A stretch of DNA of 53,696 nucleotides, from assembly GCA_903844815.1 (NCBI GenBank), contig CAIMVD010000210.1, forward strand, positions 1 through 53,696, in the 5' to 3' direction. Shown one piece after another: positions 1-53,696 of this stretch. The DNA comes from an uncultured Bacteroidota bacterium. Its GTDB lineage: Bacteria; Bacteroidota; Bacteroidia; Bacteroidales; VadinHA17. The position numbers were made by a program, and so were the translations under genes. The notes under the pieces were generated by a model. It saw only the letters and a program-made list of their open reading frames with translations. It had not been told where the DNA came from and ran no database searches. The first letter of the stretch is position 1; each line of letters opens with the position of its first letter.

Positions 1-346
1 GGGCAAATCAAGCAGTAAGAAAACTATGCTCCTTTTTAAACCAAACAGAAACCTGCTTCCCTTTTACAGATTTAAGATTGATTTATGAAACAGTCGCGGT
101 TTAGTTTGCGGCAGTCTCGGATGTCTGAATCTATTAAAAGCATGAATAACAAAATAATAGCTTCTGTACATATAGAGTAAAATCACCTGTTGACGGTTAT
201 ACAGCCATTGTGACTCATTCTTTAGTCAATTAATGCCATTAAGATTTGGAGTATTAATTAATAATAATTTCTTACTTGTGTTATTTTCTCTGATTAAAGT
301 ATAATGCATCATATTACAATTAACTTTATAAGGTAAAGTATTACAT
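1..346. other. AT-rich stretch with no recognisable gene
   Basis: I see no convincing reading frame, RNA gene, strong hairpin terminator or repeat in the first 346 bases. It is AT-rich and presumably holds the promoter of the small membrane protein that starts at 347, but no clear TAnnTTTG box lies close to that start. Confidence 0.5.
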
Positions 347-721
347 ATGGATAAGTATAAAATTATTACAGAGATTGACAGCCAGATTTCCGAATTAGGA
401 AGTCTTCAAACTATTTTTGGCACAAAAGCAGATAGGTTTAACGGATTTGTTGATCTTGACAAAATAGATACAAAAATTACTTCGGTCAAAAGGACATACT
501 ATTTTTACCTGGGGTTAAGTATTCTGTTGGGGGGGCTATTGTATGTAGCCGGTTTTGCACAAGTCTTTGATTTAAAGTTTGTTGATTTATCTAAATCTGG
601 ATTACTTATAATTCTTACGATTGGAGATATTCTTATGACAATTAGAAATAAATTTGACTTGGGAAAACTTAGGATGATTAAATATTTGTTGGGATTAAAA
701 CAAATAGTAGAAGAAGAATAA
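347..721 (+). CDS. Small two-helix membrane protein, function unknown
   Basis: This 124-residue protein is not recognised. The first 50 residues are soluble and mixed-charge. Two hydrophobic segments follow at about 51-71 and 82-98, then a basic tail of about 25 residues, so it is probably an inner-membrane protein with both ends on the same side. It stands alone: no same-strand neighbour precedes it and the next gene is on the opposite strand, tail to tail. A run of seven G (529-535) lies inside the first membrane segment; such a tract could slip and shift the frame. The ATG at 347 is the only good start. Coding potential is moderate: low GC but a clean frame with plausible membrane topology. 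Confidence 0.6.
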   Translation: MDKYKIITEIDSQISELGSLQTIFGTKADRFNGFVDLDKIDTKITSVKRTYYFYLGLSILLGGLLYVAGFAQVFDLKFVDLSKSGLLIILTIGDILMTIRNKFDLGKLRMIKYLLGLKQIVEEE

Positions 722-890
722 AACGAACCTAATTAAAAATAAGAATGGTCTGCATCTTGAGTGATCAGGACCAGCGATGATTTCCCGGGGTCTCGGAATT
801 GAACTACATCCCCTCGCCCGGGACTCTTATTCCTGACAGCTACCTGACAGTTATCATCTTCCCGGTTACCACCATCTAATGAATGTAATT

Positions 891-2684
891 CTATGGTTTT
901 ATGAATTTGGGGATGACCTTCTCCTCCGAAAACATCGTCGCAGTGTTTATTAAGGCAAGGTGAGAATAAGCCTGGGGGAAGTTGCCCAGAAGCCTTTTTG
1001 TTGTGAAGTCAATGTCTTCGCTGAATAACCCCAGATGGTTGCCGCACTTCAGCAGGTTCTCAAACATCTCTTTTGCCTCTTCCCTTAAGCCTGTCCTGTA
1101 AAGAGCCTGAATAAGCCAGAAGGTGCAGATTGTAAAAGATGAGGAGGGAGTTCCGAAATCATCGTGAGTGATATAGCGGTATACAAGGCCGTTATGATAA
1201 AGGGCCTTCCTGACTGCCAGAACGGTGTTCACGTACCGCGGATCATCATCTTCAATGAATCCATATTCAGCCATGAGCAGTAATGATGCGTCGAGCTCAG
1301 AGTTGGCGTAAGTCTGGGTGAAGGTCTGCAGATCCTCCTTCCATCCCTTTTTAAATACATCCTCTTTTATTTCTGTCGCCAGTCCGTTCCAGGTATCAGC
1401 ATAGGTATGCTCTTTGAGCAGATTTGCTATTTTTACGGCCCTGTCCATTGCCACCCAGCTCATTACCTTCGAGATGACGAAATGCTGATCCTTATTCCGG
1501 ATTTCCCATATTCCTTTATCAGGCTTTTCCCATTGGGTTGTGATAGTCCGGCATATATTTCTTACTATCTCCCAGATGTCTTCAATTTCGTCGAGCGTGC
1601 CGGGAAATTCTTTGTAATACTGGTAGATTACGTTCATGAGATAACCGAAAACATCGTTCTGCCTTTGTGAGAACGCTGCATTACCTATCCTTACCGGTTT
1701 GGAGTTACCGTATCCGGCAAGGTGCCCTAACACGGTCTCGGTAAGTTCCCTTTCACCCCTTATGCCATACATTATCTGGAAAGAGTCGGTTTTTGATTTA
1801 AGAATGCCTTTCAGGTAACCGATAAAACTCTGGGCGGAGTAGAAATGCCCCATTTTAATCAGGGTATCGACCGACATTGAGGCATCGCGGAGCCAGCAAA
1901 AACGATAGTCCCAGTTGCGAACCTCACCAAGGGTCTCCGGGATACTCGTAGTAATGGCTGCAAGGACTGCTCCGGTAGACTGGAATGACATTATTTTCAA
2001 CACAAGCAGGCTTCGGATTATCTCTTCGGTATATTTCCTGAATTTTTTTGAACGGTTAGTCCAGTTGAGCCAGTAGACCTTTGTTCTCTCCATTTCAAGA
2101 TAAACCCTGATAATATCAATATCGATAAGTTTTTGATTATAGGAGACAAGAAGAAACCTATTCCCGGTGAGAACAATTTCTTTCGATTTCAGAACATCAT
2201 TGAAATCGAGGCTTGTATAGAGATAGATGCAATCTGTTGGCTTTTTACGTGAATATGTCCTCACATAGTTGCCCACAATAACATTTGAAACCTCCTCCCT
2301 GGCATAATTAAAGGAGGGTGAGTACCGGACCCGGAAAACAGGAGCACCCGAAATATATTTGATATAGCGGTAAATCTCCGCCGGGGCAAAGTAATCGTTG
2401 TCGCTGGTCTTGTACCTCGGCATGAAGTCGATCACTTCGAAGATTCCCTCCGGTGACCTGAATTCGGTGCAAAGCAGGTTTGTACGGTAAATATACTTCT
2501 GGGTAATTGTATAGGATTCATCAACAGTAAAACCAAAATAACCCCCCTTTTCGGAATCGAGTATTGCTGCAAATATTGAGGGAGAGTCGAAGTCGGGGAG
2601 GCAGCACCATTCTATACTTCCCTTTTCTGATACCAGGGCAGCACTCCGGCAATTTCCTATTACGCCATAATTCAGATTATCCAT
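891..2684 (-). CDS. Glycoside hydrolase family 15 protein (trehalase/glucoamylase-like)
   Basis: The 597-residue protein has the layout of bacterial GH15 enzymes: an N-terminal beta-sandwich with the signature GSIEWCCLPDFDSPSIFA (about 22-39), then the (alpha/alpha)6 barrel starting near RNWDYRFCWLRDA (256-268), and a C-terminal GNFPQAYSHLALI segment that closes the active site. There is no signal peptide, so it is cytoplasmic. GH15 includes glucoamylases, glucodextranases and trehalases. The facing otsB-otsA pair makes trehalose a likely substrate (inference), with the gene acting as the breakdown arm of a trehalose cycle, but a role on maltodextrin or glycogen-derived glucans is equally compatible. 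A hairpin repeat lies in the 5' flank. The only matching -7 box on this strand (TATCTTTG, 2981-2988) would put that repeat in a 5' UTR of about 300 nt. Confidence 0.9.
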   Translation of the reverse strand: MDNLNYGVIGNCRSAALVSEKGSIEWCCLPDFDSPSIFAAILDSEKGGYFGFTVDESYTITQKYIYRTNLLCTEFRSPEGIFEVIDFMPRYKTSDNDYFAPAEIYRYIKYISGAPVFRVRYSPSFNYAREEVSNVIVGNYVRTYSRKKPTDCIYLYTSLDFNDVLKSKEIVLTGNRFLLVSYNQKLIDIDIIRVYLEMERTKVYWLNWTNRSKKFRKYTEEIIRSLLVLKIMSFQSTGAVLAAITTSIPETLGEVRNWDYRFCWLRDASMSVDTLIKMGHFYSAQSFIGYLKGILKSKTDSFQIMYGIRGERELTETVLGHLAGYGNSKPVRIGNAAFSQRQNDVFGYLMNVIYQYYKEFPGTLDEIEDIWEIVRNICRTITTQWEKPDKGIWEIRNKDQHFVISKVMSWVAMDRAVKIANLLKEHTYADTWNGLATEIKEDVFKKGWKEDLQTFTQTYANSELDASLLLMAEYGFIEDDDPRYVNTVLAVRKALYHNGLVYRYITHDDFGTPSSSFTICTFWLIQALYRTGLREEAKEMFENLLKCGNHLGLFSEDIDFTTKRLLGNFPQAYSHLALINTATMFSEEKVIPKFIKP

Positions 2685-2816
2685 AAAAGATGATTTACAA
2701 ATTTTATAAATCGGTTTTCCTGAGGTAAGGCAAACCTCTCCAAAAAGTTTTTAGTTTTAGTTTTCAATTGGTTTTACATACTGAAGGATGTTTTATAAGT
2801 CGGGATTTATGCTTTT

Positions 2817-2922
2817 ATTTTCTCTGTGGATCTCTGTGTTTTCTCTGTGGATCTCTGTGTAACAAGAAAATAAGAACTTACACGGAGATACACAGAGATG
2901 CCACAGAGAGCCACGGAGGATT
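2817..2922. repeat. Dispersed hairpin repeat, CTCTGTG type (copy 1)
   Basis: The left arm (about 2818-2860) is four tandem copies of a 10-11 nt unit with core TCTCTGTG. The right arm (2881-2920) is four units of the complement (CACAGAG/CACGGAG). They can fold into a long imperfect hairpin around an AT-rich loop that contains the palindrome TAAGAACTTA (2871-2880). The same unit and the same palindrome recur at 12409-12475 and 50077-50170. A 90-codon frame that opens across it (2768-3040) has translated repeat units and no other sign of being a gene. The rest of the 2685-3064 gap shows nothing else convincing. Confidence 0.85.
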
Positions 2923-3064
2923 TTTAAGACAGCTCTTTATCGGTAAAATAACTTTTCAGAGTCAACTCATTAACACTATTCAAAGATATGAAGGATTTTT
3001 CTGTATAATTGGAAGTTGGATTATAATTGACTCATTATAATTTCCTATCACGTCAAAGATTTGA

Positions 3065-3072
3065 TAAATTTG
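3065..3072 (+). promoter_or_regulatory. Candidate -7 box for the otsBA operon
   Basis: TAAATTTG matches the Bacteroidota -7 consensus TAnnTTTG. No TTG is seen at the expected -33 distance. It would start transcription near 3078, upstream of every otsB start candidate. Confidence 0.3.
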
Positions 3073-3138
3073 TCAGGCCTCAATTTCCTGTGACCTTCTG
3101 TGGGCGGTATGGCTTTAATTTCACCAACTTTTGTAATA

Positions 3139-3897
3139 ATGGACGAAAGGGAAATTGCTAAACTAAAATCAGCATTTGGAGCAGCCAGTGCAAGACTTTT
3201 ATTGTTCGACTATGATGGTACCCTGGTTAACTATACTCCCGTTCCGTCAACCGCCACTCTTCCCGAAGATGTATCAGTATTGCTGAGGCGGCTTTCATCG
3301 TTTCCATTTACCGAAATATTTATTATTTCAGGACGAAGCTATCGTGATATTGAGTCTCTTGTCGGGCACCTTCCGGTAAAAATAATTGCAGAACATGGAG
3401 CCATGATACGGGAAAAAGGCATCTGGAAAAGAGAGGTCGAAGATGATGGTTTATGGAAGAAATCAGTCCTGCCTGTTTTCAATCAGGTTACTCAATCCTG
3501 CCAACATTCGTATATTGAGGAAAAAATTTATTCATTGACATGGCATTACAGGGCAGCAGCTCCGGAATCGGGGTATGAAAATTCGCGCAGGCTTATTGGT
3601 CTTCTAAACAATATTCTTCCTTCTTTGGGGTTAAAACTATTGGACGGGAACAAGGTTGTTGAGGTAATGAAGTCGGTTGTTGGCAAAGGCCGGGCTGTCA
3701 AAGAGCTTGTTGGGAATGAGGATCATGATTTTATTCTTGCTATTGGTGATGATGCCACCGATGAAGAGATGTTTGAATATTTTTTAGCAGCTAAAAATGC
3801 ATTTACAATAAAAGTAGGAAACGGTAATACCCATGCCGGGTACAGATTTACCGGGGTAAGCCAGGTTGTGACACTCTTAAAGCACTTAACCGAATGA
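3139..3897 (+). CDS. otsB: Trehalose-6-phosphate phosphatase
   Basis: It removes the phosphate from trehalose-6-phosphate in the second step of trehalose synthesis. This is a HAD-superfamily enzyme: motif I is LLLFDYDGTL near the N-terminus with the nucleophile and acid aspartates, motif II is IFIISGRS, and the metal-binding motif IV is GDDATDEEMF near the C-terminus. The typical OtsB cap segment lies between (AEHGAMIREKG onward). From ATG 3139 it is 252 residues, close to the family norm. Upstream in-frame GTG 3100 and ATG 3109 would add 10-13 residues with no homology value. The stop overlaps the otsA start by 4 nt (ATGA), so the two are translationally coupled. Confidence 0.92.
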   Translation: MDEREIAKLKSAFGAASARLLLFDYDGTLVNYTPVPSTATLPEDVSVLLRRLSSFPFTEIFIISGRSYRDIESLVGHLPVKIIAEHGAMIREKGIWKREVEDDGLWKKSVLPVFNQVTQSCQHSYIEEKIYSLTWHYRAAAPESGYENSRRLIGLLNNILPSLGLKLLDGNKVVEVMKSVVGKGRAVKELVGNEDHDFILAIGDDATDEEMFEYFLAAKNAFTIKVGNGNTHAGYRFTGVSQVVTLLKHLTE

Positions 3898-6113
3898 GAC
3901 TAACATTAGCGTTCATCCTCTCGATCATTTTTGCAGTCGGTCTGGTTGCATTTGGATTTACTTTCTATCAGATCTCGGCAGAGAGAAACAAATTAAGCAG
4001 CGAACTGGAGATACGTACAACACGTATCGCCGAAGAAATATTCCAGAGCAAAGGCACATTTTTCGAAAAGACTGCCCCCCGGGATATCGAAAGAATAACT
4101 GACAGTATAAACAAGCGCTACAACCTTATCGGTATAGCGGTATATTACAATGCTGACAGTATTGTCTGTAATAATTTGTCGCGTAATTTTATTCATAATT
4201 CAATCAGCTATATTTCTCAAGCGATAACTGCCGATACCACACTTGGTAATTTCTTCAAGGAAGGAGGGAGAAACATTTACCAGTACATAAAACCCGTAAA
4301 TGGGACAAATATTTCGCACAATGCTCTTGTCTTTTATAATGATGCCGGTTATATCGATAAGTTAATGGGAGGTATCTGGCTAAGGAGTTTCATAAGGTGG
4401 TTTATTCAGGCCTTCCTGGCGTCAGTGGTGACCCTGCTTATAATCAGGTGGGGCATCTTTGGCCCCATAAACAGGATAGTTGACTGGGCGAAGGCTTTAC
4501 GAACCGGAAACCCCGGACAGGCTGTGTCAAAACCACGAGTTAAATTCCTTGCGCCTCTTCATCGTGAGATTGAATCCATAGCAAAAGCCATGCATGAGGC
4601 AAAGGCAAATGCCGAAGTGGAAGCGAGACTAAGAACCAGTGCAGAAGCTATCTGGACACCGGATCGACTGAAGGTGGAAATGGAGAATCTCCTGCAGAAA
4701 AAGATGATGGTTGTTGTTTCGAACCGTGAGCCCTATATGCATATGCATGAAGGGAAGGCAATTAAATGCATCGTTCCCGCAAGTGGTATGATTACGGCCA
4801 TGGAGCCTATACTCAAAGCGTGCAGTGGTCTCTGGATTGCTGCCGGTACAGGCGACGCTGACAGGGAAACCGTTGACAAAAACGGCAAGGTGGAGGTTCC
4901 GCCTGAAGAACCGAAATATACCCTGAAACGGCTTTGGCTTACTAAGGAAGAAGAGAACCATTTCTACTATGGTTTTTCAAATGAGGGAATGTGGCCGCTT
5001 TGCCATATTGCCCATACACGTCCTACTTTCAGAAAGATAGACTGGGACTTCTATAAAAAGGTGAACGAGGATTTCGCAAAAGCCGTGATCGCCGAAATAA
5101 AAGATGAGGAACAACCGTATATTCTTATTCAGGACTTTCATTTTGCCCTTCTGCCCGAACTTATCAAAAAGGAAAAACCCCATGCAAAAGTTGCAATATT
5201 CTGGCATATCCCATGGCCTAATCCTGAATCATTCGGTATCTGTCCATGGCAGAAAGAAATTCTTCATGGCATGCTTGGCGCCGACCTGATCGGTTTTCAT
5301 ACCCAGTATCACTGCAACCATTTTCTTGAAACAGTAAACAGCGCAATAGAATCAAGAGTGCTTTGGGATAATTTCTTAGTCAAAAGGGGCGGTCATACCA
5401 CTGTTGTGAAACCCTTCCCTATAAGTATTGATTTTACAATGAAGGATTACGATAAGGATACTGCTAAAATGTCGCCAGCCCAGTTGCTTAATCAGCATGG
5501 AATCGGGTCACAGTTTATGGGTATCGGTGTCGACAGGATCGATTACACAAAAGGTATTGTGGAGAAATTTCTGGCTATTGAACGGTTCCTCGAAAAGAAT
5601 CCGTCGTATATTGGAAAATTCACCTTCGTTCAGATTGGAGCGCCGAGCCGTACCCTGATAAAAAGCTATTCCGATACTGTTGCCTCAGTTGAAAATGAAG
5701 CTGTAAGGATCAATGCCCGGTTCAAGGCAAAGGACTGGAAGGCGATACTCCTTCTGAAAAGGCATCACAGCCACAAGGAAATAGCCCCCTTCTATTCATC
5801 AGCCGACTTTTGCATGGTTACTTCCCTTCACGACGGCATGAACCTTGTTGCCAAGGAATTTGTAGCCTCTCGCCATCAGGTTGACGGTTCCCTTATTCTG
5901 AGCCGTTTTACGGGTGCTTCCCAGGAACTTCAGGGCGCTATTATTGTAAATCCTTATGACATTGAAAAATCGGCCGACGCCATAAAAACCGCACTTGAGA
6001 TGCCACTTGAAGAGCAGAATCAACGAATGAAGCAGATGAGGCTTGTGATAGTCAGGAATAACATCTATGCCTGGGCCTCCAGCCTGTTAAGAACAATGGC
6101 AACAATTAATTGA
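3894..6113 (+). CDS. otsA: Membrane-anchored trehalose-6-phosphate synthase with N-terminal sensor/HAMP-like region
   Basis: It transfers glucose from UDP-glucose to glucose-6-phosphate. The GT20 domain occupies about 270-735: VVVSNREP (273-280), HIPWPNPESF (438-447), GADLIGFHTQYH, the UDP-sugar site GVDRIDYTKG (545-554) and LHDGMNLVAKEF (645-656). Stand-alone OtsA is about 470 residues, while this protein is 739. The extra N-terminus has a membrane helix (about 4-25), a roughly 135-residue segment that should be periplasmic, a second helix (about 168-188) and a HAMP-like helical linker (about 189-245, starting FGPINRIVDWAKAL). This is the input half of a sensor kinase joined to a biosynthetic enzyme. 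Trehalose synthesis may thus be gated by an envelope signal such as osmotic or desiccation stress (inference). Confidence 0.93.
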   Translation: MRLTLAFILSIIFAVGLVAFGFTFYQISAERNKLSSELEIRTTRIAEEIFQSKGTFFEKTAPRDIERITDSINKRYNLIGIAVYYNADSIVCNNLSRNFIHNSISYISQAITADTTLGNFFKEGGRNIYQYIKPVNGTNISHNALVFYNDAGYIDKLMGGIWLRSFIRWFIQAFLASVVTLLIIRWGIFGPINRIVDWAKALRTGNPGQAVSKPRVKFLAPLHREIESIAKAMHEAKANAEVEARLRTSAEAIWTPDRLKVEMENLLQKKMMVVVSNREPYMHMHEGKAIKCIVPASGMITAMEPILKACSGLWIAAGTGDADRETVDKNGKVEVPPEEPKYTLKRLWLTKEEENHFYYGFSNEGMWPLCHIAHTRPTFRKIDWDFYKKVNEDFAKAVIAEIKDEEQPYILIQDFHFALLPELIKKEKPHAKVAIFWHIPWPNPESFGICPWQKEILHGMLGADLIGFHTQYHCNHFLETVNSAIESRVLWDNFLVKRGGHTTVVKPFPISIDFTMKDYDKDTAKMSPAQLLNQHGIGSQFMGIGVDRIDYTKGIVEKFLAIERFLEKNPSYIGKFTFVQIGAPSRTLIKSYSDTVASVENEAVRINARFKAKDWKAILLLKRHHSHKEIAPFYSSADFCMVTSLHDGMNLVAKEFVASRHQVDGSLILSRFTGASQELQGAIIVNPYDIEKSADAIKTALEMPLEEQNQRMKQMRLVIVRNNIYAWASSLLRTMATIN

Positions 6114-6185
6114 TGCTGCGTTTCCTTCCTCTCTTGCCAACCTTGCAGGAATTATCTATTTTTACCTGAACTTTAAAAAATAGAT

Positions 6186-7280
6186 ATGAAGACAAGATCG
6201 ATCTCTTTTCTGCTGGTAATTATATTATCCGGCCTTTTTTCGTGTGTTCCGGCAAAAACTGCAAAAGTAAAAACCAATAAAGAGATCAGGAATGTCATTT
6301 TGATGATTGGCGACGGAATGGGACTTGCAACATTATATTCGGCAATGACAGTCTCCCCGCAGCCCCTTAATATAGAAAGATGCCCCGAAACAGGTCTCGC
6401 AAAAACTTATGCATCAGATAATTACATAACCGACTCCGCCGCGGCAGGAACTGCATTAGCTACCGGCAATAAGACAAAAAACGGGGTTATAGGAATGGAT
6501 GCGCAGGGTAACCGGGTAAAATCAATACTTGAAATAGCAGAGAGCCATGGTTTGTCAACCGGAATGGTTTCAACCTCTTCAATTACCCATGCCACACCCG
6601 CATCGTTCGTTGCCCATCAGTCAAGCAGGGGGAGCTATGAGGACATTGCCAAAGACTTAATGATAACCGGCATCGATGTTTTTATTGGCGGAGGTTATGA
6701 CCATTTTGCAAAAAGAAAAGACAAATTAAACCTTGCTGACAGCCTCAGGAAAATGGGTTACGACGTTGAGACTTCAATGGAATCCGTTCTCAATTCGGGC
6801 TCCCTGAAGATAGCCGGCCTTACTGCTCCCGTACACCATCCGTACAGACTTAAGGGAAGAGGCGATATGCTGCCTAATGCTTCAGGAAAGGCGATTGATG
6901 TTCTAAGCAAAAACAAAAAAGGATTCTTCCTGATGATAGAAGGTTCACAGATCGACTGGGCGGGACATGCCAACAGCGCGGATACCCTTGTTGATGAAAC
7001 CCTCGATTTTGATAAAACTATTGGCAGGGTGCTTGATTTTGCACAGAATGACGGGCACACCCTAGTTATTATTACTGCCGACCATGAGACTGGCGGTGTA
7101 ACACTTGTCGACGGCAACATGCAGGACCACAAGGTTAAAATAGCTTTCTCGAAAAAAGATCATACTGCTGTTTGTGTTCCGGTATTTGCGTTTGGCCCGG
7201 GTGCAGAGAAATTTGCCGGCATATATGACAATACCGACATCTTCCGCAAGATTATGGCTGCCTACGGTTTTCAACAGTAA
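6186..7280 (+). CDS. Alkaline phosphatase, lipoprotein
   Basis: A 364-residue alkaline phosphatase superfamily enzyme that releases phosphate from phosphomonoesters outside the inner membrane. Metal and catalytic motifs are intact: MIGDGMG (Asp43), TDSAAAGTALATG with the nucleophile Ser84, THATPASF, GSQIDWAGH and TADHETGG. The N-terminus is a lipoprotein signal ending LFSC, with Cys20 the likely lipidated residue. Shorter than E. coli PhoA (about 450 before processing) but normal for the Bacteroidota PhoA-like group. It starts 73 nt after otsA on the same strand and may be cotranscribed. Substrate specificity cannot be read from sequence. Confidence 0.93.
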   Translation: MKTRSISFLLVIILSGLFSCVPAKTAKVKTNKEIRNVILMIGDGMGLATLYSAMTVSPQPLNIERCPETGLAKTYASDNYITDSAAAGTALATGNKTKNGVIGMDAQGNRVKSILEIAESHGLSTGMVSTSSITHATPASFVAHQSSRGSYEDIAKDLMITGIDVFIGGGYDHFAKRKDKLNLADSLRKMGYDVETSMESVLNSGSLKIAGLTAPVHHPYRLKGRGDMLPNASGKAIDVLSKNKKGFFLMIEGSQIDWAGHANSADTLVDETLDFDKTIGRVLDFAQNDGHTLVIITADHETGGVTLVDGNMQDHKVKIAFSKKDHTAVCVPVFAFGPGAEKFAGIYDNTDIFRKIMAAYGFQQ

Positions 7281-7315
7281 ATCATTCAACATCAGGGAGG
7301 TAAGTAACTAAATTA

Positions 7316-8206
7316 ATGGCAAAGCATAACTTTACCCAGATCGGAACCTTCTCGTTGGCAATTATGGTTCCCTTATTCATTTTCAGCCTGATAATTATAT
7401 TTATACCAGGCATAAGGGATTCCGGCGGAGTTTACGCAACTGTCTTTGTAGCCCTGACATTACTTGTTTGCCTGCTTATTTTTTATAAGATAACAATCTC
7501 GGTTGATGAAACCGGAGTGACATTCTCCCTGGGGGTGGGTTTAATAAAAAAGAATTATCCTGTCGATGAAATAAAAAGCTGTAAACCGGTAAAGAACTTT
7601 CCATTAACCGGTTTCGGGATAAGAAAAATTCCCAATGGCTGGCTCTATAACGTATCAGGACTGGGCGCCATTGAGCTGGCGTTTAAAAACAAAAGCTCGG
7701 TGGTAAGGATAGGTACAAATAATCCTGAACTTGTTTCACAAACAATCAATGCGTATATCAAACAAGATATTCATGGCAGTGAAACATATGAAAAAAAGAG
7801 TGCAGGAATTTTTTCATCCATTGCAGTATTCGTTATTGTCATGATTGTTGTTGGTATTCTGTTATTTACGGGAAACAAAGAAATTTCGGTTAAAACAGAT
7901 GATAAAGATTTCACAATAACGGGGATGTATGGACTGACTTTTAAATATGCGGATTTAATCAGCATCGATACAGTGTCAGATCTGCCGGGAATAAGACTTA
8001 GAACGAATGGTTATGCTTTTGGAAATACCCTGAAGGGCAACTTCATGCTGGAAGACAAGTCGCGGGTTAAACTCTTTATCACAAAGGGAACTCCGCCATA
8101 CCTCCATTTAAAAACAGGAAACGTAGAAATTTATCTTAATTTCAGGGATCATAATAAAACGAGGGATCTTTATAAACAGCTTAAGACATTCGTAATCAGC
8201 TTGTAA
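7316..8206 (+). CDS. Membrane protein with PH-like domains
   Basis: The 296-residue protein has two membrane helices (about 10-31 and 38-58), a beta-rich domain of about 100 residues resembling bacterial PH domains, a third helix (about 165-187), and a second beta-rich stretch of similar size. Both soluble parts contain the pattern of short strands plus Val-Asp-Glu turns seen in bPH proteins (for example VDETGVTFSLGVG and DDKDFTITGMYGL). It starts 35 nt after the phosphatase, so may share its transcript. Function unknown; PH-like modules of this kind are usually membrane-stress or envelope proteins. It ends tail to tail with the NlpC/P60 gene. Confidence 0.7.
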   Translation: MAKHNFTQIGTFSLAIMVPLFIFSLIIIFIPGIRDSGGVYATVFVALTLLVCLLIFYKITISVDETGVTFSLGVGLIKKNYPVDEIKSCKPVKNFPLTGFGIRKIPNGWLYNVSGLGAIELAFKNKSSVVRIGTNNPELVSQTINAYIKQDIHGSETYEKKSAGIFSSIAVFVIVMIVVGILLFTGNKEISVKTDDKDFTITGMYGLTFKYADLISIDTVSDLPGIRLRTNGYAFGNTLKGNFMLEDKSRVKLFITKGTPPYLHLKTGNVEIYLNFRDHNKTRDLYKQLKTFVISL

Positions 8207-8221
8207 GATGAAGCTCTCCGA

Positions 8222-8803
8222 TTATAGTACCGATCCAAACCCAACCAGATGTTTTTTGTAATAACCCGCACTGAGTGAATCAATTGAAACGGTTCTGCCT
8301 CTGCCCGGGGAGTGAATAAACTTATCATTACCTAAATAGATCCCGACATGAGATACTCCTTTCCCCCGTGTAATAAAGAAAACAAGATCTCCTGACTGAG
8401 CTTTTATTGTTTCGATATGTTTACTGAGTTTGAAAAGTCCATAAGATGAATGCGGAAGATCGAGACCTATATAATGGAATACATATTTTACAAATCCGGA
8501 ACAATCGAATCCTTTTTCATTTGACTGACCATAGCGGTAACTGACTCCAATGTAGTTATGAGCCTTTTTGATTATTGAAGTTCGTATTGTATCTGATTTA
8601 TTTACAGTGTCTTCCCGGAAAGTAAACAAATATTCATTTGTGTTGAAAAGCCTTTTCTCTGATTGATAAGTTTCTTCTCTATGAAGAAGATCGCCGACGT
8701 TGGTAATAAGTTTATTTTCAAAGCCAGAATACAGATTTTCCTGTGACCATAACTTCGTGGTAATTAACAAAAGTGAAAGTATAATGAGAATCCTGTACTC
8801 CAT
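8222..8803 (-). CDS. NlpC/P60 cell-wall endopeptidase
   Basis: A 193-residue exported cysteine peptidase expected to cut peptide stems of peptidoglycan. Signal peptide at 1-20 (ILIILSLLLITTKLWSQ). The NlpC/P60 domain fills the second half with the full triad: Cys in FDCSGFVKY, His in SHVGIYLG and the polar third residue region in FIHSPGRGR; the YRYGQ motif precedes them. About 70 residues between signal and domain have no recognisable fold. It lies between a convergent plus-strand gene and a minus-strand DMT transporter 144 nt upstream, so is probably its own transcription unit. Confidence 0.93.
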   Translation of the reverse strand: MEYRILIILSLLLITTKLWSQENLYSGFENKLITNVGDLLHREETYQSEKRLFNTNEYLFTFREDTVNKSDTIRTSIIKKAHNYIGVSYRYGQSNEKGFDCSGFVKYVFHYIGLDLPHSSYGLFKLSKHIETIKAQSGDLVFFITRGKGVSHVGIYLGNDKFIHSPGRGRTVSIDSLSAGYYKKHLVGFGSVL

Positions 8804-8947
8804 TAAAATTAATCTTGATGTGCAATTTAGTAAACTAAAAGCCTGTTACCTGAAAATCAGATAGGTTTTAACAAAAGTTTAATACTTCGGAATATAGGCA
8901 ATTTGCTGTTTAGTTTAGAATTACTAACAACGAACTACCTGAAAAGT

Positions 8948-9823
8948 TTATTTTCCGTGCCTGACTTGTGGTCTGTTGATGAGGTAAACGCCTGAAAGTA
9001 TAACTAATACGGATATTAACATAGAGGATGCAAGGCGCTCATTGTCTGAGAGACCCCACATTGTTGCCACTATCGGGATGAAATATGCCACCACTGAGGC
9101 AACCATTGGTGAAGTATCCCTGACAAGGAAATAGTATATAATATTGGCGAAGGCACTTCCAACAATCGAGAGGATAGCTATAAAACCGAAGTTAAGAAGC
9201 CAGTCAGGTGTAAGAAAAACGGCTTGTATATCAGTAGTAAGGAGTAAAGCCAGTGCAAAGGGACTCACAACAAAGAAAGATAGGGAGGTAATCTGAAGTC
9301 CGTTTAAACCTTCAATCCTGCTGACCTCATTATTGGTGAATCCGTTCATCAGGGTTGCAAGCACAACAAAGAGGCCATAATAATTAAGAGTTAATGAACC
9401 GCTGTAAAGCAATCCTGCTGCTCCAACAAACCCCAGGAATACTCCCGCTATCTGCGATCTGATTGCTTTTCTTTTATAAAAACCAATTCCTATTACAAGG
9501 GTAAATGCAGAACTAAGTGAGTTGAGCATACCGGTTAGGGAACTGTCGATCCTTGTTTCTGCCAGAGGATAGAGGAAGGCCGGAATCCCGGCACCGAAAA
9601 AACCGATAAGGATAATGGAAAGAATATTTCTCCTGTTTAATTTAGGGAGACTTCGCAACGCCACGGGCAGAAGACAGAGGAATGAAATAAGCATTCTCAG
9701 CGAAGCCAGCTGGGATGCTGAAAAGGACCGGAGTCCTTTTTTCATAAGGATATAGCTTGTGCCCCATATCAGCGACAGAAGAGCAACGGCAAGCCAATGC
9801 CATATTTTACTTTTTTTGTTCAT
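8948..9823 (-). CDS. DMT/EamA-family transporter
   Basis: A 291-residue integral membrane protein with ten predicted helices in two EamA repeats. The first repeat has the typical SLIWGTSYILMKKGLRSF start; the second begins near residue 145 and ends in SVLVILSGVYLINR. Members export amino acids, other metabolites or nucleotide sugars; the substrate here is not predictable. The gene follows the CNNM/CBS gene by 17 nt on the same strand, so the two form an operon. ATG 9823 is the obvious start. Confidence 0.92.
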   Translation of the reverse strand: MNKKSKIWHWLAVALLSLIWGTSYILMKKGLRSFSASQLASLRMLISFLCLLPVALRSLPKLNRRNILSIILIGFFGAGIPAFLYPLAETRIDSSLTGMLNSLSSAFTLVIGIGFYKRKAIRSQIAGVFLGFVGAAGLLYSGSLTLNYYGLFVVLATLMNGFTNNEVSRIEGLNGLQITSLSFFVVSPFALALLLTTDIQAVFLTPDWLLNFGFIAILSIVGSAFANIIYYFLVRDTSPMVASVVAYFIPIVATMWGLSDNERLASSMLISVLVILSGVYLINRPQVRHGK

Positions 9824-9840
9824 AACGGCAAAGTGGTGTT

Positions 9841-11121
9841 CTAATTTTCTTTTCTGGATATTAATATTTTATCTACTCTATTGCCGTCAATATCAACGAT
9901 TTCGATCTTGTAATTGCTATAGTCAAATTTGTCTCCAACCTGAGGTATTTTATTAATGTTATTAATGACAAAACCTGCAACAGTCGAATAATCAATTTTT
10001 TCGAAGTCAATTATAAATCCTTCAATTATTCCATCCAGAATTTCCACAGAAGCGTCTCCACTTACTAATACAGATTTGTCATCTCGAATAAAAATATCTG
10101 GTTCGTAAACCTCTCCTTCTTCGGGCATCTCCCCGATAATATTCTCCATTATATCATGCAAAGTGATAATCCCTTCAAAACTACCATACTCATTTACTAC
10201 TATGCAAAAATGAACCTGTCGCTGTTTTATTAAGTCCAGAACTTTACGTGCATCCGTATTTTCAGGGACAATAAGCGGCTGAACCAGTAGATCGCTGATT
10301 AGAACTGAGTCATTGGAATTAAGGGAGATCAGATAGTCTTTAATATTCAAAATCCCGATAAAATTGTCAAGATCTTCATCGCAAAAAATTATTTTACTGT
10401 GCCGTGCATTTAAAATGGCTGATTTTACCACTTCATCCGGATCCGTTATATTTATCCATTCCACATCCATGCGATGAGTCATAATGTGTTTTGCTTTTTT
10501 ATCGGAGAAGTAAAAAACTTTCTCATGAATCAAATTTTGCCCCTTTTCAATCACCCCCTCATGTGAGGCGATTTTTATCAACTGCCTTAATTCTGCCTCT
10601 GTAAGATTTTCCGACGGTTTCTTTATTCCTAACATGCTATTAAACATATTAGTAGAAACAGACAGGAGTTTTACGAAGGGATAGAATAATTTGCTGAAAT
10701 AGTAAATAGGTGGTGCAATTTTAACTGCTATTTTTTCGGGATTACTTAAAGCAATTGTTTTTGGGACTAATTCGCCAATTACTATTGAGAAATAGGTTAT
10801 TATTAATATTGTAGTTGCGAGCGCAATTTCATGGGCAGAGGTCTCCAGAACCTTAATCTGCTGAAAAAAGGGAGTAATATCATCTGCAATACTCAATCCA
10901 CCATATACTCCGGTTATGATTCCAATTAAAGTAATCCCAACCTGAACAGCTGATAAGAAATTCTCGGAGTTTTTAAGCAATCTAAGCGCAGTTTTAGCAC
11001 CCATCTGTCCTTCAATCTTCATCTGCTCCAACCTTGCTCTTTTGCTTGAAACGAGTGCAATTTCAGATAAAGCAAAAAATCCGTTGAGTAATATTAATAA
11101 TCCTAAAATAAGTACCTCCAT
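9841..11121 (-). CDS. CNNM/CBS/CorC_HlyC-type membrane protein (hemolysin C/TlyC family)
   Basis: 426 residues in the standard order: a CNNM transmembrane domain (about 1-180, with ALSEIALVSSKRARLEQM near the start), a pair of CBS domains (about 205-330, from HIMTHRMDVEWI), and a C-terminal CorC_HlyC FAD-like domain ending VDIDGNRVDKILISR. The family is linked to magnesium or cobalt efflux and cation balance. The historical name hemolysin is misleading. First gene of a two-gene operon with the DMT exporter. A -7 box sits only 4 nt upstream of ATG, so the message may be leaderless. Confidence 0.94.
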   Translation of the reverse strand: MEVLILGLLILLNGFFALSEIALVSSKRARLEQMKIEGQMGAKTALRLLKNSENFLSAVQVGITLIGIITGVYGGLSIADDITPFFQQIKVLETSAHEIALATTILIITYFSIVIGELVPKTIALSNPEKIAVKIAPPIYYFSKLFYPFVKLLSVSTNMFNSMLGIKKPSENLTEAELRQLIKIASHEGVIEKGQNLIHEKVFYFSDKKAKHIMTHRMDVEWINITDPDEVVKSAILNARHSKIIFCDEDLDNFIGILNIKDYLISLNSNDSVLISDLLVQPLIVPENTDARKVLDLIKQRQVHFCIVVNEYGSFEGIITLHDIMENIIGEMPEEGEVYEPDIFIRDDKSVLVSGDASVEILDGIIEGFIIDFEKIDYSTVAGFVINNINKIPQVGDKFDYSNYKIEIVDIDGNRVDKILISRKEN

Positions 11122-11125
11122 TGTG

Positions 11126-11133
11126 CAAAAATA
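11126..11133 (-). promoter_or_regulatory. -7 box 4 nt before the CNNM/CBS start codon
   Basis: Read on the minus strand the sequence is TATTTTTG-CACA-ATG. With initiation about 5-7 nt after the box, transcription would start at or next to the A of ATG. No TTG at the -33 position. Confidence 0.4.
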
Positions 11134-11454
11134 ATCTATTCAACCCATTTCTGGAGAAAGAGCAAATAATTTAATTCCTTACTTGGTTCTGAGGTTAACA
11201 AAATGATAAGCAAAGGGCAGAACTCTAAAGAACTGTTTTTTTCAGGTAATACTAAAATATTTCCCGTACTCCTGAAAAGGACATATAGAAGTATTTTTCC
11301 TTAGGGCCGGTAGATCAGACTAATTTCCGAAAGCTCCAGTCCAATCTGGTGAAAGCCCATAATAATTCTTTCAGTTTGAGCTTCTGATGGCTTCTTCCGG
11401 CCCTGTTTAATCTACCAGTTTTCAAATGAATAGGGGATCTTTATTCTTTTTTCA
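11134..11454. other. Intergenic region with no recognisable gene
   Basis: About 320 bases with no supported reading frame. Short complementary segments occur (GCCGGTAGATCAG near 11308 and ATCTACCAG near 11410), and the minus strand has a short open stretch (about 11303-11405) unrelated to anything I know. It is plausibly debris from the missing C-terminal half of the adjacent DUF4249 gene, but I cannot show that. Confidence 0.4.
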
Positions 11455-11874
11455 CTAATTGCTGATGCCCTGAAGATACCAAGGGCTCCGTTTGTAATGT
11501 TTGTTGGTGGCGATCCCGGTTCCATCGAAAATTACCCTGTAATAGCCATAACGATAATCATATTTGTAGTCATCACGGTTAAACTCAATTGGTTTAAGAG
11601 TATCAACCTGATCAACATTATCTGATATAATTATCAAAGCATTCATTATGCCTTTTGCATCGTCAATGTTATGAAAGTCAGGTTCCACAAATTTACCTGT
11701 ATGGCTCTCGGTAAGACGAACTAAATAAAGTCCGGGTTTGTTCGAAACCAATCCTTCCACAACCAGCCCTGGTTCGGCATCTTCGGGAATCAGATCATAA
11801 TCTTCAATGCAACCGGGAAGCAATAACTGAAGGAGGCTGATTATTAAAAACGATGTTATTCTCTTTTGCTTCAA
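11455..11874 (-). pseudogene. Truncated DUF4249 lipoprotein
   Basis: The 139-residue frame has a lipoprotein signal (LLQLLLPGC) followed by the opening of a DUF4249 protein: PGLVVEGLVSNKPGLYLVRL is the first strand pair and GYYRVIFDGTGI the end of the first beta domain. Complete DUF4249 proteins run to roughly 280-400 residues and are encoded beside TonB-dependent receptors. Here the frame stops after the first domain, with an unrelated tail. Together with the collapsed receptor gene directly upstream this is best read as a decayed pair. A short functional lipoprotein is possible but less likely. Confidence 0.65.
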
Positions 11875-12199
11875 CGATCACTTCATTAAGAGCAGTTATT
11901 TCATACTTAAGCCCCACATTAATTGTTGTGTCGCGTGAAAGAATTAAGTTATATGAATTTGTTTTATAACCGATAAAGGAAAATGAAATCTAATATTGAC
12001 CATCGGGAAGAGTAAGTGAATAAAACCCATAATTATTTGAGGAGGATCCTGCGTTTTTACCTTCAGCCAAAATTGTTGCACCAATCAGATGTTCACCATT
12101 TTCAATATCAATGATATTCCCAAAAATTGTATGTTTTTGTGCCTGCAACAGGAAATTTGTCAGTATAAAACAGCAGGTTAATGCAAGGGTTTTATTCAT
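11804..12199 (-). pseudogene. TonB-dependent receptor remnant (signal peptide and carboxypeptidase-like regulatory domain only)
   Basis: From ATG 12199 the frame encodes a signal peptide ending LLQAQ and a CarboxypepD_reg-like domain (HTIFGNIIDIENGEHLIGA, GFYSLTLPDGQY). An in-frame TAG at 11990-11992 follows. Reading through it, the same frame continues correctly with ISFSFIGYKTNSYNLIL and ends in EVIVEAKENN, the usual lead-in to the plug domain. It then runs into the start of the DUF4249 gene in another frame and stops at 11804. Plug and barrel (normally 600 or more residues) are absent. So the gene carries both a nonsense mutation and a large internal/3' deletion. Confidence 0.75.
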
Positions 12200-12408
12200 G
12201 GGAAGCAGTGAAGGGCATTTTGAAATTATCAAAAAAGATCAGTGATTATTTAAAACGGGAAAAGAGAGTGAAAATTACTTCAAATAATTTCTGAATTCTT
12301 GCTGATAAGCCCGGAGCCTGTGGCAAAAGAACACCGGAATATCTGACCGGCTATTTAAATATATATGTATAAGAATAGATTCAATTACACATGAGATTGT
12401 ATAAAAAT

Positions 12409-12475
12409 CCTCTGTGTTTCTCTGAGGACTCTCTGTGATCTCTGTGTAAGTTCTTAACATAGATGCACAAAGATC
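12409..12475. repeat. Dispersed repeat, CTCTGTG type (copy 2, partial)
   Basis: Tandem CTCTGTG units (12409-12446) followed by the shared palindrome TAAGTTCTTA (12447-12456) and a degenerate complementary unit (ATAGATGCACAAAGATC). The second arm is mostly lost compared with the copies at 2817 and 50077. A 61-codon frame across it is a translated repeat, not a gene. Confidence 0.75.
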
Positions 12476-12528
12476 ATTAATTTGTAATCTGTAACTGGGG
12501 AGCCAGCTTTATTTGTATGAATATATTG

Positions 12529-12570
12529 TCGGTCCGGAGGGAATCGAACCCTCGACCCCATGATTAAGAT
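12529..12570 (-). pseudogene. 3' half of a tRNA-Lys(CUU): probable attachment-site or rearrangement scar
   Basis: On the minus strand, in order: the end of an anticodon loop (CTTAA, consistent with anticodon CTT), the 3' anticodon strand TCATG, variable loop GGGTC, a perfect T-arm (GAGGG, loop TTCGATT, CCCTC), the 3' acceptor strand CGGACCG and discriminator A. The 5' half (acceptor strand, D-arm) is missing: its place is taken by the end of the GH16-fold gene, whose stop codon is 10 nt away. Only three pairs of the anticodon stem can still form. Site-specific integrases typically target such 3' tRNA halves. Confidence 0.75.
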
Positions 12571-12580
12571 TCACTTGGGG

Positions 12581-14389
12581 TTATTTTGGCTGGTAAACCC
12601 TTACCCAGTCGATCTCCATTATTGTGGAACCGTTCAATGGTTTGCTTACACCGCCGGCAAGACTTACATACATCGGTTCCTGGGGAATATCTGAGGTCTG
12701 TCTGAAAACTTCGGTGTCATTTATCTTCCAGACAAGACTATCCTTTTTCCATTCGAGGGAATAGATATAGAAATCACCCGAATAACGCGATCCAAGCGAT
12801 GTTTTAACATTGTTGCCTTTTGCAGAGAAGTAATCGAACCAAACTTTCCCGCCTGAGGTGTGGCAGATATCAAGGTGGGGAGTGATCTTATCGCCAATCA
12901 TCCAGAACGCTGACCTGGCTGAGGGATCGCCAAGTTTAATCTTTGCTGTAAATAGACCGTATTTCTGCCTGAAACTGTTACCGGTATTAATCAGACCGGA
13001 AGTATATCCGAACTCCTTGTTTGCAAATCCCTTCTCGGCCGTCCAAACCTTGCCTTTTATCTTCTGCGGTTTTGTGAGGATTTTCAGAACACTGTTCCTT
13101 ATTTCAAAGTTTTCCTTTTCAGTATAGGCCTGCAGATCAGACTCAACAGAATACCTGTCCTTAAGAAGTTTTTCGCCCCAGTAATAGTTTGTGAGCCATT
13201 TGGATGCATCGAGGCTGTTGCCGTCAAACTCCTCTCCGAAGGTTAGCACCCTGTTCTTTAAAATATCGAATTTAGAAGAATCCTTAATCTTGAAATACCA
13301 GATTATGTCGGGATTCTTCTTCAGTTTTTCATATTCTTCACCCTCCTTAAACATTGTGGTCTTTTCAAATCTCTTCTTGTCGAGGAGATAGGCTTTCCGT
13401 TCATTGAATTCCTTCGAAGCCACATATTCTTTCAGTTCCAGGTATCCGGCAAATCTTTTGGAACCATTCACGGCAAGATAGTTGGCATATTCCTTCGATC
13501 CCAGAAACCTGTAAAACTCCTTTATCTCTGAGCTTTCCTTAATGCTTTTATATTCATTCAGTTTTTTGAATTCATCGCTGTCCCTGAAGGTTATCGGCTT
13601 CATTTTCTGTTTTGCCGCGAATTCAGGGGTACTGACAAATGCTTCAAGCTCCTGAAATTTCAAAATATTTTTTGATTTTAAATTTATCGGGTTCTCAAGC
13701 GACTTAAGGTAATCTTTTACTTCCCTGGTTTTTCTAAGGGATTTGTGCTCAAGAAATTTTAAATGTTCTTCTGTTTTTTTGAACTCCGACTTATTCAGGT
13801 TCTTTTTAGCAGCAAACCCCGGGGTATTTAAAAAAACGTCAAGCTCTTCAAACTTTAGGATGGCCTTTGTTTTCACAATTTCGCCCTTTTCCCTATACTT
13901 CAGGAATCTTTTTATCTCCTTTTCCTTCCTGAGCGAATTGTATTCAGTGAATCTTTTGTATTCATCAGTATCCTTGAAAGTTATAGGCTTCATCTTCTGT
14001 TTCTCTTTGAATGCAGCCGACTGAATGAATTTTTCAAGTGATTCAAACGCCTTTATTTTATCGGATCCTTCGAGGGTCTTGAATTTCTTAAGATCACTGC
14101 CGGCTGAGGTTTTCTGATAAAGAACAATATCTTTTGCCTTTTGAAGAGAAAAGAATTCTTTTTCTTTCAGCCATTCTGTTGAATGTTTATATTGAAGCGA
14201 TTCTATCTCTTTCCTTTTGCGTATGAAATCAGCCGAATTTACGAGACTGTTCAGTTCATTGTATCTGGCAAGCTGATCAGACCCGGCGAATAAACGCAGT
14301 TTCTCAAATTCAGTTGTCAGAGTCTTTTCTGATTGCTCAATTTTTGTGGTGGAGGGGATCAATCCCAGTAAAAGCTTGAGACTTGCCAT
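12581..14389 (-). CDS. GH16-fold protein with repeated helical N-terminus and substituted catalytic site
   Basis: 602 residues. Residues 1-375 are a charged, helix-rich region of about five degenerate 60-65-residue units; units at 115-178, 179-243 and 244-300 are clearest, each with an F..L..F...FA/KEK core followed by KMKPITF-type and DEYKRF-type segments. Residues 381-602 are a GH16 (laminarinase-like) jelly roll: LTFGEEFDG at its start, KYGLFTAKIKL (476-486), AFWMIGD (494-500) and DWVRVYQ at the end. The catalytic ExDxxE motif reads HLDICH, so the nucleophile and acid/base Glu are His505 and His510 while Asp507 is kept. There is no signal peptide. It is probably not a classical hydrolase; a carbohydrate-binding, structural or metal-binding role is inferred. 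Its 3' end abuts the tRNA remnant. Confidence 0.85.
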   Translation of the reverse strand: MASLKLLLGLIPSTTKIEQSEKTLTTEFEKLRLFAGSDQLARYNELNSLVNSADFIRKRKEIESLQYKHSTEWLKEKEFFSLQKAKDIVLYQKTSAGSDLKKFKTLEGSDKIKAFESLEKFIQSAAFKEKQKMKPITFKDTDEYKRFTEYNSLRKEKEIKRFLKYREKGEIVKTKAILKFEELDVFLNTPGFAAKKNLNKSEFKKTEEHLKFLEHKSLRKTREVKDYLKSLENPINLKSKNILKFQELEAFVSTPEFAAKQKMKPITFRDSDEFKKLNEYKSIKESSEIKEFYRFLGSKEYANYLAVNGSKRFAGYLELKEYVASKEFNERKAYLLDKKRFEKTTMFKEGEEYEKLKKNPDIIWYFKIKDSSKFDILKNRVLTFGEEFDGNSLDASKWLTNYYWGEKLLKDRYSVESDLQAYTEKENFEIRNSVLKILTKPQKIKGKVWTAEKGFANKEFGYTSGLINTGNSFRQKYGLFTAKIKLGDPSARSAFWMIGDKITPHLDICHTSGGKVWFDYFSAKGNNVKTSLGSRYSGDFYIYSLEWKKDSLVWKINDTEVFRQTSDIPQEPMYVSLAGGVSKPLNGSTIMEIDWVRVYQPK

Positions 14390-14600
14390 TGCTAAATCGT
14401 TTTATGTACAACTGTTAAAGATAAAAATCTTTCAGTAATAAACATCCACCACCGCTCAATTATTTGCAGAAACGGGATATATGTCCCGGTAAAAAATCCC
14501 TTTTCGGTTTTGAACATTTATTATAATATATTTTGAACCGGTTAATTATCCGTATCTTAAGCAACATTTTCTGTTATATAACCTGTTTAACGTCCTCTTC

Positions 14601-16799
14601 ATGAAAAAACTATTCAATATTTTCCTCTACCTCTTCCTTGCAGTCTTCGGATTGCTTCTGATTATTGTAATTTCACTTAATGTATATTACAGTATTCTTG
14701 AAAACAGGCAATCAAAACAAGAGAATAATCGCAGGACTGTTTCGGCCGATAGTGTAATGCAATCAAAACCTGTCAATGCGGTTTCGGAAGAAATGATTCT
14801 TAATCTGATCCCTGTTCCAAAAAAGGTAAAGTTCACAGGAGGAAATTATTCTCTTCCCGGGAAGATCGTGTATTCAGTTGCAGATTCACTGAAGGAAGAG
14901 ACAGGTAAATATTTGAAGATTAATTTTTTAAAAGAGCCTGTTTTCTCTGAAAAAGGAGGCAATATTGTGTTTTCAAATAATGCAATGCTTCCTGTTCAGG
15001 GGTACATTCTGAATATCGGGCTTAGCAAAGTGAATATCGAATATAGTACCAGGCAAGGATTGTGGTATGCTCTAGTATCGCTTAAGATTTTGAACAGCAA
15101 CTATTCCGGCTGCTTACCTTGCGTAACGATTGAGGATAGCCCCGATCTGGAAGTCCGGGGACTTATGCTTGACATCAGCCGCGACAAGGTGCCCACAAGG
15201 GAAACACTCATTCAGGTCGCACAACTGCTTTCAGATCTTAAATATAATCACCTGGAGCTTTATCTGGAAGGATTCTCCTTTGCATACCCATCGTTTAAAG
15301 ACCTTTGGGAAGGAAAGGTGACCCCCGTCACAGGAGAAGATATCGAGGCTCTTGACACCTTCTGCAGAGAGCGTTTTATCGATCTGGTGCCAAACCAGAA
15401 TTCATTGGGCCATATGAATGCGTGGCTGGCAACTGACCGGTACAAGGACCTGGCTGAATGTCCGCAAGGATATAAAATATTTGGGCTTATCAATATGAAA
15501 GGGACGATGGATCCGAATGATCTCCGGGCTTTGCAACTTGTTACAAAAATGACCGATGATCTTTTACCTCATTTTACCTCAGAAAATTTTAACGTGAACC
15601 TCGATGAACCCTTTGAGCTTGGGAAAGGGAAAAGCAAAGAACTTGTTGAGAAAGAAGGAGTAGGAAAGGTTTACCTCGATTATGCCATGAAGATGCATGA
15701 TCTGGTTGCCAACCGGGGCAAAAAAATGATGATGTGGGCCGATATCGTCCTGAAACACCCTGAAATGATTTCATCAATTCCAAAGGATATAACACTACTC
15801 GACTGGGGCTATGAAGCTACCTATCCTTATGAGAAACATTGTAAAATATTAAAGGAATCAGGCCTGGATTACATGGTGTGCCCCGGCACAAACAGCTGGA
15901 CAACAATTACCGGACGTACTGATAATATGCTCGCCACAATTGCAAGCGCTGCAAAAAACGGAACCGGTAACGGGGCAAAGGGCCTGCTGATGACCGATTG
16001 GGGCGACATGGGCCACTGGCAATACCTTCCTGTGAGCTATGCCGGCTATACCGTTGGCGCTGCCCTGAGCTGGAACAGCAGGAGTGAGAATGAAATACCC
16101 CTTGCCGGATTTCTCAACACTTATCTCTTCCGTGATGAAAAGGGAATCATGGGCGATCTGGTACTTGACCTTGGACGGTATTGCCGTTTTGAAGAATTCC
16201 CTATGCTTAATATGACTACTACTATGATGGCTTTCCAGTTGGGTCTTCGCGATAAAGTCATGATAAATGTTATTTTTGACAAGATGATCTCCGGGGTAAG
16301 TGAACTTATGAGAGAAATTGCACCCGAAGTGGTTGATGAATTCAGTACACAATATGCAAACAGGCAAAGGTTTGACTATAAGGGGCTAAATTATTTTCTC
16401 GATTCAAAACAAGCTCTGCTTGAAAGTGTTTCATTAACTACATCCGACAGCAGTCTTGTAAAAGATGAATACCTGAATGCCATCAGGCTTATCCGGCTTG
16501 GTTCCGGATTGAAGAATTATATAGAAGACCGAAATAATCTAAGTCGCCCTGACCAAAAATCACTGCTTAAGGGATTACGTGAACTGGGATTGAAATATCT
16601 TGTGGAGAACAAACGCCTTTGGAATGCACGAAACAAACCCGGGGGATATGACAAGAGTACGGCTGTACTTTACAGCCTGATGAACCAGATCGACAAACGG
16701 ATTGAACTTCTCGAAAAACCTGCACCGGCCAGGTGGTATAACAGGCTTCTCGAAAGAACCGGAACTGCCGGGGCGGCATTATATTTCGGATCAGTATAA
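14601..16799 (+). CDS. Glycoside hydrolase family 20-like protein (beta-N-acetylhexosaminidase-like)
   Basis: 732 residues. An N-terminal membrane anchor (about 6-30) is followed by a linker, a GH20b-type alpha/beta domain (about 66-175, starting LIPVPKKVKFTGGNYSL) and a TIM barrel from VRGLMLDISRDKVPT (about 185). The expected acid pair is Asp334-Glu335 in NVNLDEPFEL, although the usual HxGGDE context is altered, so substrate may differ from chitobiose-type N-acetylglucosaminides. The last 150 residues are helical. It should act in the periplasm or at the outer face of the inner membrane on amino-sugar glycans. It is divergent from the GH16-fold gene, with about 210 bases between. Confidence 0.88.
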   Translation: MKKLFNIFLYLFLAVFGLLLIIVISLNVYYSILENRQSKQENNRRTVSADSVMQSKPVNAVSEEMILNLIPVPKKVKFTGGNYSLPGKIVYSVADSLKEETGKYLKINFLKEPVFSEKGGNIVFSNNAMLPVQGYILNIGLSKVNIEYSTRQGLWYALVSLKILNSNYSGCLPCVTIEDSPDLEVRGLMLDISRDKVPTRETLIQVAQLLSDLKYNHLELYLEGFSFAYPSFKDLWEGKVTPVTGEDIEALDTFCRERFIDLVPNQNSLGHMNAWLATDRYKDLAECPQGYKIFGLINMKGTMDPNDLRALQLVTKMTDDLLPHFTSENFNVNLDEPFELGKGKSKELVEKEGVGKVYLDYAMKMHDLVANRGKKMMMWADIVLKHPEMISSIPKDITLLDWGYEATYPYEKHCKILKESGLDYMVCPGTNSWTTITGRTDNMLATIASAAKNGTGNGAKGLLMTDWGDMGHWQYLPVSYAGYTVGAALSWNSRSENEIPLAGFLNTYLFRDEKGIMGDLVLDLGRYCRFEEFPMLNMTTTMMAFQLGLRDKVMINVIFDKMISGVSELMREIAPEVVDEFSTQYANRQRFDYKGLNYFLDSKQALLESVSLTTSDSSLVKDEYLNAIRLIRLGSGLKNYIEDRNNLSRPDQKSLLKGLRELGLKYLVENKRLWNARNKPGGYDKSTAVLYSLMNQIDKRIELLEKPAPARWYNRLLERTGTAGAALYFGSV

Positions 16800-16805
16800 T
16801 AACCT

Positions 16806-16902
16806 GTCTTTGTGCTCTTTGAGTAAACTTTTGAGCCCTTCGTTTTTAAAAAAAGCATTAAACACAAAGGACACGAAGGATTACGCTGAGGGCACTAAGG
16901 AG
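16806..16902. repeat. Dispersed hairpin repeat, CCTTCGTG type (copy 1, degenerate)
   Basis: Left arm TTTGTGCTCTTTGAG...AGCCCTTCGT (16809-16852) and right arm ACACAAAGGACACGAAGG... CACTAAGG (16862-16900) around an A-rich loop. Same unit as the repeat at 47376-47474. A long open frame that enters the LolA-like gene from 16702 reads through this repeat, which is why the true start is placed downstream at 16978. Confidence 0.8.
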
Positions 16903-16928
16903 TATATTAATTTGGCATTTAAAAATAC

Positions 16929-16959
16929 TTGCAGTTTCATTCAAACAATTATAAATTTG
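16929..16959 (+). promoter_or_regulatory. Bacteroidota-type promoter of the LolA/ABC operon
   Basis: TTG (16929-16931), a 20-nt spacer and TAAATTTG (16952-16959). This is one of the two best-spaced promoters in the window. Initiation near 16965 gives a leader of about 12 nt to ATG 16978 and supports that start. Confidence 0.5.
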
Positions 16960-16977
16960 GTTATTCATTCACTAAAA

Positions 16978-17742
16978 ATGAAGAAATCACCCATATTCCT
17001 ATTAGCCATTTTGCTTCTTCCGGGAAGTTCGGCAGTCATGTCCGCCCAGGTCCTCACTGCAACTGATATTGTGCGTAAAGCAGATGAGAAATTCAACGGT
17101 GAAAAATCAAGTATAATGGTGATGTCGATGACAATTATACGACCTGCCTGGCAGCGCACAGTTGAATTTAAAAACTGGGCCCTTGGAAGGGAATATGCAA
17201 TGACACTTATAACTGCTCCTGCAAAAGACGCAAATCAGACCTTTTTAAAAAGGGGTACCGAGATGTGGAGCTGGAACCCTGCAATAAGCAGACTGATAAA
17301 ACTTCCCCCCTCTATGATGTCGCAGGGCTGGATGGGTTCTGATTACACTAATGATGACATCCTCAAGGAATCGTCGGTTGTGAATGATTATGCACATGAA
17401 ATTATTGGGGAAGAGACTATCGGCGGACGGTTGTGCTACAAAATTAAAATGGTTGCAAAGGAAGCCGCAGCAGTTGTCTGGGGCTCACAGTTAAGGTGGA
17501 TCGACAAAAAAGAATTTCTTGTAATGAAGACTGAACTTTATGACGAGGAAGGCACACTTATAAGAACTGAAACAGGTTCAGAAATTAAAGAAATGGATGG
17601 CCGGACAATTCCATCGAGAATGGAACTCATTCCCGCTGACGAACCCGGGAATAAAACTATTGTGGACATAAAGGATATCAAATTCAATGTTCAGATATTG
17701 GAGAGTTTCTTTTCACAACAGAATATGAAAAACATCAGGTAA
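16978..17742 (+). CDS. LolA-like outer-membrane lipoprotein-sorting protein
   Basis: From ATG 16978 the product is 254 residues with a signal peptide ending VMSAQ. The mature part matches the LolA_like family (COG2834): repeated antiparallel strands, the motif FLKRGTEMWSWNPAISRLIKL and MGSDYTNDDI typical of the group. Family members are periplasmic carriers that shield an acyl or lipid cargo. The same frame is open from 16702 but the extra 92 codons cross the end of the GH20 gene and a repeat, and leave no export signal, so I reject the longer form. First gene of a five-gene operon with two permeases, an ATPase and a barrel protein; by context it carries the cargo between them. Confidence 0.88.
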   Translation: MKKSPIFLLAILLLPGSSAVMSAQVLTATDIVRKADEKFNGEKSSIMVMSMTIIRPAWQRTVEFKNWALGREYAMTLITAPAKDANQTFLKRGTEMWSWNPAISRLIKLPPSMMSQGWMGSDYTNDDILKESSVVNDYAHEIIGEETIGGRLCYKIKMVAKEAAAVVWGSQLRWIDKKEFLVMKTELYDEEGTLIRTETGSEIKEMDGRTIPSRMELIPADEPGNKTIVDIKDIKFNVQILESFFSQQNMKNIR

Positions 17743-17747
17743 GCCTT

Positions 17748-17761
17748 GGGGGGTAGGGGGG
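17748..17761 (+). other. G6-TA-G6 tract between carrier and first permease
   Basis: Two runs of six G separated by TA lie 5 nt after the LolA-like stop codon and about 53 nt before the permease start. It could form a G-quadruplex in DNA or mRNA; no function can be shown. Confidence 0.4.
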
Positions 17762-17814
17762 TTAAAACCGACTTTTGAGACAGCCTCCTAACGCATAATT
17801 AAACTAATTGATTT

Positions 17815-19227
17815 ATGAAGAATTATAAAATTGCCTGGCGCAACCTATGGAGGAACAAGAGACGAACAATAATCACAGTTGCATCGGTATTTTTTGCAGT
17901 GTTTTTTGCCCTGCTTATGAGATCATTACAACTTGGATCGTACGATCATATGTTCCGGAATGTAATCGAATCATATACAGGTTACCTGCAGGTTCAGAAT
18001 GAGGATTTCAAAGACAATCCAACAGTGGATAATGTTTTTGCCTTCTCTCCTGAAATAAGTGAAACCATACTAAAAGACAAAAATGTATCTGATGCAGTTC
18101 CCCGGTTCGAGTCTTTTGCTCTCGCCTCATCCGGATCGCTAACAAAAGGAGTGCTGGTAATGGGAATTGATCCTGAAAAAGAATCTCTTCTGTCAAATGT
18201 CAAAGAAAGACTTGTTAAATACAAGCTAACTGAGAAGACCATAGAAAATCTTAAAAAGTCAGAACTTCCTGAAACAGTAAAATCAAAACTCGATCTTTTT
18301 AAAGGGGAGAGTTATTCGTCAGGAGGAATTCTTCAGCTCGACCTTGGGATCAGGAATGCTGATTCATCTGCCTTAATGCCAATTATCAGAAAAGAAGCAT
18401 CATTCAGTAACGGATATATTTCTTCGGGGAATAAGGAAGTGCTTATTGGATACCGACTTGCAAAATATCTTGAATTAAATATCGGTGACACCCTTGTGCT
18501 GATCGGGCAGGGTTATCATGGAACAACCGCAGCAGGTAAATTCAGAATTTCCGGTATTGTCAGAATGCCCACATCCGATATTGATAACAAAATTGTGTAC
18601 CTGCCGGTTGATGTATGCCAGGAGCTATACGGTGCCCCTGGCATGCTGACATCATTGGCCCTGTGCATTAAAGATAACAGCGATAAGAAAATAAACAGGA
18701 TGATGCAATCAATAGGTAAAGAAATGCCATCACCGCTGAGAATGATTGAATGGAGAGAAATGAATGCTCTGCTAATAAATCAAATGGAATCGGATAATAA
18801 AAGCGGAGGCATTATGATTGCAATACTTTACCTTGTAATTGCCTTTGGGATATTCGGTACTGTACTTATGATGACTATCGAAAGAAAACGTGAATTCGGA
18901 GTACTTGTCGCAATAGGCATGCAAAAATCAAAACTTGCTGCAATTGTTTCTCTTGAAATGATTTACATCGGTCTGCTTGGTATATTAAGCGGAATAGCGG
19001 TTGCTTTTCCCGCAATAATTATCGGTCAGTACAATCCTATCAGACTCGCGGGAGAATATGCCAAGGTTTACGAAAGCTACGGCATGGAACCTGTAATGCC
19101 CTTTATGCCTGTTGATTACTACTTTTTATGGCAATCTGTTATCGTTGCACTGATTGTTGGGATTGCAATTATCTACCCTGTAAGGAAGATCTATAAAATG
19201 CAACTCGTAAACTCATTAAAAGCCTAA
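17815..19227 (+). CDS. ABC transporter permease, FtsX/LolC-E/MacB type (first)
   Basis: 470 residues with the four-helix MacB/FtsX layout: N-terminal helix after AWRNLWRNKRRTIITVASVFFAV, a roughly 280-residue periplasmic domain (about 45-330), and three C-terminal helices including the FtsX core (GTVLMMTIERKREFGVLVAIGM and PVRKIYKMQLVNSLKA). These proteins extract lipoproteins or move substrates mechanically rather than through a channel. The periplasmic domain is larger and differently built from the second permease, suggesting an asymmetric LolC/LolE-like pair. Separated from the next permease by 11 nt. Confidence 0.9.
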   Translation: MKNYKIAWRNLWRNKRRTIITVASVFFAVFFALLMRSLQLGSYDHMFRNVIESYTGYLQVQNEDFKDNPTVDNVFAFSPEISETILKDKNVSDAVPRFESFALASSGSLTKGVLVMGIDPEKESLLSNVKERLVKYKLTEKTIENLKKSELPETVKSKLDLFKGESYSSGGILQLDLGIRNADSSALMPIIRKEASFSNGYISSGNKEVLIGYRLAKYLELNIGDTLVLIGQGYHGTTAAGKFRISGIVRMPTSDIDNKIVYLPVDVCQELYGAPGMLTSLALCIKDNSDKKINRMMQSIGKEMPSPLRMIEWREMNALLINQMESDNKSGGIMIAILYLVIAFGIFGTVLMMTIERKREFGVLVAIGMQKSKLAAIVSLEMIYIGLLGILSGIAVAFPAIIIGQYNPIRLAGEYAKVYESYGMEPVMPFMPVDYYFLWQSVIVALIVGIAIIYPVRKIYKMQLVNSLKA

Positions 19228-19238
19228 AAATTAAATAT

Positions 19239-20666
19239 ATGATCTGGAAAACAGCATGGAAAAACGTGTGGAGAAATAAGGTACGGAGCCTTGTTGTCAT
19301 AGCCTCTGTAACGGTTGGAATATTTGCCGGAGTATTTTCAATTGCTCTTATGAACGGATTGATAGAACAGCGAATTAGTGACGCACTAAATGATGAAATA
19401 TCTCATATTCAGATTACTAGTAAAAATTTCAGATTAAACAACGATCCGCAATTAACTATAGCAAATTCTGAAGGAGTTTTATCAGTAATTAAGTCTGTGA
19501 AGGGAGCAACTGATGTAAGTGAAAGGACAATAATTACAGGAATGGCAAATACGGCGAGTAAAAGCGCCGGCGTCCAGATTATCGGGATTGATCCTGATAT
19601 GGAAAAAAGGGTATTTACCCTTTACAGTAAATTAATGCCCGGTACCGGTGATTACTTTGAAAAGGATTCAAAACTTAACCTTGCACTTATTGGTCAGGAA
19701 CTGGCAAAAGATCTTAACATCATAAGATATTCAGTTGACTCTTCGACTATTGTAAGGGTGAGAGAAAAAGGGTTGTCGGAAAAACTAATCTCGAAACTGG
19801 CCCCGATAACCGGGAAAAAATTCCTGAATGAGAAACAGTTTATCAAAGAGATGAAGAGTCTGTTTTCTAAAGCAGAGGAGATGAAATACGGCCTGCTTAT
19901 AAGGAAAGAAGCCTGGTCATTCAGGGAAGGAGCAAGGATGACGCTTACCTTCCTTGATAAAGAAAATAATCAGGTTGGGTCAGTATTCAGGCTTACGGCC
20001 TTGTACGATATGGCGAACAGCATGTTTGAAAAAAGCTCTGTATTTGTAAGAAATTCAGATCTTAAGAAACTTATGGGAATGAATGAAAAAGATTTTCATC
20101 AGGTTGTTGTCAAAATCAGCAACGTTGATCAGACTGATGAAATAGCTGATATACTTGCTCTGAAATTGCCGGATCTTGAAGTAACAACCTGGAAGAAAAT
20201 TTCGCCGGATCTGGCAATGATGACAGATATGGTTTCTCAGTTTTACCTGATCTTCGGAATTATTATCCTTGCAGCACTTGCGTTCGGAATCATTAATACA
20301 ATGCTGATGGTTGTTCTTGAAAGAACCAGAGAGCTTGGGATGCTTACTGCAATCGGGATGAACAAGAAGAAAGTTTTTTCAATGATAATGCTTGAATCGG
20401 TATTTCTTTCGCTTATCGGGGCAGTTATTGGCATGATAGTGAGTAATATTTTAATCCGGATAACCGGCAATACCGGAATAAATCTGGCTCAGGCTGCAGA
20501 AGGATTTGAAGCTTTAGGCTATTCTGCTATTGTTTATCCAAAGATCAGCGCCGGTTTTTTTGGAATAGTAACAATTCTGATAATCATCACAGGAATATTA
20601 TCATCAATTTACCCGGCTATGAAAGCACTAAAACTGAACCCGGTTGAAGCAATAAGAGCAGAATAA
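19239..20666 (+). CDS. ABC transporter permease, FtsX/LolC-E/MacB type (second)
   Basis: 475 residues with the same topology: NVWRNKVRSLVVIASVTVGIFAG, periplasmic domain about 45-335, then FtsX helices (LAFGIINTMLMVVLERTREL, GMLTAIGM) and the conserved end YPAMKALKLNPVEAIRAE. Its C-terminal coupling region is closer to consensus LolC/E than that of the first permease. The two permeases are paralogous, presumably forming a heterodimer with two copies of the downstream ATPase. Tight spacing (11 nt before, 25 nt after) supports one transcript. Confidence 0.91.
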   Translation: MIWKTAWKNVWRNKVRSLVVIASVTVGIFAGVFSIALMNGLIEQRISDALNDEISHIQITSKNFRLNNDPQLTIANSEGVLSVIKSVKGATDVSERTIITGMANTASKSAGVQIIGIDPDMEKRVFTLYSKLMPGTGDYFEKDSKLNLALIGQELAKDLNIIRYSVDSSTIVRVREKGLSEKLISKLAPITGKKFLNEKQFIKEMKSLFSKAEEMKYGLLIRKEAWSFREGARMTLTFLDKENNQVGSVFRLTALYDMANSMFEKSSVFVRNSDLKKLMGMNEKDFHQVVVKISNVDQTDEIADILALKLPDLEVTTWKKISPDLAMMTDMVSQFYLIFGIIILAALAFGIINTMLMVVLERTRELGMLTAIGMNKKKVFSMIMLESVFLSLIGAVIGMIVSNILIRITGNTGINLAQAAEGFEALGYSAIVYPKISAGFFGIVTILIIITGILSSIYPAMKALKLNPVEAIRAE

Positions 20667-20691
20667 AATATGATCATAAAAATAAAAAGTC

Positions 20692-21378
20692 ATGAAAATT
20701 ATTGAAATTAAAAATGTTTCCAAAATATATAATGAGTCTGAAGTTCAGGTAAATGCAGTTAATGGAGTTACTCTTGATTTTCAGGAAGCTGAATTCGCAG
20801 CAATAGTGGGACCTTCCGGATCTGGTAAAACAACCCTTCTGAATCTTATAGGAGGGTTGGATAATCCCACTTCAGGGGAGATAATTATTGACGGTACAAA
20901 TCTGGCGAAGCTAAAATCATCAGAACTGATAGATTTCAGAATGAGGAATATTGGCTTTGTATTTCAGGCATATAATCTTATTCCTGTTCTGACAGCAAAA
21001 GAAAATGTTGAATTCATTATGAACCTTCAGAGTTGGTCGAAAAAAGAGCGTGATGAAAGAACTTTTGAGTTATTGAAAGCAGTCGGATTGTTTGAAAGGG
21101 CTAACAGCCGACCTGCAAAAATGTCAGGCGGCCAGCAGCAGAGAATAGCTGTTGCAAGGGCGCTTGCTTCACGGCCGAAGTTTGTTCTGGCCGACGAGCC
21201 CACAGCAAACCTCGATTCTAAATCGGCTTCAACTCTTCTTGAGATAATGGAGAAACTTAATCATGAAGAAAAGATTACTTTTATTTTTTCGACCCACGAT
21301 GCAAGGGTGGTAAAAATGGCTCATCGTGTAATTACTCTTGAAGACGGGAAAGTTGTTTCAGATGACGTAAGAGAATAA
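20692..21378 (+). CDS. ABC transporter ATP-binding protein, LolD/MacB-like
   Basis: 228 residues, the usual size for this subfamily, with all catalytic motifs: Walker A GPSGSGKTT, Q-loop FVFQAYNLIPVLTAKENV, signature MSGGQQQRIAVARAL, Walker B FVLADEPTANLDS, H-loop STHDAR. It is cytoplasmic and energises the two preceding FtsX-type permeases. No fused extra domain. LolD itself is one possible label, but the operon context (own LolA-like carrier and a barrel) argues for a specialised export line rather than assuming the housekeeping Lol system. Confidence 0.94.
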   Translation: MKIIEIKNVSKIYNESEVQVNAVNGVTLDFQEAEFAAIVGPSGSGKTTLLNLIGGLDNPTSGEIIIDGTNLAKLKSSELIDFRMRNIGFVFQAYNLIPVLTAKENVEFIMNLQSWSKKERDERTFELLKAVGLFERANSRPAKMSGGQQQRIAVARALASRPKFVLADEPTANLDSKSASTLLEIMEKLNHEEKITFIFSTHDARVVKMAHRVITLEDGKVVSDDVRE

Positions 21379-21396
21379 TCCTTATCGGTTTTGGTA

Positions 21397-22548
21397 ATGA
21401 TGAGTAGGCTGATATTTATTTTATTATTTCTGGTAGCGACCCTTTCTGTTTTTTCTCAGGAAAAACAGAAATTTCTTACTTTCAACGGCTATTTTTCAAT
21501 GATGCAGAGCGCTATGTTTGATTCGGTTAGCGGACCGTTTGTTGTCGATAATCTTCTGCATAACCGATTGAACTTCAAAGGATATGTAAATGATAATATT
21601 ACTTTTGCTGCCGAATTCCGGAACCGGCTCTTTACCGGAGATATGGTAAGATCAAATCCATCATATTCCGCGACAACAGGAAATGATGAAGGATTAGTTG
21701 ACCTTTCGTGGAATATTTTTGATAATCAATCTGTTTTATTTAACACATCAGTCGACAGGTTGTGGGCTGATTTCAATTACGGAAAGTTCCAGGCGAGGGT
21801 TGGAAGACAGAGGATAAACTGGGGACAGACTCTTGTATGGAATCCGAATGACATCTTCAATGTTTATTCATATTTTGATTTCGATTACATAGAGAGGCCG
21901 GGGAGTGATGCTATAAGGCTTCAGTATTATCCCGATTATTCCTCAGCTTTTGAAATTGCCATTAAAGCAGATTACGAAAATAATGTAACAGGCGCTGCCC
22001 TTTACCGGTTCAATACACATGGTTATGATATTCAGTTTATGGCAGGCTTATTCAACAGCGAAGATTTTGTTGCGGGCACGGGCTGGTCCGGAGCAATAGG
22101 ATCTCTCTCATTCAGAGGCGAAGCAACATGGTTTCAGCCGGCAAAAAACTTTTCAGATACAACAGGAACCGGTATTTTTACAATAGGATTCGACAAAACA
22201 TTCAGAAATAACTCTATGGCTCAGATGCAGGTGATGTATTGCAATAACCCTGCAGATATGCTGACATTCGGATCAATTTATAAAGGATCAATGTCAACAA
22301 AAGAAATTGCTTTCTCTCACTTTTCTGCATTTTGTATGTACTCATATCCGTTAACGCCTTTGTTCAATATCAGCTTGTCTGCAATGTGGTTTCCAGATCT
22401 TAAGGGCTATTACGCAGGTCCTTCATTCGATTATTCAGTGGCTGAAAATGTGGGACTTTCGCTTTACTGGCAGCATTTTGAAAGTCAGATAAGTGATCCA
22501 GGGACAAGAATTAATATGGGATTTCTGAGGGTGAAATTAAGTTTCTAG
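21397..22548 (+). CDS. Predicted outer-membrane beta-barrel protein (porin-like)
   Basis: From ATG 21397 (ATG 21400 also possible; TTG 21391 opens the frame) a signal peptide ends near FSQEKQ. The rest, about 360 residues, is alternating hydrophobic/polar strands with aromatic girdles (FAAEFRNRLF, FQARVGRQRINWGQTLVWNP, ALYRFNTHGYDIQFMAGLF) and a terminal strand ending LRVKLSF with C-terminal Phe, typical of BAM substrates. The GRQRINWG motif recalls barrels encoded with LolA-like carriers in other systems (DUF1302/alginate-export-like), but I cannot assign a family. Last gene of the carrier/permease/ATPase operon, so it may be the outer-membrane partner or exit port. Confidence 0.8.
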   Translation: MMSRLIFILLFLVATLSVFSQEKQKFLTFNGYFSMMQSAMFDSVSGPFVVDNLLHNRLNFKGYVNDNITFAAEFRNRLFTGDMVRSNPSYSATTGNDEGLVDLSWNIFDNQSVLFNTSVDRLWADFNYGKFQARVGRQRINWGQTLVWNPNDIFNVYSYFDFDYIERPGSDAIRLQYYPDYSSAFEIAIKADYENNVTGAALYRFNTHGYDIQFMAGLFNSEDFVAGTGWSGAIGSLSFRGEATWFQPAKNFSDTTGTGIFTIGFDKTFRNNSMAQMQVMYCNNPADMLTFGSIYKGSMSTKEIAFSHFSAFCMYSYPLTPLFNISLSAMWFPDLKGYYAGPSFDYSVAENVGLSLYWQHFESQISDPGTRINMGFLRVKLSF

Positions 22549-22556
22549 ATTTTTTA

Positions 22557-22564
22557 TACTTTTG
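22557..22564 (+). promoter_or_regulatory. Candidate -7 box for the ICMT-like gene
   Basis: TACTTTTG, 23 nt before ATG 22588; predicted leader about 17 nt. No -33 TTG. It would separate this gene from the upstream export operon. Confidence 0.35.
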
Positions 22565-22587
22565 GCTCATATTTTAAAACTTATAAA

Positions 22588-23325
22588 ATGGCTCTGGTAC
22601 ATGAATTTGAAAGCAGCGGTAACTGGCTGTTTAAACGCAGAAGCTGGTTACCCGCATTTATGATAGTTGCCGGCATCCTCATGATGTACCTGGGCAACCG
22701 GCAGGCAATAATCTTCGATATGCGCGATGAACTGATCTTCCTGGGAGTTAGTCTCCTGGGGGAGCTTATCAGGGTATTCACGGTAGGTTTCACACCAAAG
22801 GGCACCTCCGGAAGGAATACTGATGCGGGTCAGATAGCAGAGACGCTTAACGTGACCGGAATTTATTCAATTATCCGTCATCCGCTTTATGTCGGAAATT
22901 TCCTGATGTGGCTCGGACCGGTTCTTTTCCTTCGTTCAATAGAAGCCACGATTATTTTCGGATTGCTTTACTGGATTTATTATGAAAGGATAATGTTCGC
23001 TGAGGAACAGTTCCTAAGAAGAAAATTTGGCGAAATCTATGACAAATGGTCAGAGACTGTAGGCTCTTTCATTCCATTTTCATTCAAATATATCCCTTCA
23101 AAACTTGATTTCTCCTTCAGAAATGTACTGAAACGTGAATACAACAGCTTTGTAAATATCTTTGTCATTTTCACCCTGCTTGATGTTCTCAGGAATTATT
23201 TCCTTATCGAAAAGATTTTTCTTACTGATATGTGGATGTATCTGATTGCTGGGGCTGTGGCGATATGGCTTATTGTCAGAGTACTGTACAAACGGACAAA
23301 ACTGCTTGAAGTGGAGGGCAGATAG
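22588..23325 (+). CDS. ICMT/PEMT-family membrane methyltransferase-like protein
   Basis: 245 residues. Four to five helices and the family signature IYSIIRHPLYVGNFLMWLG (about 91-109) plus YYERIMFAEEQFLRRKFGEIYDKW, which together form the SAM-binding region in isoprenylcysteine and phospholipid methyltransferases. A further 70 residues at the C-terminus contain two more helices (FVNIFVIFTLLDVLRNYF and MYLIAGAVAIWLIVRVL), not usual for the core family. Substrate unknown: a lipid or an isoprenoid is most likely. A strong terminator hairpin follows. Confidence 0.85.
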   Translation: MALVHEFESSGNWLFKRRSWLPAFMIVAGILMMYLGNRQAIIFDMRDELIFLGVSLLGELIRVFTVGFTPKGTSGRNTDAGQIAETLNVTGIYSIIRHPLYVGNFLMWLGPVLFLRSIEATIIFGLLYWIYYERIMFAEEQFLRRKFGEIYDKWSETVGSFIPFSFKYIPSKLDFSFRNVLKREYNSFVNIFVIFTLLDVLRNYFLIEKIFLTDMWMYLIAGAVAIWLIVRVLYKRTKLLEVEGR

Positions 23326-23330
23326 AAAAA

Positions 23331-23353
23331 GAGGTGCCCTTTTGAGGCACCTC
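23331..23353. terminator. Bidirectional hairpin terminator
   Basis: Perfect 8-bp stem GAGGTGCC/GGCACCTC around loop CTTTTGA. It lies between two convergent genes, with an A-rich stretch on the left and no strong T-run on the right, so it probably serves both but termination on the plus strand may be weaker. Confidence 0.65.
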
Positions 23354-23382
23354 CTGAATATATATAGAACTAGAATGGACGA

Positions 23383-24060
23383 TTAGTCCCTGGCTCCCAG
23401 GAAGATAGCAATATAATAAAGAAGTGTTGCAAGGGAACCCAGAGCTGCTACAACATAGGTGGTTGCGGCCCATTTGAGTGCATCCTTAGCCTTGTCGTGG
23501 TTCTGATACGATGTAATTCCCGCATTCGAAAGCCAGGCCAGGGCCCTCTGACTTGCATCTATTTCGACCGGCAGAGTTACGAAACTGAAGATCGTTGTTA
23601 ATGCAAAGAGGATAATTCCGGCAAACAGCAGAGCAGGGAAGGTGTTAACAAGTAAAATACCTCCAAGAAGTATCCACTGCACCCATTTTGAAGAGAAGCT
23701 TACTGCAGGAACAAGTTTCGACCTGAACCCAAGCCATGCGTATGCTGTTGCATGCTGAACGGCGTGGCCGGTTTCGTGTGCTGCTACTGCCGCTGCTGAT
23801 ATATTTCTTCCGTTGTACACATCGGGGCTCAGGTTGATGGTTTTATCAACCGGATTGTAATGATCGGTCAGCTGACCGGGTACACTCTGGATCCTGACAT
23901 CATAGATTCCGCTGTCGCGAAGCATCCTTTCAGCTACATCGCGTCCCGACATACCATTGTCGAGAGGAATCTTTGAATATTTTTTAAACTTCGACTTGAG
24001 AACCATGCTTACGATCCAGCTCAGGATCATAAAACCGATAAATATTACCCATATACTCAT
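23383..24060 (-). CDS. Zinc metallopeptidase, YugP-like
   Basis: 225 residues. One N-terminal helix (about 3-21), a soluble stretch, the HExxH-type zinc motif AAHETGHAVQHA (His95, Glu96, His99), then two or three helices (about 120-165) and a last helix at 200-220. This is the layout of the YugP/neutral zinc metallopeptidase family, inner-membrane proteases of unclear substrate. The start has an unusually good ribosome site for this genome (GGAGGA 9 nt upstream). Confidence 0.93.
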   Translation of the reverse strand: MSIWVIFIGFMILSWIVSMVLKSKFKKYSKIPLDNGMSGRDVAERMLRDSGIYDVRIQSVPGQLTDHYNPVDKTINLSPDVYNGRNISAAAVAAHETGHAVQHATAYAWLGFRSKLVPAVSFSSKWVQWILLGGILLVNTFPALLFAGIILFALTTIFSFVTLPVEIDASQRALAWLSNAGITSYQNHDKAKDALKWAATTYVVAALGSLATLLYYIAIFLGARD

Positions 24061-24096
24061 AATATTTTCCTCCTTGTTTATTTCATTATTGTACTA

Positions 24097-24104
24097 CAAA
24101 ATTA
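24097..24104 (-). promoter_or_regulatory. Candidate -7 box for the YugP-like gene
   Basis: Minus strand TAATTTTG, 36 nt before the start codon; no -33 TTG. Confidence 0.3.
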
Positions 24105-24211
24105 CTGCCAGAAACTATTAAGGAAGTGTTAAAAGGTCATTTTGGCAGAAAAATGGCTCTTTTTTTACGGCAGACACAAATTTGCATTTCGTGTCAATCA
24201 ATTACAAACAT

Positions 24212-24219
24212 TACCTTTG
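24212..24219 (+). promoter_or_regulatory. -7 box 4 nt before yidD
   Basis: TACCTTTG-GTGA-ATG. Initiation would fall on or beside the start codon, giving a leaderless message; the same spacing occurs at two other genes in this window. Confidence 0.4.
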
Positions 24220-24223
24220 GTGA

Positions 24224-24541
24224 ATGAAGAAGCCTTTATCAGGGATATTATCATTTATATTATCGCTTCCAGTACTTTTTTACAAGTATTCAATTTCTCC
24301 GTTGCTTCCAGCAGCATGCCGTCATGTACCTACATGTTCGCAATACATGCTTGATGCCCTGAGGATACATGGACCGGTTACAGGTTTCCTTATGGGAACC
24401 AACCGGATATTCAGATGCAGGCCCGGGGGGACACACGGATATGATCCGGTTCCCAGGTTCAGATTTCGCAGGTACCGGCCTTCATTGTTTGCAGGCTGGA
24501 AGAAACAGAACAGACTGAAAGAGAGAAAAGAAGAGGATTAA
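24224..24541 (+). CDS. yidD: Membrane protein insertion efficiency factor YidD
   Basis: 105 residues. The family block is intact: YKYSISPLLPAACRHVPTCSQYMLDAL with its three conserved Cys/Pro-rich turn, HGPVTGFLMGTNRIFRCRP and GGTHGYDPVP. The N-terminal segment is amphipathic to hydrophobic and holds the protein at the inner face of the membrane, where it assists YidC-dependent insertion. The C-terminus is basic. Not linked here to rnpA/yidC, as it is in many other phyla. Its stop codon overlaps the stop of the convergent response regulator (24538-24541). Confidence 0.95.
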   Translation: MKKPLSGILSFILSLPVLFYKYSISPLLPAACRHVPTCSQYMLDALRIHGPVTGFLMGTNRIFRCRPGGTHGYDPVPRFRFRRYRPSLFAGWKKQNRLKERKEED

Positions 24542-25290
24542 AATTTTAGTTCGTCTTTCAGGAGACTATAACCGGCACGACTAACAGGAAGCTTTTCGCC
24601 TGAATTGAGTATCGCTACGTGGGTATCCTTACCATAGGGCTCAATTCGCTTTATCTCAGCCAGTTTTACTATATATGATCTGTGAATTCTCAGGAAATCA
24701 ACCTTTGGCAGATTTTCTTCATAGAATTTCATTGTCTGCTGCTTCATGGCTTTCCCATCAGAATGATGGATCATTACATAATCGTCCTGTGACTCAACGA
24801 ATTTTATCTGCTCGACAGGAATAAGACTGATTGCATTTCCCTTTCGTACAACAACCCTGTTTACATGTGTCTGCGTTTCGGGTGTTTTAACCAGAAGCTG
24901 GCTTGCCGGTTCTTTATTGCCCAGCCCGGCCCTGATCTTATCAATCGCTTTTTTTGTCGCTTCCAGAAAGCGTCGTTTCGGAAATGGCTTCATCAGATAA
25001 TCAACTGCATTAAGTTCGAACGCCCTTAATGCAAACTGATCATAAGCCGTACAAAAGATAATTTCAGGTTTTTCGGTTAGAACCTCTACAAGCTCGATAC
25101 CTGTAAGCCTTGGCATCTGAATATCGAGGAAGACCAAATCGGGCTTCAGTGCTGATATTGATTTCAAACCGGAGAATCCATCAGCGCATTCTCCAACAAT
25201 TTCGATCAGTTCGACCTCCTTCAGATAATGCTTGATTATTTCCCTGGCAGGGGCTTCATCGTCAATAATCAGTATTCTTATATTTTCCAT
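24538..25290 (-). CDS. LytTR-family response regulator
   Basis: 250 residues. Receiver domain at 4-120 with the phosphoacceptor Asp56 in LVFLDIQMP, acidic pair IIDDE (8-12) and the conserved Lys in LMKPFPK. The LytTR DNA-binding domain is at about 145-248 (NRVVVRKGNAISLIPVEQIKFVES, FLRIHRSYIVKLAEIKRI). It follows the sensor kinase gene by about 80 nt and forms a two-component pair with it. Likely targets include the LiaF-like genes upstream, by autoregulation (inference). Confidence 0.95.
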   Translation of the reverse strand: MENIRILIIDDEAPAREIIKHYLKEVELIEIVGECADGFSGLKSISALKPDLVFLDIQMPRLTGIELVEVLTEKPEIIFCTAYDQFALRAFELNAVDYLMKPFPKRRFLEATKKAIDKIRAGLGNKEPASQLLVKTPETQTHVNRVVVRKGNAISLIPVEQIKFVESQDDYVMIHHSDGKAMKQQTMKFYEENLPKVDFLRIHRSYIVKLAEIKRIEPYGKDTHVAILNSGEKLPVSRAGYSLLKDELKF

Positions 25291-25371
25291 TGTTTTTTAT
25301 TTCCCGTAACATGAATTGTTATCCTTATGGGTTTGTATGCAATAAAATTAAATAATATTTTTCAAATGAGC

Positions 25372-26427
25372 TCACAAAAAATCAACAGGGATGTAAAGTG
25401 TCACAGCATACATGCCGGCATCCTTTTCTGCTTTTATTGATGCTTTGTTCCCGAAGAACAATTCGAGCCTTCGCTCAACATTTACAAGTCCGGTTCCCGT
25501 CCCTTTCTTTGCCGAGGGCACTTCATCATAATTATTTGTTATAGTGAATATTACATAGTCATCAACTACTTTGGCTTCGGTTTTAACAGCAACGGAATCG
25601 GTGCTTTCATAAACGCCGTGCTTCACCGCATTCTCATATAAGGGTTGCAGCAGCATAACAGGCATTTTAACTTCGAGGCAATTTTCATCGATATTCTCCT
25701 CTATGAATAATCTGTCGCCAAAACGCACTTTTTCAATCTCAAGATATAACCGGAGGTTTTCAAGTTCACTTCTGAGTGTGACAGGTTGTTCATCTTTTTT
25801 CGAGAGACCATACCTCATGAACTCTGAGAGCTTAATTACCATTTCCCTGGCTTTTTCAGGATCAGTAATTGTCAGAAAGCTGATTGAATTGAGGCTGTTG
25901 AAAAGGAAGTGGGGGTTAATCTGAGACCGGAGCATCTTCAGCTCTGTCTCCTTGACGAGGCTCTCGAGTCGTGCTTCTTTTGCCTTTTTTTCCGAAAGGT
26001 TATAGAGGCTTACAAACAGAAAATATGATAAGACAACTAGTGCGTAAATTAGCATTCCGCTTCCAACCCTGTACGGGAAAGTAGCGTCCCAGTATTTCTG
26101 GTAGACTACCTGATCGGGGAGCACGAGTTGCATTACAAATCTTGTTATCAGAATCCAGAGACCTACCGAGATAGCCCCGATAATGAGGATATTTGAAAGA
26201 AGTGTTGCCGGTTTGGTTTCGCCCGAATTAAAATATTTGAAAGGATACCACAGTGAAAGTGCGATACCGGAGTATACAAGCAGTGAGACGAGGTTGTCGA
26301 TAATACTTACGACATTAAAAGTCCTGTAGGCAAAATAAAAAAGCAGTGACTGGCCAAGGCCCAGTATGAGCCATGCCAGCCACCATGCAATTAGTCTTCC
26401 TCTGTCTTCAAGTACCGGATGTTTCAT
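25372..26427 (-). CDS. LytS-like sensor histidine kinase
   Basis: 351 residues. Four hydrophobic segments form the N-terminal membrane region (about 10-145), without a large extracellular domain. Then come a short coil and the His_kinase module: SQINPHFLFNSLNSISFL with the phospho-accepting His, and an HATPase_c-like domain with LLQPLYENAVKHGV (N-box) and GTGTGLVNVERRLELFF (G-box). The stimulus is probably sensed inside the membrane or through partner membrane proteins, for which the two LiaF-like products upstream are candidates. Head of a pair with the LytTR regulator. Confidence 0.94.
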   Translation of the reverse strand: MKHPVLEDRGRLIAWWLAWLILGLGQSLLFYFAYRTFNVVSIIDNLVSLLVYSGIALSLWYPFKYFNSGETKPATLLSNILIIGAISVGLWILITRFVMQLVLPDQVVYQKYWDATFPYRVGSGMLIYALVVLSYFLFVSLYNLSEKKAKEARLESLVKETELKMLRSQINPHFLFNSLNSISFLTITDPEKAREMVIKLSEFMRYGLSKKDEQPVTLRSELENLRLYLEIEKVRFGDRLFIEENIDENCLEVKMPVMLLQPLYENAVKHGVYESTDSVAVKTEAKVVDDYVIFTITNNYDEVPSAKKGTGTGLVNVERRLELFFGNKASIKAEKDAGMYAVTLYIPVDFL

Positions 26428-26446
26428 TCTGTTTCATTTTTTTTAT

Positions 26447-26537
26447 CCACGGAGTTTCACGGTTTACAGTATCCGGGAGCAGGGATAAACACTTTTTTAA
26501 TCCGTGTCTTCCCCGTGTTATCCCGTGTACTCCGTGG
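26447..26537. repeat. Dispersed hairpin repeat, CCGTG type
   Basis: Outer arms CCACGGAGT (26447-26455) and ACTCCGTGG (26529-26537) are perfect complements. Inside are further CCGTG and CACGG units, each about 10 nt apart (TTTCACGG, AATCCGTGTC, CCCCGTGT, TCCCGTGT). It resembles the other dispersed repeats in design but uses a different unit. Located between the LiaF-like gene and the kinase gene, in what may be a continuous transcript. Confidence 0.75.
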
Positions 26538-26602
26538 TTTACATTTGATTCTTAAACCTGAAATCAAAAACCTGAATCGACAAAGTTATTCAATATTACA
26601 GA

Positions 26603-27352
26603 TCAATAGCTCTTAACCTCTCCGCCTCCGAATACAACGGCTCCCTTGATAACGAGCTGTTTCGACATTTCTGTTGATCTTCCGGGAGAAAGCTTGCGTG
26701 AATCGCTGAATCCACCAAGGATTGGTGTTACATCGATTGTTACATACCAGTCGTCGGGTACAATTATTGTGGCTCCGCCGAAAACGCATGCGATCTCCAG
26801 CTCATTTCTTCCGGGCGCCATTTTTGCTTTTGTAAGATCGAGTTCCATACCTCCGAAGACTGCTGAGATTCTGCCTCCCCTGAAGTTTTCGGAAACGATC
26901 TGTCGTTCGCCGCCGCTAAAAACGTTTACATAGTCGACATAATCATCACCTATTATTCCTTTTGAGGTCACGGAATTGAATCCCTTACGTTTTGAAACGA
27001 TGAATATCACGCCGATTATTATGAATATTGAAGGCCAGAACATGTTGTAGGCATGGAAGGTCTCGCGGAAGATTGTGGGTATCAGGAAAAAGCCTCCCAC
27101 AGCCATCACGATTACTCCGGATGTTTTTTCGGCTTTTCCAAGTGTCATTACAAGGCCTATTGCTACAAGAAGCATTGGCCAGCTGAATATTACATGATCG
27201 ATGAAGTCAGGAAATATTCCGGTATTTCTCATTACAAGGAAAAGACCTACAAGTACCAAAACCACTCCGATTATTGGTCTGTTGCTTTTCAGGTGTCCAT
27301 GATCCTCCCTGTAAGGGTGGTTTTCATTTCCGTAGTTGCCATTTGTTTCCAT
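26603..27352 (-). CDS. LiaF-like membrane protein
   Basis: From ATG 27352 (a TTG at 27376 opens the frame) the product is 249 residues: a short soluble N-terminus, four membrane helices (about 22-110, of DUF5668 type) and a C-terminal LiaF/cell-wall-active-antibiotic-response domain of right-handed beta type, marked by repeated VFGG and GGA motifs (ISAVFGGMELDLTKAK, IACVFGGATIIVPDDW, GAVVFGGGEVKSY). In Firmicutes LiaF proteins restrain an envelope-stress kinase. Here the gene lies directly upstream of a LytS-like kinase and LytTR regulator, so a similar restraining or sensing role is inferred. Confidence 0.86.
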   Translation of the reverse strand: METNGNYGNENHPYREDHGHLKSNRPIIGVVLVLVGLFLVMRNTGIFPDFIDHVIFSWPMLLVAIGLVMTLGKAEKTSGVIVMAVGGFFLIPTIFRETFHAYNMFWPSIFIIIGVIFIVSKRKGFNSVTSKGIIGDDYVDYVNVFSGGERQIVSENFRGGRISAVFGGMELDLTKAKMAPGRNELEIACVFGGATIIVPDDWYVTIDVTPILGGFSDSRKLSPGRSTEMSKQLVIKGAVVFGGGEVKSY

Positions 27353-27386
27353 AGTTGTAAATTTATTTGTTTTCAAGTGAATAATT

Positions 27387-27776
27387 TCAGAATTTTCTTT
27401 TCAAAAAGGATGATAAAATAAATCCTATGCCTATTACCACAATAACTACAGGCCAGTAGAAGTTTTTAAACATTTCGGGCGTAACAAAAAATATCCTGTC
27501 CTGCAGGAACCAGATTCCTCCGGCAATAAGCAACAGGCCGGGAGTGAATTTAAGGTTGAGTAACATGATTGCACCAATGAAAACCATTGCTGTTTCCCAT
27601 GTAAAGTAGCTGCTGATACTCCCAAAACGGAGAAGATCGTTGGTTGCAACAAGCAGCGCCAGACCGAGGACAATAAAAAAGATCCCTGCACTGACCCTGG
27701 GGTGATGCTCTGCGTGCCTGGGATGATGCATGTCCCACTGCATCCTCCTTGATTCGCGATAGTCTCTGTTTCTCAT
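27387..27776 (-). CDS. Small DUF5668-type membrane protein
   Basis: 129 residues. A basic, His-rich N-terminal tail (residues 1-27) is followed by four short hydrophobic helices (about 29-125), with the LiaF-N/DUF5668 pattern GIFFIVLGLALLVATNDLL and LLIAGGIWFLQDRIFF. It is essentially the membrane half of the next gene without the beta domain. It lies about 35 nt upstream of that gene's ATG on the same strand and is the probable first gene of the LiaF-like/kinase/regulator operon. Function unknown; accessory membrane component is likely. Confidence 0.82.
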   Translation of the reverse strand: MRNRDYRESRRMQWDMHHPRHAEHHPRVSAGIFFIVLGLALLVATNDLLRFGSISSYFTWETAMVFIGAIMLLNLKFTPGLLLIAGGIWFLQDRIFFVTPEMFKNFYWPVVIVVIGIGFILSSFLKRKF

Positions 27777-27799
27777 AACTGTGAATATTTAATGTACAA

Positions 27800-27807
27800 C
27801 AAAGATA
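27800..27807 (-). promoter_or_regulatory. Candidate -7 box for the LiaF-like/two-component operon
   Basis: Minus strand TATCTTTG, 23 nt before the start codon at 27776; leader of about 17 nt. No -33 TTG. Confidence 0.35.
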
Positions 27808-27930
27808 ATTCCCGGGTAAAGTTCACGTTAATATTAATCGGCGAGCTGCGTTTTTATACCGGCAAAAAGTCTTTTACATCAATAATTGTTACTTTTTTGT
27901 TGATAATTTTTTTAATTAAAGAAGGATTCA

Positions 27931-27938
27931 TATTTTTG
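27931..27938 (+). promoter_or_regulatory. Candidate -7 box for the DUF177-rpmF-plsX-fabH operon
   Basis: TATTTTTG, 19 nt before ATG 27958, in an AT-rich divergent promoter region. TTG triplets upstream are too far (28 nt) for a standard -33 element. Confidence 0.35.
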
Positions 27939-27957
27939 CAGTCCAAAATTTATAGAG

Positions 27958-28479
27958 ATGGCCGAGTCATATGGTATTCCGTTGGTGAGTTTGAAAGAGG
28001 GCCGGCACTCTTTTGAGTTTGAAATTAAGGAAGCGTTTTTTGAACAGTTTGAGGAGTCGGAAGTACAGGAAGGAAAGCTTTTTGCGCACGTGGGGATTGA
28101 AAAACATTCGACCCTTGCCGAGCTGACAATAAGGATAGAAGGCGTTGTAAAAATTTGTTGCGACAGGTGCCTTGAGATGTTTTTCCATCCTGTTGAATGT
28201 GAGGACAGGCTGATTGTAAAATTCGGGAAAAGCGTCGGAGACGATGACCCCGACATTATTTCAGTAGCTGTTGATGCACCCGAGCTGGATCTGAGGCAGC
28301 AATTTTATGAGTTTATACTTCTCGCGCTGCCAATAAGAAGGATTCACCCCGACAACAGCAGGGGAGAAAGCACCTGCGACCCGGAAATGATGAAGAAGCT
28401 TAGAGAGCATCTTACTGAAGAAGAACACAATAGGGATCCCCGCTGGGATGAATTGAAGAAATTAATAAATGACAATTAA
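27958..28479 (+). CDS. DUF177 (YceD-like) protein
   Basis: 173 residues. The family core is present: a beta-rich N-terminal half and the CCDRCLEMF motif (two Cys two residues apart) around residues 64-72, then an acidic stretch and a C-terminal DPRWDELKKLI segment that is the most conserved part of the family. YceD is a ribosome-biogenesis-related protein encoded next to rpmF in most bacteria; in E. coli and plants family members affect 23S rRNA. The order DUF177-rpmF-plsX-fabH here is the classical one. Spaced 11 nt from rpmF. Confidence 0.93.
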   Translation: MAESYGIPLVSLKEGRHSFEFEIKEAFFEQFEESEVQEGKLFAHVGIEKHSTLAELTIRIEGVVKICCDRCLEMFFHPVECEDRLIVKFGKSVGDDDPDIISVAVDAPELDLRQQFYEFILLALPIRRIHPDNSRGESTCDPEMMKKLREHLTEEEHNRDPRWDELKKLINDN

Positions 28480-28490
28480 ATATATTTAAA

Positions 28491-28676
28491 ATGGCACATC
28501 CTAAACATAAACATTCCAAGACCAGAAGAGATAAGCGCAGGACGCATTACAAAGCTACTGCTCCTACAATAGGAAGCTGTTCAAACTGCGGATCATCGGT
28601 TCTGTACCACAGAGTATGCCCGGAATGCGGTTTTTACAGAGGAAAACTTGCAATTGAGAAAAAGGCTACTGCCTGA
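28491..28676 (+). CDS. rpmF: 50S ribosomal protein L32
   Basis: 61 residues, standard length. Basic N-terminus MAHPKHKHSKTRRDKRRTHY and an intact zinc ribbon made of CSNC and CPEC pairs, so this is the zinc-binding (C+) form of L32. Located between the DUF177 gene and plsX, as in many bacteria, which couples ribosome and fatty-acid synthesis gene expression. Confidence 0.98.
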   Translation: MAHPKHKHSKTRRDKRRTHYKATAPTIGSCSNCGSSVLYHRVCPECGFYRGKLAIEKKATA

Positions 28677-28699
28677 TTTGGCAATTTAAAAAAGCTGAT

Positions 28700-29638
28700 A
28701 TGAGAATTGGCCTTGATGTCATGGGAGGTGATTATGCACCTGATGCAGTCATTGAGGGTGCCGTTGATTCAATCGCGCATTTGACCGTGGGTGAAATTCT
28801 CGTCCTTATAGGGGACGAAAGTGCCATTCGCAGGAAGCTTGATCAGATGCAGGTTGATCCAGTGCTGTTTGAGATTGTACACGCACCAGAGATGATTGAA
28901 ATGGGTGATCATCCTGCAAAAGCCTTTTCTCAGAAGAAAGACTCGAGCATCGCCATGGGTTACGGAATGCTTAAAAAAGGCCTGCTCGACGGTTTTTGCA
29001 GCGCAGGAAATACAGGAGCAATGCTTGTTGGTGCCAGCTATACGGTGAATGTTATTCCCGGGGTGCTGAGACCCGCACTTGCAACAATTCTCCCTTGTGT
29101 TGATAATCGCGATTGTGTAATCCTCGATATAGGTCTGAATCCCGATTGCAAACCTGATGTTCTTCTCCAGTACGGCGTTCTTGGAAGTATTTATGCCAAG
29201 CATGTCCTTGGAAGGGAAAACCCTACCGTTGGCCTGCTCAACATAGGCGAAGAAGAGACAAAAGGAACTTCTGCCATAAAAGCAGCTTATGAACTTATGA
29301 AAGAATATCCCGGACTTAATTTTACCGGAAACATTGAAGGGAATGCACTCTTCCTCGAGACTATGACCGATGTCGTTGTCTGTGACGGATTTGTAGGAAA
29401 TGTCATTCTGAAGATGGGTGAAGCATTCTATCATATATATAAGATCAGAAATCTGAAAGACACATATTTCGATCGTCTTGACTGGGAGAATATCGGTGGA
29501 TCTCCCATAATTGGTATTAATGCCAATGTCGTGATTGGTCATGGTATCTCAAAGCGCAGGGCAATAAAGAATATGGTCCTGCAGACCAGAGGCGTGGTAC
29601 GCGCAAACCTGGCTCAAAAGATAAAAGAAGCAGTCTGA
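28700..29638 (+). CDS. plsX: Phosphate acyltransferase PlsX
   Basis: 312 residues. It makes acyl-phosphate from acyl-ACP for the PlsY route of phospholipid synthesis, at the membrane surface. Start RIGLDVMGGDYAPDAVIEGA is the family signature. Other conserved blocks are KKDSSIAMGYGMLKKG, DGFCSAGNTGAML, NIGEEETKGT and FVGNVILKMGEA. Slightly shorter than E. coli PlsX, as is common in Bacteroidota. Only 3 nt separate it from fabH. A long frame on the opposite strand inside this gene is a shadow. Confidence 0.97.
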   Translation: MRIGLDVMGGDYAPDAVIEGAVDSIAHLTVGEILVLIGDESAIRRKLDQMQVDPVLFEIVHAPEMIEMGDHPAKAFSQKKDSSIAMGYGMLKKGLLDGFCSAGNTGAMLVGASYTVNVIPGVLRPALATILPCVDNRDCVILDIGLNPDCKPDVLLQYGVLGSIYAKHVLGRENPTVGLLNIGEEETKGTSAIKAAYELMKEYPGLNFTGNIEGNALFLETMTDVVVCDGFVGNVILKMGEAFYHIYKIRNLKDTYFDRLDWENIGGSPIIGINANVVIGHGISKRRAIKNMVLQTRGVVRANLAQKIKEAV

Positions 29639-29641
29639 CAA

Positions 29642-30640
29642 ATGGAAAAAATAAGGGCAGCTATTACCGGGATCAATGCCTGGGCACCGGAATACAGGCT
29701 GACAAATCAGGAACTTTCAAAGTTGGTAGATACCTCCGATGAATGGATAATGCAGCGTGTAGGTATAAAGGAAAGACGAATCCAAAAGGGTGAAGGCCTC
29801 GGAAGCTCTGATATGGGTGAACAGGCCGTCAAAGGACTGCTGGCCAAAACAAATACATCTCCTGATGAGGTGGATCTGCTTATCTGCTCTACAGTTACAC
29901 CTGATATGATGTTTCCTGCGACTGCAAATATCATCTCTGATAAATGCGGTATACTTAATGCCTTCAGCTTTGACCTTAATGCCGCCTGCTCGGGTTTCCT
30001 TTTTGCACTTCAGACAGCAGCAGCTTACGTCGAAACCGGACGCTATAAAAAAGTTGTAGTCGTAGGCGCCGACAAGATGTCGTCGATAACTGATTATACC
30101 GACCGTACAACCTGTCCTCTTTTCGGCGATGCAGCCGGAGCAGTTCTTCTGGAACCTACTACTGAAGAATTCGGAATCATGGACTATATTTTCCGAACCG
30201 ACGGGTCGGGAAGAAAATTCCTCCACATGAAAGCGGGGGGATCGGTAAGACCTTCGTCCCACGAAACTGTCGATGCCAAGGAGCACTATATTTACCAGGA
30301 AGGTCAGAGCGTTTTTAAGTTCGCCGTTTCAAATATGGCAGACGTTGCTGCCGAAATAATGGAACGCAATAACCTGAAGTCGGAAGATATTGCATGGCTG
30401 GTTCCCCATCAGGCCAACCTGCGAATTATCGATGCGACCGGAAGAAGAATGGGTCTTGACCCAGGAAAGGTGATGATTAACATCCAGAATTATGGAAATA
30501 CCACAACTGCGACTATCCCTTTGTGTATGTGGGAATATGAAAACAGATTGAAAAAGGGAGACATAATTATCCTTGCTGCTTTCGGCGGCGGGTTTACCTG
30601 GGGGTCAATTTATCTTAAATGGGCTTATGACCCGCAGTAG
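29642..30640 (+). CDS. fabH: 3-oxoacyl-ACP synthase III
   Basis: 332 residues. It condenses acetyl-CoA (or a branched starter) with malonyl-ACP to start fatty-acid chains. The catalytic triad is complete: Cys in [12 protein letters not shown], His in [11 protein letters not shown] and Asn in [12 protein letters not shown]-terminal [15 protein letters not shown] and GIKERRI motifs are typical. Last gene of the DUF177-rpmF-plsX-fabH unit. Starter specificity (branched versus acetyl) cannot be set from the visible motifs. Confidence 0.97.
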
Positions 30641-30781
30641 CAGGTTCATAAGTTGAGGTTACTGTAAAGACAGTCCTTCATCGCCCGGAAGGTCAGACAG
30701 CTTTCCCGGTCTTTTTCCTTTGTTCACAGGAAATCTATTCTAAAAGCCGGAGTTGTTAGTGTAGTAATAGGCAATAGTTTT

Positions 30782-30789
30782 TATATTTG
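30782..30789 (+). promoter_or_regulatory. Candidate -7 box ahead of the bactofilin/ATP synthase operon
   Basis: TATATTTG, 37 nt before ATG 30827; leader of about 31 nt. It lies in a 186-nt gap after fabH that also holds a weak, imperfect hairpin (about 30690-30712) followed by five T. Confidence 0.4.
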
Positions 30790-30826
30790 TGAGTTATTAG
30801 GTGTAATATCAAAATATTTTAATGTA

Positions 30827-31225
30827 ATGGCAAAATCCAATGAGATTGAAAGCTCTTCGATAAACCTGATAAGTAATGGAACAGAGATAATCGGTGACAT
30901 CAAATCGACCGGAGATATCCGTATTGATGGTTTTCTCACTGGTAATTTGAATATTAAAGGTAAAGTGGTTATCGGTCCGACAGGAAAAATCAGTGGTGAG
31001 GTAATTTGTAAGAACTCTGAGGTTTCGGGTTTTATTGAAGGAAAGATAACGGTCGAACAACTTCTCAGCCTCAAAGCTTCCTCGACTATCCTTGGAGATA
31101 TTGCCACAGCAAAACTCGCCATAGAACCAGGAGCGAAATTCTCGGGTAATTGCAAAATGATCGATAGCGAAAAACGTGGAGCAACTGCAGCAAGAGAAAA
31201 AGAACCGGAAAAATATACCGCATAA
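30827..31225 (+). CDS. Bactofilin (polymer-forming cytoskeletal protein)
   Basis: 132 residues. The bactofilin right-handed beta-helix spans about 18-108, with the recurrent hydrophobic ladder and Gly turns (DIRIDGFLTGNLNIKGKVVIG, GKISGEVICKNSEVSG, SSTILGDIATAKLAIEPGAKF). Flanking tails are short and disordered. Bactofilins self-assemble without nucleotide into filaments used in cell-shape and envelope positioning. The last 50 nt overlap the GTG-started AtpZ/I-like gene, which ties this cytoskeletal gene to the ATP synthase operon. Confidence 0.93.
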   Translation: MAKSNEIESSSINLISNGTEIIGDIKSTGDIRIDGFLTGNLNIKGKVVIGPTGKISGEVICKNSEVSGFIEGKITVEQLLSLKASSTILGDIATAKLAIEPGAKFSGNCKMIDSEKRGATAAREKEPEKYTA

Positions 31226-31415
31226 GGGTTTAAACGATTTCGCCAAATACTCGGGGCTGGCCTTCCAGATGATTGCAATCATTCTGGTTACGACCTGGGG
31301 GGGCCTAAAGCTTGATGAAGTGGCGGGCTTCAAAAATCCGGTTTTTGTAATTATACTATCGCTTCTCGGCGTTTTTGCAGCTATCTATTTTGCAGTGAAG
31401 GAATTCATAAAATAA
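31176..31415 (+). CDS. AtpZ/AtpI-like ATP synthase accessory protein
   Basis: 79 residues with two helices (about 26-43 and 54-74) and the family pattern YSGLAFQMIAIILVTTWGGLKLDE. This small inner-membrane protein precedes F0 genes in Bacteroidota and is related to AtpI/AtpZ factors that help c-ring assembly or magnesium/calcium transport. The start is GTG 31176, inside the bactofilin gene by 50 nt. No ATG, GTG or TTG occurs in frame between it and the first membrane helix, so the overlap appears genuine. Confidence 0.85.
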   Translation: MEQLQQEKKNRKNIPHKGLNDFAKYSGLAFQMIAIILVTTWGGLKLDEVAGFKNPVFVIILSLLGVFAAIYFAVKEFIK

Positions 31416-31419
31416 CATA

Positions 31420-31827
31420 ATGATGAAAATTGCAGGCAGATATATATTACCTCTGATGACATTATATATCCTGATCTGTGCTGGTGGTTTCTTCCTGTCA
31501 TCAGTCTTAAAAACGCCCTTCAGCTTTTCCGATTTCATCGTCCTGGCTACACTGTTTCTGCTTATAAACTTCTTACAGCTTTTCATCTTCTTCAGGGGGC
31601 AGTTTCGCGAACCTGAAAGTACCACCATGCACACACTGGTATCAATATCGGTTAAATTTCTGCTTGAGATGGTTTTAGCCTTAATTTGGTTTATTGTTAT
31701 TAAAAAAACACTGGCATCTGCTGTTGTTATGTTTTTTGTTTTATATTTAACACTCACTTTGTTTGCGACAATTATGATGTTGAAAGCATTGAAAATTAAA
31801 TCTTTAAATAAAGAAGTGCTGGTTTGA
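31420..31827 (+). CDS. Membrane protein of the ATP synthase operon, function unknown
   Basis: 135 residues with four helices (about 8-28, 40-60, 72-95, 98-122). Four-helix proteins at this place, just ahead of atpB, recur in Bacteroidota and resemble AtpI in topology, though I see no diagnostic motif. It follows the AtpZ/I-like gene by 4 nt, and its stop overlaps the TTG start of atpB (TTGA), so translation is coupled. An assembly factor role is inferred from position only. Confidence 0.75.
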   Translation: MMKIAGRYILPLMTLYILICAGGFFLSSVLKTPFSFSDFIVLATLFLLINFLQLFIFFRGQFREPESTTMHTLVSISVKFLLEMVLALIWFIVIKKTLASAVVMFFVLYLTLTLFATIMMLKALKIKSLNKEVLV

Positions 31828-32903
31828 AAACAAGAATTTTTGCAGGTCTGTTCTTTTCTCTGATCATTGCGGGTATGAATTTTACCGCATTTGGACAGGA
31901 ATCCGAAGGTACTGTTACAGGAAAAGAAAAGGGGGAATCCGAATCGGTATTCGATGCAAGTACCTTCATAATGGAACATATTGCTGATTCCCATGAGTGG
32001 CATCTTCTGACAAAAAAGGACGGTGAAAGTGTGGCTATTTACCTTCCTGTCATTCTTTATTCCAGAGAAAAGGGTATAGACCTTTTTTCTTCAAAAAAAC
32101 TGGCACACGGTAATACTTATAAAGGATACAAACTTGAAGAGGAAGGTGACCTGAAAGGAACCATTGTAAATATTAAAGAGGACGGAACTGTTGATGAGGA
32201 ATCCTTTCCCCTCGATTTTTCAATTACCAAAACAATAGTAGGCCTGCTTTTTTCAGCAATTATCGGACTCTTGTTATTTATCGGACTGGGTCGTTCATAT
32301 AAGAAAACCGGTATCAGCCATCCGAAAGGGATGCAGAGTTTCCTTGAGCCTCTCATCCTGTTTATTCGCGACGACATAGCTATTGCCAACATAGGTGAAC
32401 ATAAATATGAGAAATACATGCCATATCTTCTTACGGTATTCTTTTTCATACTTCTGAATAACCTGATGGGGCTTATTCCGTTTCCTCCTCCCTTCGGAGC
32501 CAACGTAACCGGAAATATTGCAGTTACTTTTGTTCTTGCATTCTTCACCTTTATTATAACTCAGTTCAGCGGCAACAAAAATTACTGGAAGCATGTCTTT
32601 GCCACTCCGGGTGTTCCCCTCTGGCTTCTTCCTGTAATGATACCGGTTGAACTGATAGGGATTATCTCGAAGCCTTTCGCTCTTATGATCCGTCTTTTCG
32701 CGAACATAACGGCAGGTCATATTATCGTCTTAAGCCTTGTTGCCCTTATTTTTATCTTTGATACGGTTTGGGTATCACCCGTATCGATCATGTTCGTGAT
32801 TTTCATGGATTGCCTCGAATTGCTTGTGGCTTTCCTCCAGGCATATGTATTCACCCTGTTGTCGGCATTGTTCATCAGTCTGGCAGTACAGGAACACCAT
32901 TAA
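31824..32903 (+). CDS. atpB: ATP synthase F0 subunit a
   Basis: 359 residues, longer than E. coli subunit a (271) because of an N-terminal signal-like segment (ending FTAFGQ) and about 110 residues before the first core helix, a common feature in Bacteroidota. The proton-path core is intact: GANVTGNIAVTF, IGIISKPFALMIRLFANITAGH with the essential Arg, and LLVAFLQAYVFTLLSALF. The TTG start overlaps the previous stop codon; it is preferred because it yields a complete signal peptide, while the next Met lies inside it. Confidence 0.96.
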   Translation: MKTRIFAGLFFSLIIAGMNFTAFGQESEGTVTGKEKGESESVFDASTFIMEHIADSHEWHLLTKKDGESVAIYLPVILYSREKGIDLFSSKKLAHGNTYKGYKLEEEGDLKGTIVNIKEDGTVDEESFPLDFSITKTIVGLLFSAIIGLLLFIGLGRSYKKTGISHPKGMQSFLEPLILFIRDDIAIANIGEHKYEKYMPYLLTVFFFILLNNLMGLIPFPPPFGANVTGNIAVTFVLAFFTFIITQFSGNKNYWKHVFATPGVPLWLLPVMIPVELIGIISKPFALMIRLFANITAGHIIVLSLVALIFIFDTVWVSPVSIMFVIFMDCLELLVAFLQAYVFTLLSALFISLAVQEHH

Positions 32904-33143
<240 letters not shown>

Positions 33144-33151
33144 AGAAACGG

Positions 33152-33180
33152 AAAGACCGGAACGGTTGGTTCCGGTCTTT
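33152..33180 (+). terminator. Intra-operon hairpin between atpE and atpF
   Basis: Perfect 12-bp stem AAAGACCGGAAC/GTTCCGGTCTTT with a 5-nt loop, starting 9 nt after the atpE stop and followed by TCTTT. It can act as a leaky terminator or 3' stabiliser. Either would raise c-subunit message above the genes that follow. Confidence 0.75.
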
Positions 33181-33210
33181 TCTTTAAATTTAAAATGTAA
33201 AAATCGAACT

Positions 33211-33726
33211 ATGGTCTTACTAGCAGGCAGTCTTACAACCCCGGCAATCGGGACGATCTTCTGGACTACACTTATATTTGGTTTGTTTTTCTTCCTTCTT
33301 TCAAAATTCGCGTGGAAACCCATCCTTAGTGCTGTCAAAGCCCGCGATGAAATGATCAAGGGCTCTCTTAAGTCGGCTGAGAAAGCAAGGGAAGAAATGC
33401 TGAAACTCCAGAGCGACAATGAAGCTATTCTCCGCAAAGCAAGGGAAGAGCGCGAAGAGATTCTTAAGGAAGCACGCGATGTCCGTGACAAACTTGTGGC
33501 AGAAGCTAAAGGAAAAGCTTCCCAGGAAGCAGAAAAACTGATGGAGAAAGCCAGGGCAGCCATCGAGAGCGAGAAACTAAAAGCGATATCGGAGATACGC
33601 GAACAGGTCGCCTTGCTATCGGTCGAGATTGCTTCAAAACTTCTGGGAGAACAACTGAAGCAGACAGGCGAGCAGGAAAAGCTCATCAATAGCTACCTCA
33701 AAGAAATTGACTTCAAAAAGAATTAA
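33211..33726 (+). CDS. atpF: ATP synthase F0 subunit b
   Basis: From ATG 33211 the product is 172 residues: one N-terminal membrane helix (GTIFWTTLIFGLFFFLLSKF, about 14-33) and a long charged coiled coil (about 40-150), the standard b architecture of the peripheral stalk. The frame is open further upstream to 33094 but those codons cover the end of atpE and the hairpin. One b gene is present, so the stalk is a homodimer. 15 nt before atpH. Confidence 0.95.
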   Translation: MVLLAGSLTTPAIGTIFWTTLIFGLFFFLLSKFAWKPILSAVKARDEMIKGSLKSAEKAREEMLKLQSDNEAILRKAREEREEILKEARDVRDKLVAEAKGKASQEAEKLMEKARAAIESEKLKAISEIREQVALLSVEIASKLLGEQLKQTGEQEKLINSYLKEIDFKKN

Positions 33727-33741
33727 GAGCTACGACCGGTA

Positions 33742-34290
33742 ATGAACGACAGTAAAATATCAGTAAGATATTCAAGGGCACTATTTCAGCTTGCAATCGA
33801 TAAAAAGCTGCTTGATGAGGTTAGTAAGGATATGGTTCTTATTGCGGAGGTATGCGCAACCCCGGAAGCTAAGGAACTTATTTATAACCCCGTTATTCGC
33901 CCCTCAAAGAAATCAGCAATTTTTCATGTACTTTTCGATGGCAATGTAGAGGGAATCACGCTTTCGCTGATCGATCTTGTCATTCAAAACGGACGTGAGA
34001 GCTTTCTGCCGGCAATTGCAAGGGTATTCATTCATGAAACAATGAAGTACCACGGAGTAACTGAAACATATCTGACTACGGCTGTTGGCGTTGATTCGAA
34101 GGTTAAAAAGGAAATTTCCGACCTTGTCGCTGAAATATTCAGCACTAAAGTTGATCTAAGGGAAAACATAGATCCGGATATAATTGGAGGTTTTATCCTG
34201 AGAGTCGATGATAAATACATCGATGCAAGCATCAGGAATAAGCTCAGAAAAATTTCAAAAGAATTAAGAGGGAGCATAACTGCCTCCTGA
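33742..34290 (+). CDS. atpH: ATP synthase F1 subunit delta
   Basis: 182 residues. N-terminal six-helix domain that caps the alpha subunits (ISVRYSRALFQLAIDKKLLDEV is the family start) and a C-terminal domain ending in the conserved GGFILRVDDKYIDASIRNKLRKI. Links F1 to the b-subunit stalk. Standard length and position between atpF and atpA. Confidence 0.96.
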   Translation: MNDSKISVRYSRALFQLAIDKKLLDEVSKDMVLIAEVCATPEAKELIYNPVIRPSKKSAIFHVLFDGNVEGITLSLIDLVIQNGRESFLPAIARVFIHETMKYHGVTETYLTTAVGVDSKVKKEISDLVAEIFSTKVDLRENIDPDIIGGFILRVDDKYIDASIRNKLRKISKELRGSITAS

Positions 34291-34332
34291 AAATAAGAAT
34301 ATTATTAATCAGCATTTTTAAGAGAATTTAAA

Positions 34333-35916
34333 ATGGCAAATATTAAACCAGCAGAAGTTTCAAAAATTCTCAGGCAGCAACTGGAAGGCATACAGACAGG
34401 TGTTGAACTTGAGGAAGTAGGAACCGTGCTTCAGGTTGGTGACGGGATCGCCCGTATTTACGGGCTGTCGAATGCTCAGTCGAACGAACTTATTGAGTTT
34501 GAGAATGGCATTGAGGCAATTGTTCTGAACCTTGAAGAAGACAACATCGGTGCAGTGTTACTCGGACCTACCGAAGAGATCAACGAAGGCGATATTGTAA
34601 AAAGAACCGGACGTATTGCATCCATTAAAGTCGGGGAAGGACTTCTGGGAAGGGTAATCACTCCCACTGGCCAGCCTCTCGACGGCAAGGGTCCAATCCA
34701 GGGTGAATTGTTCATCCTGCCATTCGAAAGGAAAGCCCCGGGGGTAATTTTCAGGCAGCCTGTCAGACAGCCTCTGCAGACCGGTATCAAGGCAATCGAT
34801 GCAATGATTCCTATAGGCCGCGGACAGAGGGAACTCATAATCGGTGACAGGCAGACAGGAAAAACTGCTATTGCGATTGATACAATTATAAACCAGCGCA
34901 GCAACTTCGAAAACGGCAAACCGGTTTATTGCATCTATGTTGCAATAGGACAGAAAGGTTCAACCGTTGCAAACATTGCAAAAACACTCGAAGAACATGG
35001 TGCCCTTCAGTATACTGTAATAGTTCTTGCTACAGCATCGGACCCTGCAGCTTCGCAGTTCTATGCTCCGTTTGCAGGAGCAGCTATTGGCGAATTCTTC
35101 CGCGATACGGGCCGCGATGCGCTCATTATCTATGACGACCTTTCGAAACAGGCAGTATCGTACAGGGAAGTCTCCCTCCTGCTACGTCGTCCCCCGGGCC
35201 GCGAGGCATATCCTGGTGACGTATTCTATCTCCACTCACGCCTTCTCGAAAGAGCTGCAAAGATCATTGAGTCGGATGAGGTTGCACGCAAAATGAACGA
35301 CCTTCCTGAATCTATCAGGCACCTTGTGAAAGGCGGCGGATCGCTCACAGCACTTCCTATTATTGAAACACAGGCCGGCGACGTTTCGGCATATATCCCT
35401 ACAAACGTGATTTCAATCACCGATGGCCAGATCTTCCTCGAATCGAGTCTTTTCAACTCGGGTGTCAGACCTGCTATCAACGTTGGGATCTCGGTTTCGA
35501 GGGTGGGTGGTAATGCCCAGATCAAGGCGATGAAAAAAATCGCCGGGACCCTTAAAGTTGACCAGGCTCAGTACCGCGAACTTGAAGCGTTCTCAAAATT
35601 TGGTTCCGACCTCGACGCAACAACGCTCTCAATACTTAACAAGGGTGCCAAAAACGTTCAGATACTTAAACAGGGGCAATATGCTCCGGTACCCGTTGAA
35701 AAGCAGGTAGCAATCATCTACTGCGGAACCATGGGACTCCTTAAAGACGTTCCTGTAAACAAGGTAAAGAACTTCGAAAGTGATTTCCTTGAACTTCTGG
35801 AACTGCAGCACAGGGGAGTTCTCGACAGTCTCCGCGACGGAATACTTAATTCCGAAATAACGGATGTACTTGAAAAAGTGGCCGCCGACGTGGTGTTGAA
35901 ATACAAACCACAGTAA
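34333..35916 (+). CDS. atpA: ATP synthase F1 subunit alpha
   Basis: 527 residues. Non-catalytic nucleotide-binding subunit of F1. Walker A is GDRQTGKT. The [23 protein letters not shown] stretch contains the arginine-finger region, and [14 protein letters not shown] is conserved. Length is typical for Bacteroidota. ATG 34333 is 42 nt after atpH. Opposite-strand and alternative-frame openings within it are shadows. Confidence 0.98.
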
Positions 35917-35945
35917 ACGGAATTAGCTGATTAATAGAGACTCAG

Positions 35946-36830
35946 ATGGCGAATTTAAAAGCTATTAGAATAAGGATAGCCTCGGTTAAATCGACAAAGC
36001 AGATCACCTCTGCCATGAAGATGGTGTCGGCCGCAAAACTGCGCAAAGCACAGGACAAGATTGTCAAGCTGCGTCCTTATGCAAATAAACTACAGGAGAT
36101 GCTGGCAGGACTTTCACAGAGTCTTGCCGACTCAAATGTCGAAAATGTCTATGGCAGGGTATCTGCTACCGAGAAGGTCCTGATTATTGTAATCACATCG
36201 AACAGAGGCCTCTGCGGAGCATTTAACTCCAATGTCATTAAGGAGGCTAAAAGGGTCATTTCAGAAAAGTATTATGATCAGTATCATAGCGGTAACCTGA
36301 GTCTTCTTACAATTGGCAAACATGGATTCGATCATTTCAGGAAACTCAAGATGAAGATGCTTCCCGAGCGAAACAGCCTTCTGAACGACCTGACCTTTGA
36401 TAATGTTGCCTTCTTAGCCCAACAGGTGATGGACAGTTTTACAGCGAAGGATTTCGACAGGGTAGAACTGGTATATAATCAGTTCAAAAATGCTGCTGTT
36501 CAAAATCTTACATCTGAATTGTTCCTGCCAGTAACGGCAATAAGCGATGGAAAAATAAAAGCAGTTCCTGTTGACTATATTTACGAACCAGGCAAGGAAG
36601 AGATCATTCAGGAGCTTATCCCGAAATCGCTGATGATACATTTCTATAAAGCAGTTCTTGACTCGTTTGTTGCAGAACATGGCGCCAGGATGACCGCCAT
36701 GCACAAGGCTACAGACAATGCGACCAGTATGATAAAGGAACTTACTCTTCTGTATAATAAGGCAAGGCAGGCAACTATAACAAACCAGATACTTGAGGTA
36801 GTGAGCGGAGCTGAGGCTCTCAATGGTTAA
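35946..36830 (+). CDS. atpG: ATP synthase F1 subunit gamma
   Basis: 294 residues, the rotating central stalk. N-terminal helix RIRIASVKSTKQITSAMKMVSAAKLRKAQ and C-terminal helix RMTAMHKATDNATSMIKELTLLYNKARQATITNQILEVV (shown in parts: the conserved RMTAM and N.QAxIT motifs) are both intact, as is the mid-domain ITSNRGLCGAFNSN. 29 nt after atpA. It is followed not by atpD but by a prenyltransferase gene 34 nt away. Confidence 0.96.
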   Translation: MANLKAIRIRIASVKSTKQITSAMKMVSAAKLRKAQDKIVKLRPYANKLQEMLAGLSQSLADSNVENVYGRVSATEKVLIIVITSNRGLCGAFNSNVIKEAKRVISEKYYDQYHSGNLSLLTIGKHGFDHFRKLKMKMLPERNSLLNDLTFDNVAFLAQQVMDSFTAKDFDRVELVYNQFKNAAVQNLTSELFLPVTAISDGKIKAVPVDYIYEPGKEEIIQELIPKSLMIHFYKAVLDSFVAEHGARMTAMHKATDNATSMIKELTLLYNKARQATITNQILEVVSGAEALNG

Positions 36831-36864
36831 AATTAACAGGTAATACCGATTGTAAAAAAGTATA

Positions 36865-37839
36865 ATGTACAATCATTCAGAGCTTAAGGAACTGGTTGAC
36901 AAGGCAATAATAAACCTGTCGTTTAATTCGGAAGCAGAAAAGCTTGTCGATCCGATTAAGTACGTTCTTTCAATTGGTGGCAAAAGAATCAGGCCGGTTC
37001 TGGCACTCATGGCTTGCAACCTTTTCAGGGATAATATTGATGAGGCTGTAATGCCTGCTGTAGGACTTGAGGTTTTCCATAATTTTACACTGGTTCACGA
37101 TGATATAATGGATCAGGCTCTTCTCAGGAGGAATCTTCCTACAGTTCATAGCAAATGGAACCTTAATCAGGCTGTTTTATCGGGCGATGTAATGGCTTTT
37201 ATAGCCAATGATTGTTTTCTGCAGGCCCCGTCATGGTGCCTTCAAAAAGTATTCAGAATCTATAATGCAACGGCCACTGAGGTTTGTGTGGGCCAGCAGC
37301 TTGATATTGATTTTGAAAAGGCAGTAATTGTATCTGAACGGGAATATGTGAGGATGATTGAACTTAAGACTGCCGTCCTGCTTGCAGCTTCTGCCAGAAT
37401 CGGGGCAATCATCGGAGGAGCTGACGAAAAGGATTCAGACCTGTTGTATGAGTTTGGAAGAAACCTCGGCCTGGGCTTTCAGATCCAGGATGACTTTCTT
37501 GACACGTACGGCGATATGAAGATCTTTGGCAAGGCAACAGGAGGGGATATAATTGCAAACAAAAAAACCTTCCTTCTTGTGAAAGCGCTCGAAATAGCTT
37601 CACCGGATCAGTTTAAACAGCTTCAGGAACTGATTGCGAAAAAGGATTTCGATTCGCACGAAAAGGTTAAAAAGGTGACAGGATTATATGACCAGCTGAA
37701 CATAAGAAAAATAACTGAAAACCTGGCGAACGATTATATTAACAAGGCTTTTAAGAATCTGGAAATGACCAGTGTTAAGAAAGAAAGAAAGGAAGAGCTT
37801 GCACTTATGGCAGGTTCATTAATCGGGCGAAGCAAGTAA
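36865..37839 (+). CDS. Polyprenyl diphosphate synthase (IspA/IspB family)
   Basis: 324 residues. It condenses isopentenyl diphosphate with allylic diphosphates in the cytoplasm. Both aspartate-rich motifs are present: DDIMD in LVHDDIMDQALLRRN and DDFLD in GLGFQIQDDFLDTYGD; GGKRIRPVLALMAC is the IPP-binding start. A bulky Phe sits five residues before the first motif (FTLVHDD), a feature that limits chain length, so a short product (C15-C20) is favoured (inference). It lies between atpG and atpD, same strand, interrupting an otherwise complete ATP synthase operon. Confidence 0.93.
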   Translation: MYNHSELKELVDKAIINLSFNSEAEKLVDPIKYVLSIGGKRIRPVLALMACNLFRDNIDEAVMPAVGLEVFHNFTLVHDDIMDQALLRRNLPTVHSKWNLNQAVLSGDVMAFIANDCFLQAPSWCLQKVFRIYNATATEVCVGQQLDIDFEKAVIVSEREYVRMIELKTAVLLAASARIGAIIGGADEKDSDLLYEFGRNLGLGFQIQDDFLDTYGDMKIFGKATGGDIIANKKTFLLVKALEIASPDQFKQLQELIAKKDFDSHEKVKKVTGLYDQLNIRKITENLANDYINKAFKNLEMTSVKKERKEELALMAGSLIGRSK

Positions 37840-37866
37840 TTGAACATTCAGGAAGAATAAAAGGAT

Positions 37867-37874
37867 TAAATTTG
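37867..37874 (+). promoter_or_regulatory. Candidate internal promoter for atpDC
   Basis: TAAATTTG, 31 nt before ATG 37906; a TTG lies 24 nt upstream (37840-37842), slightly long spacing. It would let atpD, atpC and the decarboxylase be transcribed separately from the upstream genes. Confidence 0.35.
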
Positions 37875-37893
37875 ATACTTTAACATCACATAA

Positions 37894-39414
<1,521 letters not shown>

Positions 39415-39423
39415 ACCACAGGT

Positions 39424-39669
39424 ATGAAAATTGAGATCATAACACCTGATAAAAAAGTATTTGATGGCGAGGTTAAATCTGTAAGAGTTCCCGGGAAAAA
39501 GGGATCGTTCCAGGTTCTCAAAGACCACGCTCCAATAATATCCACACTCGATAGCGGTCCTGTAATATTGGTCAGCCCCGAGGGAATTGAGACTGTAATG
39601 GAAATAGCCGGAGGTGTAATTGAGGTTAAGGCAAATAAAATAATCCTCCTGGCCGATTCCGTAAAATAA
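39424..39669 (+). CDS. atpC: ATP synthase F1 subunit epsilon, short form
   Basis: 81 residues: only the N-terminal beta sandwich (KIEIITPDKKVFDGEVKSVRVPG, FQVLKDHAPIISTL). The C-terminal two-helix domain that inhibits ATP hydrolysis in E. coli epsilon (139 residues) is absent. Short epsilon subunits are usual in Bacteroidota, so this is not a truncation. 9 nt after atpD and 10 nt before the decarboxylase gene. Confidence 0.95.
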   Translation: MKIEIITPDKKVFDGEVKSVRVPGKKGSFQVLKDHAPIISTLDSGPVILVSPEGIETVMEIAGGVIEVKANKIILLADSVK

Positions 39670-39679
39670 GCTATAACCG

Positions 39680-41095
39680 ATGACACCTGAGGAATTCCGG
39701 AAACATGCCCATGAACTGGTTGAGTGGATGGCCGATTACATGGAGAATGTTGAGGATTATCCGGTAAAATCACAGGTTGCTCCCGGGGAGATCTTCAACA
39801 GGATCCCCGGAGAGGCTCCCTTACAACCGGAACCATTTGATTCTTTCCTGAAGGATTTTAAAGAAGTTATTATGCCCGGGATTACTCACTGGCAGCACCC
39901 CGACTTTTATGCATACTTCCCAGCTAATACAAGCCCTCCTTCGGTTCTTGCAGAGATGCTTACGTCAACTCTGGGAAGCCAGTGCATGATATGGGAAACA
40001 TCACCTGCTGCGGCTGAGCTTGAAGAGAAGATGATGATCTGGCTGAGGGACCTGATAGCGCTTCCTTCTGAATTTGAAGGTGTTATCCAGGATTCGGCTT
40101 CGACAGCCACTCTTGCCGCAATTTTGTCGGCAAGGGAGAAAACCACAGGGTTTACCGTAAACAACGACGGCATTGCCAGTGCAGGAACCCTGCGCGTTTA
40201 TTGTTCCGGACAAACCCACTCCTCTGTTGAGAAAGCAGTTAAGATAAGCGGAATAGGAAGGAAAAACCTTGTTAAGATTCCTGTCAGGGATGACTTCTCC
40301 CTTGATCCCGTGTTATTGAAAGAAGCAATACTTCTTGATAAATCAAAAGGATATATACCCTGCTGTGTAATAGCAACAATCGGAACAACAGGCACGGCAG
40401 CAGTTGACCCAATTCGTTCGATTGGTGAGATCTGCCATGAACTGGGTATATGGCTTCATGTCGATGGAGCAATGGCGGGAACGGCCCTTATTCTTCCTGA
40501 GTTTCAGTGGATGCTCGACGGCAGGGAATATGTCGACAGCTTTGTTTTCAACCCCCACAAATGGATGTTCACAAACTTCGATTGCACGGCATATTTTGTA
40601 AGGGATGCCTCCACACTGATAAAAACCTTTGAGCTTCTCCCCGAATACCTTAAAACAAGGACAAGAGGAATAGTGAACGATTACAGGGACTGGGGAGTTC
40701 CTCTGGGAAGAAGATTCAGGGCGCTCAAGCTCTGGAGTGTTATCAGATCATACGGAATTGAAGGATTGCGCGAAAAGATCCGTTCCCACATATCATTTGC
40801 ATGTAATCTGGCAGACATGATAAAGTCGGAGCCTGATTTCGAGATGCTCGCTCCGGTAAGTATCAGTGTCGTTTGTTTCAGGTTCGCTCCAACGGGTTTT
40901 TCCGAAGAACAGATGAATGCCCTTAACGAAAAACTTAACCATCAGTTGAACGATTCAGGAAAAATGTATCTGACGCATACTTCCTTAAATGGAAAATATA
41001 CCCTCAGGATGGTGACTGCCCAGACAAATGTGACTATGGAGCATGTAAAACGTGCCTGGGAATTACTAAAAGATACGGCCCGGAGCCTGGAATGA
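39680..41095 (+). CDS. PLP-dependent aromatic-L-amino-acid decarboxylase-type enzyme
   Basis: 471 residues, group II (fold type I) decarboxylase. Conserved blocks: MPGITHWQHPDFYAYFPAN near the start, QDSASTATLAAILSARE, HVDGAMAGTALILPEF with the Asp that binds the PLP ring nitrogen, and FNPHKWMFTNFDCTAYFV with the Schiff-base Lys. These fit enzymes acting on Phe, Tyr, Trp or Dopa; the residue pattern does not settle which. It follows atpC by 10 nt and is probably cotranscribed with atpDC, unusual company for an amine-producing enzyme. It ends head-on with a minus-strand gene 7 nt away. Confidence 0.92.
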   Translation: MTPEEFRKHAHELVEWMADYMENVEDYPVKSQVAPGEIFNRIPGEAPLQPEPFDSFLKDFKEVIMPGITHWQHPDFYAYFPANTSPPSVLAEMLTSTLGSQCMIWETSPAAAELEEKMMIWLRDLIALPSEFEGVIQDSASTATLAAILSAREKTTGFTVNNDGIASAGTLRVYCSGQTHSSVEKAVKISGIGRKNLVKIPVRDDFSLDPVLLKEAILLDKSKGYIPCCVIATIGTTGTAAVDPIRSIGEICHELGIWLHVDGAMAGTALILPEFQWMLDGREYVDSFVFNPHKWMFTNFDCTAYFVRDASTLIKTFELLPEYLKTRTRGIVNDYRDWGVPLGRRFRALKLWSVIRSYGIEGLREKIRSHISFACNLADMIKSEPDFEMLAPVSISVVCFRFAPTGFSEEQMNALNEKLNHQLNDSGKMYLTHTSLNGKYTLRMVTAQTNVTMEHVKRAWELLKDTARSLE

Positions 41096-41102
41096 TTCGT
41101 TT

Positions 41103-44012
41103 CTAAGGGCGCCTTGTGCCAATATTCATACCATAAATATCTATATTGAAAAGCAGCTCAAAGACAGGCTTTTCATTAATCCCCTTCCATGAAGCCCGGA
41201 ATCCGGGCGAGATAAGATAAGGTATCCTGAGCACATGAAGATCGGCAAGCATTTCAATGCCGGACGATTTATATGATATTTTGTCGGAAGTACTGGTGGC
41301 AGGAACAAGACCAGTAGAACTATAATTATAAAATGAATTTCCGGGGCCGGCAGCATAATCATAGAACAGTCCGGCCCTAATACGTTTCAGGTAAAGTATT
41401 CCGGGTAAATTCAAATCGGGGCTAAGGAGCGGAAGTGCGTAGTCAGCCGACATGAAGGTAATATCCTTCGAAATCATATTACTGTAACCCCTTGGGAGGT
41501 GCACTCTCATCCCGAAAAGGTATTTTACCGGGTTCTGCTTCTCCCGTTCATACCTGATTTTAATAGAATTATTTTTCAAAAAACCCGGGAAATAGAATGA
41601 GGTCTTAAGGGAAGTTGAGTTCCCATAGATCATCTTGTCGAAAGGAGCATTCGAGTAGCTCAGGTCAAACGTCTGGGCCCACCGGGTATAGATATCTCGG
41701 TATGCGCTTGAGGAATAATTTGAAAAATAGAGCCTGCCTGTAACAATCGCCTGACCGTAGTCAAATGATGCTTCATCGCGTAAATAGATATAATCATTCC
41801 TGTAGTCGGATGATAATGAAAAGTTGAAGTACTGCGAAAACTTTCCCGGGGTAAAGCTAAGTGGCAGCGAGATAGTATTTGTAAAACTTCTACCGGTCTG
41901 AAGGCTTAAAGGATTATTAACGGTTTCGCCGGATTTCAGGATAAGCGGTTTTTCGCCGTAGTCAAACCTTGATTCTATTACGGGATACCATCCCTTCCAT
42001 GTTATTTTGGTATGAAACAGGTTGCTTTTTTGCTGTGAATATTCATATCCGAAGGTCGATATCAACGTGCTAAGCTGGTTTTGGGTCATAATTGAAAATC
42101 CGGGCCTGATAGAAGCAGGATCGGTTTTAACCTCTTCAATATCGGCATAGAAAGGCATCCAGCTGTGAAAATTAAAGAGATGCTTCCACTTCCTGTAAGG
42201 CTCGGGATTATAATTTCTAATCTCAACATCTTTAAGGGAGTCCTGTTTATTATCGATCCTGTTTATAAGGAATGGAGCTTCTGAAGTCTTTGCTTCCGCA
42301 TTACCCTTTATTTCTTTAAGTGATGCCAGGCAGATATCATTCCCCAGCGACGAGTAATCGCCGAAGAGAACCATATTGCCTTTAACACTCATGTCGGTGA
42401 TGCCGAACCTCGAATTTGTAATTCCGTAAATTATGCCCTCAGGAGTCTTCATGTACAGGTTATCGGTACCCGATTTAGAGCTTATGAAAAGCAAGGAATC
42501 GTTTTGAAGCGAAACCGACTGGATGTCATCTCTTCCTGCAGGGGATAGTACCTCCCATCTCTTCAGTTCAGGAGTATATGATATGATTCCTTCTCCATCG
42601 CCGTTCAGAAAAATAAGAACTATTTTCCTTCCGTCGGGAGTCCACCTGGGGCGCTGCAATGATGCGTTTCCGGGCGAAGGCACCGATTCAAGCACTTCTC
42701 CTGCCGTGGCATCGATGATTACAAGGTTGTTTTTATTGCCTGTGGTGTTTTCAACTGCAGCAATCCTCCTGCCGTTGGGCGCGACAGCTGCAGCCATGTA
42801 TCTTGATTTGTGCGACAGCCTCAGAATGGCTTTGCTGTCGATGCTCATTATTTTTATCACGGAATAATTTCTGTTTTCCCACCGGGGGTCGGACTGGTTT
42901 TCAACCCATACCAACCTTCGACCGCCGTATGAAATATCGCGTGGATACATCTGACCGGGTACGTGAAATCTCTTTTCCGATCCGTTGGAAGTATTTATAA
43001 TCATAAACGCAGGAGGATCAAACAATGAGGTCTTTACTGCAATAATACTATCCTTCCCTATAGCTACCGGCGAAAAATAGTTAATGTATCTGCCATCCTT
43101 CGGCCGGTTCAGAGGCTTGTATGCAACAGCCTTGTTCCCGGCAATCTCTTTTTTCCATATTGTTTTAAGAGTGTCAAATGTCTCCCTGAAAAGCCGCTCT
43201 TTTGACAAATGTGCGGTCCTGGAGAGGCTTATGTTTACAGGGTTTATTGTAAAAGGAAATCGCGCCGTATAGCTGAGAGCATTGTTCCATATTTCCGGAT
43301 CCCGTTTTGCAAGAGCCCAGGTTACCATCTGGTATCCCGATTCATAGTGGTTAGGGACATTCTCCCTGAATGAACCATGAATGATCTTATCATAACTGAA
43401 AAACCTGCCTCTTTCAACAGCTATGGCCTTCAGATGTTTCTGGAAAGCTGGTGTTCTTCCCCTTCCGGAAGGGGTGAGGGCCGATTCGGCGAAGACGGCG
43501 TCACCCTCAAGAAACCATTGCGGCAGCAAAGAGGCGACAATACCGGTAAACTGTTCCCCAAAAACGAATGACATTCCTTTTGAGAAGCCCTTCTGAAGCG
43601 ATGCCATCTGGTAAACATGGGTGAGTTCATGATAGGCAAGCTGTTTTTCGCTTGAAAGCGGTATCGAGTTCTGTTCGGGTGTAGGATAGAGCTCCATCCT
43701 GCGCGGCGCCCAGGCAACATAACCGTTCGACACAGTACTGAAATTGTGAATTATAACCGGAATCCTGAATTTTTTTTCCGGGTAAATCGTTCGGATCGCT
43801 TTATTTGCTTCCTCAAGTGATTGGGCAAAAACGGCTCCCCCTCTGCCATAATTCCCGGGATAAATAACAGTAAAACGGTCTGTCTTTATCTGCATCCATT
43901 TCAACGAAGCAGGATCCTGCCCTGTTTCATAAAACTGGGCCGATACGGATGATGAACAGAGTATAAATACTGCCGAAAGAATAATGAAAGGGTTTCTCAT
44001 ATGAGAGTTCAT
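41103..44012 (-). CDS. Exported metallopeptidase-like protein with TolB-type propeller and C-terminal barrel
   Basis: 969 residues. Signal peptide ends SVSAQ. Residues about 30-290 form a gluzincin (peptidase MA-like) domain with HELTH (His128, Glu129, His132) and the third-ligand motif WFLEGDAVFAES (Glu169). About 300-600 is a TolB-like beta propeller (repeats such as NGRRIAAVENTTGNKNNLVII and TPDGRKIVLIFLNGDGEG). About 650-969 consists of alternating strands with aromatic ends, consistent with an outer-membrane barrel. Probably a surface or periplasmic-facing outer-membrane protein; whether it cleaves peptides is untested. ATG 44012 and ATG 44000 both fit the signal peptide. Confidence 0.85.
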   Translation of the reverse strand: MNSHMRNPFIILSAVFILCSSSVSAQFYETGQDPASLKWMQIKTDRFTVIYPGNYGRGGAVFAQSLEEANKAIRTIYPEKKFRIPVIIHNFSTVSNGYVAWAPRRMELYPTPEQNSIPLSSEKQLAYHELTHVYQMASLQKGFSKGMSFVFGEQFTGIVASLLPQWFLEGDAVFAESALTPSGRGRTPAFQKHLKAIAVERGRFFSYDKIIHGSFRENVPNHYESGYQMVTWALAKRDPEIWNNALSYTARFPFTINPVNISLSRTAHLSKERLFRETFDTLKTIWKKEIAGNKAVAYKPLNRPKDGRYINYFSPVAIGKDSIIAVKTSLFDPPAFMIINTSNGSEKRFHVPGQMYPRDISYGGRRLVWVENQSDPRWENRNYSVIKIMSIDSKAILRLSHKSRYMAAAVAPNGRRIAAVENTTGNKNNLVIIDATAGEVLESVPSPGNASLQRPRWTPDGRKIVLIFLNGDGEGIISYTPELKRWEVLSPAGRDDIQSVSLQNDSLLFISSKSGTDNLYMKTPEGIIYGITNSRFGITDMSVKGNMVLFGDYSSLGNDICLASLKEIKGNAEAKTSEAPFLINRIDNKQDSLKDVEIRNYNPEPYRKWKHLFNFHSWMPFYADIEEVKTDPASIRPGFSIMTQNQLSTLISTFGYEYSQQKSNLFHTKITWKGWYPVIESRFDYGEKPLILKSGETVNNPLSLQTGRSFTNTISLPLSFTPGKFSQYFNFSLSSDYRNDYIYLRDEASFDYGQAIVTGRLYFSNYSSSAYRDIYTRWAQTFDLSYSNAPFDKMIYGNSTSLKTSFYFPGFLKNNSIKIRYEREKQNPVKYLFGMRVHLPRGYSNMISKDITFMSADYALPLLSPDLNLPGILYLKRIRAGLFYDYAAGPGNSFYNYSSTGLVPATSTSDKISYKSSGIEMLADLHVLRIPYLISPGFRASWKGINEKPVFELLFNIDIYGMNIGTRRP

Positions 44013-44016
44013 AGCT

Positions 44017-44024
44017 CAAAAATA
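44017..44024 (-). promoter_or_regulatory. -7 box 4 nt before the metallopeptidase-like gene
   Basis: Minus strand TATTTTTG-AGCT-ATG. Transcription would begin at or next to ATG 44012 (leaderless), or leave about 12 nt to ATG 44000. Confidence 0.4.
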
Positions 44025-44127
44025 GCAAAATATGTGAGGATTTCCGGACAGTGTTAATTTGAAAAAAAGAAGTATTTTCGTCGTTTGATCATTTACAGTA
44101 ATTTGCGGTATAAAAGATATCAGACGG

Positions 44128-47100
44128 ATGAAGAATTACAGGTTTATCAATAACATTACCGGATGGGTTGTTTTCCTGCTGGCTGCAGTAACCTATCTTA
44201 TGACATTGGAGCCGACTGCCAGTCTCTGGGATTGTGGTGAATTCATTGCTTCGGCATATAAGCTCGAAGTAGGGCATCCTCCGGGAAACCCGGTTTTTAT
44301 GGTAATGGCAAGGTTCTTCACTCTGTTTGCCGGAGGGAATACAGCTAAAGTTGCCGTTATGGTCAATTCAATGTCAGCCCTGGCAAGTGCATTCACAATC
44401 CTGTTCCTTTTCTGGACTATTACCCATCTTGCAAGGAAGATTCTGATTAAGACCTGGGACCAGATTACCCGCGAAAAATTAATAGCAGTAATGGCTGCCG
44501 GTGTGGTTGGAGCTGTTGCCTATACTTTCTCCGATTCTTTCTGGTTTTCGGCCGTCGAAGGCGAGGTTTATGCAACTTCCTCATTTTTCACGGCGATTGT
44601 TTTCTGGGCCATCCTTAAATGGGAGGATGTGGCTGAAGAAGAGAACGCCGACAGATGGATAATACTTATTGCATTTCTGATGGGCCTGTCTATCGGGGTG
44701 CATCTTCTTAACCTGCTTGCCCTCCCTGCCATTGTTCTTGTATATTATTTCAGGAAATATGAATTTTCGTGGAAGGGGCTGTTTATCTCCCTTGCCATTT
44801 CAGTAGCTCTGCTTGCACTTCTCATGTATGGGATAATGCCGGGAGTAGTAACAATATCGCTGGCTTTCGACAAGTTTTTCGCAAACAAGCTTGGATTGCC
44901 TCCAAATTCGGGAATGGTTTTTCATGTCATTCTTCTCGCTGTGGTTCTTGTGATGGCAGTAAGATTATCATTCTCTTCGGAGAACAATAAAAAGATCGGA
45001 ATTTATACAATTGTTGCCCTCTTCTTTACCGGAATCTGGGTTATATCTGCCTCAGTATTTCTTAACATTGTAACGCTTCTTGTCATTTCTGTGATTGCCT
45101 GGTATCTGGCCAACAGGAACAGGGCAGTTCTGAACACAGTACTGACTTCAATCATGGTTATCCTGATCGGTTATTCCTCGAATGCTATTATCGTGATGAG
45201 GTCATCGGCCGGAACCCCGCTCAATGAAAATAACCCCTCAAATCCCAATAATCTCCTTTACTTTCTGAACAGGGAACAGTACGGGCAAAGGCCATTATTC
45301 AAAGGCCCTGTTTACAATGCCCCTGTTGTTGACTATGCGCAGGGAAAGACCAAGTATGCACTTTCGAACGGAAAGTATATTGTTACCGGAAGTGATATGG
45401 AAAGGGTGTATGACCCACGTTTTGTCACTCTCTTCCCAAGGATGTGGAGCGACCAGAGCGATCATATTCCTGTTTATGAAGAGTGGGGCAGGGTTAAGGG
45501 TACACCAATCCAGGTTACCGGTCAGGACGGGGAAAAGTCGGTTGTAAGAAAACCCACGTTTATTGAGAACATGCGATACATGATATCGTATCAGTTCGGA
45601 TATATGTATTTCAGATATTTCATGTGGAATTTCTCCGGAAAACAGAATGACACTCAGGGATCGGGAGGCGCAATTAACGGGAACTGGATAACAGGTATTG
45701 ATTTTCTTGATGTTGCCAGGGTGGGAACTTCCGATTTACCGGGAGACCTTAAAACGGATACTTCGAGAAACAAATATTTCCTTCTGCCCTTCCTTCTGGG
45801 TTTTGCCGGAATGTTCTGGCACCTTAACCGCGATAACAGAAACTGGCTGGTTGTTGCACTTCTTTTTGCCATGACCGGCATTGCTATTGTGCTTTATCTG
45901 AACCAGTATCCTAATCAGCCCAGGGAGAGGGATTATGCCTATGCGGGTTCGTTCTATTTCTTCGCTGTATGGATTGGGCTGGGCGTCCTCGCTCTTTATG
46001 AAGCCCTGTCAAAACTTACCGGAGAAAAAATTGCGGCACCGGTTGCGGGGGTATTGTGTTTTCTTGCCGTACCGGTTGTAATGGGAGCCCAGAACTGGGA
46101 TGATCACGACAGGTCGGGACGTTACCTGGCAAGGGATGTGGCTTTTAACTATTTGAATTCATGCGCTGAAGATGCCATCCTCTTCACAAACGGCGATAAC
46201 GATACCTTCCCTCTCTGGTATGCTCAGGAGGTTGAGGGAAAAAGAACCGATATAAGAGTTTGCAACCTTATGCTTCTTAATACAGACTGGTACATAGACC
46301 AGATGAAATGCAAAGCATATGAATCCGATCCTCTGCCTGTTACACTTCCAACAAATAAATATTTCGACGGAGTAAATAATCAGGTGTTTATAATTGAGAA
46401 GATCAAGGAGCCTGTTGACATTTCAAAAGTGATCGACTGGGTAAACAGCGACAACAAGGCTACCAAGGTTCAGGTCTCTGCCGAAGAGATCCTTGATATT
46501 ATACCTACAAAGACCATCCGCATTCCGGTCGATAAAGCCAGAGTACTGGCATCGGGAACTGTAAGACCCGAAGATGCAGATAAAATTGTTCCTTATATTG
46601 ATATAAAGCTTAAAGGCAACTCGATCCTTAAAAGCCAGCTTATTGTTCTTGATATACTCGCTCATAACAACTGGGAACGCCCTATTTATTTCGTTACGGG
46701 TTACCACAATGATGCTTTTGGACTGGAGGAATATTTTCAACTCGAAGGACTTGCCTACAGACTGATACCCGTGAAATCGCAGAATAAAAACTGGCTCGAT
46801 TACGGAGGCATCGATACTGAACTCATGTACGAAAACCTGATGAAGAAATTCGTCTGGGGAGGCGCAAATGACAAGGATGTAAACATCGATTACAATCACA
46901 AAAGAACTATTATAGTCATCAAGGCAAGAATGAACTATTCAAGACTTGCAAAAGCCCTGGCTGCCGAAGGCAAGAATGAAAAAGCTATTGAAGTACTTGA
47001 TTATTGCATGAAAACACTTCCGCTCGATAAGATACCTTATGATCCATATACTGCGGACCTTGTTGAGGCATATTTTGCCGCCGGTGCTAAAGACAAAGCC

Positions 47101-47343
47101 CTCGAAATGACAAAGGCATTTGCCGATTATTATTACAGGCAGCTCGATTATTACCTGAAGCAGGAACCCTATATAATCCGGTCAGCAGAATATGAGATCC
47201 AGACCGCAATACAATACACCTCTCGTGTTGCCAATGCATGTTCACTGAACGGAAAACCGGAACTGTCGGATGAGATAAATAATAAACTGGAGGCTTACTA
47301 CGGGAGATACGTAAATATCATTCAGCCCGGAGCTAATAGATGA
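44128..47343 (+). CDS. DUF2723 (TMEM260-like) membrane protein, probable protein O-glycosyltransferase
   Basis: 1071 residues. The N-terminal signature TLEPTASLWDCGEFIASAYKLEVGHPPGNP (shown in part: SLWDCGEF and GHPPGNP) places it in DUF2723, a GT-C-fold family; human TMEM260 in this family is a protein O-mannosyltransferase. The first ~600 residues hold about 12-14 helices. The remainder is soluble, with a GDNDTFPLWYAQEVE segment and a TPR-like C-terminus from about 930. It should use a lipid-linked sugar and modify exported proteins in the periplasm; the sugar is unknown. Divergent from the metallopeptidase-like gene. Confidence 0.9.
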   Translation: MKNYRFINNITGWVVFLLAAVTYLMTLEPTASLWDCGEFIASAYKLEVGHPPGNPVFMVMARFFTLFAGGNTAKVAVMVNSMSALASAFTILFLFWTITHLARKILIKTWDQITREKLIAVMAAGVVGAVAYTFSDSFWFSAVEGEVYATSSFFTAIVFWAILKWEDVAEEENADRWIILIAFLMGLSIGVHLLNLLALPAIVLVYYFRKYEFSWKGLFISLAISVALLALLMYGIMPGVVTISLAFDKFFANKLGLPPNSGMVFHVILLAVVLVMAVRLSFSSENNKKIGIYTIVALFFTGIWVISASVFLNIVTLLVISVIAWYLANRNRAVLNTVLTSIMVILIGYSSNAIIVMRSSAGTPLNENNPSNPNNLLYFLNREQYGQRPLFKGPVYNAPVVDYAQGKTKYALSNGKYIVTGSDMERVYDPRFVTLFPRMWSDQSDHIPVYEEWGRVKGTPIQVTGQDGEKSVVRKPTFIENMRYMISYQFGYMYFRYFMWNFSGKQNDTQGSGGAINGNWITGIDFLDVARVGTSDLPGDLKTDTSRNKYFLLPFLLGFAGMFWHLNRDNRNWLVVALLFAMTGIAIVLYLNQYPNQPRERDYAYAGSFYFFAVWIGLGVLALYEALSKLTGEKIAAPVAGVLCFLAVPVVMGAQNWDDHDRSGRYLARDVAFNYLNSCAEDAILFTNGDNDTFPLWYAQEVEGKRTDIRVCNLMLLNTDWYIDQMKCKAYESDPLPVTLPTNKYFDGVNNQVFIIEKIKEPVDISKVIDWVNSDNKATKVQVSAEEILDIIPTKTIRIPVDKARVLASGTVRPEDADKIVPYIDIKLKGNSILKSQLIVLDILAHNNWERPIYFVTGYHNDAFGLEEYFQLEGLAYRLIPVKSQNKNWLDYGGIDTELMYENLMKKFVWGGANDKDVNIDYNHKRTIIVIKARMNYSRLAKALAAEGKNEKAIEVLDYCMKTLPLDKIPYDPYTADLVEAYFAAGAKDKALEMTKAFADYYYRQLDYYLKQEPYIIRSAEYEIQTAIQYTSRVANACSLNGKPELSDEINNKLEAYYGRYVNIIQPGANR

Positions 47344-47375
47344 ATTAATACAGTCAGAAAACCTGTTTTTATAAG

Positions 47376-47474
47376 CCCTTTGCGTCCTTAGTGAAACCCT
47401 TCGTGCCCTTCGTGTTTAAATACTTCTTTTTTTTACCACGAAGGACTCAAAGGGTTACACGAAGGACTTTAAGG
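47376..47474. repeat. Dispersed hairpin repeat, CCTTCGTG type (copy 2)
   Basis: Left arm 47376-47414 (units CCCTTTGCG, CCTTAGTG, CCCTTCGTG, CCCTTCGTG) and right arm 47436-47474 (CCACGAAGG, CTCAAAGGG, ACACGAAGG, CTTTAAGG) around a T-rich loop. Arms pair over most of their length. Same unit as 16806-16902. It sits between the tail ends of two convergent genes. Confidence 0.85.
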
Positions 47475-47483
47475 ATCAGTTAA

Positions 47484-47711
47484 TTAACGGCATTCAACCT
47501 TTGTAGTAATTGAACCTATTGTAAGGTCGGGAGTGGCCTCCTTCTGGATAAGCTGAGTGCCGCAGAACTCCGTTTCTGCCGATGCACCTATAACAGCCCC
47601 GGCTTCATATCTGACATCCTGGCATACCTTGCATCCTCCGAGTTCCTCACAGGATGATACTGAAAACATGATGAACAGAAATGCTGCGCCGAAAAATAAT
47701 TTTCTTTTCAT
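47484..47711 (-). CDS. Small Cys-rich lipoprotein
   Basis: From ATG 47711 (ATG 47720 also in frame) the product is 75 residues. Signal peptide with lipobox VSSC, then a short mature domain with four further cysteines (GGCKVC, EFCG, VECR at the very end) that could make two disulfides. No family recognised. It has one of the two best-formed promoters in the window. The final Cys-Arg at the C-terminus is unusual. Confidence 0.7.
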   Translation of the reverse strand: MKRKLFFGAAFLFIMFSVSSCEELGGCKVCQDVRYEAGAVIGASAETEFCGTQLIQKEATPDLTIGSITTKVECR

Positions 47712-47759
47712 AATGGTCATATAAAATTAATAAAGTAAAGGATGTCTCTCAATTCATAG

Positions 47760-47791
47760 CAAAGATACGAAAACTCATCTTTGGAAGCCAA
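47760..47791 (-). promoter_or_regulatory. Bacteroidota-type promoter of the Cys-rich lipoprotein
   Basis: Minus strand TTG (47789-47791), 21-nt spacer, TATCTTTG (47760-47767). Initiation near 47753 gives a leader of about 33-42 nt. Confidence 0.5.
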
Positions 47792-47910
47792 TTAATCGTT
47801 TAAAATGGTGTTTCAGTCAAAATAATGAAACTGACATGCATCATTCCATAAAAAGGGTAGTCATTTTGTCAGAATGAAAATATTTATAAATTGCATAAAA
47901 AATAATTGTC

Positions 47911-48288
47911 ATGGAAGATTCTAGGATGAAAAAACATGTAACCGTAGTGGGCGCGATTCAGATAGGATTCGCAATCCTCGGTTTGATAGGGGCTGTTGTA
48001 GTTTTCTTTGCACTGAGCTTTGCAAGAAGTCAGGTCAACGGTGATGAGACTGGAGAGATCGTTCTTCGGTTTTTATCTGTCAGCATTCCGCTGCTCCTGG
48101 TATTTCTGTCAACACTAGGACTCGTTGGCGGAATTGGCCTTCTTGCCTATAAGCCATGGGCGCGTTACCTGGTAATAGTAGTCGCAGCCCTTGGATGCCT
48201 CAACATTCCGATCGGGACCCTCAAGGGAGTATATTTCCTGTGGGTACTGTTGCAGGATGAAACTGTTAAATTATTCGAAAACAAGTAA
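47911..48288 (+). CDS. Small integral membrane protein, function unknown
   Basis: 125 residues with three to four helices (about 10-34, 50-78, 83-102 and a weaker one at 103-118). The spacing and Gly-rich helices (GAIQIGFAILGLIGAVVVFFA) resemble small stress- or tellurite-type membrane proteins but no family can be named. ATG 47911 or ATG 47926 (Met6) could start it. Monocistronic: a perfect terminator follows at 48311. Confidence 0.7.
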   Translation: MEDSRMKKHVTVVGAIQIGFAILGLIGAVVVFFALSFARSQVNGDETGEIVLRFLSVSIPLLLVFLSTLGLVGGIGLLAYKPWARYLVIVVAALGCLNIPIGTLKGVYFLWVLLQDETVKLFENK

Positions 48289-48310
48289 AAATATTTTAAA
48301 ATATTCTCCT

Positions 48311-48346
48311 GCAGAGACGCTCAATTCGGGCGTCTCTGCTTATTTT
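48311..48346 (+). terminator. Rho-independent terminator
   Basis: Perfect 10-bp stem GCAGAGACGC/GCGTCTCTGC with a 9-nt loop followed by TTATTTTT. The cleanest terminator in the window; it isolates the small membrane gene from ettA. Confidence 0.85.
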
Positions 48347-48374
48347 TACAAAACAGATCAATAACAATATTATC

Positions 48375-50057
48375 ATGGCTGAAGACAACAAGATCATTTT
48401 TTCGATGAACCGGGTAGGGAAGTTGTATCCCCCTCACAGGCAGGTTCTTAAAGATATTTCACTCTCTTTTTTCCTGGGAGCAAAAATAGGAATCATAGGT
48501 CTGAACGGATCCGGGAAATCTACTCTCCTTAAGATCATTGCAGGCCTCGAAAAAGAATACCAGGGAGATGTAACTTTTCTTCCCGGCTATACAGTCGGAC
48601 ATCTGTCGCAGGATCCGCTTCTTGAGGACGACAGGACCGTTCGTGAAATTGTTGAGGAAGGGGTGAAGGATATTATTGAGACAATAAAGGAATACGAACA
48701 GATAAACAACAGCTTCGGAGAGCCGGAGGTTTATGAAAACCCTGATAAGATGGAGCAGCTGATGGATCGTCAGGCTGTACTTCAGGAGAAGATTGATTAC
48801 CACGATGGCTGGAATATAGATTATAAGCTCGAACGGGCGATGGATGCACTCCGTTGCCCCGAAAGCGATGCGAGGGTTAATGTGCTCTCGGGAGGTGAAC
48901 GGAGGAGGGTAGCTCTTTGCAGACTGCTGCTTCAGCAACCCGATGTGCTTCTCCTTGACGAGCCTACCAACCACCTCGACGCGGAATCGGTTCAGTGGCT
49001 CGAGACGACGCTAAAACAATATCATGGCACTGTAATATGTATCACCCATGACAGGTATTTCCTCGATAATGTAGCGGGGTGGATTCTTGAACTCGACAGG
49101 GGAGAAGGAATCCCCTGGAAGGGTAACTACTCCTCGTGGCTGGAGCAGAAAGCAAAGCGTCTTGAAGCCGAAGAAAAGGGAAATGTTAAAAGAAGAAAGA
49201 TCCTCGAAAGGGAGCTTGAATGGGTCAGAATGTCTCCTAAGGCAAGGCACGCCAAGTCGAAGGCAAGGCTTGGGGCCTATGAAAACCTGCTCAACCAGGA
49301 TGTGAAGCAGAAGGAGGAAAAACTTGAGATCTTTATCCCCAACGGCCCCCGTCTTGGGGATAAGGTTATAGAGGCACAGGCTGTTACTAAGTCATTCGAC
49401 GACAGGGTGCTTTTCGAGGACCTCGAATTCAGCCTGCCTCCAAACGGTATCGTAGGTGTTATCGGAGCCAACGGCGCAGGGAAAACTACCCTCTTCAGAA
49501 TGATAATGGGACAGGAAACTGCCTCAAAGGGTACTTTTAATATTGGAGAGACGGTTGTATTGGGTTATGTCGATCAGGCCCATTCAGCTATCGACCCGTT
49601 AAAAACGGTTTATGAAGTCATCTCAGGAGGGCAGCAGGATGTATTGGTTGGAAACAAGCCGGTAAATGCAAGGGCTTATGTGGCCCGTTTTAACTTCACG
49701 GGAGCCGACCAGGAGAAAAAGTGTGGTGTACTGTCGGGAGGGGAACGAAACAGGCTCCACCTGGCTCTTACGCTTAAATCGGGGGCAAATGTCCTCCTTC
49801 TTGACGAACCTACAAACGACATTGACGTAAATACCCTCAGGGCGCTGGAAGAGGGCCTCGAAAACTTCGCCGGATGTGCAGTGATCATTTCGCACGACAG
49901 GTGGTTCCTCGACAGGGTAACAACTCACATGCTGGCCTTTGAAGGGAATTCAAAAGTTACATGGTTCGAAGGCAACTATTCCGACTACGAGGAAAGCTAT
50001 AAGAAACGCGTTTCCGATACAACTCCGGTAAGGATTAAATACAAGAAACTGGTTTAG
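48375..50057 (+). CDS. ettA: Energy-dependent translational throttle protein EttA (ABC-F)
   Basis: 560 residues, the length of E. coli EttA (555). Two ABC domains in tandem without membrane parts: first with GLNGSGKST, LSGGERRRVALC and LLLDEPTNHLDAES; second with GANGAGKTT, LSGGERNRLHLAL and LLLDEPTNDID. Between them is the EttA-type linker (SPKARHAKSKARLGAYENLL), and the arm insertion is in the first domain. It binds the ribosomal E site and couples ATP level to the first elongation step. The WFEGNYSDYEESYKKR end is characteristic of EttA rather than other ABC-F members. Confidence 0.96.
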   Translation: MAEDNKIIFSMNRVGKLYPPHRQVLKDISLSFFLGAKIGIIGLNGSGKSTLLKIIAGLEKEYQGDVTFLPGYTVGHLSQDPLLEDDRTVREIVEEGVKDIIETIKEYEQINNSFGEPEVYENPDKMEQLMDRQAVLQEKIDYHDGWNIDYKLERAMDALRCPESDARVNVLSGGERRRVALCRLLLQQPDVLLLDEPTNHLDAESVQWLETTLKQYHGTVICITHDRYFLDNVAGWILELDRGEGIPWKGNYSSWLEQKAKRLEAEEKGNVKRRKILERELEWVRMSPKARHAKSKARLGAYENLLNQDVKQKEEKLEIFIPNGPRLGDKVIEAQAVTKSFDDRVLFEDLEFSLPPNGIVGVIGANGAGKTTLFRMIMGQETASKGTFNIGETVVLGYVDQAHSAIDPLKTVYEVISGGQQDVLVGNKPVNARAYVARFNFTGADQEKKCGVLSGGERNRLHLALTLKSGANVLLLDEPTNDIDVNTLRALEEGLENFAGCAVIISHDRWFLDRVTTHMLAFEGNSKVTWFEGNYSDYEESYKKRVSDTTPVRIKYKKLV

Positions 50058-50076
50058 AGAATTGGATTTCTTTTTG

Positions 50077-50170
50077 TTACACAGAGATCCACGGAGAAGC
50101 ACAGAGGGCCACGGAGCATAACCTCTGTGTATCTCTGTGTTCCTCTGTGTCTCTCCGTGTAAGTTCTTAA
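50077..50170. repeat. Dispersed hairpin repeat, CTCTGTG type (copy 3)
   Basis: Left arm 50077-50115 (ACACAGAG, CCACGGAG, GCACAGAG, CCACGGAG) and right arm 50122-50162 (CTCTGTGT three times, CTCCGTGT) pair almost fully across a 6-nt loop. The palindrome TAAGTTCTTA (50160-50169) follows, as in copies 1 and 2. It separates two convergent genes and may also terminate both. Confidence 0.88.
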
Positions 50171-50178
50171 AATATCCG

Positions 50179-52524
50179 TTATTCGACAATGATCTTCCTT
50201 GAAGCTTTGCTCACTTTATTTTTGTCGGAAATCTGCAGTATATAGATCCCTTTTCCCTGCCAGTTTGTAACATTTGTTACAATTTGAGGTTCGGTTACCT
50301 TTGACTGGAATACAGTTTTCCCGGTAAGGCTGATTATTCTGATCGAACAATCCTGCATATCGGAATATCCCGGAATGCTTATAGTAAGAATATCGCTGGC
50401 AGGATTGGGATAAACAAGTACTTCATTTCTCAAAGGCAGCTCAACACCCGTTGGAATCCCGCTCTGGGTAACTGTAATGGTTTTGCTGACAATTCCATCG
50501 CCTAATATTGTTATAGTTGCCGACCTTGACAGGTTGAGTTTGTTTTCCAGTGCAGTAAGGGTAATTGTAGCGTTTCCGGTACCCGAGGTAACACCCGGAG
50601 TAAGCCAGGTTTCTGAACTTGAGATTGTCCAGCTCATATTGGTGGTTATACCGAAAGTTGCGGTACTGTTATTTGGTGATGCGATTGTTAATTCCGTTGC
50701 TGAGACATTCAATATGAGGATCTCTGATAATTGTCTTTTTACAAGGCCACCCACCGTACCGGCAAAAACAATCCCGTCTTTTACTGCTATGGCTCTCATA
50801 TTAAGCTGATTTCCTGACAGGCCGGTATTTGTCTGTGTCCAGAGGCTGCCTGTGTTTGTGGAAAAATATGCACCGCCACCGTCAGTACCTATGAGAAAGT
50901 TGGTTCCGGAAGCGTAAATAGCCCTGACATAAAGTGAAAATGATGAAAGGCCATTGTTTATTGCCGACCAGCTTGTTCCATCATTAGTGGAAATAAGAAC
51001 TCCTCCGTCGCCAGTGCCGATCAGAATATTGTTGTTATTAACCGTTCCGGTCATGATATAAACACTGTTTGGTGTCATTCCTGCATTTACTGAATTCCAG
51101 CTGGTACCGTTATCGGTCGAACGGAATACGCCACCTCCGTCAGTACCTGCATAAATGTCAGTTCCTTTTACCATTAATGCGTTAACAACGGTATTTGTAA
51201 GACCGTTGCTTGCATCGGTCCAGGTACTTCCATTATCGATTGACAGGTAAATGCCGCCGTTTGTTCCGGCAAAAAGGGATGATCCGACAAGGGCAAAGGC
51301 ATTTATATAATTATTATTTATTCCGTTGTTAGCAGATGTCCAGTTTGTTCCGTTATCATTTGAGAAATAAACGCCTGCATCGGTTCCTGCGTAGATATTT
51401 ATGCCGTTTATGACTATGGCACTAATGTTAAGAGCATCTCCTCCAAGTCCTTCTTTGATTGAGGTCCAGTTGGCACCGTTATCAGTTGAGAGAAAAACCC
51501 CGGCATTGGTGCCGGCAAAGATGTTTTGACTGTCAACGGCCAGGGCCTGTACTGTAATATTTGTAAGACCGTTATTCATGGCGTTCCAGGTGTTTCCGTT
51601 GTCGGTGGTCATGAAGATCCCTGCACCGTCCCAGATACCTGCAAATACATTTGCCCCTTTTATGGCAACTGTATAAACATTAATGCTGGAAATCCCGTTG
51701 TTGACAGGTGTCCAGTTACTACCGTTATCTGATGAGAGGAATATTCCTCCCGAAGTTCCCGCGTAAATATTGCTGCCGCTTATAGCAATGGATCTGACAA
51801 TTTTAGCCTGGTCTGAAACGAGTCCGTTATTTATTAATGTCCAGGTATTATCAGTTGGTTTCCAGTTATAAACACCTTTTCCATTGGTTCCGGCTATGAT
51901 GTCGGTTCCGTTCAAAGCGAGGCTTAAAACCTGGGTAAACAAGGGCATACCCGTAATCATTGCTGACCAACCCGTCCCGTTTACCGGCATTGTATACACC
52001 CCGGAATATGTCCCTGCAATAATATTTGTACCACTGACAATAAATGAAGTAACATATGGCAATAACAGTCCCGAATTAAGTGGCAGCCAGTTGGCACCGT
52101 TGTTAGTTGTAACCTGTACACCCGATCCGAAGGTACCTGCATAGATTGTTGTGCCGGTTATTAAAAGGGACAGTACCTGGGTGTTGGGCAGCCCGATATT
52201 GGTCCAGCTGCTGCCATTGTCAGATGATACGAATACCCCGGCGTAGGTGCCGGCATAAATGCTTGTCCCGCTGATCACTATAGTATTTACCTGAAATCCT
52301 TTCCCGATTAAGCCGTTGTTTACTGCATTCCAGTTGCTTCCGTTATCCGTTGAGAGAAATATACCACCGCTTTTTGTGCCCGCAAAGATGTAATTTGTTG
52401 CCGGGTCGACAGCCAGGGCTTTTACATCCCCGCCATAGATTCCTTTGTTGGCGGTCTGCCACTGGGCAAACCCTGTACTTAACAAGAAGTTAAGAATAAC
52501 CAGTAAGAGTATTTTTTTCATCAC
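50179..52524 (-). CDS. Secreted Asp-box propeller protein with BACON-like domain and type IX sorting signal
   Basis: 781 residues. Signal peptide ends STGFAQ. Residues about 20-620 hold roughly 13 Asp-box units, each about 42 residues, of the form S.DNG..W...N.GL followed by an AGT/IYAGT strand; these build one or two beta propellers. About 630-700 is a BACON-like Ig domain (SATELTIASPNNSTATFGI, WLTPGVTSGTGN). The last ~75 residues are a type A T9SS sorting domain (VYPNPASDILTI, GKGIYILQI), so the protein is exported through the type IX system and anchored or released at the surface. Function likely adhesion or glycan binding. ATG 52521 is an equal start. Confidence 0.93.
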   Translation of the reverse strand: MMKKILLLVILNFLLSTGFAQWQTANKGIYGGDVKALAVDPATNYIFAGTKSGGIFLSTDNGSNWNAVNNGLIGKGFQVNTIVISGTSIYAGTYAGVFVSSDNGSSWTNIGLPNTQVLSLLITGTTIYAGTFGSGVQVTTNNGANWLPLNSGLLLPYVTSFIVSGTNIIAGTYSGVYTMPVNGTGWSAMITGMPLFTQVLSLALNGTDIIAGTNGKGVYNWKPTDNTWTLINNGLVSDQAKIVRSIAISGSNIYAGTSGGIFLSSDNGSNWTPVNNGISSINVYTVAIKGANVFAGIWDGAGIFMTTDNGNTWNAMNNGLTNITVQALAVDSQNIFAGTNAGVFLSTDNGANWTSIKEGLGGDALNISAIVINGINIYAGTDAGVYFSNDNGTNWTSANNGINNNYINAFALVGSSLFAGTNGGIYLSIDNGSTWTDASNGLTNTVVNALMVKGTDIYAGTDGGGVFRSTDNGTSWNSVNAGMTPNSVYIMTGTVNNNNILIGTGDGGVLISTNDGTSWSAINNGLSSFSLYVRAIYASGTNFLIGTDGGGAYFSTNTGSLWTQTNTGLSGNQLNMRAIAVKDGIVFAGTVGGLVKRQLSEILILNVSATELTIASPNNSTATFGITTNMSWTISSSETWLTPGVTSGTGNATITLTALENKLNLSRSATITILGDGIVSKTITVTQSGIPTGVELPLRNEVLVYPNPASDILTISIPGYSDMQDCSIRIISLTGKTVFQSKVTEPQIVTNVTNWQGKGIYILQISDKNKVSKASRKIIVE

Positions 52525-52612
52525 AGAAAGTAATTACGTCGTTTCTTATCAAGTTAGTCAATAGCGCCAGGTACAGGCTTATTTTAGGTTATTCCTGTTG
52601 AAGGCCTAATTG

Positions 52613-52620
52613 CAAAGATA
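52613..52620 (-). promoter_or_regulatory. Candidate -7 box for the Asp-box protein
   Basis: Minus strand TATCTTTG, about 89 nt before the start codon; no -33 TTG seen. Confidence 0.3.
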
Positions 52621-52722
52621 GGTTTTTCTTCGGGATGATTGATGAATATTGGAGACAACAAATATAGTCTCAGGAAACTGCGCTTTGCTGAACTAGGTTC
52701 GAACGACTGTGATTGAGGCCAA

Positions 52723-52866
52723 TCACCCGGGTTTCGGTTGATTACTTTCGCCGTAGATTTCTGCAACTAACAGTTTTAATGCTTCGTATTCGTCAGGTGA
52801 TATTGCACCCGTTGTTTTCAGGTCTGTTAATTCCCTGAGCATCGATGATAAAAGATTGTCGGTCAT
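52723..52866 (-). CDS. SHOCT-like microprotein
   Basis: A 47-residue frame (MTDNLLSSMLRELTDLKTTG at its start) with an ideal ribosome site GGAGG 6 nt upstream of ATG, rare in this genome. The core LRELTDLKTTGAISPDEYEA followed by LKLLVAEI matches the SHOCT pattern (two short helices around a Gly-Ile-Ser turn and an acidic E-[FY] motif). SHOCT modules are usually the C-terminal tail of larger proteins; here it stands alone. Function unknown, possibly an oligomerisation or regulatory peptide. Confidence 0.65.
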   Translation of the reverse strand: MTDNLLSSMLRELTDLKTTGAISPDEYEALKLLVAEIYGESNQPKPG

Positions 52867-53255
52867 GATTACCTCCCCATTTTATGCTACTTAGAAATTT
52901 CAAAGTAATACACGTTTTCATCCTCTCCGGATGATTGGCCGCAGTTAATTCTTTTTTTCCACGGAGCCTTGATAAAGATAGAAATATTTTTAAATGATTA
53001 TATATCAAATAGATCCATTTAATAAAAAAGTTTAAACGTAGCATATTTCAGTATAAACGCATGGGATTACTTACTGAACGTCTGAATTTTAAGGATTAAC
53101 ATTTTAAGAGAAATGGGCATTCTGAGGAAAAAGTATCAAATATGAGGATGCAGAGCGTCAGAAATAGCTTACGGTCTATTACGAGTGTCGGGGATGCTTA
53201 ATAAACAGAGAGACACATCTAAGATAATTAATCAGTACTCACTTGTCAACTCTCT
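52867..53255. other. Intergenic region with no recognisable gene
   Basis: No supported frame. A short CCACGGAG fragment (about 52959-52966) resembles a single unit of the dispersed repeats. AT-rich elsewhere. Confidence 0.5.
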
Positions 53256-53440
53256 CGCCCCTTCAGGGCTTAGGGTCTTGAGGGCAGCCTCACCCCCGGC
53301 TGGCGCCGGGGGTTATTCACCTTGGAATCCTTCGGATTCGGATATGTGTTCACCAAAGCACTCCGAAGGAGTGATATGTGAATAACCCCCGGCGTCAGCC
53401 GGGGGTAGGACACCCAGGTAACTTTAGCCCTGAAGGGGCG
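53256..53440. repeat. 185-bp nested inverted repeat next to a RAYT-type transposase (REP/BIME-like)
   Basis: Outer perfect 15-bp arms CGCCCCTTCAGGGCT (53256-53270) and its complement (53426-53440). Inner 29-bp arms at 53292-53320 and 53378-53406 match with one mismatch and each contains its own GC-rich foldback (CCCCCGG..CCGGGGG). Two further small palindromes lie in the centre (AATCCTTCGGATT near 53326 and CACTCCGAAGGAGTG near 53360). The element starts 6 nt beyond the transposase stop codon, the arrangement expected for a non-autonomous REP unit mobilised by that protein. Confidence 0.85.
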
Positions 53441-53446
53441 TGATTT

Positions 53447-53696
53447 TCAGAGGAAAAACGCTTCATCAATCTTAATCCCTGCTTCTTCTATCAATCTCCT
53501 GTATTCAATATCAAAGCTCTCTTTCAGGTGGTGCTGCTGCTGATTCCTGATATATTCTATAAGCACGTCAAGATCCCTGAACGAGCAGGTAAAACTTGCA
53601 TAACCATCGGACCATCCTTCGAAATCCGGAAATAATTCTTCTTCTTTCATCCACCTCGAGGTAGAGGTTTTAATTTCCCTGGTAAAATCCGCCGGA
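53447..53696 (-). CDS. REP-associated tyrosine transposase / IS200-like transposase, C-terminal part (continues past the window edge)
   Basis: The visible 82 codons run off the right edge in frame (ADFTREIKTSTSRWMKEEE...). They match the end of Y1_Tnp/RAYT proteins common in Bacteroidota: the EIK.STS.W basic segment, LFPDFEGWSDGYASFTCSF, then the helix LIEYIRNQQQHH that in this family carries the nucleophilic Tyr, and the tail RRLIEEAGIKIDEAFFL. The first internal ATG (53650) is not the true start. The N-terminal HUH motif lies outside the window, so activity cannot be judged. Confidence 0.88.
   Translation of the reverse strand, partial: PADFTREIKTSTSRWMKEEELFPDFEGWSDGYASFTCSFRDLDVLIEYIRNQQQHHLKESFDIEYRRLIEEAGIKIDEAFFL

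Follow-up and report, generated by a model that had tools for sequence, protein, structure and literature searches.

Glycoside hydrolases of family GH16 require a pair of catalytic glutamates for retaining hydrolysis. GH16-type proteins that have lost this pair are of a known kind, represented by scattered losses and by the glucan-recognition proteins of animals. In the part of one published account drawn on here (PMC6827312), one or both catalytic residues were lost in about 9% of GH16_4, 0.7% of GH16_3 and 1% of the other members, and the GH16_4 members lacking catalytic residues were not resolved into monophyletic groups. Among insect β-1,3-glucan recognition proteins (β-GRPs) and GNBPs, seven of nine aligned sequences were without the catalytic region, and the recognition protein described in the excerpt used (PMC9459437) had, besides a signal peptide and an N-terminal CBM39, a GH16-like domain from which the catalytic region was missing. 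Rv0315 (PDB 4wzf), which is titled a pseudo β-1,3-glucanase, can be likened to the protein reported here by title and fold only.

The window analysed here, a stretch of 53,696 nucleotides, carries on its minus strand a gene (12581..14389) for a 602-residue protein in which a GH16-like domain without the catalytic pair is fused to repeats; 30 complete relatives were found among 32 loci. We consider it probable (about 0.6) that this protein is a pseudoglycosidase: a conserved product of GH16 β-glucanase ancestry that has no hydrolytic activity, most likely resides inside the cell, is carried on an α-helical repeat array and acts by binding or scaffolding. The features recorded in the first-pass annotation are real: a 602-residue minus-strand open reading frame, five helical units of 67 residues, a GH16 jelly-roll, HLDICH at the catalytic motif and no visible export signal.

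The protein begins with a conserved segment (residues 1–36, 14282..14389; all features in this paragraph are on the minus strand) that is marked by invariant or near-invariant alignment columns and in which a hydrophobic start is followed by IPSTxKIE. Five repeat units, each matched by a unit HMM, lie behind it: unit 1 at residues 37–103 (14081..14281, E=2.7e-19), unit 2 at residues 109–173 (13871..14065, E=8.6e-19), unit 3 at residues 175–235 (13685..13867, E=5.8e-14), unit 4 at residues 239–304 (13478..13675, E=1.9e-20), and unit 5 at residues 310–377 (13259..13462, E=4.5e-22), which adjoins the jelly-roll. The GH16-like jelly-roll domain occupies residues 378–602 (12584..13258) and was assigned by Pfam PF00722 and by Foldseek and VIA-align to GH16 structures. 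It holds a family-specific insert, W449-x4-G454-F455 (13025..13045), and the sequence HLDICH in place of ExDxxE at residues 505–510 (12860..12877), which was read from the sequence and the family alignment.

The β-jelly-roll fold of GH16 was recovered in the window protein by Pfam, Foldseek and VIA-align, with GH16 sequence similarity to PF00722 across residues 442–596, and PF00722 was matched by all 31 close members. Among the matches listed, the Foldseek and other fold searches of the protein returned GH16-type structures only. A second Pfam match, to SKN1/KRE6/Sbg1 (PF03935, GH16_2), likewise lay in the C-terminal domain of the window protein; it was weak, at 16.9 bits versus a cut-off of 30, and PF03935 was matched at E≤0.01 by 10 of the 31 members. 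The best NCBIfam match was EglC endo-1,3-1,4-β-glycanase (NF052454; 58.3 bits over residues 382–600, with an equivalog cut-off of 700). In the full-length AlphaFold model, pLDDT was below 50 across residues 376–473, with block means of 28–44 across residues 381–470, and averaged 65 around the motif residues 505, 507 and 510. The domain-only model had a mean pLDDT of 43.3, with values below 50 in 160 of 231 residues and 44 around the motif. In both models, confidence within the domain was low.

The family thus has the β-jelly-roll fold and sequence similarity in common with the GH16 enzymes of PF00722, and differs from them in lacking the ExDxxE pair and a visible export signal and in adding repeats and an insert of its own. 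Like the insect β-GRPs and GNBPs, as they are portrayed in the excerpt cited above, it has a GH16-like domain without the catalytic glutamates; unlike the recognition protein described there, which has a CBM39 and a signal peptide, the window protein has no visible signal, and no CBM39 was matched in it (Pfam, E≤1) or in the 31 members (E≤0.01).

The window copy is not a one-off, and relatives built in the same way are spread over one order, Bacteroidales to judge by the genome labels. The 32 loci with relatives were found by a scan of genome contigs in MAGs labelled Bacteroidales, Bacteroidia, Bacteroidetes or Bacteroidota; 30 were complete, one (L027) had a broken frame and one (L030) was cut by a contig end. 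In the sample of the window's own order, 102 of 393 genomes matched the family profile at E≤1e-30, its own genome included. In the class sample, 4 of 395 genomes matched at E≤1e-15, namely the window's own genome, an order genome already counted, and two genomes (G811 and G927) whose proteins have EIDIFE and no repeats. In the phylum sample, 64 of 395 matched at E≤0.001, and the match extended over repeats and domain in the window's own genome alone; the other 63 touched the jelly-roll or its edge at E values of 3.3e-11 or weaker.

The catalytic motif was compared in an alignment of 133 rows, from which repeat fetches (10 loci, 3 identical sequences) had been removed. One GH16 protein from G811 (L169) was set apart, leaving 132 rows, and three rows gapped at the motif (L027 with its broken frame, and L030 and L171 at contig ends) left 129 readable members, some of them N-terminally incomplete (L095, for example). 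Glutamate at both ExDxxE positions was found in none of the 129. Loss of the GH16 catalytic dyad, as claimed in the first-pass annotation, is therefore borne out as an inherited and conserved property, and it stands after a search for relatives of the same architecture with a normal ExDxxE, of which there were none among these members. The protein set apart, L169 (G811:C25), is a secreted-looking GH16 of 259 residues, counted from the first Met; it carries EIDIFE at the motif and lacks repeats. It scored 119.6 bits with the family profile, and the next ExDxxE protein (L170) scored 70.7. L169 is a candidate for an active enzyme related to the family, and a secreted active enzyme of this kind may resemble the family's ancestor.

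In a quick unrooted tree, 65 family rows fell on one side of a branch and 33 ExDxxE rows on the other (SH-aLRT 100), with long-branch warnings for three family rows (L163, L164 and L165) and four ExDxxE rows (L035, L045, L047 and L053). The 33 ExDxxE rows were drawn from 41 ORFs found by pattern, the other eight being repeat fetches. Unlike the GH16_4 losses in the part of PMC6827312 referred to above, the sampled pseudo-GH16 family sits on one branch. For the analysis of conservation, 127 rows were reduced to 62 lineage representatives of less than 60% identity, L163 and L164 being dropped as too divergent. W449 and G454 were present in 62/62 representatives, N557 and W554 in 61/62, P504 and W547 in 60/62, and F455 in 59/62. 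The W-x4-GF insert corresponded to a gap in 31–32 of the 33 ExDxxE proteins, and L169 had at this site a stretch of similar length without the W and GF. In a set of 40 rows, the labels of the 17 genome families represented by at least two rows required 16 changes on the gene tree, which is the minimum; since the gene tree follows the genome families in this way, inheritance appears to have been mainly vertical. Purifying selection acts on both halves of the protein in close relatives: in the 12 closest pairs, with both halves covered, dN was 0.015–0.087 versus a dS of 0.16–1.39. For the window copy itself, dS was saturated (infinite) and dN was 0.15–0.24 in the three pairs listed.

The repeat unit was detected 463 times in 124 of the 129 proteins, with 0 to 9 detectable copies each. 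It had no Pfam match, the 31 members matching PF00722 and PF03935 only (E≤0.01). When the unit alone was used for searching, 28 of 119 order genomes matched, and the ORFs, compared by contig and ORF length, were those found with the whole family profile with one exception, a 231-residue ORF in G482 (C112). That ORF may supply the end that the family gene on C87 of the same genome lacks, because the C87 copy appears to be cut at the contig edge. The unit-only search of 247 phylum genomes matched the window's own genome alone. Five order genomes (G439, G460, G485, G486 and G489) had the domain and were outside the 28 unit-bearing genomes, perhaps because they did not fall among the 119 or because their units are too divergent. 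In the samples searched, the repeat unit, where present, accompanies a dead GH16 domain, and the reverse does not hold.

No signal-like hydrophobic run was seen in 128 of the 129 pseudo-GH16 members by a crude test for export signals, and because no export signal was visible in this test, the protein would act in the cytoplasm. An N-terminal pattern of the type P.[TSA]..[YIVLF]E was found in 102 of the 129 members, and residues 2–12 were fairly hydrophobic (mean 0.31). Membrane attachment through an N-terminal amphipathic helix was considered and rejected, as the helical moment was not above that of shuffled sequences (mean z −0.03, n=129).

According to the reading that we prefer, the GH16 jelly-roll caps an α-helical array of 67-residue units in variable number. 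The fold and the clade-specific residues are kept and the dyad needed for retaining hydrolysis is absent, which makes hydrolysis by the domain very unlikely. That the domain is conserved although it has lost catalysis suggests binding, and the ligand of the remodelled jelly-roll may be a glycan, an intermediate that bears a sugar, or another protein as partner. The array would serve as a scaffold or spacer of which the exact length is not critical, which fits a repeat number that varies while the cap persists. The first-pass suggestion of a non-hydrolytic binder or scaffold is, in a family where none of 129 members has both glutamates, the best reading of the domain. An apparently intracellular bacterial family of dead GH16 proteins with a repeat of its own is a variant that we did not find described in any title or abstract among the matches listed from the open-licence literature. 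If the reading is true, the family would illustrate cleanly how, in nature, an enzyme can become a binding or scaffold protein that works inside the cell, and annotation based on Pfam would class its members as glycanases and so inflate predicted polysaccharide degradation.

Several of these observations can also be accommodated if the jelly-roll, as a stable module, does no more than cap or oligomerise the protein, and cytoplasmic protein partners are bound by the repeat array, glycan and catalysis being irrelevant. The cap stays while the detectable units vary, the catalytic positions drift on the tree, and dN/dS in close relatives is about as low for the repeats as for the cap, all of which speaks for this account. 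On the other hand, members with one detectable unit (L140) or none (L157) still keep the jelly-roll, and jelly-roll residues, the insert among them, are retained in 60–62 of 62 lineages, a measure on which the repeats were not likewise scored. We regard a purely structural role of the domain, with the repeats doing the work, as unlikely but a real chance.

The residues that replaced the dyad bear on a further alternative, in which the altered residues (505 as His, Gln or Glu, together with Asp or Asn and with Lys or Arg) would form a new active site, such as a lyase, a site for a reaction of phosphate- or sulfate-linked sugars, or a metal site in the copies with two histidines. Position 505 is polar in most lineages (His in 31, Gln in 16 and Glu in 9 of the 62 representatives), and position 510 is Lys or Arg in 43 of the 62. 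In the close clade (31 motif-readable rows including the window), position 505 was His and position 509 was Cys in 31/31, position 507 was Asp in 28 and Asn in 3, and position 510 was Arg in 29 and His in 2. No combination is fixed, however: 35 different triplets occurred among the 129 members, the commonest being HxDxxR (34), HxDxxK (23), QxDxxK (13) and ExDxxK (11), and the tree demands at least 18 changes of residue 505 and at least 12 changes of the Lys/Arg class at 510. These many changes and triplets argue against a fixed metal site or a new active site, and the spread resembles that of positions released from catalysis. Because the changes are so frequent on the tree, residues 505 and 510 may drift freely, and the protein may work through a surface other than the cleft. 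The first-pass annotation had proposed that the two His and the Asp might form a metal site capable of new chemistry and had looked to conservation of HxDxxH in homologues. Neither was supported, as both histidines occurred in 3/129 members and exact HxDxxH in the window copy alone (1/129), with His, Gln, Glu or another residue at 505 and, in the wider family, mostly Lys or Arg at 510. The window's His510 is probably a single-base change from an ancestral Arg, because its codon is CAC and the corresponding codon is CGC (Arg) in L001 and L006. A metal site or new catalysis was rejected as a family trait because residues 505, 507 and 510 are too varied, and a new active site in general seems distinctly improbable.

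The preferred reading of a non-hydrolytic binding or scaffold protein can be extended, at a considerably lower level of confidence, to a specific ligand. The protein might be an order-wide intracellular lectin or sensor derived from a dead GH16. Its cleft, with the acid/base Glu replaced mostly by Lys or Arg and the nucleophile by His or Gln, would accommodate an anionic sugar intermediate, perhaps one attached to a lipid or a nucleotide, on the cytoplasmic side of the membrane, and the repeats, in their varying number, would display this intermediate to a signalling or envelope-assembly partner. We think this extension rather doubtful. The lead toward it comes from the upstream genes: in 16 of 131 loci, spanning seven genome families (f80, f135, f137, f148, f94, f74 and f144), a gene of a SiaC, response-regulator or histidine-kinase cluster was the next one upstream, in the same orientation and no more than 150 nt away, a count made without a background control and with clusters named by Pfam on one representative each. 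Four of these families (f80, f135, f137 and f148) are not independent, because one gene order is common to them all: kinase, regulator, with or without SiaC, and the pseudo-GH16 gene, followed on the other strand by a cluster 24 gene and/or a lepA-cluster gene. The association is a lead only. In seven loci (L079, L081, L110, L127, L146, L147 and L150) the SiaC-cluster gene ended 20–37 nt upstream, with response-regulator and histidine-kinase cluster genes behind it. Glycosyltransferase neighbours of GT9 and GT4 type were seen at some loci.

Among the neighbours listed for the gene clusters of 133 loci, none was conserved in the whole family. In the window, a GH20-type gene (14601–16799) adjoins the pseudo-GH16 gene on the opposite strand and is followed by a LolA-like gene (16702–17742; both by Pfam), beyond which lie two genes resembling permeases and one resembling an ABC ATPase, all three named by eye (gene clusters 7 and 11). 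The LolA cluster was found upstream in 18 of the 133 loci and the permease cluster in 20. At L001 the GH20 gene is in the same place, followed by a cluster 10 gene, which sits further out in the window.

On the downstream side, L001, a close relative, has an intact tRNA-Lys(CTT) 76 nt past the stop codon, the only tRNA that ARAGORN detected within about 1.5 kb downstream across the family loci scanned. The window retains the 3' part of the same tRNA-Lys(CTT), 7 nt past the stop codon and outside the protein (12526..12573, minus strand, about 46 of 74 nt, 94% identity to the intact tRNA of L001). A deletion in the window lineage explains the truncated tRNA, and nothing points to integration; the tRNA stood next to the gene ancestrally, so its remnant is no sign of the horizontal arrival that the first-pass annotation had drawn from it. 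The gene has a GC content of 0.399 versus 0.423 ± 0.028 in 1.8-kb stretches of the window, which is within one standard deviation. That the gene is a decayed, functionless GH16 enzyme that arrived horizontally at a tRNA is extremely improbable, for the lost dyad, the truncated tRNA-Lys and the receptor-type gene stubs next door are outweighed by the open frame and a dN/dS well below 1 in close relatives (purifying selection, on which decay was rejected for the family) and by the family's presence in about a quarter of the order genomes, the intact tRNA beside the gene in L001, upstream genes partly common to relatives, the vertical tree and the ordinary GC content, on which arrival was rejected.

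When the tRNA of L001 was used as a query in the window's own genome, only the remnant at 12526–12573 and three weaker partial matches were found. Near the truncated tRNA, two minus-strand stubs (11458–11874 and 11993–12232) look like a truncated outer-membrane receptor pair, with matches to DUF4249 (sub-threshold) and to a CarboxypepD_reg-like domain. A dispersed repeat of 40–70 bp with a CTCTGTG-like core was also observed in the window (12405–12475, 2822–2862, 2871–2923 and 50122–50174), with 46 copies among the matches listed in the window's own genome. Several of these form opposite-strand pairs a few bases apart, so the repeat is palindromic and REP-like.
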